A stretch of 40,157 nucleotides of DNA from a virus: positions 1 to 40,157 of IMG/VR virus record IMGVR_UViG_3300041409_000531; one strand, written 5' to 3'. This document shows positions 1 through 40,157 of this stretch, piece by piece. Numbering within the stretch: position 1 is the first letter of the stretch; every line of letters starts with the position of its first letter. Made by a program: the position numbers and the translations under genes. The notes under the pieces were generated by a model. That model saw only the letters and a program-made list of their open reading frames with translations. It made no database searches and was not told the DNA's origin.

Positions 1-51
1 CGGCGTGCTGCTCGCTGCTGTCGTGCGCGAGTTGCGACAGGTCGGTGCGCG
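1..51. repeat. Terminal direct repeat, left copy
   Basis: Bases 1-51 are identical to 40107-40157. A gene reads in frame through the join, so I infer that the contig is circular and that this overlap is where the assembly closed. It could also be a physical terminal redundancy, but 51 bp is short for that and long for a cos overhang. Confidence 0.95.
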
Positions 52-295
52 CCTTCAACTCGCCGACCTGTCGGGTCAATTCCTGATTCTCCGTGGCAAG
101 ACGCTCCGCCCTCGCGCGGACGATCCCCAACTCGGCCTCGTAAGCGTTGGCTGTGCCCTTCCACGTGCCCGCCTCACGCGATTTGTAGAGCTGATAGACG
201 TTGATGCCGCCGAGTATCGCGGCGAGTATGCCGAGCGCCAGCGCCGCCGGCTGGCTGGCGACTTCTCCGGCGCTTTGAAAAAGTAGGATGAACAT
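1..295 (-). CDS. TM/coiled-coil protein, N-terminal part (crosses the join)
   Basis: The gene starts at ATG 295 and runs off the left edge; it continues at 40106 and stops at 39928, giving about 157 residues once the 51-bp overlap is counted once. The N terminus (about residues 1-40) holds one hydrophobic segment, ALALGILAAILGGINVYQL, followed by a charged, heptad-like helix with ENQELTRQVGELKAR. One N-terminal anchor plus a long coiled coil resembles inner-membrane spanins (Rz), but no endolysin or holin is beside it, and it lies between a regulator and the packaging genes, so this is only a guess. The ribosome-binding site is weak. Continuity through the join is direct evidence for circularity. 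Confidence 0.75.
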   Translation of the reverse strand, partial: MFILLFQSAGEVASQPAALALGILAAILGGINVYQLYKSREAGTWKGTANAYEAELGIVRARAERLATENQELTRQVGELKARTDLSQLAHDSSEQHA

Positions 296-315
296 TCGGT
301 GAGACCGCCTCGGCG

Positions 316-354
316 CCTGCCTTTCCTCCCTGACCCGTCAAAGAGTAAGGCAGG
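316..354 (-). promoter_or_regulatory. Intercistronic hairpin
   Basis: Inverted repeat CCTGCCTT (316-323) / AAGGCAGG (347-354) in the gap between the regulator gene and the TM/coiled-coil gene. No T-run follows on the minus strand, so it is more likely a processing or stability element than a terminator. Confidence 0.35.
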
Positions 355-381
355 GGGAGCCATTTATTTTGCGGGCGGGAC

Positions 382-1008
382 TCAGAGCAGGTCGTCGTCA
401 ACGGCGCGGCGGTGCAGGATGTAACTAAAGACCTCGCCTCGGGGGGAGTCGGTCGGATGGTACTCGGTGGCGGGGCGTCCCGGCTCCTCGGCGTCGGCGT
501 CCAGGAGAAAACTGTCTCGGGGCTCTACGGCCTTCTCATCAACGAGCAGCTTAACGGCGCGGTCTACCGTATAACGACTGAGTCTCGTCTCTTCCACTAT
601 CTCGTCAACCGTGCGGCAGCCGTGGGTGAAGATGGCCGTGCGGACGGCTCTTATCTGCGCGTCGAAATCGGCGCCGGTCGCCCCGATCTGGCGGACTTCC
701 TCATAAGCGCGCGCGAGTACGTCCGCGAGCGCAGGCACGTCGGCGAACGTCTCCCTCAGAATCCATAACTCTTTGTCGAGGGCGTGCGCCCGCTGCGCTT
801 CCCTACCCCGCGGGCCTCGGCGCGACCGCCGGCACTCTTTACAGTCGGAGCGTCGGCCGTCCTTCCGGTTGCTGGCGGTGTCAAATGAAGAGACGGGCAG
901 CGTGCGACCGCACGGCCCGCTGCACTTTTTCAGCGCCGAGGCGGGCGGGCGTCTGAGCGGGAGGCGAGTTTCGGGGGTTCGGGTCGGGCTCACTTGCAGA
1001 ATGGGCAC
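382..1008 (-). CDS. Zn-finger plus winged-helix regulator-like protein
   Basis: A 208-residue protein starting at GTG 1008, with AAGGAAG six bases upstream. Near the N terminus there is a likely zinc site, Cys29-x3-Cys33 and Cys56-x2-Cys59, in a context (F.....RKDGRRSDCKECRR) seen in phage zinc fingers and endonuclease VII-like proteins, though I see no nuclease motif. Residues about 105-165 read as a winged helix (HGCRTVDEIVEETRLSRYTVDRAVKLLVDE). This combination suggests DNA binding. Its place just ahead of the packaging and structural genes on the same strand would suit a late-gene regulator, which is inference from position only. Confidence 0.7.
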   Translation of the reverse strand: MPILQVSPTRTPETRLPLRRPPASALKKCSGPCGRTLPVSSFDTASNRKDGRRSDCKECRRSRRGPRGREAQRAHALDKELWILRETFADVPALADVLARAYEEVRQIGATGADFDAQIRAVRTAIFTHGCRTVDEIVEETRLSRYTVDRAVKLLVDEKAVEPRDSFLLDADAEEPGRPATEYHPTDSPRGEVFSYILHRRAVDDDLL

Positions 1009-1020
1009 TCCTCACTTCCT

Positions 1021-1242
1021 TTGATGATGAAAAACAGAAATTTTCTACACGGAGAGGCAAGTTGAGCCTCCTACGTACCCTCATTACTTTCCCTCATCAC
1101 AGTACCTTGAGACATTACGGGGACTCATGTGTCGAACTCGGGGTGCGATGGGCCGCGCCGCGTTCTCCCGCTCGCTCGGCGTACTCTCAACCGTGAACAG
1201 GCCACAGTAAGGACAATGATAAGAGATAATCATTTCGATCAT
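1021..1242. other. Intergenic leader
   Basis: No gene seen. It holds an inverted repeat, AGAGATAA / TTATCTCT, overlapping the end of the zinc-knuckle gene, and short GAGG/CCTC repeats. I cannot name a confident promoter here, although a break before the regulator gene would make sense. Confidence 0.4.
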
Positions 1243-1452
1243 TTACTTATCTCTCACGAACTCATCCTTGACCGTGTCCTCATGCCAAGCTCGGCGCGCG
1301 CTCCCCTCCCACGTCTTAGGGCAGGCGTCTACGTTATGGTCGGTAGCCCCGCAGTAAGAGCAGCGCATGTTCGCCCGACGCGCCGACCCGCCCCATGTGC
1401 TCGGGCAGTTGGCGACGGTGTGTAGTAGGCTGCCGCAGTAGGTGCAACGCAT
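1243..1452 (-). CDS. Small protein with two zinc knuckles
   Basis: A 69-residue protein with two copies of a CX2CX4HX4C knuckle: CTYCGSLLHTVANC (residues 3-16) and CSYCGATDHNVDAC (residues 31-44). Each is followed by P(S/K)TW(G/E)GSARRA, so the protein is an internal duplication of about 27 residues. CCHC knuckles usually bind single-stranded nucleic acid, as in retroviral nucleocapsid; similar tiny proteins occur in some environmental phages. The start codon overlaps the stop of the upstream gene by one base (TGATG), so the two are translationally coupled. Its role is unknown: RNA or ssDNA binding is the best guess. Confidence 0.75.
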   Translation of the reverse strand: MRCTYCGSLLHTVANCPSTWGGSARRANMRCSYCGATDHNVDACPKTWEGSARRAWHEDTVKDEFVRDK

Positions 1453-1712
1453 CAGCCCTCCTGCTCGTCTGCTATTGGGAACTGACGCGTGCCGCCGGTG
1501 TGTGCCCTAGCCTCCGCGTCATGCAGCGTCGGGCGGCGCTGCTCATTCAGGATTTGAATGAGGTAAGGGGCGCAGGCTTGGCCGTAGGTCTCGGGCGTCT
1601 CCCTCAACAGGCGCGCCGCCTCTGACATAAAGCGCTCCGGCTCCTCACGGTAGCGCCGCTCCCATTCGGTAAAGGCCGCCGCTATTTCATCTTGGGTTGC
1701 GGTCACTTTCAT
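1452..1712 (-). CDS. Small helical protein of unknown function
   Basis: An 86-residue acidic, helical protein (AAFTEWERRYREEPERFMSE) with no motif I recognise. It overlaps its upstream neighbour by four bases (ATGA) and the zinc-knuckle gene by one, so it is a middle member of a tightly coupled five-gene run. No signal peptide or membrane segment. Confidence 0.65.
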   Translation of the reverse strand: MKVTATQDEIAAAFTEWERRYREEPERFMSEAARLLRETPETYGQACAPYLIQILNEQRRPTLHDAEARAHTGGTRQFPIADEQEG

Positions 1713-1906
1713 ATCTTTCTGCCCTTTCTCTTCTTCCGCTTAAAAGTCTTCACGGGGCGCGCCTCATGCTCGCGCCTCAGTCGCTCGATAGACTCCCCGG
1801 CCTGCCGCATCGGGTCGGCTGATGAAGGCTGAAGGTCGAGCATGTTTGTGCCCGGCCGAGCGGCCGGCGGCGGGTCGGGTGCGGGTCTTCTCTTCTCTCT
1901 GCTCAT
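1709..1906 (-). CDS. Small basic protein of unknown function
   Basis: A 65-residue protein, proline-rich at the N terminus and lysine/arginine-rich at the C terminus (KTFKRKKRKGRK). Such a tail often contacts nucleic acid, but no fold is recognisable. ATGA overlaps at both ends support a real coding gene in the operon rather than a chance frame. Confidence 0.6.
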   Translation of the reverse strand: MSREKRRPAPDPPPAARPGTNMLDLQPSSADPMRQAGESIERLRREHEARPVKTFKRKKRKGRKI

Positions 1907-2199
1907 TCGCTGCCCACCCCCGTCACTTTGTAGAGACTCTGCCTGCGGTTAACGACCGTGTAGTCAATGAGCCTGTGCTTGCGCAGGTCTCGGAGGATGC
2001 GGCCTGCGGAGTCGGGCGCGATGGTCGAGCGCGCGTTGACGTAGGTCGTCAGGTCAATCATGTGGAACTCTGCGCGCCCCTCCTCTAACCGCCCACGGCA
2101 GAAGTCCGCGACGATCCCCGCGATGTTGCCGCTAACGCGGGCGAGGTTGGCTTGCTGCTCGGCGCGTGCGTCGAAGTTGAGCGGTGGTTGTGCTGACAT
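1903..2199 (-). CDS. Small winged-helix-like protein
   Basis: A 98-residue protein. Residues about 45-95 (FHMIDLTTYVNARSTIAPDSAGRILRDLRKHRLIDYTVVNRRQSLYKV, quoted only as a region) have the pattern of a winged helix: a helix-turn-helix with recognition helix SAGRILRDLRKHRLI, then a beta wing. This suggests DNA binding. It is the second gene of the small-gene operon, overlapping the upstream gene by 68 bases and the downstream gene by four. No partner or target is evident. Confidence 0.62.
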   Translation of the reverse strand: MSAQPPLNFDARAEQQANLARVSGNIAGIVADFCRGRLEEGRAEFHMIDLTTYVNARSTIAPDSAGRILRDLRKHRLIDYTVVNRRQSLYKVTGVGSE

Positions 2200-2434
2200 C
2201 GGCTTCCCTCCCCTCTGCGGCTCGGGTGGCTGCCGGCCGCTCGTGCTCTGCCCTCTGCTCCTCGTAGCGCGAGACTGCTACCTGTGCCCCGGCGGACACT
2301 TCGCGCGCGTAGCGCCGGGGCTGGTCGGCCTTGATGCGAGAGAGGATTTCGTAAAACTCGTTGTGGACGAAGCCGGCGGCGGGCTTGCGGGAGGTGTTAG
2401 GCCGCGGCTCGGCTGGCGTGTGTTGCTGCCTCAA
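2132..2434 (-). CDS. Small protein, first gene of operon
   Basis: A 100-residue frame starting at TTG 2434 with AGGGG a few bases upstream. The centre (GFVHNEFYEILSRIKADQPR) looks like a real helix; the arginine-rich C terminus overlaps the next gene by 68 bases and may be partly a shadow. No function recognised. If real, it is the first gene after the structured leader at 2435-2720. Confidence 0.48.
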   Translation of the reverse strand: MRQQHTPAEPRPNTSRKPAAGFVHNEFYEILSRIKADQPRRYAREVSAGAQVAVSRYEEQRAEHERPAATRAAEGREADVSTTTAQLRRTRRAASQPRPR

Positions 2435-2473
2435 GTTTCCCCTTTCGGCGGAGGTGCCGAGGGGAAAAGAGGA

Positions 2474-2515
2474 AGGGTCGCCCCCGCGCCGGATGTGCGC
2501 GAATAAGGCGACCCT
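2474..2515 (-). promoter_or_regulatory. Leader hairpin A
   Basis: AGGGTCGCC (2474-2482) pairs with GGCGACCCT (2507-2515), with an inner GCGC/GCGC pair. On the minus strand the stem is followed by TTCCTCTTTTCCCC, so it could act as an attenuator before the gene starting at 2434. Confidence 0.45.
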
Positions 2516-2528
2516 CTAAACTTCTCTG

Positions 2529-2579
2529 CCCCGCCGGACACTTCGGCAAGCTGCTCCTGAGCGGAACAGGTCGGCGGGG
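2529..2579. promoter_or_regulatory. Leader hairpin B
   Basis: CCCCGCCG (2529-2536) pairs with CGGCGGGG (2572-2579), enclosing 35 bases that can fold further. It lies in the same leader as hairpin A. I do not recognise a riboswitch class. Confidence 0.4.
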
Positions 2580-2595
2580 TTCAAAAGACTATTGC

Positions 2596-2720
2596 TTATG
2601 GTATAGTCAACGCCCCGCTCGGCCTATTCGAGCGGTTACGGCAGGCGGTTGCGTTGATCTCTAGCGGGAGGACGCGGCCGCCTGTCAAACTATCTAACAG
2701 ACGGCGGAATTGTACCATAA
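2596..2720. promoter_or_regulatory. Facing extended -10 promoters / inverted repeat
   Basis: TTATGGTATAGT (2596-2607) on the plus strand and TTATGGTACAAT (2720-2709) on the minus strand match at 10 of 12 bases and point at each other. Both contain an extended -10 (TGG-TATAGT and TGG-TACAAT). The minus copy would transcribe the small-gene operon from about 2702. Between them are TCAACGC/GCGTTGA, CCGCTCG/CGAGCGG and CAGGCGG/CCGCCTG pairs that cannot all form at once. Confidence 0.45.
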
Positions 2721-2740
2721 AACCCTTCTTTTTAGAGCTT

Positions 2741-2756
2741 TAAATTCAAGAATTTA
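2741..2756. promoter_or_regulatory. AT-rich palindrome after replication genes
   Basis: TAAATTC-AA-GAATTTA sits in an unusually AT-rich stretch (about 2700-2800) downstream of the initiator gene. It may help end the leftward transcript, but the stem is weak. Confidence 0.25.
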
Positions 2757-2796
2757 TTGGGGGTTAAGTGATTTTTTCAGGAAGATTTTTATTGAA

Positions 2797-3612
2797 TTAC
2801 TTTCCTCTAAGCTTCGGGTGCTCGCACTTCTTCACGCCGCCCTTCCCTATCACGCCCGACGGCCAGAACATACCTGAGCCGAGACAGTCAGGACAGTCCG
2901 AATAATCCTTACGTTCGTGCGAACCTTCCCTTTTTGATTTTTCTTTTAATGCTTTTACTTTAATGGTGTCGCTTCCCGGTAGGCTATCGGTATCCGGTTG
3001 GCTATCGGGAGACGACACCCAGTATGTGGTGCCCTGCTCTTTGTTCCTGCCGATCTCGTATTCAAGCTTCCTGATGAGACCTTTGTCGATGAGGCGGTTG
3101 ACGGTCGCCTGCGTTGTCGTCTTCCCCATGTTCGTACGCCGGGCGAGCTGCGGTAAACCTATCTTGCACGTCGGTTTCCCGTAGCCGTGCGAGAGTCGGT
3201 AGAGTTGAGTGTAGATGGCCTGCTCGTAAACGTCTAAGACCTGGCAGAGCCCATCGGTGTATGCGTGAGGCTGGCGAAGGTGCCCCCGCTTGTCTTTGAA
3301 CGGCGCCCACAAATCCGGCCTTCGACTGTCGGGAGCCGGTAGGCTATCGGGTTCCGGTTGACTATCGGGCGGGTAGGCTATCGCGTCAGACGATAGTCTA
3401 TCGTCTGCGGGTAGGCTATCGGGTACAGATTGTCTATCGGGAATCGGTAGGCTAGCGGTTGCCGGTTGGCTGTCGGGGGCGGGTAGGCTATCGGGAGCCG
3501 GCAGTGTGGGCGCCGAAGATTCTACTTCATGGGCGTCCACATCAGGTTCGCGCGGGCGTCCGGGCTTACTGCGAAGCGCCTGCGCGAAGTTCAGCGGCTT
3601 CCGGTTCTCCAT
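2797..3612 (-). CDS. Winged-helix replication initiator-like protein with hexapeptide repeats
   Basis: A 271-residue protein. Residues about 38-98 are a proline-rich tract of about ten hexapeptides of the PDSLPA type. Residues about 125-198 form a likely winged helix (GKTTTQATVNRLIDKGLI), and the C terminus has a possible zinc site (CPDC at 240-243, KCEH at 262-265). The gene follows an AAA+ ATPase gene and overlaps it by 47 bases. In lambda, the initiator O and the helicase loader P are adjacent and the origin iterons lie inside O; here 18-bp repeats and a 21-bp palindrome lie inside this gene. I infer an initiator. A regulator with a flexible linker is the alternative. No polymerase or helicase domain is present. 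Confidence 0.65.
   Translation of the reverse strand: MENRKPLNFAQALRSKPGRPREPDVDAHEVESSAPTLPAPDSLPAPDSQPATASLPIPDRQSVPDSLPADDRLSSDAIAYPPDSQPEPDSLPAPDSRRPDLWAPFKDKRGHLRQPHAYTDGLCQVLDVYEQAIYTQLYRLSHGYGKPTCKIGLPQLARRTNMGKTTTQATVNRLIDKGLIRKLEYEIGRNKEQGTTYWVSSPDSQPDTDSLPGSDTIKVKALKEKSKREGSHERKDYSDCPDCLGSGMFWPSGVIGKGGVKKCEHPKLRGK
3338..3495. repeat. 18-bp iteron-like repeat array
   Basis: About nine copies of a GGTAGGCTATCGGG-like unit at 3338, 3356, 3371, 3391, 3410, 3428, 3446, 3463 and 3481, mostly 18 bp apart. Two more copies lie at 2979-3009 near the 3' end of the gene, outside the main array. The most constant core is CTATCGGG. The array encodes the PDSLPA hexapeptides. The 18-bp unit is close to the size of known initiator iterons, and the DNA core is kept where the peptide departs from consensus. 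Confidence 0.7.
3387..3407. repeat. 21-bp perfect palindrome inside the repeat array
   Basis: Arms CAGACGATAG and CTATCGTCTG around a central T at 3397. Each arm contains the CTATCG core of the surrounding repeats, so two repeat cores face each other here. It lies in the middle of the array and would suit a dimer-binding or melting site of an origin. Confidence 0.7.
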
Positions 3613-4423
3613 TGCGCTCCGTAATTAGTATGTTCTCGACAGCCAGCTTGATGATGTCGTCGATGATCGGCCTTGTTTCGTTCACAGCCGCGAGGAGAAG
3701 GGAAGCGTTAGCTATCTTCATGATCTCCCGCGGGACGCCGCGGCTTGCTACGTAGAGGGCTTTCAGCGCGTCTTCGGCGATGATGTCCAGCTTACCCCCC
3801 GCGAGGCGTATCCGGTGCTCCAGTGCGGCCACCATATCTTCAAAGGTGAAGGTGTCGAGGTAGTTCGTCAGGATGATGCGGGAGACGAGCGCGGGCTTCG
3901 TGGCAAGTTTGGTTTCTATCTCGGGCTGGCCCGCGATGATGATCTGGATGGTCTTTGCCTCGTTACTCTCGAAATTGAGCAACTCTCGCAGAAAATCGAA
4001 CTGCGCGCCCTTGAGGTTCTGCGCTTCGTCGATGATGAGGATGATGGTCCCGCCCTCAGCATAGATTTGGAAGGCGTAGTCACGTATCTCGTTTATTTGG
4101 GCTAACAACGAGCGCCGGCCGGGGAGTCCCAACTCACTTGAGATAGCCTTCGCGAGCTGCATCTCGGAAGGGAAGGAGCCGTTCGGGAGCATCGCAATCT
4201 TGTACGTCTCGTCGTCGATGTAGCCGTTCAGCAACTCCCGCAGCACGGAAGTCTTGCCGTAGCCGATTTTACCGACGATGAGTGAGAGCCCCTGACGTTC
4301 CTCGATCACGAATTTGCACTTGAACAGGCAGGCATTCGTCTGGTCGGTCAGGTAGAGGAACCGCGGGTTCGGACTCGGCACGAATGGGTTCTCTTTAAGA
4401 CCAAAAGCCTTATACGCCTTCAT
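3566..4423 (-). CDS. AAA+ ATPase, ExeA/TniB/MuB-like (helicase loader candidate)
   Basis: A 285-residue P-loop ATPase. The start FGLKENPFVPSPNPRFLYL is typical of the ExeA/TniB/MuB group. Walker A is GKIGYGKTS (51-59), Walker B IILIIDEAQN (127-136), sensor I IIIAGQPE (161-168), with a likely arginine finger in SRI (181-183). In phages, such ATPases load a replicative helicase or regulate a transposase. No transposase is present and the next gene looks like an initiator, so helicase loading is favoured. A promoter lies so close upstream (-10 ending at 4432) that the mRNA may begin at the ATG, and no ribosome-binding site is seen. Confidence 0.8.
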   Translation of the reverse strand: MKAYKAFGLKENPFVPSPNPRFLYLTDQTNACLFKCKFVIEERQGLSLIVGKIGYGKTSVLRELLNGYIDDETYKIAMLPNGSFPSEMQLAKAISSELGLPGRRSLLAQINEIRDYAFQIYAEGGTIILIIDEAQNLKGAQFDFLRELLNFESNEAKTIQIIIAGQPEIETKLATKPALVSRIILTNYLDTFTFEDMVAALEHRIRLAGGKLDIIAEDALKALYVASRGVPREIMKIANASLLLAAVNETRPIIDDIIKLAVENILITERNGEPEAAELRAGASQ

Positions 4424-4431
4424 AGCAGGCG

Positions 4432-4461
4432 GTTATAAGTGCAACGGGGAAGGGAAGTCAA
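4432..4461 (-). promoter_or_regulatory. Promoter of the AAA+ gene, possibly leaderless
   Basis: Reading on the minus strand: -35 TTGACT (4461-4456), 18-bp spacer, -10 TATAAC (4437-4432). Only eight bases separate the -10 from the ATG at 4423, which predicts a transcript starting at or next to the start codon. Confidence 0.55.
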
Positions 4462-4513
4462 GACAATTCTGGGAGGGGTGGGTAGGAATTGAGGATTGTT
4501 GTGAAGAGAAGGG

Positions 4514-4527
4514 GAGCGTCTACGCTC
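4514..4527 (-). terminator. Short hairpin at the end of the coiled-coil gene
   Basis: GAGCGT (4514-4519) pairs with ACGCTC (4522-4527), overlapping the stop of the coiled-coil gene. On the minus strand a pyrimidine tract CCCCTTCTCTTC follows. It may be a weak terminator separating this unit from the AAA+ gene. Confidence 0.35.
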
Positions 4528-4810
4528 ACTTCTTAGAGCCTTTTTTCGCAGACTTCTTACTCGCCTTCGCGGGCGGCAGTGCCTTCTCGTACTTCAACAT
4601 CCTGTTCTCCAACTCCAGCAGCAGGTTCTCGTGCCGTTGATCCGCCTGCTCCTTAGCGTGCCTATTCTCCTGAGCCAGCGCGCGGACGATGGCGGTGAGG
4701 TCGCGGACCTGCGTCTGCATCTCCTTGATGTCCGCCCGCTGCTGGTCGAGTTCCCGGCTGAGCGTGAGGATTCTTTGGACGAGGGAGGCGAAGTCAGAGA
4801 ACCAGCTCAT
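4526..4810 (-). CDS. Coiled-coil protein with lysine-rich tail
   Basis: A 94-residue protein. Residues about 10-75 form a continuous heptad-like helix (LSRELDQQRADIKEMQTQVRD); the tail is lysine-rich (KASKKSAKKGSKK). There is no membrane segment. The start overlaps the stop of the RRM gene by four bases (ATGA), so the two are coupled. The RRM protein also ends in a coiled coil, so a heteromeric complex is plausible but unproven. The basic tail could contact RNA or DNA. Confidence 0.65.
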   Translation of the reverse strand: MSWFSDFASLVQRILTLSRELDQQRADIKEMQTQVRDLTAIVRALAQENRHAKEQADQRHENLLLELENRMLKYEKALPPAKASKKSAKKGSKK

Positions 4811-5310
4811 GCGGCGATCATCCGTTGGAGTTCCGAGATGTTAGAGCGCGTCTCCTTCTTTAGCCTGTCAATCTCTTTTCGGTCTCGCCCCAGCCTTTCG
4901 ATTATTTCGTCTACCTCGGCAAGCTGCGCGCGCACCTCATCCGCGCTGGGCGGTTGCACTCCTTCGGCGTCAAGGCGCCCGGTCGAACTACCGCCGCGGT
5001 GCTTACGGTCATATTTGCCACCGCCGAAGCCGCCGCGCCCGCCGCCACCGGGCCTGCGGTCTTCGCGGGGCTTGGCCTCGTTGACGTTGAGCGCGCGCCC
5101 GCCGACTTCCTTGCCGTTGAACTGCTGGGTGGCCGCCTCGCCCTCTTCGCGTGAAATCATCTCGACGAAGCCGAAGCCGCGCGAGCGCCCCGTGTCACGG
5201 TCCTCGACGACCACTTCCGCCTCGACGGTGTCAGCCTGCTCGAAAAGCTCCTTAAGTTTTTCGCTATTCGTCTTAAAAGAAAGGTTGCCGACGTAAAGCT
5301 TAATTGACAT
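4807..5310 (-). CDS. RRM RNA-binding protein with Gly-rich linker and coiled coil
   Basis: A 167-residue protein. Residues about 3-80 are a textbook RNA recognition motif: RNP2 LYVGNL (5-10) and RNP1 RGFGFVEM (44-51) with both exposed aromatic positions present. Then comes an RGG-like glycine/arginine linker (about 86-106) and a charged helix at about 122-165 (EIIERLGRDRKEIDRLKKET). The first part closely resembles single-RRM proteins of Cyanobacteria and other phyla that act on mRNA fate; the C-terminal helix is extra. The ribosome-binding site is GTGAGGTA, seven bases before the ATG. It heads an operon with a coiled-coil gene. A phage-borne RRM is unusual, and acquisition from a host is likely. 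Confidence 0.88.
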   Translation of the reverse strand: MSIKLYVGNLSFKTNSEKLKELFEQADTVEAEVVVEDRDTGRSRGFGFVEMISREEGEAATQQFNGKEVGGRALNVNEAKPREDRRPGGGGRGGFGGGKYDRKHRGGSSTGRLDAEGVQPPSADEVRAQLAEVDEIIERLGRDRKEIDRLKKETRSNISELQRMIAA

Positions 5311-5394
5311 TTGATATTACCTCACAAATTCCCGCGTAAACTTTCTTGTCACGGGAACTATTATCGCACGAAACGCCCGGCGGGAGAATGCGGA

Positions 5395-5574
5395 TTATAG
5401 ACGCACGGCCACCTCGGAGGCGTCGGCCGCTTCGAAGAAGAGGTCTACCGCCTCCTGGAGGTTCGCACGGGCCTCCTCGACCGTATCGCCCTGTGAGGCG
5501 ATGTCGAGCTCGGGGCAGAGGGAGACGTAGCCGTCGTCCTCGCGCCAGATTGTCGCCGTTAAAGTTCTGGTCAT
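5395..5574 (-). CDS. Lone HicB-like protein
   Basis: A 59-residue protein, start chosen at ATG 5574 with AGGAAG just upstream. The pattern TATIWREDDGYVSLCPELDI...GDTVEEARANLQEAVDLFFE is that of the HicB/UPF0150 partial RNase H fold. HicB antitoxins normally pair with a HicA toxin and often carry a DNA-binding C terminus; neither is present here. It may be an orphan antitoxin, able to neutralise a host HicA, or a regulator. Confidence 0.75.
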   Translation of the reverse strand: MTRTLTATIWREDDGYVSLCPELDIASQGDTVEEARANLQEAVDLFFEAADASEVAVRL

Positions 5575-5650
5575 ATCTTCCTGCCTTTCCTCCTTCGGTT
5601 GAGCGGAGTGTAGCAGAGAGATGGGCGGCTCGGGAGGGAAGTGTTGACCG

Positions 5651-5680
5651 TTGACACCCGTCCCCCGCCGGGGGTATCGT
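5651..5680 (+). promoter_or_regulatory. Promoter of the cysteine-rich peptide gene
   Basis: -35 TTGACA (5651-5656), 18-bp spacer, -10 TATCGT (5675-5680). The spacer contains CCCCC-GC-CGGGGG, a small dyad that could be bound by a regulator. The start codon is at 5755. Confidence 0.5.
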
Positions 5681-5754
5681 TCCCTCGTTCCCCTGTTGCG
5701 TCCGCCGCCCCTCAACCTCAACGGCTCAGGCTTCTAACAACGAAGGAGAACATC

Positions 5755-5949
5755 ATGCTGAAAAGACTCACACGCCGCTTCGTCGTCCTGTTCGTGCTCC
5801 TAGCCGCGCTCGTACCGCTCTCGTCCAATTCCGCCACTCCTACGCGTCGCGGTTTATACTGCTATCGCACGGTTGATGATTTTGGCTATTGCGCTATGGT
5901 GTGCTGCGACTCAAATGGTAACTGTACTATGTACTCCTGTACGGTATGA
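5755..5949 (+). CDS. Exported small cysteine-rich peptide
   Basis: A 64-residue precursor, start at ATG 5755 with AAGGAGAA upstream. Residues about 1-27 are a signal peptide: KRLTRR, then VVLFVLLAALVPLSSNSA. The mature part of about 37 residues has six cysteines, including an adjacent pair (MVCCDSNGNC), and is aromatic-rich, suggesting up to three disulfides once exported. It has its own promoter and terminator, as morons do. No family is recognised. A surface or secreted peptide altering host interactions is possible, but no activity can be read from the sequence. Confidence 0.7.
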   Translation: MLKRLTRRFVVLFVLLAALVPLSSNSATPTRRGLYCYRTVDDFGYCAMVCCDSNGNCTMYSCTV

Positions 5950-5993
5950 AAGGGCCTGAAAATAGGGCCCGAAGAGAAAGGATTCGGTGACAG

Positions 5994-6018
5994 GAGGGGC
6001 GGGGCTTCCTCGCCCCTC
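5994..6018 (+). terminator. Terminator of the cysteine-rich peptide gene
   Basis: GAGGGGCG (5994-6001) pairs with CGCCCCTC (6011-6018), nine-base loop, followed by TTACTTTT. Confidence 0.7.
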
Positions 6019-6074
6019 TTACTTTTCGGCCGAGAATCTCACTTGCCCCAAAGACCAGCGACCCGGGTCTGTGG

Positions 6075-6088
6075 TGTCACCGGTGACA
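6075..6088. promoter_or_regulatory. 14-bp perfect palindrome, operator candidate
   Basis: TGTCACC-GGTGACA lies upstream of the proteasome-like gene. A possible -10, TACAAT at 6137-6142, follows, with no clear -35. No second copy is found nearby. Confidence 0.4.
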
Positions 6089-6275
6089 TACGGGCTGGGG
6101 GTTGTCAAGGCCAGGTAATGCGGGTAGTAGGTCATTTACAATGTTCAACAGGATAGGCGAACGAAGGGCGAAACTTCTCGACAAATGTTGCCAATGAATG
6201 CTAAAAGAATAAGCCTTTCAATTCAAGCGGTTGGCTTTGCCCCGTTCCCGCATCTTACTCTTTGGAGCATTCCTC

Positions 6276-7088
6276 ATGTCACTAGGCGTCGTCGTCAAAG
6301 GTTCCGAGGGGATTGTCTTAGCGGCCGATAGTCGCGTTACGCTGACGGCCACGGCGCAAGACCCGAATACGCCAAACGTCCAGATGCAAATCCCCGTCAA
6401 CTTCGACAACGCCACGAAATTGCTCACTTTTGCTGAGCCGAATCAGTGGATCGGGGCGGTGACTTACGGCGACGCGGTCATCGGCACTTCGCCCAACGAC
6501 ATACGCACCGCCCAAAGCTTCATCCCGGAGTTCGAGGTGGGGCTGCCGGAGGGCAGATTGCCCGTGCAGGAGTTCGCCCAGAGGATGAGTGACTTCTACT
6601 TGGCGCAGTGGCAGAATAAAATGCCAGCGGGGCATCAGTCGGCAGGGATGGTCTTTGTAGTCGCTGGATTTGACGAAGGCAGCGCTTATGGGTCAGTTTA
6701 CCTGTTCAACATCCCTAACACGCCCGCGCCGGAACAGCGCTCTGCCAATGATTTTGGGATAACCGCAGGGGGGCAGCACGAACACGTAATCAGGCTGGTA
6801 CAAGGGCATGACCCTGCGGTTATCGAAATAGCGAGACAGGCGTTAGGGCTCAACGCTCAGCAGGTTGACACTTTGAAGAACGCCCTCCGGCCGTTAAATC
6901 TCGGTATACCCTACGGCGTGCTACCGTTACAGGACTGCATAGATTTGGCGGTCTTTTTCATCAAAACAACGGTCGCCATCCAGAACCTTAGCATAGGCTT
7001 GAGGGGCGTAGGCGGCGGCATCGATGTTGCGGTAATAACCCAGCGGGAAGGATTAAAAGTCATCCAACGCAAAGCCTTGCACGGGTAA
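6276..7088 (+). CDS. Proteasome-like Ntn-hydrolase
   Basis: A 270-residue protein with start ATG 6276 and GGAG eight bases before it. The N terminus, MSLGVVVKGSEGIVLAADSR, matches the first strands of proteasome beta-type/HslV/Anbu proteins. Counting back from the conserved Asp (D18, family D17), Ser2 falls where the family has the catalytic Thr1, so it would be the nucleophile after removal of Met. Lys48 (NATKLLTF) may match catalytic Lys33 after an insertion. The family hydrolyses peptides within ring complexes. It is followed by an antitoxin/toxin pair with a 22-base gap. It looks like a host-derived moron; a role against host or phage proteins cannot be told. Confidence 0.75.
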   Translation: MSLGVVVKGSEGIVLAADSRVTLTATAQDPNTPNVQMQIPVNFDNATKLLTFAEPNQWIGAVTYGDAVIGTSPNDIRTAQSFIPEFEVGLPEGRLPVQEFAQRMSDFYLAQWQNKMPAGHQSAGMVFVVAGFDEGSAYGSVYLFNIPNTPAPEQRSANDFGITAGGQHEHVIRLVQGHDPAVIEIARQALGLNAQQVDTLKNALRPLNLGIPYGVLPLQDCIDLAVFFIKTTVAIQNLSIGLRGVGGGIDVAVITQREGLKVIQRKALHG

Positions 7089-7110
7089 TAACGATGGGAG
7101 GAAAGAAGTT

Positions 7111-7362
7111 ATGACGGGGACATTTACGCAGACCACGGAAACGATAGCCGAGTTGATGAAGGGAGTACAGATCGGCAACTTCAATCTCGGCAATTTCAAT
7201 CCGGCGGAAACTCGCCTTGTCCTCACGGGAGGCCAGCGGCTAGAGGCGTTCGTTAGCGGGTATGAAGAGGGCGGCGCGCGCCTGACGATGCTCGCCTCCG
7301 AACCTGTACTCCGCCGGGAGTGGAGTTCGCCGGAGGAAAATGAAGCGTGGGAAGATTTGTAA
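7111..7362 (+). CDS. Antitoxin candidate of the PemK/MazF module
   Basis: An 83-residue protein with GGAGG before the start. It lies directly upstream of a PemK/MazF-like toxin gene and overlaps it by 16 bases. The C terminus, REWSSPEENEAWEDL, is the acidic tail typical of antitoxins that wrap around such toxins (SPEExEAWxxL). The N-terminal part has no recognisable helix-turn-helix or AbrB fold, so autoregulation is uncertain. Confidence 0.7.
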   Translation: MTGTFTQTTETIAELMKGVQIGNFNLGNFNPAETRLVLTGGQRLEAFVSGYEEGGARLTMLASEPVLRREWSSPEENEAWEDL

Positions 7363-7679
7363 AGGGCGAGGTCGTAGTTTTACCCTTCCCGTTTTCGGAT
7401 TTGTCGAATACGAAAAGAAGGCCCGCCCTAGTGGTCGCCCCCTTACCCAGCAACGACGTGATTCTGTGCATGATTACGTCTAAGAACACGTCAGACGCTG
7501 ATGCCGTTCCCCTCACCGGGGCGGATTTTCAGTCCGGCTCTCTGAGGAAAGATTCAAACATCCGTCCTAACCGACTATTTACGGCTGAGGAGAGTATTGT
7601 GCTTTACTCGGTAGGCCAACTGCATGGGGCTAAGATTGCGGAAGTAACGGCTAGGCTTGTTCACATCCTTAGACGGTGA
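7347..7679 (+). CDS. PemK/MazF-like endoribonuclease toxin
   Basis: A 110-residue protein starting at GTG 7347, nine bases after GAGG. KGEVVVLPFPFSDLSNTKRRPALVV is the conserved start of the PemK/MazF family, and SLRKDSNIRPNRL...ESIV..VGQL is the usual second half. These toxins cut mRNA unless held by their antitoxin, here probably the overlapping upstream gene. On a phage such a module can stabilise the element or exclude other phages. The tract after the stop is an exceptional chain of inverted repeats. Confidence 0.85.
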   Translation: MGRFVKGEVVVLPFPFSDLSNTKRRPALVVAPLPSNDVILCMITSKNTSDADAVPLTGADFQSGSLRKDSNIRPNRLFTAEESIVLYSVGQLHGAKIAEVTARLVHILRR

Positions 7680-7752
7680 ACAGCGGTGCGGCGTTAAGTA
7701 CGAAGGTCGCGCGGCTAATCCTCATCACGCCGCATTACTTCTGCTTTGCTTC

Positions 7753-8370
7753 TGAAGTGCTTTTGAAGTGCATCTGCATTGCACATGCATTCCACTTGCA
7801 GAATCTGCCATCGGCAGCCAACCCCGATATATCTGAACGGGGTCACATTAGGACCCCGTTATATGCGAGCGGGGTGCCTCATGGCATAAGACACCCCTGT
7901 CTCATCGCATGTGACACCTCTGTATTATGGGACGATACACCCCTGTTCCGTGGGATAGGACACCCCTATTACGTCCCACAGAATAGGGGTATTCAGTCGC
8001 ATAGAACAGGCTGTTCAGTCGGACTGAATAGGGTCTGAACGGCGACATCTTGTCCACGTTCGGAGAAAAGGGGCAGTGTACTTCCTCCTTTCCCGGTAAA
8101 AAGGGGCAATCCACTGCCTCTTTGTCTGAAAAGGGGAAACGTGCTGCCCCTTTTCTCGGCACAAAAGCGGCAATGGGCTGCCCCTTTTGAAAAGGTGTCG
8201 TGGATGTCACCCTTTCGGAACTTTCGATAATCGAAAAGAATAGTTTTGATTATCGAAAGTTTTGAGCTGGCCGGCTGAAAGTTTCGATAATCAAAAGTTG
8301 CTCCTGTTCACCTGATGAACACCCCTGTTCATCAAAAACCCCAATGTTTTCCGTGCGTCAAATGACGCAC
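7753..8370. repeat. Hairpin-chain tract 1 (non-coding inverted-repeat array)
   Basis: No gene is credible here. The tract is a chain of inverted repeats in successive sequence families. Examples: AACGGGGTC/GACCCCGTT (7836-7860); a 23-bp-period block (about 7868-8030) with dyads such as GACA-CCCC-TGTC and TATTCAGTC/GACTGAATA; five AAAAGGGGCA hairpins (8063-8217) including GAGAAAAGGGGCAG/CTGCCCCTTTTCTC; three TTTCGATAATCGAAA-type palindromes (8222, 8244, 8282); TGATGAACA-CCCC-TGTTCATCA (8313-8334); and GTGCGTCA-AA-TGACGCAC in the closing box. Many arms can pair with either neighbour. Base composition is visibly less GC-rich than the genes around it. Confidence 0.85.
8333..8360. repeat. 28-bp shared box, copy 1
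   Basis: Identical to 10660-10687. It starts CAAAAACCCCAATG and ends GTGCGTCA; the last part opens a TGCGTCA-NN-TGACGCA palindrome whose two central bases are AA here and TT in the other copy. It closes hairpin-chain tract 1. Confidence 0.9.
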
Positions 8371-8398
8371 GGCTCCCCAATCGGAGCCGCATTTTTTT
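8371..8398 (+). terminator. Rho-independent terminator after tract 1
   Basis: GGCTCC (8371-8376), loop CCAATC, GGAGCC (8383-8388), then GCATTTTTTT. It would end plus-strand transcripts that pass through the toxin gene and tract 1, giving a long structured 3' end. Confidence 0.8.
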
Positions 8399-8440
8399 GG
8401 GTTGTGGGGTTTGCGTCCGTGATCTGTGTACTAGGGAGGG

Positions 8441-8494
8441 GGTGACACCAGAGACCCCTGTCTGTAGTGTCACCCCTGACACCAGAGACAGGGG
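8441..8494. repeat. Additional nested dyads beyond the terminator
   Basis: GGTGACAC/GTGTCACC (8441-8474), GTGTCA-CCCC-TGACAC (8467-8482) and CCCCTGTCT/AGACAGGGG (8455-8494) overlap one another. The CCCC centres are like those in tract 1, so this looks like a continuation of it. Confidence 0.7.
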
Positions 8495-8499
8495 AAGGT

Positions 8500-8810
8500 A
8501 ATCCCGAAATCTCTCTATATCCGGTAAATAGTAGTTTTTTTTCGCGGCGCCCGCCACCCACATCCTCTACACGCACGTGTTCATTGATGTTCGGCTTCTG
8601 TCTCTATCTCGCTATGTGGGGGGTTGGTTATCTCTTCGTCCCGATGCGGGTGATGTGAGACGGTCGGGCTGATGCTCGGTGTGTGTATTCGCTCTCGCTT
8701 TCTTCTTCGGCGCCCGCCCCTGCTACTCACGCGCCGTCGTCTCCGCCACATCCTCGCACCTACAGGCTATTAGATAGGGGCCGCCGGCCGATTTTGCTAT
8801 GGGCGGGATT
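8500..8810. other. Intergenic stretch before the PrimPol stop codon
   Basis: No gene, clear promoter or terminator seen. It has a T8 run at about 8533-8540 and pyrimidine-rich sequence. Short frames here have no coding character. Confidence 0.5.
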
Positions 8811-9830
8811 TTATGGGAGGAAAAGGTCGTTTGTCGGCGCCGATTTGTCTCGTAAGTACCAGACATTTCTTGTCAGGCGACGCATCTCAAGCGAGTCGAG
8901 CGGCTGCTGGCAGCGGAAGTCATTCGCCTGATTAAGCTCAAGCTCGATTTCAGCGAACGTGTGCCCCCGTTTCCGCAGGCTTCTGCCGTACCGAAACAGC
9001 GTGTCGTTGCGCTCGCCTGCTGGGATTGTTGCTTGGAGGCTGAATGACCGAAAATTCCCGCGTCTGAAATAGTTCTTCTGCCACTCTCGGCGAACCTTAA
9101 CGGGCAACTTCTCCAGCCCCCCGCAAGTGACCCACTTATACTGAAAGCCTGACTCGTGGATGCTCGGCGGCAAGACCACGAAAGAGCCGCTGCACTTCAT
9201 ATCAACACGGTCACTGAAGACTTTCACGGAAGTTTGGACGACCGGATCGGCCTCAAAGAAAAACTGGAAGCCTCTGCCCGTCTCGCTGGTCAGCGTGTCG
9301 TCGAACTCGCGGCAGAAAAACTCACCGGGGATTTCTTTCGTGTCCAGGTCTACCACGGTCATCCCTTGCACCGTCAGCCCAATATTCAAGTCCTGGTGTT
9401 TGTGGAAATAGTTGAGCGCCGCGCTGGTTGTGGCGTACTTGAGTCTCCACAAAGGTAAGCTCATAACGGGACGCTTGCCCCTCGGCTCGAAGGGGACAAT
9501 TTCCCACCCCGAGTTAAGGTACTGCTCAACCAACTCCCCCCTGTCTAATCCTGCCCAGACACCTGGGACTCGAAGATGGGGAGAGACGCTATTTGATAGG
9601 GTTCGCTTGTGAGGCGTTAATTTAAGTATTTCATGCCTAGGGTTTGCCCGCTTGCCGTTGCGGTAATAATTGATGATGACTTTACCCGCGTCTTCCAGCT
9701 CTTCCTTCGCCCTGCGTATTTGCCTGCGAGTAGTTCCGACCTCGGACGCCAGAGTCTCTTCCGTCTTCCAGCACACCGGCGGGAGGCGTCTGTAAAGTTC
9801 TTCGGCGATGGTTGAAAGTTTGCCGCTCAT
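8811..9830 (-). CDS. PrimPol (primase-polymerase) with N-terminal winged helix
   Basis: A 339-residue protein. Residues 1-75 look like a winged helix (ETLASEVGTTRRQIRRAKEEL). Residues about 97-260 form a bifunctional primase/polymerase domain: motif I VVDLDTK (D161-x-D163), GRGFQFFF (185-192) and VDMKCSGSFVVLPPS (209-222). Residues about 270-325 (GERNDTLFRYGRSLRKRG..) resemble a PriCT-like module. The family makes primers and can extend DNA. At the position where the family usually has His (GGxH) there is Gln188, so the active site may be altered. No helicase domain is fused. The gene stands alone between two inverted-repeat tracts. Confidence 0.82.
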   Translation of the reverse strand: MSGKLSTIAEELYRRLPPVCWKTEETLASEVGTTRRQIRRAKEELEDAGKVIINYYRNGKRANPRHEILKLTPHKRTLSNSVSPHLRVPGVWAGLDRGELVEQYLNSGWEIVPFEPRGKRPVMSLPLWRLKYATTSAALNYFHKHQDLNIGLTVQGMTVVDLDTKEIPGEFFCREFDDTLTSETGRGFQFFFEADPVVQTSVKVFSDRVDMKCSGSFVVLPPSIHESGFQYKWVTCGGLEKLPVKVRREWQKNYFRRGNFRSFSLQATIPAGERNDTLFRYGRSLRKRGHTFAEIELELNQANDFRCQQPLDSLEMRRLTRNVWYLRDKSAPTNDLFLP

Positions 9831-9876
9831 TTCGCCCGCCCCCTTTGCTCTAGCTGGTGGCGGTAGAAAAGAGAGA

Positions 9877-9904
9877 GGGCGGCGGAACCGTGGCCCCGCC
9901 GCCC
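9877..9904 (-). promoter_or_regulatory. Leader hairpin of the PrimPol transcript, attenuator-like
   Basis: GGGCGGCGG (9877-9885) pairs with CCGCCGCCC (9896-9904). On the minus strand the stem is followed by TCTCTCTTTTC just before the gene, so it may terminate part of the transcripts. Confidence 0.5.
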
Positions 9905-9962
9905 CTGATTAGAAATACAAATGCTCGAATAATTACCTACTACAAAGTCCATGACGCCGGGA

Positions 9963-9991
9963 ATTATACGCCCGACGTTCACCACAAGTAA
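9963..9991 (-). promoter_or_regulatory. Promoter of the PrimPol gene
   Basis: On the minus strand, -10 TATAAT (9968-9963) with a modest -35 TTACTT (9991-9986), 17 bp apart. The transcript would have a leader of about 125 bases containing the GC-rich hairpin. Confidence 0.55.
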
Positions 9992-10068
9992 AGGTTAAAA
10001 AAGCGCAAGATATAGTGGGCTAGGTATTGTGGTGGTTGAGGCGGGAGGCGCTAGAGGCGGGAAAGTAT

Positions 10069-10138
10069 TTCGGGGCGCTCACCTGTGTAGGTTGACTCAA
10101 AAGGCTTGTCATGGACTTTTGAGCGTGAGCGCCCCGAA
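10069..10138. repeat. Two-tier inverted repeat upstream of PrimPol
   Basis: Outer arms TTCGGGGCGCTCAC (10069-10082) and GTGAGCGCCCCGAA (10125-10138), 14 bp perfect; inner arms CTCAAAAG (10096-10103) and CTTTTGAG (10116-10123). It would fold as a long two-part stem in RNA or single-stranded DNA. It is not followed by a T-run on either strand. Confidence 0.75.
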
Positions 10139-10230
10139 CACCACGTATTATAACAGAAGCGCTCCATCGGTGGTAGCAGTTTCACTCTTGAAATCGGACT
10201 ATTTCAAGCCTTTTTAGCCTGTTCACGGTA

Positions 10231-10660
10231 CGAACACCCCCCTCGGAATATGACCCCCTCCAAAATGATAGCCCTATCAAAATGGAGCCCCTCCAAACTG
10301 GTGGGGGTCTTCGAAAGTGAAGACCCTTGATAATCAAGAATCTTAATAATCGAGTTTGTTGATTATCAAGGAAGTGAAGAATCGGGCGGGTGTGATGACA
10401 TTTTGTCCTGACTAGAATTTGTGCAGACAAAATGTCATCACTGAGGGCGTCAGGTTGTCGTGAGTAGTGATGACAAAATGTCGTGACTAGGAGCGTCACC
10501 TTGTCGTTACAAGAAACCACGTCACATCTGACGCCCTTTCCTCCGAAACCCTGTCAGGTATGACGGACTTAAAGTAGAAACCCCGTCAGATGTGTCATGC
10601 TTCCAAGCGAAAGAGCGTCAGATGTGGCGGGCTTATCAACGCTGCGTGGAGGGATGACGC
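10231..10660. repeat. Hairpin-chain tract 2 (non-coding inverted-repeat array)
   Basis: Same architecture as tract 1. Families include TGATAG-CC-CTATCA, GGTCTTC/GAAGACC (10306-10325), CTTGATAATCAAG with GATTATCAAG (10326-10370), TGATGACATTTTGTC/GACAAAATGTCATCA (10393-10440, 15 bp perfect) with a third GACAAAATGTC at 10472-10482, and several GTCA-N4-TGAC or GTCAGATGTG units (10520-10628). The GATAATC core is shared with tract 1. No credible gene. Confidence 0.82.
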
Positions 10661-10687
10661 AAAAACCCCAATGTTTTCCGTGCGTCA
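10660..10687. repeat. 28-bp shared box, copy 2
   Basis: Identical to 8333-8360 and in the same orientation. Together the copies bracket the PrimPol gene about 2.3 kb apart. It closes tract 2 and begins a TGCGTCA-TT-TGACGCA palindrome. Confidence 0.9.
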
Positions 10688-10780
10688 TTTGACGCAGTAT
10701 TGCAAGGGGCGTGCCCGAACTCGAAGGCCGAGGGGTGCGATTACTGGGTCTTCGAGAATCAGTTGCCGAAGGCTTAAACC

Positions 10781-10808
10781 GGCAGATGCCTCACGTGAGG
10801 CATCTGCC
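10781..10808. repeat. 28-bp perfect palindrome
   Basis: GGCAGATGCCTCAC followed at once by its reverse complement, with no loop. It lies in the gene-free tract between the shared box and the ParB-like remnant. As DNA it could extrude as a cruciform or bind a dimeric protein. Confidence 0.85.
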
Positions 10809-10993
10809 TCGAACCGGGCGGCTCTGAGGCCGTTGTTCGCCCGGCGTTGTCGGTTAGCGGTTCCGTTGAGACCGCCGCCGTGGGCAACGTTAAAAAGCCG
10901 ACCAAGCCGAACTCAGAATAGGCTCAAGCGGGGACGGCGGATACAGCGGGACTTCCGACGGGCGACGGGGCATACCCAAGAAGCCGTAGGTTC

Positions 10994-11087
10994 GGAGTCG
11001 TAACGAAGCTGCCTCCGTCACGAGCCAATAGGCGGCAAATGTGCAACGTTGCACATTTGAACAAGACGGACGGTTAGCTACGACTCC
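10994..11087. repeat. Three-tier nested inverted repeat
   Basis: Outer GGAGTCGTA (10994-11002) / TACGACTCC (11079-11087), middle TCCGTC (11014-11019) / GACGGA (11065-11070), and a central 24-bp loopless palindrome with arm CAAATGTGCAAC (11036-11059). It ends 45 bases before the ParB-like start codon, so it could also be a leader structure. Confidence 0.8.
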
Positions 11088-11132
11088 CTCAAGGCTCAAG
11101 AGCAACCCAAGTAGGCGCTGAGGAGAATCGCT

Positions 11133-11387
11133 ATGCAGACGTACCAAGAACACGAACTGAGTAAGTTACTCCCGATGATGGAGGAGTCCGACTTGGGTGA
11201 GCTTGCGGCCGACATTTCCTTGAACGGACTGCGCGCGCCCATCACGCTTTTCGAGGGGAAGATTCTCGACGGGCGGAATCGCTACAAGGCGTGCCATCTG
11301 GTTAAGGTCGCGCCTCGGTTTCGTGATTTGATTAGAGGTTACTGTGCAAGCAGTTTCTGCAAGACATTTTCGCAAAAATATATATAA
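11133..11387 (+). pseudogene. Truncated ParB/sulfiredoxin-fold protein
   Basis: An 84-residue frame with a good ribosome-binding site (GAGGAG). Residues about 6-65 match the N-terminal ParB/Srx nuclease-like domain: ELSKLLPMMEESDLGELAAD and GLRAPITLFEGKILDGRNRY. The family normally continues into a helix-turn-helix region; here the sequence changes after VAPRF to an unrelated tail and stops. The 3' end overlaps the convergent gene 11339-11911 by 49 bases. I read it as a fragment left by recombination, though a minimal ParB-like protein cannot be excluded. No ParA gene is present. Confidence 0.65.
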
Positions 11388-11911
11388 ATCCAGCGAGCTT
11401 TCTCGGCTTTCTCAGGCAGGTGCTCCATGTGATTTACAATCCAGCCAACAGTATCATCAGGCAGTGACTCCAAGTCGCCTAACTCACCACGCATACTGCG
11501 TTCGACCATGCGCATGAGTCTGTTCTTAGTTTCGTCTACCGAGGACGTATCTGCGAGCCCGAACAGTTCTGACAAAGTACCGACTATTAGCCCTATGATT
11601 AAAGCGGATTCGCCTATCACCATAGATGCTTGGCGACACCGGGCCGAGAAAGCGTTCACACTTTCGCGGGTCACTTCGGGCATTTTAAATGTCTGAGATT
11701 GGGAGTCAAAGCCGAACTGCGGAAGAGAGTAGAAGAATAAATGCCTGATGATGTCGGCATGTTCTTCCGAGTCAAGAGTACCGATTACCTCAAAGAAGTA
11801 ACTAAGCGTATTGATCGGCGTTTTCCTGATATATTCAAGATGCGCCGGGTGTACTACAGACAAGAAAGCACGTGTGCTCTCTGACAAGTCTTGACTGCCC
11901 GCGTCGCTCAC
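11339..11911 (-). CDS. Protein of unknown function (190 residues)
   Basis: A helical, acidic 190-residue protein with two moderately hydrophobic stretches (ASMVIGESALIIGLIVGTLS, about residues 95-115), possibly buried helices rather than a membrane anchor. No family is recognised. It is the last gene of the leftward operon from the divergent control region and overlaps its upstream neighbour by four bases. The 3' end runs into the ParB-like remnant. Confidence 0.65.
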   Translation of the reverse strand: MSDAGSQDLSESTRAFLSVVHPAHLEYIRKTPINTLSYFFEVIGTLDSEEHADIIRHLFFYSLPQFGFDSQSQTFKMPEVTRESVNAFSARCRQASMVIGESALIIGLIVGTLSELFGLADTSSVDETKNRLMRMVERSMRGELGDLESLPDDTVGWIVNHMEHLPEKAEKARWIYIYFCENVLQKLLAQ

Positions 11912-12159
11912 TTCTTACTGCCTTTCTCCTCTTCAGGGACTGCCATCAGCCAGAGGGCGTCAAACCGCTCGCGTGCTTGATGTGAGCCGTAAGCTTGATG
12001 CCAGAATGAGTAGGCCAAACCCCGCATGATTTTGCGAGCTTCTGCCTGCGCCTCCTCAGGAGAAAGTGATGATAGAGGCGCAATTTCCTGCACATATCTT
12101 GTTTCAGCGCCGGCATCGAGAGCTTGGGCGAACCCTATATGTCGTCCCGTGTCACTCAC
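11908..12159 (-). CDS. Small protein of unknown function (83 residues)
   Basis: An 83-residue protein: an N-terminal segment, then a helical region (SPEEAQAEARKIMRGLAYSF) and a lysine-rich end (EEEKGSKK). It overlaps both neighbours by four bases (ATGA), so all three genes of this leftward operon are translationally coupled. No motif recognised. Confidence 0.62.
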   Translation of the reverse strand: MSDTGRHIGFAQALDAGAETRYVQEIAPLSSLSPEEAQAEARKIMRGLAYSFWHQAYGSHQARERFDALWLMAVPEEEKGSKK

Positions 12160-12365
12160 TTCTTTCTGCCTTTCTTCATAGGTTTAGGCTTAGGGCCAGA
12201 TTTCAGGTTAGGCTTTGGCGCATCTGCCGGAACTTGATAGTAATAGCCGCCTCCGTAAGGTAGCGGCTGTTTGACTGCTCCATCGAGCAAGCCCTTACTC
12301 AACCAATTCATTACTGTGGTGTAAGCGACACCGACATCTTGAGCGTATTGTCGCGGCGTAAGCAT
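12156..12365 (-). CDS. Small helix-turn-helix protein (Xis/Cro-like candidate)
   Basis: A 69-residue protein if started at ATG 12365, eight bases after GGGGAAGG. Longer frames would start inside the promoter, so this start is preferred. Residues 1-45 (LTPRQYAQDVGVAYTTVMNW, then LSKGLLDG..) read as the helix-turn-helix of the excisionase/MerR-like helix-17 family; the C terminus is basic (KPKPMKKGRKK). It is the first gene after three TGTAG-N4-CTACA sites, so it may bind them and control both promoters. Whether it acts as a repressor, Cro or excisionase cannot be decided; no integrase gene is present. Confidence 0.7.
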   Translation of the reverse strand: MLTPRQYAQDVGVAYTTVMNWLSKGLLDGAVKQPLPYGGGYYYQVPADAPKPNLKSGPKPKPMKKGRKK

Positions 12366-12391
12366 CCGTTTCACCTTCCCCATAAAATCAT

Positions 12392-12405
12392 TGTAGTCAT
12401 CTACC
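12392..12405. promoter_or_regulatory. Operator 3, TGTAG-TCAT-CTACC
   Basis: Near-perfect copy of the TGTAG-N4-CTACA site (one mismatch), covering the expected start of the leftward transcript. Confidence 0.6.
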
Positions 12406-12408
12406 GAA

Positions 12409-12436
12409 ATTATACGCAAGAATTATCGGGATGCAA
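12409..12436 (-). promoter_or_regulatory. Leftward promoter
   Basis: On the minus strand, -35 TTGCAT (12436-12431), 16-bp spacer, -10 TATAAT (12414-12409). It drives the three-gene leftward operon starting at 12365. Confidence 0.68.
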
Positions 12437-12445
12437 TACCTTTCT

Positions 12446-12459
12446 TGTAGACCCCTACA
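12446..12459. promoter_or_regulatory. Operator 1, TGTAG-ACCC-CTACA
   Basis: Perfect dyad between the two -35 elements, so a protein here could affect both promoters. Confidence 0.65.
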
Positions 12460-12468
12460 TTAATTTTC

Positions 12469-12497
12469 TTGACTCGATTTCTGTAGAGGGCTACAAT
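12469..12497 (+). promoter_or_regulatory. Rightward promoter
   Basis: -35 TTGACT (12469-12474), 17-bp spacer, -10 TACAAT (12492-12497). It drives the rightward operon beginning at 12700, with a leader of about 200 bases. Confidence 0.75.
12482..12495. promoter_or_regulatory. Operator 2, TGTAG-AGGG-CTACA
   Basis: Perfect dyad overlapping four bases of the rightward -10; binding should block RNA polymerase. Confidence 0.7.
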
Positions 12498-12512
12498 GAT
12501 TTCACTCAGAGT

Positions 12513-12539
12513 CCATGACCCCGAAGGGACGGGTCATGG
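12513..12539 (+). promoter_or_regulatory. Leader hairpin of the rightward transcript
   Basis: CCATGACCC (12513-12521) pairs with GGGTCATGG (12531-12539), nine-base loop. No T-run follows. It starts about ten bases after the predicted transcription start. Confidence 0.5.
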
Positions 12540-12699
12540 CATCGTCAGAAGGGAAGTAAACTTTTGTGAAACGAATAAGGGAAGGGCTCGGGCGAGCGTG
12601 TATCCCGTAGCCTAAATGGATGAGGCGCGAAGGTGCTGGAAACACCCGCGCGCCTCGGTTGACCATCGCACCGATCCGCTAAGAAAGGAAGCTAGGCCG

Positions 12700-13119
12700 A
12701 TGCCTACTATAAGCACCCCTGCGCCCGACGACAAGGGCGCATCCGATAAAGTCCTGAGTCCACACTCATCACTTCAAACTCAACTCGCCAAACACCAAAC
12801 CTTTCACCGCCGCGTGAAGGCCATCAACTCGGCTCTCAGGAAGGCCAGGATTGCCCCCTCTGACCCGGATGCATCCGCCCGGAGCAGGGAAGTGCTCACG
12901 TCAGTGCTGAAAGACGAGCGGCTGGTAGAGATGTACCTCCGCCAGCTCTGGCAGGTCGGCCGCGGCGGGGGCTACCTCAAGTTCCCCTCGTCGGTGCTCG
13001 TCAGGAACGGGCAGACCATCCGGTCTATTCAGGAAACCTTAACCGAAACGCAGACGGGACGGTCAGGCGCTCACGACGCCCGCCGCCCCACGGCCAACAA
13101 CCTACCAACGAAGGGATAA
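12700..13119 (+). CDS. Protein of unknown function (139 residues)
   Basis: Start chosen at ATG 12700, which has AGGAAG upstream; an in-frame ATG at 12616 lacks a ribosome-binding site. The protein is polar with a disordered N terminus and C terminus, and a helical centre (HRRVKAINSALRKARIAP, KDERLVEMYLRQLWQVGRGG). No family recognised. It is the first gene of the rightward operon, four bases before the next start. Confidence 0.6.
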   Translation: MPTISTPAPDDKGASDKVLSPHSSLQTQLAKHQTFHRRVKAINSALRKARIAPSDPDASARSREVLTSVLKDERLVEMYLRQLWQVGRGGGYLKFPSSVLVRNGQTIRSIQETLTETQTGRSGAHDARRPTANNLPTKG

Positions 13120-13123
13120 GTAG

Positions 13124-14029
13124 ATGACCACAGCCACAGTAAAGAAGCGCGGCGCGAGCCGCAAGGCCGAAGGAGTCAGCAAGGCGAAAAGGCCACGCTG
13201 GACAAACCGCGCCGCCGACGAGCTGACCGCCGAGAGGATACGGGCCATCCTCTCCGACCCGAAGGGGCCGCGCCGCATCAAGAGCAAGTTGGAGGAGCTG
13301 ACGTATCAGCTCTACGCCGAGACGAACGCCTTCAGTGAGCCGACGCCCGACTCCTGCGCCGCCGACTTCATCAACGGCACGGTGGCGCTGTGCGTCACGC
13401 CCGACGAGGACGCCCGCGCCGTCTACGATGAGATTGTCAGGCTGGCCGAGCGGCACGAACCCGAGGGGTACAAGGTCGCGCGGCGCTGCACCGAGATTTA
13501 CGACGCCGCGGGGGGCAACGGCGGGGTCTACTTCGTCGAGCACGTTGACGCCGTGTTAGAGGGCGGCGAAGACGGGCTCATGCCCAACCCCGACTCGAAA
13601 TACTTCGTGCCCCTCTTCGTCGAGGCGTTCAACGCCCGCGGCGCGCGCGACCACCACGTCCGCAAACTGCTCGACCTGATTAAGCGCGTGGACGGGGGCG
13701 CGGACTTGAACGCGCTGTACGACGAGGGCGAGCGGCAGGAGGCTGCGCGGCGGGAGGCGCTCAGGGCCGCGGACTTGGCGAAGCCCGAGCCGAAAGACAG
13801 GCTTTCCGACGAGTGGCGGTACTGGAAAATCCGCCACCTGGACGCCGGGCTTCAGGGCGGCGACGCAGAGGCGTGGGGCGAGTTCTGGAAGTATCTCGAC
13901 GCCTACAAGGACGCGGCCTTGAGCGCCGAGGTCTACACGGTCACCGCCTACACGGCCGCCCGCCAGATGCTCCCCGATCTGCTCATCTTCTGGCAGAAGG
14001 CACAGCCGAAGCGCAAGGGTAAGAAGTAG
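13124..14029 (+). CDS. Protein of unknown function (301 residues)
   Basis: A 301-residue soluble, charged protein with lysine-rich ends. The middle (DEDARAVYDEIVRLAERHEP) and the tryptophan-rich C-terminal part (SDEWRYWKIRHL, EAWGEFWKYLDAYKD) look like helical repeats but match no family I know. No nuclease, methyltransferase or ATPase motif is visible. It is co-transcribed with its neighbours. Confidence 0.65.
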   Translation: MTTATVKKRGASRKAEGVSKAKRPRWTNRAADELTAERIRAILSDPKGPRRIKSKLEELTYQLYAETNAFSEPTPDSCAADFINGTVALCVTPDEDARAVYDEIVRLAERHEPEGYKVARRCTEIYDAAGGNGGVYFVEHVDAVLEGGEDGLMPNPDSKYFVPLFVEAFNARGARDHHVRKLLDLIKRVDGGADLNALYDEGERQEAARREALRAADLAKPEPKDRLSDEWRYWKIRHLDAGLQGGDAEAWGEFWKYLDAYKDAALSAEVYTVTAYTAARQMLPDLLIFWQKAQPKRKGKK

Positions 14030-14044
14030 GTGAGACGGTGAAGC

Positions 14045-14078
14045 GGGGGCGGGTGATGCGGACACACCGCCCGCCCCC
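14045..14078 (+). promoter_or_regulatory. GC-rich intercistronic hairpin
   Basis: GGGGGCGGG (14045-14053) pairs with CCCGCCCCC (14070-14078) between two genes of the rightward operon. Without a T-run it is more likely an mRNA stability element than a terminator. Confidence 0.45.
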
Positions 14079-14115
14079 TCGGCCACTAGGTTCAATTCAG
14101 AGAAGGGAACTGAAC

Positions 14116-14691
14116 ATGACCACGAAGAGAAAAGCACAAGGGGGCGTGAGGGGCAAGGTGCGCAGGGCAAGCGCCGCCGACTGCAAAAGCGCCGCTGTCG
14201 CCCTGCACGCGCTCATGCACGCGGGCGGGTTCGACTTCATCAACAACATGATAGGCGAGACCGTCGCGGCCGTGACCGCGGGCCTCGGCATCGGGCTCCC
14301 CAACAACTGGCGCAATCCGGTCACGGGCCCCAGCGTCGAAGACCTCGCGGCTTGGTTCGCCAAAATCCCGCCGACGTTTGACCCGGACGACGCGCAGGTC
14401 TCGCCGCCCGCCGAGCTGAGCGCCGACGCGGTGTTCGCGCGCAACCCTCTTACCTCGGAGCAGGCGGGCAAAATCGCCGCGGGGCTGTTCGCGGAGATTC
14501 AAGACGACGCTGAGATCGCCCGCCTGCTCTTACTCTGCCACGCGCTTACCTTCGAGCCCGACATGACCTCGCGCGAGGGGCTACTAAACGCGATAGAGAA
14601 GGAGGCGGGGCCGCTGCTCGTCGCCGTAGATGACGCGCTCAACAACGTGAAGCGCCGGCAGTACGAGACGTTGAAGGGGGGCGCGCAATGA
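14116..14691 (+). CDS. Protein of unknown function (191 residues)
   Basis: Start chosen at ATG 14116, preceded by AGAAGGGA; an upstream in-frame ATG at 14038 would begin inside the hairpin region. The N terminus is basic; the centre has a hydrophobic, glycine-rich patch (IGETVAAVTAGLGIGLP) and the rest is helical. No family recognised. It overlaps the next gene by four bases. Confidence 0.62.
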   Translation: MTTKRKAQGGVRGKVRRASAADCKSAAVALHALMHAGGFDFINNMIGETVAAVTAGLGIGLPNNWRNPVTGPSVEDLAAWFAKIPPTFDPDDAQVSPPAELSADAVFARNPLTSEQAGKIAAGLFAEIQDDAEIARLLLLCHALTFEPDMTSREGLLNAIEKEAGPLLVAVDDALNNVKRRQYETLKGGAQ

Positions 14692-14996
14692 ACAAGAAGG
14701 AGGCGGTTAAGCGTGGGTTCGGCCGGATTCGCCTCGACGACAACAGCCTCGACCACACCGGGCACAGCAAGGGCGACGTGCTGCTCATCAAGCTCCACGC
14801 GAAGCCGAAGGACGGAGACCTCTGCGCGGCCTTCACCCCTTGGGGGCAACTCGTCGTCAGGTACTACTACCGAAAGGAGAACAGAGACATCCGGCTATCC
14901 ACGGGCAAGGAGGGGGAAGTGTTTCAGGTCTTCGCGCCGCGCGCCGTGGTGATCTTCGGCCCCGTCGTCGGCGTCGAGAGAGGGGGTGGTAAGTGA
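14688..14996 (+). CDS. S24/LexA-like beta-barrel protein without DNA-binding domain
   Basis: A 102-residue protein. The pattern DNSLDHTGHSKGDVLLIKL, then PKDGDLCAAFTPWGQLVVRYYYR and VVIFGPVVGVER, resembles the C-terminal domain of LexA/S24 proteins. Ser19 falls near the catalytic serine position, but the usual catalytic lysine (VKR) is Arg here (VVRYYYR), so self-cleavage is doubtful. There is no helix-turn-helix. It could interfere with, or pair with, LexA-type repressors; this is inference from fold resemblance only. Confidence 0.5.
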   Translation: MNKKEAVKRGFGRIRLDDNSLDHTGHSKGDVLLIKLHAKPKDGDLCAAFTPWGQLVVRYYYRKENRDIRLSTGKEGEVFQVFAPRAVVIFGPVVGVERGGGK

Positions 14997-15076
14997 GCCG
15001 CGAACAGAGAAGGGAGGGGCGCCCGCGGCCCCTCTCCGACCTGGTGGTGCGTGAGGCCGGCGCAGGCGGGGGCTGA
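14993..15076 (+). CDS. Tiny protein at the end of the rightward operon (27 residues)
   Basis: A GTG start overlaps the upstream stop (GTGA), with AGAGAGGGGG before it. The product is a basic N terminus followed by PRPLSDLVVREAGAGGG. The coupled start is the main support; function unknown. Confidence 0.45.
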   Translation: MSREQRREGRPRPLSDLVVREAGAGGG

Positions 15077-15100
15077 AAGAAGAGGGGTAGCCAAGCGACC

Positions 15101-15325
15101 TCAGCCGGTGCCGCCGACCTCCTCCACCCCCGTGAAGAGGGCGCCGTCCTCCGTGCGGAAAAAGACTGGCGCCTCGTTGAGGATGGCGGCGAGCGCGGCC
15201 AACTCCTGAGCGGACTCAACCTCAATCGGAATCTGCCTGCGGTCTTGTAAGACTAGAATGACCGAGCCTTTATTGTCCCCCGTCCTCCACAACAGGGAGT
15301 AGGACGCGACCACTAGGTTAGGCAT
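15101..15325 (-). CDS. Small protein of unknown function (74 residues)
   Basis: Start at ATG 15325 with TAGGAG seven bases upstream. The composition is protein-like (LVVASYSLLWRTGDNKGSVI) with alternating strands and one helix (SAQELAALAAILNE). It converges on the rightward operon, ending 24 bases from it. No family recognised. Confidence 0.6.
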   Translation of the reverse strand: MPNLVVASYSLLWRTGDNKGSVILVLQDRRQIPIEVESAQELAALAAILNEAPVFFRTEDGALFTGVEEVGGTG

Positions 15326-15341
15326 ATTCAACTCCTACTAG

Positions 15342-15494
15342 AAAAACTTCCCACCTCGGCGCGAGACAATATGCGGGCGCGGCTCGGATGTCAATGTACC
15401 GGAGTACCAGCCTTACGCCGACCGCCTTGAGTCGGCGACGCCGAACCCGGAGGAAGAGCTGATAGCGAAGGAGGCCAGCGGCGGTGAGGATTGA
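15342..15494 (+). pseudogene. 3' remnant of a plus-strand gene
   Basis: An open frame of 50 codons without a start codon, encoding a plausible C terminus (VNVPEYQPYADRLESATPN, then PEEELIAKEASGGED). It is followed 20 bases later by a strong terminator. The 5' end runs out at the start region of the minus-strand gene 15325-15101, as if that gene had replaced the front of this one. Confidence 0.4.
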
Positions 15495-15514
15495 GATGAG
15501 ACAGGAGGGTAGAT

Positions 15515-15560
15515 AGTAAACAGGGGGCGAGTCTCTGCGGGGGCTCGCCCCCTGTTTACT
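15515..15560. terminator. Strong, possibly two-way terminator
   Basis: Arms of 17 bp, perfect: AGTAAACAGGGGGCGAG (15515-15531) and its complement at 15544-15560, 12-base loop. AGTAAA/TTTACT at the base gives short T tracts on both strands. Confidence 0.75.
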
Positions 15561-15675
15561 TATCTTGCTGTCGCAACAGGGCATGTCTGCTCGCGCGGGG
15601 AACTGCCGTTGCGCCTTAATCTGTAAGTGGCTGACGGCCCCGCAAAAGTGATGAGCGGTCAGGGGCGAAACTATC

Positions 15676-15704
15676 TTGACATCAGCCGCTTGTGCGAATA
15701 ACCT
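15676..15704 (+). promoter_or_regulatory. Promoter candidate for the secreted protein gene
   Basis: -35 TTGACA (15676-15681), 17-bp spacer, weak -10 TAACCT (15699-15704). It would leave a leader of about 140 bases. The rest of 15561-15851 shows no gene. Confidence 0.35.
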
Positions 15705-15851
15705 TCGCGCGTCCGTACCGACTTCTCAAGCCAGCTTCGAGGGTCTGCGTCTTGACCGCAGTTCTTCACGCTCGCCGGATATCTCGAAGCACGGGCCGCG
15801 CGCGTACGGGCGCGACGGCTCTTTCTCGATAATCCACTCTGGAGAATAAAG

Positions 15852-16349
15852 ATGAAGAAAAAGACCGTATTACTCTCACTGCTTACCCTCTCGGCGGTCG
15901 TCTCTGCGGCGGCCCTGTTCATGCACTCCACCTCTGCCTTCACCTTCGGCGGGCCTTCGTCCAACGGCCACGGGACGCTGACGCTGCCCGACGGTCGCAA
16001 GCGGCAGTTCTCTTTCAACGCCAGACTGAACGCTGACGGGACCGCGTCCGGTCATGCGGTCATCCACAACCCGGATTTCGATTTCAGGGCGCACCTCGAC
16101 ATCACCTGCCTTCAGGTGGTCGGCAATCGCGCGAGCTTCGGCGGCGCGGTGCGGAACAGCACCGACCCGGCCTTCGAGGGCCAGAACGGGTTCTTCACAG
16201 TCTTCGACAACGGAGAACCGGGGAAAGGCAGCGACACCATCAGTCTCGTCTTCTTCGACCCGACCACGGCGGACGCCTGCCTCGGCATCGGCCCGAACGA
16301 CTTCGACCAGATGCCGATTGACGGTGGCAACATACAGGTCAAGCAGTAA
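15852..16349 (+). CDS. Secreted protein of unknown function (moron)
   Basis: A 165-residue protein; GGAG lies seven bases before the ATG. Residues about 1-29 are a signal peptide (KKK, then LLSLLTLSAVVSAAALF). The mature part is beta-rich (GHGTLTLPDGRKRQFSFNAR, FTVFDNGEPGKGSDTISLVF, GGNIQVK). This layout (extracellular beta domain ending GGNIQV) is common among hypothetical exported proteins of soil bacteria. It stands alone with its own promoter candidate and terminator, which suits a host-derived moron expressed from a prophage. No enzyme motif seen. Confidence 0.7.
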   Translation: MKKKTVLLSLLTLSAVVSAAALFMHSTSAFTFGGPSSNGHGTLTLPDGRKRQFSFNARLNADGTASGHAVIHNPDFDFRAHLDITCLQVVGNRASFGGAVRNSTDPAFEGQNGFFTVFDNGEPGKGSDTISLVFFDPTTADACLGIGPNDFDQMPIDGGNIQVKQ

Positions 16350-16371
16350 GGGCCGGGCGGCGTGAAGCCGA

Positions 16372-16416
16372 AAGGCACCGCCCGCGTGGCTGTCGGCCAG
16401 GCGGGCGGTGCCTTTT
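16372..16416 (+). terminator. Terminator of the secreted protein gene
   Basis: AAGGCACCGCCCGC (16372-16385) pairs with GCGGGCGGTGCCTT (16401-16414), 15-base loop, followed by TTCCTT. Confidence 0.85.
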
Positions 16417-16648
16417 CCTTACGGGCTTCTTCCTTATCCAGACTCTTCACGTCGAACGGCGGCGGCTCCCAATTGCGCTCCCGCCACTCCACTTCGAGAT
16501 CCCCAAAGGGACGAACACCAACTACCCGACCCGTTCGTCACGCCAAAAGGCAAGAGCATCAGCAAGCCGGCGAAGTGGTAGGCGCGAGCAACATAATTGG
16601 CGGGGCGGAATACGGCCAGAATAATTATTCGAGGTTATTCCTAACCCT

Positions 16649-16929
16649 CTGGCCTATGCCACGCGCGCCACGCCGGCGCAGGCTGCACGATTCACCCCGG
16701 AGACGGCCCGCAGCATACCCGGATTCAACACAGGGCGATTCTGTGCAAAGTTTGAGAAGGGAAGCGAGCAGGATTCCCGCTTAGCGAAAAGTCAGAGGGC
16801 CGGGTTAAGTTCTCGCCTATCCAGCCGCGCGCCACGGCTCACAAGACGCGCCGGAGAGCCCCGAGACAATCCGCAGCATACCTATTTTCAACTTGGGGCA
16901 AATGTGGGGCAAGTTCTGAGACGGGAGCC
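16649..16929. repeat. Diverged tandem duplication of about 117 bp
   Basis: Unit 1 (16649-16765) and unit 2 (16812-16929) share the order CTxGCCTAT ... GAGAC ... CGCAGCATACC ... TTCAAC ... AAGTT. Translated in their own frames they give ETARSIPGFN and ETIRSIPIFN, so the duplication arose from coding sequence. The two units are in different frames and neither has a start codon. Confidence 0.6.
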
Positions 16930-16951
16930 ACAATCTATTGTGGTCGGCTCC
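16924..16951. promoter_or_regulatory. Hairpin GGAG-CCACAA-TCTA-TTGTGG-TCGG-CTCC
   Basis: Perfect six-base inner stem with a four-base loop, extended by GGAG/CTCC across a small bulge. Possibly part of the termination zone of the leftward late operon; no T-run on either strand. Confidence 0.4.
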
Positions 16952-17056
16952 TGATGGCCTTCTGAGGCTCAAGACGACCTTTAGGACGCCTTCTCACACT
17001 TCGCCGACCACAAGATATAGATTCTGACCCCTCGAAAACGGGTGAACCGTAATTCA

Positions 17057-17088
17057 GTCGGGACATAATAGCTATTATCAGTCCCGAC
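17057..17088. promoter_or_regulatory. Long dyad at the end of the late operon
   Basis: GTCGGGAC (17057-17064) / GTCCCGAC (17081-17088) enclose the 14-bp loopless palindrome ATAATAG-CTATTAT. Its position 85 bases past the last late gene suits a terminator, but the minus-strand continuation TGAATTACGG has no T-run; it could instead be a protein-binding site. Confidence 0.5.
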
Positions 17089-17173
17089 GCCTATGCGCTT
17101 CCCGCAGCCTCCGCCTCTTCCGCGAAGAGCCAGCGGAGCACGCAGAACTCTGCCGGGGGTCAGTATCTCCCGC

Positions 17174-17443
17174 TCACTTAACCGCCGCCGCGCTCGCCTT
17201 ACTCTCGACTTTGACGAAGGACAACACACCCTCAGGCATGGCCGTCGGATTCCACTCCGCGGGCTTCAGCCCCTGCGCGGCCATCTCCTTGAGCGCCACG
17301 CTGAACCTCTGAGCCTCAGCCGCGCGAAGGTTCGCCATCGCCGCCTCTGCGCGCGCCTGCGACAGTTCAACCGCCCGGTTCGCCTGCCCGAATTCAGCCT
17401 GCGCCTCCGGGCTCACTTCTACTGTCTGCTGCTTGTCACTCAT
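17174..17443 (-). CDS. Small helical protein after the tail fibre
   Basis: An 89-residue protein with AAAGGAGAG before the start. It is helical and alanine-rich (SQARAEAAMANLRAAEAQRF) with no membrane segment. It follows the fibre gene by 13 bases and ends the late operon. Small genes after fibres are often fibre chaperones, but nothing in the sequence proves that. Confidence 0.6.
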   Translation of the reverse strand: MSDKQQTVEVSPEAQAEFGQANRAVELSQARAEAAMANLRAAEAQRFSVALKEMAAQGLKPAEWNPTAMPEGVLSFVKVESKASAAAVK

Positions 17444-17456
17444 TCAAGGCTCTCCT

Positions 17457-20303
17457 TTATGCCGCTGCTATTGTAGTCACCGTGCCCGAACTGCCACGGT
17501 ATTTGAGTGCGCCCCCATCTACGTAAAGCACCCCACCGCCCGTGGGGTTTGTAGAAGGGTTGGTCGTTGCGTTCTTAATCCCCAACACGCACACGCCCGA
17601 GCCGAACTCAGACGTATTCCCGAACAGCCCGATGTTGCGATTGGCTCTGACGATGAAGGCGATGCCGGCCGCGCTCTCCATGTTGAAGAGCGTATCTGTC
17701 GAACTGCTGCTTGTACTCTTAGTGCGGAATAGATTGTCCGCCTGCCCGCCCACGTCAAAGAGGTAGGCCGGAGAGGGGACGTTGCCGACGATGACCTGAT
17801 TGGCAGACGCATCTACTCTGAAGGTGTTGGTGTCTACAGTGAGGTTGCCGGTGATAACGGCCGCGCCCGTGACCTGAAGCACGTACCCGGTCGAAGGCAT
17901 GGCCGAGCCGCCGACGTGAAAAGCGCCATCGCAGTAGCCCCGCGCGCCGGATGAATCAGCAAGCGCCGCGACGTTGAGCGTGCCGTACGTGGCTGACTCG
18001 GCGGCGAGCTGCGCGCGCGCCACCTTCGACGCGGTGGCCGTCGCCGCCCTCAACATGAGGGTCGCGTCGGCGACCGTCGAGCCCGTCGTCTGCAACGTCT
18101 GCGTGACATTGAATCCAGAGGTCGAGGCGAAGAGGGTGCCCACCGTCTGCCCGCCCGATTGGAAGAGGACGCCGCGCGTGCCGCCCACGGCCACTATGAG
18201 CCCGCCCGCTTCAAGCTGAATGTCGCCCGTCGAGATGATGCCCGGCGCCATCAGGACTAGCGTGCCGTTGACCTCGGCGTTCGACATGACGAAGTTGCCG
18301 TTGGAGGCGATGTAGGAACTGACGACCGTCCCGCCCGCGCCGCCTCTGAACTCAAACCGCTTGTTCGAGTTATTCCAGTAGACGTTACCCGAATCGGTCG
18401 CCACCTGCCCGAGCGCGAGATTGCCCGATGCGTCCCACTGCCCAATGACTGTCGTGTTGTTGAAGATGCGGATGCCGTTGGTGTCGTCAACGGTCAAAGA
18501 CGATTTGCCCGACGTGTACTGCCCCACTGCAAAGCCGTAGGTTTCTGAACCATATCCCCAGTTGCCGTTCAGGTCGCCGACCCTCAGTAGTTCGGTCTGT
18601 GCGTTGTAGGTCGCGCCCTGACGGATGAGGTTGATTCGCGGCGTCGAGTTGGCGTTGATCTCAATCCGCCCGTTCCCCGTGTTTCCGAGCACGGCGTAGA
18701 CCGACCCCGCCGGCCACGCGTTAGCCCCCGAGCCGTCCAGATTCCTTGTGACGTTGTAGCGCGTACCCGAAGAGAGCGTGCCGACCTGGACGTATTCAAC
18801 TGCTCCGGCTGCGCGGAAGAGAACGAAGTCATTGGCAGTCATCGACTGCCCAAAATCTATCGTAGTATCTCCGGTTCCTACGTCCTGCCCCACGGGGATC
18901 GCGCCCTCGCTCTTCGTCGCCATCAACCACCCGCCGATGAGCGTGACCGTGTTCTGTGCGAAGAGTACGGCGTCCAGTTCGGAGAGCCAGCCTTTCCGCC
19001 AGAGCTTCGTCGAGGAGCCGAGGTCGTAGGTGTCTGTAGTGGAAGGGATGAGTGAGGATGAGACGCCTACAGCCGAGAGATTGCCCGTCAGAGTGAGTCC
19101 TACAAATGTCGGGCTTGCACCTGTATGGATGTTCTGCGGCAGCGAAAGCGTGATGGCTCCCGTTCCAGCCGAGGCAGTGACCTGGTTCGCCGTGCCGGTG
19201 ACCGACAGGACGCCCGTGTTGATTACGGTCGGATTCCCGCTCACGCCGTCGCCGTTCGAGACTGAGATGCCCGTGCCCGCCGCGACGCTTCTCTGCACCC
19301 ACGTATCCGTCGCCGTGCGCACGGCCAGCCCCGTCGAGGAGAGAGCTTCCACGGCCGCGAGGTCGTTAGCCAGTGCGAGGGTCGGGTTACCCGCGACGCC
19401 CGAGCCGTTGGTGACGGTGATGCCCGCCACCGGGGCGGTCAGCGTGCGCGCGGCGAAGGCGTCGGCCGCAGTCTGGACTAACAGGCCGTTGGAGTTGAAA
19501 GCCGCGAGCGCCGAGAGAGTTGCGTCGTACGCCTGAACACTCACGCCGACCTGCGCCGCTATGAGCGTGTTGACGCGCGCACTCGTGTGGTAGAGGTTCG
19601 AGGCGTGCTCGCTGATATGTGAGGTGTTCAGCACTACGACGCCAGTCTGTCCGTTCACGGATAGCACGGCGTCCGTCGGAGTCAACAACTCCTGCCAGTG
19701 CGCGAGCGTCGCGGGGTTCGAGCCGGCGAGGATGAAGGACTTGTTTAAGTCAGTCCTGACGGCCACGTCGCCCGTCTCTGCCGTGAGCGCAAGCATGGCC
19801 GCCTGAGATGCGATGACGAAGGTATCGGTGATGGCGATGGCGGGCAGGACTGAAGATGCGAGCTTACCCCCGGCTCCAAGTATAGGTATGTCGCCGCTTG
19901 CCGTGCCGGTGTTCAGCACAGCCGCCGTGCCGAGGCCGAGGTTCGTGCGTGCCGTGGACGGAGAGACGATGTCGGAAAGGTTGTTGGCGGCAATGAGTTG
20001 CAGGGCGTTTGCCACGCTCGGCAGCCCCACCGCTGTTTTGTCTAAGGTCGCCCACGTCTTATCGCCCCGGAAGTATTCCCACGTCTCACTCACGTCGATG
20101 AACGGCTCTTTGGCGTTGAGCTGCGTCTGTATCGGAGAGGTGACGTTGTGAAGATATGAGAACTCCGCCGCGGTCGGTGAGGACTCGCCCTTGTAGCTCG
20201 CCGTATCTCCTACCGTGACGGAGGAAGGCTCGCGCCACACCTCTTGCTTGAGGCTGTCATCCCAAGTTTTGATGTCGCCGTCGTTGGCTGTAACTGTCGG
20301 CAC
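17457..20303 (-). CDS. Tail fibre protein
   Basis: A 948-residue protein starting at GTG 20303 after AAAGGGGTG. It is rich in Gly, Thr, Ser and Asn with repeated short beta motifs (GTGISVSNGDGVSGNPT, LTGNLSAVGVSSSLIPSTTD, TGNLTVDTNTFRVDASANQV), as in trimeric fibres. The end, GGVLYVDGGALKYRGSSGTV, is a common fibre C terminus. The first 60 residues probably attach it to the hub. No intramolecular chaperone or enzyme domain is recognised. Its role is receptor binding at the cell surface. It is the last large gene of the late operon. Confidence 0.85.
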   Translation of the reverse strand: MPTVTANDGDIKTWDDSLKQEVWREPSSVTVGDTASYKGESSPTAAEFSYLHNVTSPIQTQLNAKEPFIDVSETWEYFRGDKTWATLDKTAVGLPSVANALQLIAANNLSDIVSPSTARTNLGLGTAAVLNTGTASGDIPILGAGGKLASSVLPAIAITDTFVIASQAAMLALTAETGDVAVRTDLNKSFILAGSNPATLAHWQELLTPTDAVLSVNGQTGVVVLNTSHISEHASNLYHTSARVNTLIAAQVGVSVQAYDATLSALAAFNSNGLLVQTAADAFAARTLTAPVAGITVTNGSGVAGNPTLALANDLAAVEALSSTGLAVRTATDTWVQRSVAAGTGISVSNGDGVSGNPTVINTGVLSVTGTANQVTASAGTGAITLSLPQNIHTGASPTFVGLTLTGNLSAVGVSSSLIPSTTDTYDLGSSTKLWRKGWLSELDAVLFAQNTVTLIGGWLMATKSEGAIPVGQDVGTGDTTIDFGQSMTANDFVLFRAAGAVEYVQVGTLSSGTRYNVTRNLDGSGANAWPAGSVYAVLGNTGNGRIEINANSTPRINLIRQGATYNAQTELLRVGDLNGNWGYGSETYGFAVGQYTSGKSSLTVDDTNGIRIFNNTTVIGQWDASGNLALGQVATDSGNVYWNNSNKRFEFRGGAGGTVVSSYIASNGNFVMSNAEVNGTLVLMAPGIISTGDIQLEAGGLIVAVGGTRGVLFQSGGQTVGTLFASTSGFNVTQTLQTTGSTVADATLMLRAATATASKVARAQLAAESATYGTLNVAALADSSGARGYCDGAFHVGGSAMPSTGYVLQVTGAAVITGNLTVDTNTFRVDASANQVIVGNVPSPAYLFDVGGQADNLFRTKSTSSSSTDTLFNMESAAGIAFIVRANRNIGLFGNTSEFGSGVCVLGIKNATTNPSTNPTGGGVLYVDGGALKYRGSSGTVTTIAAA

Positions 20304-20314
20304 GTTTCACCCCT

Positions 20315-21667
20315 TTACCCCGTGGCCTCTGCCTCCAGCCCCTCGCCCGCCTCAGAGAGCCGAGCGACCGTCACCGTCACCGTCGAAGGAACGCCGCCGG
20401 GGAAATCGTTCTCCTGCATCTCGCGCGTGTAGAGGAAACTGCGCGGGCTGGTGTGCTCAATCGTGACGTTCAAAGCCGCCTGCTCGCTTCCGTCCAGCAG
20501 GCCCAACTGCATGTGCAATGAATACGGATGACGCCACGGCTGACCGCCCGAAGTGAAGCGCGGTGTATTGAGGTCGTTGATGTAGTAGTTGACCCGCCCG
20601 CCCTTCAGTTCGATGACGCACTCGCCCCCGGCTATGGCTCGCACCTTCAGCGAGTCGGCCAGTTCCGGCTTGATGTAAGGGACGCCCCCGTCGATGACCG
20701 TATTGAACTGCGCGAACGGCCCGGCTGTGTACTGGAAATAGAGCTGCCCCGAACCTGCGGCCGTGATGTCCATGATGGCGCTCGCGGGCAGTTCGCTTAT
20801 CTGGAAACGGTCAGAGGTCGGGTTGCGGACGACGTAGTTACCTGTTCCGTACTCGTCGCCGTTGATGGCCGGGGAGGTCGTCGGTATGCCTCCGAGGAAG
20901 TTGACCAAATCGCCCTCGGCAAAGTAATGGTCAACGGCTATGAACTCATTGGAGGCCGTGTCTACCCCGCAAGGTATGACAGCCGCCGCCGCCTGTATCA
21001 GCAGCGGCGGGAGCCGCGAATCGAGTTTGAGGCGGATGCGGCAGTCGCCGTAGATAATCTGGCGCGCGCGCAGCACCCCGAACTGTGAAGAGTTGGCGTC
21101 CGAGTAGGCAGTGCCGCTCTCTTCGATGTGGACGAGGGACTGGTTAATGCTCGTCAAGCTGGGGTCAACGGGCGGTTTGTACCACTGGACGGCCTCGGAG
21201 TAATCGCCATCAACGACCGTGCGGCGCACCTCCCCGCCGCCGGACGAAGCCCGCCACAAATAACGCTCGTAGTGTGTAAGCTCACCCCCCGGCGGCTCGT
21301 CCCAGGTGGAGAGGAGCGGGGAGCCCGTCGAGCCGTCTAAGCGGACGAGTCGGAGGTTTGCGGGCGGGTCGTATCTGCGGCTCCCTCCGAACAGCGTCAG
21401 CGTAACGGAGCTGACCGTCTCCGCGTCCCCGAGCGCCTGCCCGGCCGTCTGCCCGATGAACGTCAACTCACGGTTGAGGTCTGCGTTCGGCACAGGGAAA
21501 GACTTCACGGCTGAGTCAATGAGCACGAAATAGTCGCCGTCCTGATGGTTTTGCGAGTGCTGCCCGCTGCCAAGCTGGCCGGCGACGGCGCCCGTCACCA
21601 GGTACTGTGAGATGAAGGGGTCGGCGGTCGCCTGCGGCGCGGCGCTCAAGAACGACACACCTCCCAC
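20315..21667 (-). CDS. Tail hub (J-like), C-terminal fragment in a shifted frame
   Basis: A 450-residue frame overlapping the upstream hub frame by 22 bases. Its start (VSFLSAAPQATADPFISQYL, then HQDGDYFVLIDSAV) continues exactly where J/GTA-gp15-type proteins continue after LYGNGTRWEV, so I read it as the C-terminal part of the same protein. The GTG start has no good ribosome-binding site. The rest is beta-rich, with a fibronectin-like stretch (about residues 100-165) and a probable receptor-facing domain. If not restored by frameshifting or a corrected read, the fragment would have to be made separately. Confidence 0.75.
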   Translation of the reverse strand: MGGVSFLSAAPQATADPFISQYLVTGAVAGQLGSGQHSQNHQDGDYFVLIDSAVKSFPVPNADLNRELTFIGQTAGQALGDAETVSSVTLTLFGGSRRYDPPANLRLVRLDGSTGSPLLSTWDEPPGGELTHYERYLWRASSGGGEVRRTVVDGDYSEAVQWYKPPVDPSLTSINQSLVHIEESGTAYSDANSSQFGVLRARQIIYGDCRIRLKLDSRLPPLLIQAAAAVIPCGVDTASNEFIAVDHYFAEGDLVNFLGGIPTTSPAINGDEYGTGNYVVRNPTSDRFQISELPASAIMDITAAGSGQLYFQYTAGPFAQFNTVIDGGVPYIKPELADSLKVRAIAGGECVIELKGGRVNYYINDLNTPRFTSGGQPWRHPYSLHMQLGLLDGSEQAALNVTIEHTSPRSFLYTREMQENDFPGGVPSTVTVTVARLSEAGEGLEAEATG

Positions 21668-23868
21668 CGCGTGCCGTTGCCGTAGAGCGCGAGGTTGACG
21701 CGCTCGGCGCGCACCTCGTCTAAAGTCCGCGACTCAAGCGCCCCCGAGTAGAACTTGACGACGAACGAGCGGGCGGCGTCGTAGCCGGAAGCGACCGCGC
21801 TCTGTGAGGCCGTCTCGACGATGCCGATGGTGGCGGCCTCCTGGAAGCCCCCGACGCGCTCGTATTCGTTGTTCTGGTCTTTCTTAATCAGGTGATAGCC
21901 CGGCCACAGACCCGAGCCGCGCGGGCAGGCGGCGGCGTAGAGGACGAGGCGGCCGAAATCTTCCTGACGCAGCGCCACCGAATCGGCGACGACGAGCAGG
22001 GTGTTTGCGAGGCCGCGGATGATAAGCACGTCACCGCCCCGCCCCGACACGCCCGCGCCCGCCTGCCCGTAGATGCTGGGGCGCTCGGGCACGACGCCGA
22101 ACTTGACCGGCCCTTGAAGGTCGGCCTGCTTTGTCGTGATGCGGTAGGTGTAGAGGGTCGCGTCTTCCATCTCGACCTCGACGATGTCGGTCGGGATGAG
22201 GTGGCGCCTGGCGAAGCCGCAGACCAGCTCGGCGGGCTTCGCCGCGAGGTGCAGCGCGTCGAGGTAGCGCTGGCCGACGGCGTGTGCCGTGTTGGCGTCG
22301 CCCACGATGGGGAAGGTCAGCGTCTCGCGGTCGAAGGCGAAGCCGACCGTCCTCTCCGCGGTCTGGTTGCCGGTGTGGAAGTCCTTCGACGGCGCCGGGT
22401 CGAGGTAGATCACGTCCACGGCGCCGGGGAGGTCTACGGGGTCGTCGTGCGCGACCTTCACGGCCGCCCGGGGGCGCTCGTCGCCGTAGAGGTGAGCGCG
22501 CAGTTCGCGCTCGTAGAGGCGCGTCACGACGGCGCCGCCGCGCGGGACGGCCACGATCTTCCCGCCCCTGGGGACGATGTCGAAGTTATACCAAGCCTCC
22601 AGCGGCCTGACCGAGTCTTCGAGCGGCGAGCGGTGATCCACGACGAACCCGGGAATTGTTATTCCCGCGAGCGCGGAGAAGTCACAGTCGGCCGCCGTGA
22701 CCTTCCCGTCGAGGGCGTAGAGGTAAAGGAGCGTCTCGTCCAGGTCTTGTATCTCCGGCTCGATCTCGAAGATGAAGTTCCCGAGCTGCCCCTCCTTGAC
22801 GAGGTAATCCTCCGTGGCGAAGTAGGAGTCGTCGCGCCACGCCGGGGTCTCGTCGGCGCCCTCGACCGCGACGATGATGGCCGACTGCGGCTGGGTCTCC
22901 ACGCCCGCGAACAGCTCGAAGCGCGCCTGCCCGCCCGCGGTCGTGAAGCCCTCGAAGTAGCCGTCCGCGTCGAACGCCTGGACGGCGTTGTAGAAGGGCA
23001 CGGCGTTGTTTGGGTCGGAGGGAAACGAAGAGTCGATGTCGATGAGGTTCGTGACCTCGCGCCCCCTGAAGCGCGGCTCTTCGAGGTCGGGCACGCCGGT
23101 GCCCGAGACGTAAATGCGGTCGATGTCGCTCGTCCCCGAGTTACGACGCAGCTTGATGACGTTAGCGCCGCGCGCGAGGAGCAGGGTGGCCGTGACGGTG
23201 GCGGGCACGTCGCCCGTCGCTGGCAGGGAGACGGTGGATTCACTCCCGCCGTTCGCGCTCAGGTAGACCTGCGCCGAAGACGCGGCCTTGTAGAAGACGG
23301 CGACCGTGTGCAGGCTCGCGGAGAGCGCCGGCGCCTCGATCTCGACGTAGTGACCCGACCCCGACAGCCGGACGGCGCGCCCGCCGGAGCAGTCGCCGTC
23401 CGTGACGACTGTCGCGCCGCCCGAGAGGGAGTGGTTCTCGGCCTCGTAGAAATCCTCGCGCAGCTCCGAGCCGAGGTTGTTGTAGATCGCTTCGAGGCTC
23501 TCGGAGATGCGGCGGTAAGACCTGACGGGCGTCGCGCAGACGAGGATGGCGAAAGACTTCTTATAGCTATACGTATTCGTCGGGGGCGTCGGGGCCTGGC
23601 CGCTCCCGCCCTTGCCGCCCGTGCGCCCGGGGTCGCGGGAGATGTACTCCTGAGTGACCGTGCCCCAGATGATGTTGCCGGCGAGGCGGACGCGCCTGCC
23701 GAAGCAGAGGGGTTTGAAGGCGCCCTCCTCACAGGTGGTGAACCGGATGTCGTCGAAGCGCCCCTTGTCCACGGGGTTGAGCTTCGGCTTCGGCGCGAGC
23801 GCGGAGGAGGCCGTGGAGACGGCGACGGTAATACCGATCTCAATCAGAATAGGGATAGCGGCAGCCAT
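21646..23868 (-). CDS. Tail hub / host-specificity protein (J-like), N-terminal fragment
   Basis: A 740-residue protein. It begins with a hydrophobic, alanine-rich segment, then the conserved tail-tip start (RFTTCEEGAFKPLCFGRRVRL) seen in J/GTA-gp15 relatives. Residues about 140-256 are an insertion resembling a CBM6/CBM35 carbohydrate-binding domain (YEAE at the start, ARGANVIKLRRNSG and DIDRIYVSG at the end). The remaining part is the usual hub with ring-forming domains. The frame ends at ...TRWEV-CRS, while family members continue; the next frame carries the rest. It follows the NlpC gene, as in gene transfer agent tail tips. Confidence 0.82.
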   Translation of the reverse strand: MAAAIPILIEIGITVAVSTASSALAPKPKLNPVDKGRFDDIRFTTCEEGAFKPLCFGRRVRLAGNIIWGTVTQEYISRDPGRTGGKGGSGQAPTPPTNTYSYKKSFAILVCATPVRSYRRISESLEAIYNNLGSELREDFYEAENHSLSGGATVVTDGDCSGGRAVRLSGSGHYVEIEAPALSASLHTVAVFYKAASSAQVYLSANGGSESTVSLPATGDVPATVTATLLLARGANVIKLRRNSGTSDIDRIYVSGTGVPDLEEPRFRGREVTNLIDIDSSFPSDPNNAVPFYNAVQAFDADGYFEGFTTAGGQARFELFAGVETQPQSAIIVAVEGADETPAWRDDSYFATEDYLVKEGQLGNFIFEIEPEIQDLDETLLYLYALDGKVTAADCDFSALAGITIPGFVVDHRSPLEDSVRPLEAWYNFDIVPRGGKIVAVPRGGAVVTRLYERELRAHLYGDERPRAAVKVAHDDPVDLPGAVDVIYLDPAPSKDFHTGNQTAERTVGFAFDRETLTFPIVGDANTAHAVGQRYLDALHLAAKPAELVCGFARRHLIPTDIVEVEMEDATLYTYRITTKQADLQGPVKFGVVPERPSIYGQAGAGVSGRGGDVLIIRGLANTLLVVADSVALRQEDFGRLVLYAAACPRGSGLWPGYHLIKKDQNNEYERVGGFQEAATIGIVETASQSAVASGYDAARSFVVKFYSGALESRTLDEVRAERVNLALYGNGTRWEVCRS

Positions 23869-23877
23869 ATGCTCTCT

Positions 23878-24372
23878 CTAGTCCGCGACGGGGTATCGGA
23901 AGGCGAAGTCTATGTTGCGCAGCTTCCAGCCGCGGAGGGGCTCTTCGCGCACCGCGCCTTTGCCGCGCCCCTCCCAGGCGTGGATCAGCATCGGCTCGTA
24001 CGGCCCCCGAGCGATGATGCCGCCGTGGCGCGCCTCGGTGTGGCCGGGGAAGTGAATCAGGACGGCGTCGCCGGGCCCGGCCGCGGCGGGGTCGATCTCC
24101 TCCAGCTCGGCGCGCATCTTCTCTAAGAACTCGGCGCCCGAAGGCACACGCTGGTAGTCGCGCAAGGGTATGAGCCTGCCCGACAGCACGAAAGCGATGT
24201 ATTCGATGACGCCGCGGCAATCGAGCCCGGTCTCGGGGTTAGAGCCTTGATGCTCAAACGGCACGCCCTTGAGCAGACGCGCGACCGCCACCACGTCGTC
24301 GCGCGTGATGCGCGACGGGTCGGCGGGCGTGTAGAGAAACCGCGGGTTGACGGCTGCTATTGCTTCGGTCAT
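23878..24372 (-). CDS. NlpC/P60 tail-tip peptidase
   Basis: A 164-residue protein with the NlpC/P60 triad: Cys52 in GLDCRGV, His116 in EARHGGII, and His131 in MLIHAWEG. The family cleaves peptidoglycan peptides; tail-tip members (lambda gpK C-terminal region, GTA gp14) open the wall during DNA entry. The position between DUF2163 and the hub gene matches the GTA order. The start overlaps the upstream stop by one base (TGATG). It is the only wall-degrading domain I find in the genome. Confidence 0.88.
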   Translation of the reverse strand: MTEAIAAVNPRFLYTPADPSRITRDDVVAVARLLKGVPFEHQGSNPETGLDCRGVIEYIAFVLSGRLIPLRDYQRVPSGAEFLEKMRAELEEIDPAAAGPGDAVLIHFPGHTEARHGGIIARGPYEPMLIHAWEGRGKGAVREEPLRGWKLRNIDFAFRYPVAD

Positions 24373-25298
24373 CAGGTCGCCCTCTGAATCTGATTGATCT
24401 TCTCTATGTTCGTGATGAACCTATAGCCCCGGTTGTTGATGATGTTCGCGTAGATGCCTACACAGTCGGCCGGGTCGCGGTTGCAGCGGCGGGTCGCCGT
24501 GAAGGCGTCACCTATGGCCGGGAGTCTGCGCATGGGGTCGCGCAGGATGAACTCTTTATTTGTCGGGTCGTACTCACGGACTTCGTACTCACGGCCGGAG
24601 AGGTCGCCGGAGGTGAGCCGGATAAGCTCGAAGTAATTGCCGGTCTGGGTGAGCGCGGAGGCGCGGACGCGCGTCACGCTCACGACCTGCGTCAACGTGC
24701 CGCTGACGAGGATGGCTCCGCCGTCGCCCGCGGCCGGGGCGTTCAAGTTCACCTTGCACCGCGCGTCACCCAGACGCCTGACCGTGCAGCGGGCGGCAGT
24801 GAGCCGGCCGACCTGCGCCTGCGCGACGGCCGTCAGGGCGCGCGCCTCCGCCCGCCACCCCGCGCCCTCCTCGTCGGCCTTTCCGAGGAAGCCGGAGAAC
24901 TCCACGAGCTGCCCCATGTCGAGCGAGAGGACGTTGACGGTGTAGATGTCGATGCGCGCGCGCGTCCAGTCGCCGGCGGCGAGCGCCTCGCGCGTGATGC
25001 CGGTGGAGGTGAATATCGTCTGATACTGGAGCCCCGCAGAGGCGTGGCCGCTCTCCGTGTCGATGGTCGTGGGGAGCCCGGCGACGCCCGGCAGGAACGG
25101 CGCGGAGCCGTGGCCGGGCAGGATGAGCTTCCGGTCGTGAGAAGTCGCGCGCACCTCAAGCCCCGACCCATACAAGGGGCTCACGGGGTCTGGTCTCAGT
25201 TTCCAGCAGACGGCCGTCGTCGGCGTCGCCCCGCCGATGTGGCCGATGAGGCTCGCCGCCGTGTAGGGGCTCTGGTAGTTAACGACCTCTTCGGGCAT
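24372..25298 (-). CDS. DUF2163 distal tail / hub protein
   Basis: A 308-residue protein, start set at ATG 25298, which overlaps the upstream stop by one base; a longer frame would run far into the upstream gene. The C terminus (YEVREYDPTNKEFILRDPMR, then CNRDPADCVGIY) is typical of the TIGR02218/DUF2163 family (GTA gp13), which forms the hub ring beneath the distal tail protein and has conserved cysteines in this region. It lies between DUF2460 and the NlpC gene. Confidence 0.85.
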   Translation of the reverse strand: MPEEVVNYQSPYTAASLIGHIGGATPTTAVCWKLRPDPVSPLYGSGLEVRATSHDRKLILPGHGSAPFLPGVAGLPTTIDTESGHASAGLQYQTIFTSTGITREALAAGDWTRARIDIYTVNVLSLDMGQLVEFSGFLGKADEEGAGWRAEARALTAVAQAQVGRLTAARCTVRRLGDARCKVNLNAPAAGDGGAILVSGTLTQVVSVTRVRASALTQTGNYFELIRLTSGDLSGREYEVREYDPTNKEFILRDPMRRLPAIGDAFTATRRCNRDPADCVGIYANIINNRGYRFITNIEKINQIQRAT

Positions 25299-25969
25299 CA
25301 GACGTAGTCCTTCACCTCGACCATCCCGACCTCGGGCATGTCTACGCTCCCGGCCTTCACGACCCAGCCCGAGCCGTCGGCAGCCTCCTCCAACGTGGCG
25401 AACATCTCGGCCGCGGGAATCTTCTTGACGGTGAAGCGGACGGGCACGTAGAAACGCCCCTCCCACTCGACCACGTCGCCGAGGACGGGGACGTTGCCTG
25501 CCGTCCAGGCGAGCACCCCCATCGCGTAGTCGATGTTGTAATGGGTGACCGCGGTCTTCAGCGTGCCGTTCTTGTAGACCTTGACGCTCCCCTGCTCCGG
25601 TTTGTAAATCTCACGAATCCAAGTGGCGGCCGAGTCGGTGTAGACCTTCTGAAGTTGGAAGCTCGCCGTCGCGCCGTTGTAGGTGTGTTGGAGCGTGCCT
25701 TCGGTGCCGCGCGTGACGGTGTAGTCAACGAGGTCGCGCACCTTGAAGCCGTAGGTCTCGCCGTGGCGCAGGGCGTGAAACTTCAGGAGCGTCTGAAGGT
25801 CTTTGAGGGAGCGGATGCCGTGCGCGGCGTTGAACTCCCGCCGGCCGTCCGAGCCCTGCGGGATGCGCTGCTCGGACTGGTCGCCGAGTTCGATGATGGT
25901 CGTCTCCCACTCGTGGGCAGACATGCAGCGCTCCAGGCTCAGGGGGTAGACGATTTCGTGAAAGGTCAT
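25298..25969 (-). CDS. DUF2460 distal tail protein
   Basis: A 223-residue protein. FHEIVYPLSLERCMSAHEW, then DLQTLLKFHALRHGETYGFKVRD and a C-terminal GVLAWTAGN..., fit the TIGR02217/DUF2460 family (GTA gp12), the distal tail ring linking tube and hub. It follows the tape measure gene with a gap of 32 bases and is coupled to DUF2163. Confidence 0.87.
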   Translation of the reverse strand: MTFHEIVYPLSLERCMSAHEWETTIIELGDQSEQRIPQGSDGRREFNAAHGIRSLKDLQTLLKFHALRHGETYGFKVRDLVDYTVTRGTEGTLQHTYNGATASFQLQKVYTDSAATWIREIYKPEQGSVKVYKNGTLKTAVTHYNIDYAMGVLAWTAGNVPVLGDVVEWEGRFYVPVRFTVKKIPAAEMFATLEEAADGSGWVVKAGSVDMPEVGMVEVKDYV

Positions 25970-26001
25970 GATTTAATCCGGGTGCAACTCTTGCACTTGG
26001 C

Positions 26002-27483
26002 TCAGAACTTCGGACGCGACTTGGCGCGGCGGATGCCGTCCTGAGTCAGGCGGGAGACGTTCCGCTTGATCGACTCCTCACTGCCCTTGAAGCTCTCACG
26101 GTTCGGAGTCTGAATCGTCAGGCTCGAAGACACGTGGTAAACGTCCCCGCCCACGACCGCCGGCGGCGTGACGCCCGACGTGGCGCCGTTGAAGTCGCCG
26201 AAGGAGGGCGCGCGCGGCGGTTCGAGTACGCCCCCGCCGCCGGCAAAGGCCATCTGTGGCAGATGCCCGAGCCGGTTGATGTAGTCGAGCACCTCGGGGC
26301 CGACCATGCGAGCAGCCCAAGCCCTGATGACATACTCGCCGTTGGAGAGGCGCGCGAGGATTGAATCGCTCGTGCCCGTGCCCGGCCCCGTTATCGACCC
26401 TCCGCCCGCGTGCCCCCTCCCTATCGGGTCTTGCTGCGGCGCATCCCCCCCGACCTTCTGCTGCAAGATCGCACCACCCGCCCGAATACCCGCGGCGACT
26501 CCGGCCATGAGTGCCGTCCTCAGAAGCGACGGTGTCGCGGGCAGTAGGTTCGGGAGGAAGCTGATAAGCTCCTGAAACTTCGCACCCACGCCGGCGAAGC
26601 CGCCGCGCAACTCGCCGAGGGCGCCGAAGGTGTTACCCTTGATGCCCGTCAGGTTGCTGATAGTCCCACCCTGAAAATTGCGGATGATGAGGGGGATACT
26701 ATCTATGCTGCCCGCTCCGACCGCCCCGCCGGTCGGTTGACCCGCGGCCGGACGCTTGCCGAAGATGCCCGAGAGGATGCCGCCGATGCCGCCTCCGCCC
26801 TTGTTGCCGAAGATGCCGCCGAGGATGCCGTTCTCCCCGAAGAGCTGCTCGATGATGGCCGATGCCGCGAGGCGCGCCAGTTCGTCAAGGATGTGATTGA
26901 CGAGCCGCGAGAACGCGCCCATGGCGTCCTGCGGGTTGCGGAGGATGTCGAAGAGCGTACCCTCGGCCGCGTCCTTCAGGCTCCGGTTGATGCGAACGCC
27001 CTCTTCGTCGACGACGCGGCCGAGGTCTTTCATCGCCTCGGCCGCGCGCTCCGCGTCGAGAATCAACGCAGCGTCGCCGCTCTCGATGGCGAGTTCCTGC
27101 ATCTTCTTGACGGTCTCGGCGACGGCGTCTTTGTGCTGTAGCTGCGCCGCGATTACCTGCTCACGGCCGACCTTCTCAGTGATAAGACCGCGCTCAACGT
27201 CTTGCCTGATGCGGTCTTCGGCGAACTGTAGCGCCTCCTGCTGCTGCCTCAGTTGATTGTAGAGGAGCTGGTACTCGGCCTTCTTCTTCAGCACCTCGAC
27301 TAATTGGACGGCCTGTTGGAACTCGGTCGAGTCCGCGCCCTTCTGCCGGGCGATTCGTTCAAGCCGCTCTTTGTTGGCCTCATCTATGCGATGGCGCGCG
27401 GCCTCGATGGCGCCGTCAGTATCTCCGGTCTCCTGCGCGAGAGATTCGTTGACCTCGTCCAGCATCTGCCGGAATGTCTTCAA
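26002..27483 (-). CDS. Tape measure protein, C-terminal fragment in a shifted frame
   Basis: A 493-residue frame starting at TTG 27483 without a usable ribosome-binding site. It starts in coiled coil (EAARHRIDEANKERLERIAR), passes through glycine-rich segments and ends with the usual tape-measure C-terminal signature GTGTSDSILARLSNGEYVIR. Reading the frame upstream gives RARREELKTFRQ, which joins naturally to the upstream frame at a CG dinucleotide run. I therefore take it as the second half of one tape measure of roughly 1,235 residues. Confidence 0.8.
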   Translation of the reverse strand: MKTFRQMLDEVNESLAQETGDTDGAIEAARHRIDEANKERLERIARQKGADSTEFQQAVQLVEVLKKKAEYQLLYNQLRQQQEALQFAEDRIRQDVERGLITEKVGREQVIAAQLQHKDAVAETVKKMQELAIESGDAALILDAERAAEAMKDLGRVVDEEGVRINRSLKDAAEGTLFDILRNPQDAMGAFSRLVNHILDELARLAASAIIEQLFGENGILGGIFGNKGGGGIGGILSGIFGKRPAAGQPTGGAVGAGSIDSIPLIIRNFQGGTISNLTGIKGNTFGALGELRGGFAGVGAKFQELISFLPNLLPATPSLLRTALMAGVAAGIRAGGAILQQKVGGDAPQQDPIGRGHAGGGSITGPGTGTSDSILARLSNGEYVIRAWAARMVGPEVLDYINRLGHLPQMAFAGGGGVLEPPRAPSFGDFNGATSGVTPPAVVGGDVYHVSSSLTIQTPNRESFKGSEESIKRNVSRLTQDGIRRAKSRPKF

Positions 27484-29698
27484 CTCTTCGCGGCGCGCGC
27501 GCGATCTGGTCGGCGAGGTCGAGCCGCTCCCGGTCGAGGACGGTCAGGCGCTCGACGATGGGGATGGCGGCCTGTTTGAACTCTTCATCGGCGGCCTTCT
27601 TCTTCTGCTCGCGCTCGTCGGCCGAGAGGCTCTTGTCGGGGTCGGCGTCAATCCGCGCCTTCTTCTTCTTAAGCGCCTCCTCCTCAAGCGTGAACAGCTC
27701 GTTAAGTTTCCTGACCTCTTCCCCGATGGCCTCGCGCTGAATCCTCTCCTCGTCGGCGTAATACTGCTCGACGCTCAGGAGCCGGTCGGCCAGTTTCTCC
27801 TCGACGAGCTTCGACTGGCGCTCCAGGAAGTCCTTCGCGAGGTTGAAGGCGCGCTCTACGCGCGCGCGGTCAGTCCCGAGCAGCGCGTCCTCGGCCGCGG
27901 CCGTCAGGTCTCCGAGCTGATCTGGTTTCGCCCCCTTGCTCTTCCCGCCGCCGCCCACGCGCGGCAGCGCCGTCGCGGTGACGCCGCGGCCGGACTGCTT
28001 GTCGCGGAGCCGCTGGGTCTCGTCGTCGAGGTCTTGCTGGTTGACTCCGCCCCCGGGTCGCGCCGCCGACTCGGGGGGCGCGGCGATGGCGAGGGCGCCC
28101 ACGAACGCCATCAGGCGCAGCAGCGGCTCGGCCTCGCGCAACTGTTCCACCATGAGGCCGAGCGCCACGACGATGAGGGCGAGGACGCCCTTCACGCCTT
28201 CGAGCAGCACCTTCCAGGTGCCGGTGTCGGAGGCGACGCGGGCGAGGACTCCCGCCCCCTGGAGGAGCTGGCGGACGACCAGCTCCACGAGGTTCAGGAT
28301 GTCGTCTATCTGCGCCCTGTTCTGCGCGACGAAGTCGCCGGCGCGCTTGAGCCACCCGACTATCCCCTGCGCGATGGAGCCGCCGATGCGGATGATCCGC
28401 ACGAGCACGTCGTCGGCGAGTTGCGCCAGAGTCTTGAACTGCGCGGCGATGCCGGCGTTCTTGAAGTCGAAGAGCTGCGGCAGGAGTCGCGCGAACTCGC
28501 CCTTCAGCGCGCCGAAGGCGCGGGTCGTGGCCTCGGCGGTGAAGACGTTGAGGGCTTCCTGTAGATTCGAGGTCAGGCCGTCTAAGGTCTGCGCGGCCTC
28601 GACGCCGGATTGGGTGAAGCCTTCAAGGCGCTTATTCAGTTCCTGAACAAGTGTGCCCGCCGCCTTAAAATCCTTGACCATCTTTGGAGTGAGGCCAATG
28701 ATTTTTGCGAGCCGGGCGTCTTCGTTGATGGTGCCTTCGAGGATGGCGCGGACTTCCTGGTTGACCTGTTCTAACGGAAGGCCGACGGCAGAAGCGGCCT
28801 GCACAATCTTGACTGTCGTCTCTCGGATTTCGTCTAAGGTCAGGCCGGCAGCGAGCCCCGGCCCTATGGCCGCCTGAAACGCCGGGGCGATCTGCTCGAA
28901 GGTGGCGACCGTGTTGACGGCGTCAACCCGCAGCTTCTGCAACTGCTCGCCGGCGAGCTGCATCGCCAAGCGGAACTTCTCCGCCCCGTCCACGGGGATG
29001 CCGTCAACCTTGAGCTGAGCGAGGGAGGTGATGACGGCCGCGATGCCGAGCCGCACCTGCTCAAGCTCGCTGTTGAGCTGAATGCCGGCGGGGCCGATCT
29101 TCAGGAGCGCGGCGAGGCCGACGCCGACCGAGACGGCGAGCCCCGTGAAGGCGACGGCGAGCGCAGCGACCACGGCCAGCACGACGGCGAGGGCCGCGGC
29201 CGCGGCCGCGATGATAGGAAGCGCCGCGCCGAGCGCGGCACCGAGGCCCGCCACGGCCCCGCTCAGACCCTCAATTGCCCCGCCGGCCTGCGCGCCGACG
29301 CCGACCGCCACCCCCTTCAACGAAGAGAAGAGGGAGGCGCCGAACTCCTTCACTTTAGCGGCGACCTTGCCGACACCGCCGCCGACGTTGTCTAAGAAGT
29401 CGAAGAGCTTTTCGAGCCCGCTGAGGGCCTGGGGGATGGTGGCGAGAGTGTTGACGACGGCCGAGACGCCGACGAGGAAGCGGACGAAGCCGCCCTTGCT
29501 GTTGTTCTTTTCCGAGGAGGCCGCGAGACGGTCAACGGCGGCCGCGAGGCGGTCGATGTCTCCGGCGAGGGCGGCGGTCTTCCCGCCCTGCCCTCCGCCC
29601 GCGTTCAACTCCTTGATGTGGCCGGCGAGCGCACGGACATTCCCGAGCCCTTCGAGGAGGACTTTGATTTTAACGAGAATGTCCTGCTTAGACCCCAT
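27416..29698 (-). CDS. Tape measure protein, N-terminal fragment
   Basis: A 760-residue frame. It has an amphipathic start, a long hydrophobic stretch at about 148-200 (AAAAAALAVVLAVVAALAVA), as expected for the part that reaches the membrane, and coiled coils further on. The last 20 residues (RRVEDIPADAGRGQRISRAG) are out of character and come from the frame left after the break. Tape measures set tail length and are ejected before the DNA. It begins 44 bases after the predicted end of the frameshifted chaperone. Confidence 0.85.
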   Translation of the reverse strand: MGSKQDILVKIKVLLEGLGNVRALAGHIKELNAGGGQGGKTAALAGDIDRLAAAVDRLAASSEKNNSKGGFVRFLVGVSAVVNTLATIPQALSGLEKLFDFLDNVGGGVGKVAAKVKEFGASLFSSLKGVAVGVGAQAGGAIEGLSGAVAGLGAALGAALPIIAAAAAALAVVLAVVAALAVAFTGLAVSVGVGLAALLKIGPAGIQLNSELEQVRLGIAAVITSLAQLKVDGIPVDGAEKFRLAMQLAGEQLQKLRVDAVNTVATFEQIAPAFQAAIGPGLAAGLTLDEIRETTVKIVQAASAVGLPLEQVNQEVRAILEGTINEDARLAKIIGLTPKMVKDFKAAGTLVQELNKRLEGFTQSGVEAAQTLDGLTSNLQEALNVFTAEATTRAFGALKGEFARLLPQLFDFKNAGIAAQFKTLAQLADDVLVRIIRIGGSIAQGIVGWLKRAGDFVAQNRAQIDDILNLVELVVRQLLQGAGVLARVASDTGTWKVLLEGVKGVLALIVVALGLMVEQLREAEPLLRLMAFVGALAIAAPPESAARPGGGVNQQDLDDETQRLRDKQSGRGVTATALPRVGGGGKSKGAKPDQLGDLTAAAEDALLGTDRARVERAFNLAKDFLERQSKLVEEKLADRLLSVEQYYADEERIQREAIGEEVRKLNELFTLEEEALKKKKARIDADPDKSLSADEREQKKKAADEEFKQAAIPIVERLTVLDRERLDLADQIARAPRRVEDIPADAGRGQRISRAGDRRY

Positions 29699-29741
29699 TC
29701 AAGCGCGCCATTGGGAAGGGTTTGGGATGACGCGGGCCGAC

Positions 29742-29947
29742 TCAACCTTCGAGCGCCCGCGTCATCTTCTCAATCTGCTCTGACTTACCCCAGACGCCGA
29801 TTCGCAGGAGCGCGAGAAGGAGGGCGGCGTCTTCGCCCCGGCGGCGCGCGGCGCTCGTGGAGAACAGCCGCACTTGGGCGAGAGTGAAGTCTCGTATCTC
29901 TTCTAGGCTGTATCCTGCTCCCCTAAGTCGGTCAATGGCGGCCCCCC
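29742..29947 (-). CDS. Tail chaperone T extension, reached by -1 frameshift
   Basis: The -1 frame is open from a G6 run (29947-29942) to TGA at 29742 and has no start codon of its own. It encodes about 66 residues of strongly protein-like sequence: AAIDRLRGAGYSLEEIRDF, then TLAQVRLFSTSAARRRGEDA and ALLRIGVWGKSEQIEKM. Translation of the upstream chaperone slipping back one base at TT-GGG-GGG would add it, giving a product analogous to lambda gpGT. The short form ends at 29903. Confidence 0.8.
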
Positions 29948-30436
29948 AAGAGACTCCAGCCCGCCCTCCATGACCGTTTCGACCGCCCTGACGGCGGGCG
30001 CGAGAGCCCCCTGAATCGCCTCCTTGTTCTGGTAAAAAAAATCGACATTCACCGCGAAGACCGCCGACGCGAGGCGCGCGCCGTCCACGAGGTCGAGGCG
30101 GTCAACCGCGTCCGCCGTGAGTTGCTGCCCCTTGCCGACGGCGATCTGTAGGATGTTGATGACCTCATCGCCGCCTTCGAGGAACATCTTCACCATGTCG
30201 AAGCTCTTGACGGCCTGTCGGGCGTCCTCCGCCTCCGTGACGCTCTTGAGCCTCTTCTCGTCAATCACGCCGCCGTCGCGCAGGCGTTGGACGCATCTGA
30301 GGACTTGCGAGAACTGCCGGAGGCGGAAAGGCGTCACCGTCACCTCGACGGTCTTCTTGCCTGCCTTCACCTCGACGGTCTCGCTTATCTCGCCGAGCGC
30401 CTGTTCGAGTTCGGATGCGTCAACCTTCGTTGCCAT
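29903..30436 (-). CDS. Tail assembly chaperone, short form (gpG-like)
   Basis: A 177-residue protein, start set at ATG 30436 with GAGGAGG upstream. It is acidic and helical (ASELEQALGEISETVEVKAG, KSVTEAEDARQAVKSFDMV) and sits between the tail tube and the tape measure, where every siphovirus of this type encodes its chaperones. Together with the -1 extension it would bind and fold the tape measure, as lambda gpG and gpGT do. It overlaps the upstream gene by 17 bases. Confidence 0.78.
   Translation of the reverse strand: MATKVDASELEQALGEISETVEVKAGKKTVEVTVTPFRLRQFSQVLRCVQRLRDGGVIDEKRLKSVTEAEDARQAVKSFDMVKMFLEGGDEVINILQIAVGKGQQLTADAVDRLDLVDGARLASAVFAVNVDFFYQNKEAIQGALAPAVRAVETVMEGGLESLGGPPLTDLGEQDTA
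29942..29947 (-). promoter_or_regulatory. Predicted -1 frameshift site (G6)
   Basis: Zero-frame codons are CTT GGG GGG CCG; after a one-base backward slip the ribosome reads GGG GCC GCC. Re-pairing is perfect for the second GGG and has one mismatch for the first if both tRNAs slip. A stop ends the zero frame 12 codons later. Confidence 0.65.
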
Positions 30437-30731
30437 CGGCGGCGGCCTCCTCGCTGGCGGGCTCCTCAAACCACGTCCCCACCTCGCGCAAGTCGGAGCG
30501 GCGGACACGCTTCTGGTCATCGTCTACGCCGCGCGGCGGGTCGATGAGTTTGAGGCGCAGCAGGTCGTCCTCGTCCTCGTCCTCGTGCGTGACCTCCGCA
30601 TCGACGATGTCGTAATGCTCGCCCGCGCTGTACGGGCGGTTGACCACGAACTTGACGACGCGGGCGGCTGGCCCCTCGGCCTCTCCGGCGGCGGCGCCCG
30701 CCGCCTTCTTAGTCGTTGCTCTCTTCTTCAT
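30420..30731 (-). CDS. Small acidic protein in the tail module
   Basis: A 103-residue protein with a lysine/alanine-rich start, a short beta region (RVVKFVVNRPYSAGEHYDIV) and an acidic end (EEPASEEAAADGNEG). AGGGGTGAG precedes the start. No function recognised; the position between tube and chaperone suggests a virion accessory role. Confidence 0.6.
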   Translation of the reverse strand: MKKRATTKKAAGAAAGEAEGPAARVVKFVVNRPYSAGEHYDIVDAEVTHEDEDEDDLLRLKLIDPPRGVDDDQKRVRRSDLREVGTWFEEPASEEAAADGNEG

Positions 30732-30742
30732 TACTCACCCCT

Positions 30743-31549
30743 TTAGGTATTGGCGTTGATGTAGAGCCAGCGCGCGAAGCCGCCGAAGTTAGCGTCAGAC
30801 GCCCGCACCTCGTCGCGCAGGATGCGGGCTGAGATTTCGAACGTGCCCTGCTCCTCGTTGATGAGGGCGATGAGCGCCGCGGCGTCGAAGACTACGCGAT
30901 AGATGTCCATGCCGATCTTCTGGTCGGGGCTGCCCTCGGTGTTGACGCCCGCGAAGTAGACCCAGTATTCGTCGTCGTCGTTCGCCTCGAAGCTCGTGAC
31001 GATGTCCGTCTGCGCGTAGCTGTACTCGCCCTTGAAGGGCTGGGTGAACGCGCCGAGGTTGAGGATTTCGATAAGCCCGTGCTCGGCGTCGAGCACGCGG
31101 TAGTGGGTGTTGTTGGGGAGCGTGGCGGGAGTGCCGGCCGAATCCTTGATGACGATAGAGGACGCGTTCGGGCGGGTGAGCTTGACGACGGAGCCGACAA
31201 CGAGCCCCGGAGGGAAGGTGTCGGGGGCGCCCGATGTGAAGCTCCCCGAGGAGAGAGTCACCTTCTTGCCCGAGAGCAGGAGCGCGAGGTTGTCCTTGCG
31301 GATGTCCTCGAAGGTAAGGTCGAGCGTGCCGCCCTTCGTCGTCGTCTGAATCTTGTCTACGAGGCGCGCGCCCGAGCGTGACTCCTTGTGCTCGCGCCGC
31401 TCCATCGTGGGCTTGACCTCGAACTTCGGGGCGTTACCGATGAGCCAGAAGGCGCCGGGCACGCCGGCCGAGCTGCGCTTGGAGATGAGCACGTCTCCCT
31501 GCCCTGAGAAGAAATTGGACTTTATGCTGTCAGCTATGGTCTGCGGCAT
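30743..31549 (-). CDS. Major tail tube protein
   Basis: A 268-residue beta-rich protein between the tail terminator and chaperone genes. Segments such as WLIGNAPKFEVKPTMERREH, then TLDLTFEDIRKDNLALLLSG and a central YWVYFAGVNTEGSPDQKIGM, fit gpV-like tube proteins of lambda-type siphoviruses. SD GAGGTGACG lies just before the ATG. Hexamers of this protein would stack around the tape measure. Confidence 0.83.
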   Translation of the reverse strand: MPQTIADSIKSNFFSGQGDVLISKRSSAGVPGAFWLIGNAPKFEVKPTMERREHKESRSGARLVDKIQTTTKGGTLDLTFEDIRKDNLALLLSGKKVTLSSGSFTSGAPDTFPPGLVVGSVVKLTRPNASSIVIKDSAGTPATLPNNTHYRVLDAEHGLIEILNLGAFTQPFKGEYSYAQTDIVTSFEANDDDEYWVYFAGVNTEGSPDQKIGMDIYRVVFDAAALIALINEEQGTFEISARILRDEVRASDANFGGFARWLYINANT

Positions 31550-31566
31550 CTCGTCACCTCAACTGT

Positions 31567-32025
31567 TCACGCCTCCCATGGGGGGCGGCTGTACTCGACT
31601 TTGAACCTGAGCCGGGCGGCGCCTATCCGCTGCCCCAACTCGTCAACGTTGATGTCGTCCTCGACGGGCACCGTGCGCCTCGCCAAACCGCCCCACGTCG
31701 GGTCAACCCCCACGGCCTTAATCATGTCTTCGAGCGCCTTGCGCGCAAGCGCGGCGCCCGGGCCCGACTCTCTCAATTCGGCGATGACGACGATCTCAAG
31801 CTCGCGGTCGTACGTGCCCGAGTTCTTATCCTTGACGGCCGTCGTCTCGACCTCGTCGCGGATGTCGTGGCCGGGCAGCTCGTCGGCCTCGGGGTCTGCG
31901 CCTTTCGGCCCGGGGTTCCACTCCGTCGGCTTGAGGCCGATGTCGGTCTGGTAGCCGTTCGCGACCGTGATGAGCGCGAACCGCGCCTTGACCGCATCGA
32001 CTATCTGCTGACGCTTTCCCGGCAC
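31567..32025 (-). CDS. Tail terminator (gpU-like)
   Basis: A 152-residue protein, KRQQIVDAVKARFALITVAN at the start and RELEIVVIAELRESGPGAAL in the middle, matching the alpha/beta arrangement of lambda gpU-like tail terminators. It lies directly between the gpFII-like connector and the tail tube. It would cap the finished tail and form the head-tail interface. Confidence 0.75.
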   Translation of the reverse strand: MPGKRQQIVDAVKARFALITVANGYQTDIGLKPTEWNPGPKGADPEADELPGHDIRDEVETTAVKDKNSGTYDRELEIVVIAELRESGPGAALARKALEDMIKAVGVDPTWGGLARRTVPVEDDINVDELGQRIGAARLRFKVEYSRPPWEA

Positions 32026-32328
32026 TCACTGTTTCCTCATCCAGACCGTCGTTAATCCCGTACCGTCGTTCTCGCGCCTGACGACGCGGTAAGTGTTGCC
32101 GCCGGTCTCGACGATGTAGTCCTTCTTGACGCCGACAAGCTCGACGGTCGGAGCCTGAAAGCTCGGCTGAAGGTGCGCGACCTCTCCCGCCCCGACGGCC
32201 ACCTCTCCGACCGGCAGCGAGAGGATGATATTGACCGTCCTGACGAGCACGTCCTGCGGCGTTTTGATGGCCGCCTCGACGGCGTGCTCGTCCGTGTTGA
32301 AGAACGGGGTCAGGTCTTCGCCGAGCAT
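32026..32328 (-). CDS. Head-tail connector (gpFII-like)
   Basis: A 100-residue protein. The core APTVELVGVKKDYIVETGGN and TYRVVRRENDGTGLTTVWM has the strand order of the lambda gpFII attachment protein family. It is one base from the upstream stop and abuts the tail terminator gene. It would bind below the gpW-like ring. Confidence 0.72.
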   Translation of the reverse strand: MLGEDLTPFFNTDEHAVEAAIKTPQDVLVRTVNIILSLPVGEVAVGAGEVAHLQPSFQAPTVELVGVKKDYIVETGGNTYRVVRRENDGTGLTTVWMRKQ

Positions 32329-32586
32329 CTACTTCTTGCTCTTCTTGTCCTCGGGGAGTTGCCCACCCTCGCGCGCCGACTCCTCGATCTCCTTCAACTG
32401 CTCATCGCCGTCCTGCGCCACGGCGCGCCCCTGACGGATGTAGGCGGCGGCGCGGTGGAATGGAACCTCGGCAACCTTCTTCGGGTAGTCGGGGCCGTAA
32501 TCCACGCCCTCGTCGCAGGTGTTGCGGATGAACTTGATCTTGACCGGTCGCTTCGGGTCATTAGGGTCTTTCGTTTCGAGTGGCAT
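32329..32586 (-). CDS. Small head-module protein (85 residues)
   Basis: Start set at ATG 32586 (MPLETKDPND), which has AGGAGAAGG directly upstream; a GTG start 22 codons earlier lacks a ribosome-binding site. The protein is charged, with KIKFIRNTCDEGVDYGPDYP and a helical end (DEQLKEIEESAREG). It follows the capsid gene and may be a head or connector accessory protein. Family unknown. Confidence 0.62.
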   Translation of the reverse strand: MPLETKDPNDPKRPVKIKFIRNTCDEGVDYGPDYPKKVAEVPFHRAAAYIRQGRAVAQDGDEQLKEIEESAREGGQLPEDKKSKK

Positions 32587-32656
32587 TGCCTTCTCCTCAT
32601 TCGCGCCCGCGGCGCGTAGTAGCTCCTCAACTCTCGTTTCGACAAACCCCACGGCC

Positions 32657-34651
32657 TTAGCTGACCGTCAGGCCCGTGCCCTTGCTGAACGCCTCGGGGT
32701 GGCGGTACGCCATGTCCACCATCAGGAAGAGCACGAGGCGGATGAGCCCCTGGCCGGCCTTCGTGTAAGGGTCGGTCAGAATCTCCATTGCGCCCCACTC
32801 GCCGACGAGCAGTTCAGACCAGACGCCGAAGGCGATGCCGTGCTCGTTCGTGCCGACGCCCATGTTGCTGCGCACCTGCGTCGAGACCTCGGCGCGGTAG
32901 CCGTTCATCTCGCCCTGACCGGCGGTGCCCGTCCAGATAGGCTCGCCATTCGTGCCCGAGAACTTCTGCGTGGTCTTGGCCGCGCCGCGCACGCCCGGCG
33001 TCGTGAGGTAGCCCATCTCGCCCACGTCGGCGTCGTCGAGGGCAATCTCCGTCTCCATCTGCACGACCTTGGGGAAGGTGATGGCACCACCGAACGCCAC
33101 GGGGTTGACGCCCGAGGCGACGTAGAGGCCGGTCGGCTCGTTCGAGGAGCCCGCGCCGTGCAGCGCCGCGCGGTCAATGCCGAGCGCGGCCGTCTTGCGC
33201 AGGTCGTTCGTGACCAGCGTGTCCACGACGCCCGCCGACTGGCGGAGCAACTGGCGCGAGTAAGCCTGCTGCGCCATCGCCGTCTTCGGCGAGAGCACGA
33301 CCTGGTCGAGCGCGATGTTCGACTCGGTCACGTCCGCGCCCGGATTCTCACCCACCCAGTAGAGCGTGCCCGCGCCGGTCTGCTTCGGGAACGCGACCGC
33401 GCCGGTCAGACCGGGCAGGAGTTGCGCGCCGAGTTTGAAGACCTTCGCGCGGGCTCTCAGCATGTCGATGAAGGAGCCCGGCTCCGTAAAGAGAATGTCC
33501 GCGCCCGTCGTCGCGCCTGCGGTCGTCAGCGGCGTGCGCTGCAACTCCAGGTAGCGCTTCCACTCGTCGGGCTTGTGGAGTTGGAGGCCGGTGGGGATGA
33601 AAATCGAGTTGTTGTTCTGCGGCGAGCGCCCGAGCTTTTTGCCGATCTCGTCGGAGACCTCCCGCTCGAAGCCGTTGCCGCCGTCCGCCGCGAGGATGAT
33701 GGCGCGGCCGATGGAGTAGCGCTGCTTCTCCTCCGGGGTCAGCTCAACGGGCGACTTGCCCGGGTCAACCTGCGGCTGACCCTCGCGCATCCGCTTGAGC
33801 GCTTCGGCCTTGAACTCGTCAAGGCTCTTGTCGCCGGTGACGAACTCGCGCGCGAGCGCCGTGTAAGGCTGCGCTTGATTGCCTCTGTCGAGCAGCTCGG
33901 CGAGCCTCAGAATCTCTTCCTTCGCGTCCATGACATTCTCCTTCGGGGTGGTGCTCGCGGCGCGCGCTGTGGCAGTCGCCGGCTCAATCGGGGCTTGTCG
34001 CCCCTCCTCTTCTGCCGAAGCCGCCGCGCACTCGGGGCAGCCTTCTACGTCGCAACTTTCGGGGTCGTGCGCCCGCGTCTCCTCGTCCTCATCCGTTTTC
34101 ATGGCCCGCCCCACGCCCGCCGCGATGTCGGCCGCCGCCGAGACGATGGAGCCCTCTACCGGCTCCCACAGGACGGCGCGGTAGACGGGATAACCGTCGA
34201 TCTCGCCCTCGTCTTTCGGCGCGAACTTGTGGACGATGAAGACGGAAGAGGTCGGCGTGTAGTCGCCCGCGGCGAGGTCGTCTTTGACCTCATCGAAAAT
34301 CTCTTGAGCGAGCGGGCGCTGGTTGAAGCGTGCACGCACTCTCAGGACGTGGCCGTCCGTCTCGGGGTCGCGCAGGCGGCCTAAGCGGCGGTCGGGGTCG
34401 TGGTTCTCAAGGAAGGGCGCGGCGTTCTTCAGGCGGTCGAGCTTGATGGACTCAGGTGAGTGGTCGAGCTTGATGTAGGCGAAGCCGTGAAAGATGGGCC
34501 GGTCGGTCGTGAGCACGAGCCGGACGGTGCGCGTCGTCTCGTCGAGCGCATCCGCCACGGCCACGGCTCTGCTCTGGCCGTCCTCAAGCGGAAAGGAGTG
34601 CGTGAGCGGTTGGCCGAGTAACTTTTTGATGTCGCCAGAAGCCCGTGCCAT
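32657..34651 (-). CDS. Prohead protease-major capsid protein fusion
   Basis: A single 664-residue frame. Residues 1-about 180 are a U35/HK97-type prohead protease: His84 in FLENHDPDRRLG and Ser135/136 in DYTPTSSVFIVH are likely catalytic. A charged linker follows. From Met241 (MDAKEEILRLAELLD) the sequence is a delta domain and then the HK97-fold capsid protein, with conserved stretches such as GATTGADILFTEPGSFIDML and AVAFPKQTGAGTLYWVGENP. The normal genes are separate. Met241 has its own perfect ribosome-binding site, so free capsid protein of 424 residues is probably made in excess over the fusion. Confidence 0.87.
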   Translation of the reverse strand: MARASGDIKKLLGQPLTHSFPLEDGQSRAVAVADALDETTRTVRLVLTTDRPIFHGFAYIKLDHSPESIKLDRLKNAAPFLENHDPDRRLGRLRDPETDGHVLRVRARFNQRPLAQEIFDEVKDDLAAGDYTPTSSVFIVHKFAPKDEGEIDGYPVYRAVLWEPVEGSIVSAAADIAAGVGRAMKTDEDEETRAHDPESCDVEGCPECAAASAEEEGRQAPIEPATATARAASTTPKENVMDAKEEILRLAELLDRGNQAQPYTALAREFVTGDKSLDEFKAEALKRMREGQPQVDPGKSPVELTPEEKQRYSIGRAIILAADGGNGFEREVSDEIGKKLGRSPQNNNSIFIPTGLQLHKPDEWKRYLELQRTPLTTAGATTGADILFTEPGSFIDMLRARAKVFKLGAQLLPGLTGAVAFPKQTGAGTLYWVGENPGADVTESNIALDQVVLSPKTAMAQQAYSRQLLRQSAGVVDTLVTNDLRKTAALGIDRAALHGAGSSNEPTGLYVASGVNPVAFGGAITFPKVVQMETEIALDDADVGEMGYLTTPGVRGAAKTTQKFSGTNGEPIWTGTAGQGEMNGYRAEVSTQVRSNMGVGTNEHGIAFGVWSELLVGEWGAMEILTDPYTKAGQGLIRLVLFLMVDMAYRHPEAFSKGTGLTVS
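33929..33943 (-). promoter_or_regulatory. Internal ribosome-binding site and start for free capsid protein
   Basis: On the minus strand AAGGAG (33943-33938), six bases, then ATG (33931-33929), in frame inside the fusion. This is one of the best ribosome-binding sites of the operon and sits exactly at the domain border. Confidence 0.8.
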
Positions 34652-34720
34652 AGTTTCGTCGGGGTGAGTCCCCGATTTCGACTATCGCACGGCCTTGAGG
34701 GATTATTTTGAGCGCGGGAC

Positions 34721-36295
34721 TCACCCGCGCTTGTCGTCGGTCGCGGTGGCGATTGCGGCGAGCACCTGAAGGTCGCCGCTCTTCGTCAGGACGCCGTGGT
34801 CGTTCAGGAACTTCTGCTCCTCTTCGAGCCTGCGCACGACCTCCTCGAAGTCGCCGCCCTGCTCCGCGATGAAGCCCGAGCGAGTAGCCAGACCGTTGTT
34901 GATGGCTTCGACAGCCGCCGCGATGTCCTTGAGCGGGTCAACCCACGGCCAGCCCCGCGGCTGAAAGTCGGGACTCTTCAGCCGGTCGAAATCGGAGGGC
35001 AGAACGCTGACCGCTCCCGTCAGAATCCCCCGCTTGAGGAAGTGGCGATAGACGCGCCGGCAGAAGTGGTTGATGAGGAAGTTCTGAAGCGTCCGGTAGC
35101 TGTCGCGGTCGTCCAGGAGCCCGACGCGAGCCGAGGAGTAGTTGACGGCCGTCAGGTCGCCCGCGAGGGCGAAGTAAGACACGTCGAGGCCGCAGGCCGC
35201 CCCGCGCAGCACCGTAGAGGTGAACGGGTCGAAGTCGCTGTGAGGGTGCTGCGGGTCTATGGTCTTTACGTCGTAGCCGGGCGGCAGCTCCCGCATGATG
35301 CCCGGCTGGTACTCGGCCTCTATCGGCGGTCGCTCCCCTTCCGCATTGGGTATCCCTGCGTCCACGGCGTTGGCGGGCGGGATGACGAAGCCCATGTTAC
35401 ACGCAGCAATGTGCGCGTTGATGAGCGCGGCCTCCTCGAACTGGCCGAGCTTACGCAGGTTCCACATGGCCGCGTGCGCCCACGGCACGCCCCTGATCTG
35501 CCCGTCATCCTCGAAGGGGAGATAGGAGTGGACGACCTCCTCGGCCGGGACTCTCACCCGCTCCATGCTTTCGCGTGTGTAAGGCGCCACGTCGTACCGA
35601 GGGGTCGTGAAGTAGTAGGCGACGGGCCGGTCGTAACGGTCAACTTCAACCGACATCACGATGCGGTTGCCGCTCTTTAAGACTTCGTTAAAGGTCTCGT
35701 CCAGGTAAGCCACGTCGTAGAACTTCACGGCGAAGCCGAAGGGGTTGTTTGCTTCGATGAAGCGACAGAGAAATTCCCCGTCGCGCGCCATCGTGCCTAT
35801 CGCCATCCCCTGCGCGTCCACCCACGAGAGCTTTCCCGACGCGGAGCAGTTCTCAGGGAGTGCCCACTCCTTGAACTTCTCCTCAACCTCTGTGTTGAGC
35901 AGTTCGTCCAGCTCGTTCCCTCGCTTGGCGCGTACCTGGAGCTTAATGCCTCCGGGGCCGATGACGTTGCGGCGCACCATCCCGAGAAAGCGCTTCATGT
36001 GCGGGCTGTTCTTCGCCATCTCCCTGCTCTCGGCGCGGAGCTGGCGCAGGTGGCGGAAGATGTCGGTCTGGTAGGTCGTGGACATCGCCGGCCAGTCGGT
36101 GCGGCGGAGGTCAACCGAGGCGGCGGCATACCGTCGGGCGGCGCTGTAGGCGCGCGACAGTTGTCGGACACGCGCCGTCTCGCGCTGCTGCTCGGCGATG
36201 CGCCTCTCTAACTCCGCCGCCGCCGCGGTACGTCTATCCTCTGCCACGACGGCCGACATCGGCGGAAGGTCAAGACGTAAAGGATTCAGGCCCAT
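34721..36295 (-). CDS. Portal protein (lambda gpB-like)
   Basis: A 524-residue protein with the marks of lambda-type portals: LRRTDWPAMSTTYQTDIFRH, then RNVIGPGGIKLQVRAK, VVHSYLPFEDDGQIRGVPWA and SSARVGLLDDRDSYRTLQN. The dodecameric ring would sit at one capsid vertex, docking the terminase and later the connector proteins. GAGGTG lies before the ATG. It follows the gpW-domain gene and precedes the protease-capsid fusion. Confidence 0.9.
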   Translation of the reverse strand: MGLNPLRLDLPPMSAVVAEDRRTAAAAELERRIAEQQRETARVRQLSRAYSAARRYAAASVDLRRTDWPAMSTTYQTDIFRHLRQLRAESREMAKNSPHMKRFLGMVRRNVIGPGGIKLQVRAKRGNELDELLNTEVEEKFKEWALPENCSASGKLSWVDAQGMAIGTMARDGEFLCRFIEANNPFGFAVKFYDVAYLDETFNEVLKSGNRIVMSVEVDRYDRPVAYYFTTPRYDVAPYTRESMERVRVPAEEVVHSYLPFEDDGQIRGVPWAHAAMWNLRKLGQFEEAALINAHIAACNMGFVIPPANAVDAGIPNAEGERPPIEAEYQPGIMRELPPGYDVKTIDPQHPHSDFDPFTSTVLRGAACGLDVSYFALAGDLTAVNYSSARVGLLDDRDSYRTLQNFLINHFCRRVYRHFLKRGILTGAVSVLPSDFDRLKSPDFQPRGWPWVDPLKDIAAAVEAINNGLATRSGFIAEQGGDFEEVVRRLEEEQKFLNDHGVLTKSGDLQVLAAIATATDDKRG

Positions 36296-36298
36296 GGT

Positions 36299-36856
36299 TC
36301 ACCTCGGATAGATGGTCTTAAAGTAGGGTGCGCCTCTTCTCTGTGCGGCGGCCCGTCTCTCACTGTTCACCCGCTGCGCGAGACTTGTCTCTAATGCGAG
36401 CAGCGCCGACTTGTCGAAGTAGCTGATGCGGCGGTTCGTCCCGACCCCGCCGATCTCGTACTCCTGCACGCCGGCCGAGGTCGCGGGCATGAGCGCCGCG
36501 CGAATTGCGTCGAGGTCACGCTCGGCCTGCGTGCGGTTATCTACGGCGTCGTCGGCCGCGAGCGACTTCAAGCTCTTCCTGACGGCCGCCGAGCCCGCAT
36601 CGGCAAGGCGCTCGTCGCTCCCCTTCTTGGCCCACGCCTCCCAATCTATCCGCCCCGCCGCGACCGTACCGGGCACGACCACAGACACATTCCAAGAGCC
36701 TCCGTCCACCGTGGCCGGGGCGTCAAAGCCAGTCCCCGACGAGTTGCGGAAGTAGTAGGTGAGCGCCCAGCCGTCGGCCGGGTTGTAGTCGGGGAAAGCC
36801 TTCGACCATTCGACGGTTTCGCCGGGCGTGATTTCTGTCGGCTCGTAGCTGTTCAT
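36299..36856 (-). CDS. gpW-like head-tail joining domain with extra N-terminal domain
   Basis: A 185-residue protein. The last 75 residues (LDAIRAALMPATSAGVQEYE, then RRISYFDKSALLALETSLAQ, RRGAPYF) match lambda gpW in order and length: helix, beta hairpin, helix, basic end. The first 105 residues are a beta-rich domain (WALTYYFRNSSGTGFDAPAT, then RIDWEAWAKKG) absent from gpW. AGGAGG is six bases before the start, which overlaps the terminase stop by one base. The gpW part would bind below the portal; the N-terminal part is of unknown role. Confidence 0.7.
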   Translation of the reverse strand: MNSYEPTEITPGETVEWSKAFPDYNPADGWALTYYFRNSSGTGFDAPATVDGGSWNVSVVVPGTVAAGRIDWEAWAKKGSDERLADAGSAAVRKSLKSLAADDAVDNRTQAERDLDAIRAALMPATSAGVQEYEIGGVGTNRRISYFDKSALLALETSLAQRVNSERRAAAQRRGAPYFKTIYPR

Positions 36857-38871
36857 TAGAACCTCCTGCCGAACGGGCCGCCCGAGAACGGCGGGACGAA
36901 CCCGCGACCCGTCCCGCGGCGGATGATTGATTTCCTTTGCTGACCCTCGGCCGGCGGCAGGGGCAGGGGCTTGCCCGAGAGACGGCGCTCGCTCAAGCGT
37001 TCGAGGTCGGGATTAAGGATGGCGAGCGCGGCCATGTTGTAGACACGCAGGTCAAGCGCCTCGTTGCGCCAGTGCGCCTTGATCTTCTCCCACACGCGCA
37101 CCGTCCCGCGCTTCGTGCGCTTCATCGCGGCGTGCTCGGCGCGTAACTGCTTGAAGTGGCCGGCGCCGTAGTAGAGATGGCCGTCACGCTCGAACTCAAA
37201 GGGGAAGTGGCAGAAGCCCGGTCCCGGCTCGGGCACGGCCAGCCGGTTCGCAAATGTGTCCTTCGCCGTCTCGGTTCCGATGGTGTAGAGGCGCACGACC
37301 CCGCCGGCCTTCTTGAGCAGCGAGGGCTGAGAGACGAGCGGCTTGCCGGGCACGTTCGCGCCCTTGATGGCGAACCAGTAGCGGCCGGCGTTGGCGCGGC
37401 AGAAGCGGTACACGTCCTCCGAGTGGTGGCCGCCCGAGTCTATACAGGCCACGCTCACGCGCATCTGCTGGACGGCACTCGCCCCGCTCTCGTCATCCTC
37501 CTGCTCGGCACCTCCGAGCAGCGCCTCATACTCGAATGTCCTGCCGAGCGCCGCTTTCAGCCGTGCCCATACCTCCGTTTGCGAGGGGTCGCCTTCGAGG
37601 ACGCCGTAGTCGATTGACCAACTCTCATAGTCCAGACCCCAACCGACGATCTCATACTCAAGGCGGTTGTGCTGCACGTCCGCCGAGCCGGTCAGGACGA
37701 GTACGCCATCAGGCAGGAAGAGCGTCCGGGGCTCTCGTCGCTCTTCGAGGTCGGAGACCAAGATGCCGCCCTGAAAATCTTCCCACCCCTTCGCCAGAGT
37801 GGTGTTGACGAAGACCTTGAGCTGGTCAGCGTCTTTCTTCGCGCGGAGGAAGTTAGCCGCAATCTCCCCCCACGTCACGAACGGCGAGTAAGCCTCCCAA
37901 ATCCAGAAGCCCGCGCGTCCCGCGAAAGGCTTCTCCGCGCGCCACTCGCCCCGCGCCAGCATCTCGGCCTTCGAGTCGTGCTCGATTAAGCACCCGTTGA
38001 CGCAGACGTAGTAAGCATTATCGAGGTCGGGCGTACCGTCTTCTTTGTCATCCCAACGGATGCAGTAGTCGCCCTGCTCGTCGTCTTCGCCCGCGGCGTT
38101 ACGACGCCAGTACAAAACCTGATACTCGTCGCAGTGGGGACACGGCACCCAATACTTGCGCTTGTCCGACTGCTCGTACTCGGCCTCAATCGGAGAGAAC
38201 CTTTGCGCGTCGGGCGGAGAGCCCGCGGGGGGCTCCAGGCGGTCGCGCGGGCTCGACACCTTGACGACCTTCCGCCGCTCTTTGAAGGTGATGGTGCGCT
38301 TCTCGGCGAGGTGTGCCGGGTCGCCTTCCTTCGTGCGCTTGTAGGCGTCGCGCTCGTCGAGGAAGGCCACGCGCGAGGAGCGCGAGGACAGAGTCTCGGC
38401 GCTCGTCGCGTAGCCGATGGCGAGGAAGCCGCCGGGGAAGGACTTCCCCTCGATGGTGTTGCCCGAGTCGCGTTCGCGGTGGTTCCTGACCAAAGACCTG
38501 AGTGCTGGCGTCGAGCGAAGCATCGGCGCCAGCTTCTCCTTTGACCACGCCTCCGCCTTCTTGTCCGTCTCCGCGACGTAAATGATGTTGCTCGGGTCGT
38601 GGTGCATGAAGTAAGCCACGCCGTTGTTACAGAACTCGGTCTTGCCGATCTGCGAGGAGGCGACGAAGATGATTTCATAGATGCCGGGGAGGCCGACGCA
38701 GTCCATCGGCTCTACAAGGTAGGGTGTGACCCCGTTGCGCCACTTGCCGGGCAGCGCCGCCGAGCCCGCGAGATATCTGTGCCGCGCCGCCCACTGAGAG
38801 ACGGTCACGGCCGCGTCGGGCATGGCCCCGACGACAGTCTCGGCGAATACTCTAGTCCTCGGCCTGCTCAC
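36856..38871 (-). CDS. Terminase large subunit, GpA family
   Basis: A 671-residue protein of the lambda gpA type. The start SQWAARHRYLAGSAALPGKW is family-typical; Walker A is ASSQIGKT (71-78), Walker B lies at RVAFLDERD (167-175). The nuclease half contains SADVQHNRLEYEIVGWGLDY and the C-terminal WRNEALDLRVYNMAAL. It packages DNA into proheads through the portal and cuts the concatemer; GpA relatives usually cut at cos sites, so I expect a cos phage. GTG start with GAGGGG upstream, overlapping the small subunit by 20 bases. Confidence 0.92.
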   Translation of the reverse strand: MSRPRTRVFAETVVGAMPDAAVTVSQWAARHRYLAGSAALPGKWRNGVTPYLVEPMDCVGLPGIYEIIFVASSQIGKTEFCNNGVAYFMHHDPSNIIYVAETDKKAEAWSKEKLAPMLRSTPALRSLVRNHRERDSGNTIEGKSFPGGFLAIGYATSAETLSSRSSRVAFLDERDAYKRTKEGDPAHLAEKRTITFKERRKVVKVSSPRDRLEPPAGSPPDAQRFSPIEAEYEQSDKRKYWVPCPHCDEYQVLYWRRNAAGEDDEQGDYCIRWDDKEDGTPDLDNAYYVCVNGCLIEHDSKAEMLARGEWRAEKPFAGRAGFWIWEAYSPFVTWGEIAANFLRAKKDADQLKVFVNTTLAKGWEDFQGGILVSDLEERREPRTLFLPDGVLVLTGSADVQHNRLEYEIVGWGLDYESWSIDYGVLEGDPSQTEVWARLKAALGRTFEYEALLGGAEQEDDESGASAVQQMRVSVACIDSGGHHSEDVYRFCRANAGRYWFAIKGANVPGKPLVSQPSLLKKAGGVVRLYTIGTETAKDTFANRLAVPEPGPGFCHFPFEFERDGHLYYGAGHFKQLRAEHAAMKRTKRGTVRVWEKIKAHWRNEALDLRVYNMAALAILNPDLERLSERRLSGKPLPLPPAEGQQRKSIIRRGTGRGFVPPFSGGPFGRRF

Positions 38872-39334
38872 TCAAATACCCCTCATACTCGGCGCGCAGC
38901 CCCGCGAAAAAATGCTCCGTATCTTCCTTGAGTATCGTCTCAATCCGGGCGACCTTCTGCCCGCGTAGTTGCGGCGCGAGCACCTGAGCCCGCGTCAGGA
39001 AGTGCAGGCGAATCTCAGTAACGAAGCTGTGCATGTCGGCGCGGACATCCTGAATCGAAACCAGCTCGCCGCGCTCACGGTCAAGCTTGAGTTTGGCGCG
39101 CGCGGCCTCGGTCGCCGTCTTCGCCGTCTGCGCCTTCCGCAGTCCAGTCGTCCCGTCCGTCTGCAATGCCGTGAGGGCTTCGTCGGCGTCGTACAGCTTC
39201 TCTTTCGCCTTCTCCTCTCGCGGCCTTACTCCCTTCGTTTCGAGCTTCGTCTTCACGGTCGCGCGGTTGAGCCCCGAGCGGCGGGCAAGCTCAGATGTGT
39301 TTATCAGTTCGCCCTTTGAACTTTTCTTAGTCAC
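38852..39334 (-). CDS. Terminase small subunit-like protein
   Basis: A 160-residue protein directly upstream of, and overlapping, the large subunit gene. Residues about 8-50 are a helix-turn-helix (INTSELARRSGLNRATVKTK) as in Nu1-type small subunits; the rest is a long charged helix and an oligomerisation region (MHSFVTEIRLHFLTRAQVLA). It would bind the packaging site. It overlaps the upstream gene by four bases (ATGA). Confidence 0.82.
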   Translation of the reverse strand: MTKKSSKGELINTSELARRSGLNRATVKTKLETKGVRPREEKAKEKLYDADEALTALQTDGTTGLRKAQTAKTATEAARAKLKLDRERGELVSIQDVRADMHSFVTEIRLHFLTRAQVLAPQLRGQKVARIETILKEDTEHFFAGLRAEYEGYLSEQAED

Positions 39335-39924
39335 ACCTTCGCCGTCCTCAATGCCTCCGCGATGGCCGTTGCTAAGTTGTCGCCGAAGTTTTTGGCGACC
39401 GTCTGAATCGTCGGCTCGATGACCGTCGAGCGTTTCCTGATTCGCGCCCTCCGCTCAAGGCCGTAGAAGGCGACGAGCCGCCGATCCTGACGCGCGAAGA
39501 GGACGGGGCCGCGCCGCGTCTCAATCACTACCCCCCTCCGCCCCAGGGCGCGCGGCTTCAGCTCGCGCCGTACCTTCGCCCCCTGACTCGGGCGGGGTCT
39601 GCCGGGGCCGACTATCGGAATTGCGAGGAGCCCGCCACCCGTCGCCACTTTGTCCTCTCCAGTCTCGTGCGGGATGAGCCAGTCGGCGGCCGTCTTCACG
39701 GCGGCCTCAAGCCGCTCCCTCGTCGCGGGAGTAATGCGGATGCCGAACCGGCCGCTCGGCAGATACCACGTCCCGCGTGTGGTGAAGGTGCGCCGGATGG
39801 CGGCGATGGACGCGGCCTGTGAATCCTGCGCGGTCTTCGTCAGGGCGCGCGCGGCGGCGTAAGTAAGTTGTCGGTCGAGCGAGAGGGCGGCCGCGATGTC
39901 TCCCGACGCTTCAACCTTCGCCAT
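39331..39924 (-). CDS. Minor tail protein-like (gpZ/gp10-like), tentative
   Basis: A 197-residue basic protein. The start AAARALTKTAQDSQAASIAA, then IRRTFTTRGTWYLPSGRFGI and a later VLFARQDRRLVAFYGLERRA, resembles minor tail proteins of the lambda gpZ/HK97 gp10 kind, which complete the tail end that joins the head. Such genes normally lie among the connector genes; here it precedes the terminase, so the assignment is tentative. AGGTGAG lies before the ATG. Confidence 0.55.
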   Translation of the reverse strand: MAKVEASGDIAAALSLDRQLTYAAARALTKTAQDSQAASIAAIRRTFTTRGTWYLPSGRFGIRITPATRERLEAAVKTAADWLIPHETGEDKVATGGGLLAIPIVGPGRPRPSQGAKVRRELKPRALGRRGVVIETRRGPVLFARQDRRLVAFYGLERRARIRKRSTVIEPTIQTVAKNFGDNLATAIAEALRTAKV

Positions 39925-39927
39925 AAC

Positions 39928-40157
39928 TCACCTTTTATCCAGTTCCGTCTTGATGGAGCGGAACTGTTCGGCGACGCTCTCGAAGACGCTCGCCGTGTGG
40001 GACTGTAAGCCGAGAAACAGTTTCATCTGGTCTGACATCGCCTGCGTTAACTGCGCGTGCTGCCGGGCGGATGTCTCGGACAATTCTTTAAGGGCGACGA
40101 CGATGCCGGCGTGCTGCTCGCTGCTGTCGTGCGCGAGTTGCGACAGGTCGGTGCGCG
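39928..40157 (-). CDS. TM/coiled-coil protein, C-terminal part (crosses the join)
   Basis: This is the 3' part of the gene that begins at 295. It stays in frame through the terminal repeat and ends at a TGA four bases before the next ATG (39924). The encoded C terminus is helical and polar (SDQMKLFLGLQSHTASVF), with no second membrane segment and no catalytic motif. The tight spacing shows co-transcription with the tail and terminase genes. Function unknown: spanin-like, structural or scaffold-like roles are all possible. Confidence 0.72.
   Translation of the reverse strand, partial: RTDLSQLAHDSSEQHAGIVVALKELSETSARQHAQLTQAMSDQMKLFLGLQSHTASVFESVAEQFRSIKTELDKR
40107..40157. repeat. Terminal direct repeat, right copy
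   Basis: Exact copy of bases 1-51. Removing one copy gives a circle of about 40,106 bp. It lies inside the coding sequence of the TM/coiled-coil gene, which stays open across the join. Confidence 0.95.

Follow-up and report, generated by a model that had tools for sequence, protein, structure and literature searches.

The closest described relatives of the protein studied here are the bacterial Rbp proteins, i.e., the cyanobacterial Rbp1, Rbp2, and Rbp3 and their Acidobacteriota homologues. They share its RNA recognition motif (RRM) subgroup and RNP motifs, with up to 78% identity, and in both, the RRM is followed by a short Gly-rich stretch. In Synechocystis, the RRM of Rbp1 took on the function of Rbp3 in salt tolerance when it was given the Rbp3 tail, a precedent for a C-terminal region able to redirect a bacterial RRM (PMC9333190).

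We analyzed an RRM gene in the whole of IMG/VR record IMGVR_UViG_3300041409_000531 (40,157 nucleotides, hereafter the window). Clear terminase, portal, and capsid families mark the record as a phage; among 50,697 named phage records, 800 are matched by its terminase. In three related phage contigs (L039, L041, and L042), about 50 bases separate the counterparts of the window's two ends, which implies that the window is a nearly complete genome. The capsid protein gave no pointer to the host, with matches in 6/297 genomes of the phylum of G001 that were all partial or weak (G001 includes L009, a Blastocatellia bacterium, Acidobacteriota). The phage's gene pair for an AAA ATPase and a RepO-like protein also occurs in the Acidobacteriota-phylum contigs L095 (G057:C149:7200-9303) and L096 (G069:C191), with 68% identity in the ATPase. 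Elsewhere, the window encodes a small protein whose two CCHC-like zinc knuckles score below the Pfam cut-offs (1243-1452) and a PemK/MazF-like toxin gene (7347-7679, plus strand; Pfam 1.2e-10).

The RRM-coil gene and the origin of its RRM

The RRM-coil open reading frame has an ATG start preceded by a GAGGT ribosome site. The original prediction of a full RRM with intact RNP1 and RNP2 was borne out: both motifs are intact, and Pfam RRM_1 matches residues 5-74 with an E-value of 5.2e-18 and a score of 65.1 bits, the cut-off being 20.7. NCBIfam Rbp_regulator (NF058537) is nonetheless the best family at 88.5 bits, under its cut-off of 100; there was no PHROG match. RNA binding is expected of the window RRM from its family. 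The linker anticipated as RGG-like is Gly-rich with a single RGG, and it resembles a shortened host Gly/Arg tail. The predicted C-terminal helix was likewise recovered in a single-sequence AlphaFold2 model, where residues 123-166 form one 44-residue helix (pLDDT 93-98), while the same model cannot be relied on for the RRM (mean pLDDT 57.8). Downstream, the gene2 start codon lies inside the RRM-coil stop codon (ATGA), confirming the proposed coupling to a second coiled-coil gene. Coordinates are collected in the table.

Table. Features of the RRM-coil locus and its surroundings, in window coordinates.
Feature	Position	Strand	Basis or remark
RepO-like replication protein	2797..3612	-	phrog_678
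MuB/ExeA-like AAA ATPase	3566..4423	-	Pfam AAA_22, phrog_296; 96-97% identical in 4 sister contigs
Promoter-like TTGACT-18-TATAAC of ATPase gene	4432..4461	-	8 nt before ATG; same in 5/5 phages
Exchanged cassette	4493..5319	-	Comparison with sister phages; no match to L039, L041, L042
Weak terminator-like hairpin after gene2	4514..4527	-	2 such sites, against 1.6 expected by chance
gene2, 94 aa coiled-coil partner	4526..4810	-	ATGA overlap with RRM-coil gene; 90% identical in L040; host-only gene2 HMM
RRM-coil protein	4807..5310	-	167 aa; RRM joined by Gly-rich linker to gene1-type tail
Gene1-type coiled-coil tail, residues 122-167	4807..4947	-	81-84% identity to L040; host gene1 HMM
Gly-rich linker with one RGG, residues 86-121	4948..5055	-	Sequence; host tails
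RRM domain, residues 1-85	5056..5310	-	Pfam RRM_1; placed among Acidobacteriota-phylum RRMs
RNP1, RGFGFVEM, residues 44-51	5158..5181	-	Sequence; invariant in 7/7 aligned RRMs
RNP2, LYVGNL, residues 5-10	5281..5298	-	Sequence; invariant in 7/7 aligned RRMs
HicB-like gene, 60 aa, without HicA	5395..5577	-	Just upstream of cassette; 76-90 aa in L041/L042

By its placement in a tree, the window RRM is of host type and nested among the RRMs of Acidobacteriota, the phage's likely hosts. In an alignment of 67 rows and 86 columns, it groups with 14 rows from the Acidobacteriota phylum (support 94/88), most other forks of this tree being unresolved; its nearest relative by identity is L066, at 78%. 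RRM matches were found in 230/297 genomes of the phylum. The 30 RRM proteins examined from it have Gly/Arg-rich or short tails, one of them (L088) being cut by a contig end, and a coil was present in 0/30, in agreement with the suggestion that the coiled coil is not part of the usual bacterial form. The window protein thus departs from the short or Gly-rich C-terminus of the Rbp type, since its Gly-rich linker is followed by a coil. In GC content and third-position GC, the RRM part (0.596 and 0.776) is close to the ATPase gene (0.561 and 0.748), so capture of the RRM need not be recent.

Relatives of the coiled-coil tail and gene2

Gene1, the host family to which the tail was compared, and gene2 had no family in Pfam, NCBIfam, PHROGs, or PADLOC. 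Profile A2, built from the two phage gene2 proteins, matched in 7/297 genomes of the phylum, and profile A6, to which host copies were added, in 6/297. In the class of G015, profile A6 found gene2 in 30/162 genomes, and a single genome had as many as 11 matches, including some fragments. Two IMG/VR contigs considered as gene2 relatives (L100 and L101) were set aside as weak matches that failed the gene2 HMM.

We chose heptad-preserving shuffles as a control for homology because coils resemble each other. With a host-only HMM, the gene2 protein of the window scored 68.1 bits against a best of 14.4 in 2000 shuffles, and other coil genes reached 5.9 (L039) and 4.0 bits (L041). For the tail, a first gene1 HMM built from 13 host proteins gave 20.8 bits, a score reached by 6/2000 shuffles. 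A second HMM, built from 16 sequences hand-chosen from a larger list, gave 33.1 bits, with 0/2000 shuffles as high and a best of 25.5; it also matched the corresponding protein of a sister phage (L040; 32.0 bits, 0/2000) and a G348 protein (28.6 bits, 0/2000).

A gene1 HMM match lay directly upstream of gene2 on the same strand at 53/57 distinct gene2 stretches, a count in which 16 of the gene1 sequences also built the HMM, G360:C35, G360:C14, and G339:C158 are left out, and split matches may count twice. Among the four misses, inspection by eye shows a small coil-like gene in that place in three (L150, L108, and L159) and none in the fourth (L172). The HMM scores relative to the shuffles, together with the position upstream of gene2, show the coil and gene2 to be homologous to a host-type gene pair, the homology of the tail to gene1 being less firmly established than that of gene2.

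The pair is not obligatory in the host. Gene1 matches occur in 35/162 genomes of the class of G015, and some host copies have no adjoining gene2: ten listed gene1 loci are without a gene2 match, and most have ordinary neighbors. A copy beside a phosphorylase-like gene recurs in the same place in G044, G155, and G233. Host gene1 proteins are mostly 55-85 aa with a short N-terminus. A 234 aa gene1 protein (G348:C195) that adjoins a gene2 has a membrane-type N-terminus with two hydrophobic stretches, identified by eye, and the gene1 N-termini in G331:C173 and G423:C59 are longer, with start codons that are unsure. The pair was also present on a mobile-element-like contig of 5471 bases (L286, G360:C22) along with ParA, a PIN-domain gene, and a RepO-like protein that shares 32% identity with that of the window; gene2 is split between frames on this contig.

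The exchange slot and the RRMs of other phages

Four sister contigs (L039, L040, L041, and L042) carry an AAA ATPase 96-97% identical to that of the window, and the region upstream of it is an exchange slot. The match between the window and L039 stops at 5320, ten bases ahead of the RRM start codon, and restarts at 4492. The slot holds a coil gene with gene2 in the window and L040, HicB and HicA in L041 and L042 (HicA_toxin, 5.7e-18), and HicB with an unrelated coil gene in L039; BLASTP showed no likeness between the L039 and L286 coil genes.

In L040 (3300034002_000019), the gene preceding gene2 codes for a protein with the same tail as the window protein (84% identity over residues 123-167; 81% over 47 aligned columns) and the gene2 proteins are 90% identical, whereas the first 120 residues of the upstream protein are unrelated to the RRM. 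Judged from this alignment, the N-terminus has been swapped on a conserved tail between sister phages. The L040 N-terminus matches no Pfam or PHROG family and no relative but itself in IMG/VR, and a structure model of the protein has low confidence outside the helix; because the contig begins at the ATG of this gene (its first base), the N-terminus may be incomplete. With the same tail behind a different front in a sister phage, the module resembles a socket into which different heads can be fitted.

Host contamination of the assembly had been raised in the original prediction. The RRM is of host type by phylogeny, yet the gene sits between flanks that both match the sister phages, and the tail is found again in L040; we therefore rejected contamination. 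The suggestion that the gene heads a replication-region operon also had to be revised: the pair precedes the replication genes without necessarily sharing their operon. All five phages have the promoter-like site before the ATPase gene, which a promoter scan had missed because it wanted a T at the last position of TATAAC, and the short distance from this site to the ATG in five phages, at 4423-4461 of the window, suggests that the ATPase mRNA may be leaderless. Given this site and the breaks in the L039 match at 5320 and 4492, RRM-coil and gene2 are better described as an exchanged cassette than as the head of a replication operon, and membership of that operon is not favored.

The structured RNAs elsewhere in this genome, offered as possible targets, found no counterpart among Rfam families at the gathering threshold across the whole window. 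The claim that RRMs are rare in phages survives for named records, where 3/50,697 match the window RRM (the same three match two other RRM queries). Their RRM genes neighbor zur, a sugar-phosphate phosphatase, ybaL, and rep helicase; neighbors such as zur and ybaL make these records look like bacterial chromosome. Two INPHARED entries named as phage, MW495066.1 and CAKLQH020000005.1, have a chromosome-like RRM neighborhood. For phages overall, the claim is not borne out. A first scan of IMG/VR gave 7 RRM contigs and an alignment scan confirmed 119, found from two 7-mer patterns, of which 80 were kept. At 43/80 of these viral RRM loci there are homologues of the tail-chaperone-like or tape-measure genes of L002, a contig with Mu-like gpT, sheath, and tube proteins. 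This recurrence of the RRM as a gene of Mu-like tail operons was unexpected, and four such RRMs form their own clade in the tree (100/98). The tail-operon genes (L002:5522-6285; L214-L285) encode 92-96 aa and lie between a tail-chaperone-like gene and the tape measure in contractile-tail operons.

The 80 viral RRM loci contained no match to gene1 or gene2, so the RRM-coil fusion is known from one genome; no other RRM-gene1 fusion was seen among these loci or the gene1 matches of the 162 genomes. A search of mostly non-subscription literature on phage and bacterial RRM proteins, bacterial Gly-rich RRM proteins, and Blastocatellia with phage found no report of a phage RRM-coil protein or gene1-gene2 pair.

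Proposed role and comparison with known systems

We give about an even chance to the following reading: the locus is a chimera in a phage exchange slot, made of an Rbp-type RRM, a gene1 tail, and an overlapping gene2, with an accessory function. An Acidobacteriota Rbp-type RRM would have had its Gly/Arg tail cut short and been joined to the gene1 coiled-coil tail. The fused protein would be translated in overlap with its partner gene2, and tail and gene2 may form one coiled-coil complex, by which gene2, or what gene2 holds, could be brought to the RNAs bound by the host-type RRM, or those RNAs to gene2. By analogy with Rbp1 and Rbp3, the phage would keep the RNA preferences of the host and change the partner, i.e., gene2 and whatever gene2 holds. 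The most likely use would be that of a moron, outside the core replication machinery, which redirects or blocks host Rbp-controlled mRNAs during infection or lysogeny. That the two proteins form a complex, which RNAs they target, and how the phage gains from them are inferred.

A broader proposal, which we hold only tentatively, is that Acidobacteriota and their phages use gene1-gene2 as a plug-in coupling device, in which a conserved docking tail and its partner would be combined with an exchangeable input: an RRM, a membrane-type region, an unknown phage region, or a short strand-like one. Here, the host-type RRM might serve to take over Rbp-controlled mRNAs or to sense RNA.

That gene1-gene2 is instead a toxin-antitoxin or other addiction or defense module, with the RRM and other N-termini as its RNA-facing or sensing half, seems unlikely. 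In its favor, the genes are small and overlapping, with many scattered copies (up to 11 gene2 matches in one genome); HicB and HicA fill the slot in L041 and L042, and the L286 pair shares its small contig with a PIN-domain gene, ParA, and a RepO-like protein. However, no toxin, antitoxin, or defense domain was found in RRM-coil or gene2 above the curated cut-offs of Pfam, NCBIfam, and PADLOC, several gene1 copies stand alone among ordinary neighbors, and the phosphorylase-adjoining copy recurs across G044, G155, and G233 like an inherited gene.

We are equally doubtful that the locus is an ordinary moron, in which a chance union of a host Rbp gene and a coil by illegitimate recombination left an RRM that acts as the host Rbp does and a coil that only oligomerizes. 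A host-type RRM, found once and in an exchange slot, would fit such an origin, but the reading frame, RNP motifs, tail, and overlapping gene2 have all been kept. Moreover, the tail is 81-84% identical behind a different N-terminus in L040, which argues for selection on the tail and gene2.

It is highly improbable that the cassette belongs to the replication operon and that RRM-coil serves the phage in DNA replication or transposition, in the manner of a factor linked to Gam or MuB, since its position directly upstream of the ATPase and RepO-like genes and a weak match of the L040 tail to a Mu Gam-like PHROG (E 0.029) are offset by the promoter-like site of the ATPase gene itself in 5/5 phages, by three of four sisters that lack the cassette with an ATPase still 96-97% identical, and by the Gam match being at chance level for coils and confined to the L040 protein.

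If the chimera reading holds, a phage took a post-transcriptional regulator of its host and swapped the disordered tail for a docking coil, and it becomes testable whether the action of a bacterial RRM protein is set by its tail rather than by the RRM. The analysis also brings up the RRM genes of Mu-like tail operons, which make up a large group of their own, and an unnamed, multi-copy Acidobacteriota gene pair with an exchangeable front part. We consider this exchangeable front on a conserved, unnamed coiled-coil pair the most interesting part.

Compared with known systems, HicBA is related to the locus by place, in that HicA fills the same slot in L041 and L042, and has no domain in common with RRM-coil or gene2. 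The RRMs of Mu-like tail operons (L002-L008, L214, and others) are likewise phage-encoded single RRMs of bacterial type; unlike the window protein, they form a separate clade, are 92-96 aa long, and lack a coil, and the window RRM lies neither in their clade nor in a tail-operon location. With the Acidobacteriota gene1-gene2 pair, the tail and gene2 of the window share homology, order, and spacing, whereas the short N-terminus of host gene1 is replaced by the RRM in the window, by another region in L040, and by a membrane-type region in G348. Finally, in contrast to the Rbp proteins, the window protein has a C-terminal coiled coil in place of a Gly/Arg-rich end, is encoded in overlap with a partner gene, and is borne by a phage.

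Follow-up and report, generated by a model that had tools for sequence, protein, structure and literature searches.

Periodic repeat arrays flanking a PrimPol gene in an uncultivated phage as a possible iteron-type origin or copy-control locus

The PrimPol replicon of pRN1 needs a stem-loop beside its gene; the structure of this element is conserved while its sequence is not, and a similar stem-loop has been reported in phage BIP-1 (PMC4234260). In SaPI and SCC elements, iteron origins lie beside Rep genes (PMC7581432), and in mycobacteriophages, replication/partition cassettes are found in place of integration cassettes (PMC7157519). Here, we describe two repeat-rich tracts on either side of a PrimPol gene and compare them with these systems.

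The window, i.e., the whole stretch of DNA analysed, is an IMG/VR record of 40157 bases. Bases 1-51 and 40107-40157 are identical, and because of this 51-bp terminal overlap, the record most simply represents a complete genome that maps as a circle of 40106 bp. It most likely belongs to a tailed phage; a GpA-type terminase, a lambda-type portal, and phage capsid and tail genes are encoded on the minus strand. No match was found in this genome for the integrase/recombinase profiles PF00589, PF00239, and PF00665. The PrimPol gene is flanked by the gaps 7680-8810 (containing tract 1) and 9831-11132 (containing tract 2), which are two of the three largest in the gene map and, among the large gaps, the only two to stand out as the most palindrome-rich (IR9 of 0.18 and 0.15, compared to 0.05 in other non-coding DNA and 0.02 in coding DNA). 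The G+C content of this accessory region is lower than that of its surroundings (0.51-0.55 versus 0.61-0.68), and no long DNA alignment to relatives was obtained for 5.8-12.5 kb of the window. For these two reasons, the 5.8-12.5 kb region looks like an exchanged module. The genes and gene-associated features considered below are as follows:

2797-3612: O-like initiator gene with a winged helix
3329-3501, minus strand: 18-bp iterons inside the O-like gene (TRF 9.6 copies, lag-54 z 9.3)
3566-4423: AAA/MuB-like ATPase
7111-7679: MazF/PemK-like toxin (PF02452) with a likely antitoxin before the toxin gene, the pair adjoining tract 1
8811-9830, minus strand: PrimPol gene (start 9830, 339 aa), with a winged-helix N terminus, PrimPol, and PriCT_1; candidate initiator
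9963-9992, minus strand: sigma70-like PrimPol promoter TTTACT-18-TATAAT (consensus match only)

The phage also encodes a protein with an RRM RNA-binding domain (4807-5310; PF00076, 5e-18), and the product of 6231-7088 appeared proteasome-subunit-like by eye (GIVLAADSRVT), with no Pfam match. Beyond tract 2, a short ORF (11133-11387) was judged by eye to resemble a truncated ParB-like N-terminal domain, again with no Pfam match, and a small gene near the tract (12156-12419) was judged, also by eye, to be HTH-like.

Tract 2 (10231-10700) departed strongly from chance. Its inverted-repeat coverage was 91 nt compared to 5.2±8.0 (maximum 54) in 500 dinucleotide shuffles, and folding z scores against shuffles were -8.7 for plus-strand ssDNA, -9.7 for plus-strand RNA, and -8.7 for minus-strand RNA. 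Self-matching at a lag of 32 reached a z of 8.4, while the top shuffle score across all lags was 5.1 (500 shuffles), and the observed tandem periodicity was reached in 0 of 500 shuffles. The original prediction had described this tract as a chain of hairpins. All the words it named are present, e.g., CTTGATAATCAAG at 10326-10338, the third core copy GACAAAATGTC at 10472, GTCA-N4-TGAC at 10521 and 10553, and GTCAGATGTG at 10585 and 10617; its perfect inverted pair was also recovered, with a length of 16 bp and not 15 bp. As the main organisation, however, the hairpin chain did not hold: the units are degenerate tandem repeats (iterons) at a regular period, forming arrays of dyad-symmetric sites with periods of 16, 23, and 32 bp that had been overlooked, as had a 28-bp repeat joining the two tracts:

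10255-10301: array a, three ~16-bp CCCCTCCAAAATGGAG-like units with nested palindromes (TRF period 16, 2.9 copies)
10320-10383: array b, three GATAATC palindromes, CTTGATAATCAAG, CTTAATAATCGAG, and TTGATTATCAAG (lag-16 z 6.1)
10392-10512: array c, five 23-bp units starting at 10392, 10421, 10444, 10467, and 10490 (lag-23 z 6.1, unit alignment)
10515-10642: array d, four 32-bp units AACC.CGTCAGAT.TG.CG..CTT, starting at 10515, 10547, 10579, and 10611 (lag-32 z 8.4)
10660-10695, plus strand: 28-bp exact repeat CAAAAACCCCAATGTTTTCCGTGCGTCA, followed by palindrome TGCGTCATTTGACGCA

Array c has the conserved columns g.g..G.CA...TGTC.T.Acta with GACA-N3-TGTC dyads; its first unit (10392) is displaced by 6 bp from the register, and the array holds the 16-bp inverted pair, GTGATGACATTTTGTC (10392-10407) and GACAAAATGTCATCAC (10426-10441). 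In array d, the conserved columns are AAcc.cGTCAgaT.TG.Cg..CTT.....cGa, with GTCA-N4-TGAC dyads. Alignment of the units showed that their cores are conserved while the spacers have diverged. The GTCA/TGAC half-site is common to separate repeat families and shows the strongest enrichment of any 4-mer in tract 2 (18 compared to 5.1 expected), where its count reaches the genome maximum. The periods of 11, 16, 22-23, and 32-33 bp correspond to approximately 1, 1.5, 2, and 3 turns of DNA, with 23 bp being the least exact, and these near-helical values are suggestive of binding in register. The A+T content along the tract is modest (~0.48-0.58), although above the genome average, and the DnaA-box consensus is absent from the window. 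A coding role for tract 2 was rejected, since none of the periods (16, 23, and 32) is divisible by three and the overlapping ORFs match no family. A nucleotide search of the locus against phage and plasmid records gave no match, and the 16-mer CCCGTCASATSTGACG was found in 31 IMG/VR stretches, which, judged by their flanks and local palindrome content, showed no sign of homology except in relative G003.

These features resemble the iteron origins of plasmids, lambdoid phage O genes, and SaPI/SCC elements, which likewise consist of ~20-30 bp tandem direct repeats, with conserved cores and variable spacers, at or in the initiator gene; here, the regular 23- and 32-bp arrays lie next to the gene for a winged-helix PrimPol. 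However, such origins usually have one repeat family, whereas this genome has several families in two tracts, in addition to the array of the O-like gene.

Tract 1, on the other side of the PrimPol gene, had an inverted-repeat coverage of 168 compared to 9.6±10.5 in shuffles, and this gap contains the following:

7732-7800: 11-bp direct repeats (TRF, lag-11 z 6.9)
7889-8033: four 23-bp GACACCCCTGT units and ~22-bp GAATAGGGGTATTC palindromes (lag-23 z 8.3)
8066-8197: ~33-bp AAAAGGGGCA units with inverted TGCCCCTTTT (lag-33 z 5.1)
8220-8300: three GATAATC palindromes
8333-8372, plus strand: second copy of the 28-bp repeat, with CCGTGCGTCAAATGACGCACGG, in the same orientation
8433-8494: palindromic element GGTGACACCASAGACC..GGTGTCAC, matching relatives G001, G003, and G004 at the corresponding place (best E 8e-6)

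The 28-bp repeat pair (8333 and 10660), with one copy per tract, brackets the PrimPol gene. The terminal overlap aside, no other exact direct repeat in the genome reaches 18 bp, and an exact 24-mer of this repeat had no match in IMG/VR. The first 23-bp unit of tract 1 contains a GACA-N4-TGTC dyad (GACACCCCTGTC) comparable to the GACA-N3-TGTC dyads of tract 2, and GATAATC indeed recurs between the tracts, with three palindromes of this type in each. The original prediction had reasoned that two independent tracts argue for a function or a common generating process. A shared process is supported by the 28-bp repeat, the GATAATC palindromes, and the 23-bp period with its GACA-N-TGTC dyads, and for the same reasons neither tract is independent of the other.

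As predicted, tract 2 lies upstream of PrimPol, whose minus-strand gene starts at 9830. The protein matched PF09250 (8.8e-19) and PF08708 (4.5e-7), with an RP-C N-terminal match below the cut-off, and its residues 20-83 match PHROG replication initiation proteins. The motif-II His, present in 6/6 aligned homologues, is replaced by Gln (TGRGFQ), and because of this replacement, priming may have been lost, with DNA binding perhaps kept. A PDB sequence search gave no match, a single-sequence structure model was unusable (pLDDT 37), searches of IMG/VR and of GTDB genomes retrieved no relatives of the PrimPol, and the terminase had no match in GTDB genomes. The pRN1-type replicon likewise combines a winged-helix PrimPol protein with adjacent non-coding inverted repeats, conserved more in structure than in sequence. 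However, its protein joins PrimPol to an SF3 helicase and a C-terminal winged helix, whereas here the winged helix is N-terminal, there is no helicase domain, and the motif-II His is Gln. In addition, the tracts here lie on both sides of PrimPol. A single large stem-loop (~100 nt) serves pRN1; the window has arrays with one hairpin with 16-bp arms, and relatives G003 and G004 have a palindrome with 31-36-bp arms.

Eight relatives with terminase identities of 73-89% were found in IMG/VR. PrimPol (PF09250) was present in this genome (G000), G003, and G004, none of which has an integrase, and tyrosine integrase (PF00589) was found only in G005 and G008, so that the two were mutually exclusive in the five genomes of this one group. 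Resolvase, rve, ParA, and ParB_N profiles had no match in any genome examined. The extrachromosomal mycobacterial prophages (PMC7157519) likewise lack an integrase where a replication module is present, and vice versa; they differ in carrying RepA and not PrimPol, and parABS, which was not found here, and the comparison rests on a small sample of five genomes. The genome thus has what a phage-plasmid would have in being apparently complete, without an integrase, and with a plasmid-type replication gene, although these features would also be expected of a lytic phage, and no partition system was found.

G003 and G004 carry a different, longer PrimPol ORF (637 and 774 aa, respectively) in the same region. 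G004 is apparently also complete, given a terminal overlap of 127 bp; at the locus, its palindromes are sparse and dense tracts are absent. Short pieces nevertheless recur between the window and these relatives: G004 has a 29-bp piece with GATAATC directly after the PrimPol stop codon. G003 carries one such recurring CGTCACATCTGACGCCC unit and, upstream of PrimPol (L015 4839-4977), a cluster of DnaA-box-like TTTCCACA sites together with long inverted repeats. G003 and G004 also share, in the DNA upstream of PrimPol, a palindrome with 31-36-bp arms (L015 4531-4612 and L017 4554-4635), in which a difference in one arm is accompanied by a matching one in the other and pairing is kept; these palindromes sit directly behind a stop codon and may be terminators. 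The palindrome GGTGACACC..GGTGTCAC recurs in G001, G003, and G004, and an IMG/VR pattern scan for the 8433-8494 element retrieved only G003 and G004. In distant PrimPol phages and one plasmid (L069-L072), dense tracts were absent. Related phages replicating without the tracts had been named as the case against a function: G005 and G008 do lack them, yet these two are also without PrimPol and have an integrase instead, and G004 keeps sparse palindromes only. Long palindromes alone were rejected as a marker of PrimPol loci, since big hairpins occur elsewhere too; in G005, a large hairpin with repeated TCGTAATACGAAG follows a gene away from any PrimPol (L023 9888-9990).

Our main reading, to which we assign a probability of roughly 0.48, is that tracts 2 and 1 together form a cis-acting, non-coding array of duplex binding sites that serves as an iteron-type origin or copy-number/incompatibility locus of the PrimPol module. 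The winged helix of PrimPol, possibly together with further factors from the phage or its host, would bind the GTCA/TGAC-type dyads that follow one another every 23 or 32 bp, and binding would either bend and open the region or pair arrays to limit initiation. After opening, PrimPol or a partner would prime. We infer PrimPol binding and origin activity, and also a plasmid lifestyle, in which the module might maintain the prophage in plasmid form, as proposed because the PrimPol phages of this group are without integrases. Consistent with an origin or control locus are the periodic arrays, the half-site enrichment, the conserved cores, the initiator-like winged helix, the restriction of palindrome-rich gaps to PrimPol, the PrimPol/integrase pattern, the DnaA-box-like cluster of G003, and the paired changes in the G003/G004 palindrome. 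Against it stand the O-like array, the motif-II Gln, the absence of both a DnaA-box consensus in the window and a partition gene, the lack of dense tracts in G004, and a number of repeat families that exceeds the need of one initiator. The array is non-random and well bounded. It is most likely a replication or copy-control site whose general type is familiar, the one unusual feature being that several repeat families are stacked in it.

The in-gene array of the O-like initiator, ~7 kb from tract 2, is an equally good origin candidate, and the interior of the initiator gene is the classical lambdoid origin position. In G001 (L006 2300-2800), a different in-gene repeat, GTGGACGCCCACA, was found and only the N-terminal O-like part is shared, which suggests that initiator and iterons may be swapped together as a module between relatives.

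Dyad-symmetric sites at even spacing would also suit dimeric regulators, and an operator array, in which the repeats bind repressors or activators for lysogeny or the flanking gene sets and have no replication role, is an unlikely but serious alternative. Several families could correspond to several regulators, the HTH-like gene at 12156-12419 is close by, and GATAAT words lie within promoter-like matches. However, tract 2 does not span the promoter-like site of PrimPol but sits 240-700 bp upstream of it, and it lies 430 bp before the next plus-strand ORF, and 5 + 4 + 3 sites of differing families are rarely needed by regulators.

The conservation of cores next to diverged spacers, the half-site shared by separate families, and the two-sided changes by which the relatives' palindromes are kept all argue against a mutational by-product without function, in which local duplication and quasi-palindromic template switching would have built up the repeats in a gap that was acquired recently and is under no constraint. 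We consider this explanation rather doubtful, even though the many unrelated families, their poor conservation among relatives, the low-GC accessory setting (0.51-0.55 versus 0.61-0.68), and the lack of dense tracts in G004 would fit it. It is improbable that the many different iteron families around the one PrimPol gene (four or more in tract 2, and four to five in tract 1) make up a composite cis-locus that acts either as an origin for multiple initiators or as a decoy library titrating the initiators of competing replicons.

A further reading, in which the structure of ssDNA hairpins and not duplex sequence is recognised as primase start sites of the RSF1010 ssiA/ssiB or pRN1 stem-loop type, is quite improbable. 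Such sites are used by the AEP primases RepB' and pRN1 ORF904 (PMC4434180, PMC4234260), RSF1010 RepB' likewise pairs an AEP primase with cis hairpins (PMC4434180), and both strands of tract 2 fold strongly. RSF1010, however, has one 40-nt site per strand, whereas the arrays here are duplex-like iterons; most units are short 4-5 bp dyads with 2-4 nt spacers, the periodicity and half-site enrichment are better explained by duplex recognition, and the PrimPol has lost its motif-II His.

We regard a centromere-like partition site as very improbable: the ORF at 11133-11387 is ParB-like by eye, but it has no Pfam match, and neither ParB_N nor ParA (AAA_31) profiles matched in the window or the relatives. 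Direct repeats of 11 bp and longer do resemble ParR/ParB-type arrays, which counts in favour of such a site. Least credible is a structured non-coding RNA (a small RNA, decoy, or anti-defence RNA), as the original prediction had partly envisaged and the RNA folding z of -9.7 might favour, given that no Rfam family matched, the strands fold about equally, as palindromic DNA must, and the sole promoter-like match within the tract is weak.

If the origin or copy-control reading is right, the locus would represent an uncharacterised PrimPol-based replicon in uncultivated phages, with the replication module apparently in the integrase's place. The sharply defined 23- and 32-bp units would then provide sites for testing binding by the winged-helix PrimPol, and the locus would also suggest how iteron families turn over while the architecture is kept.
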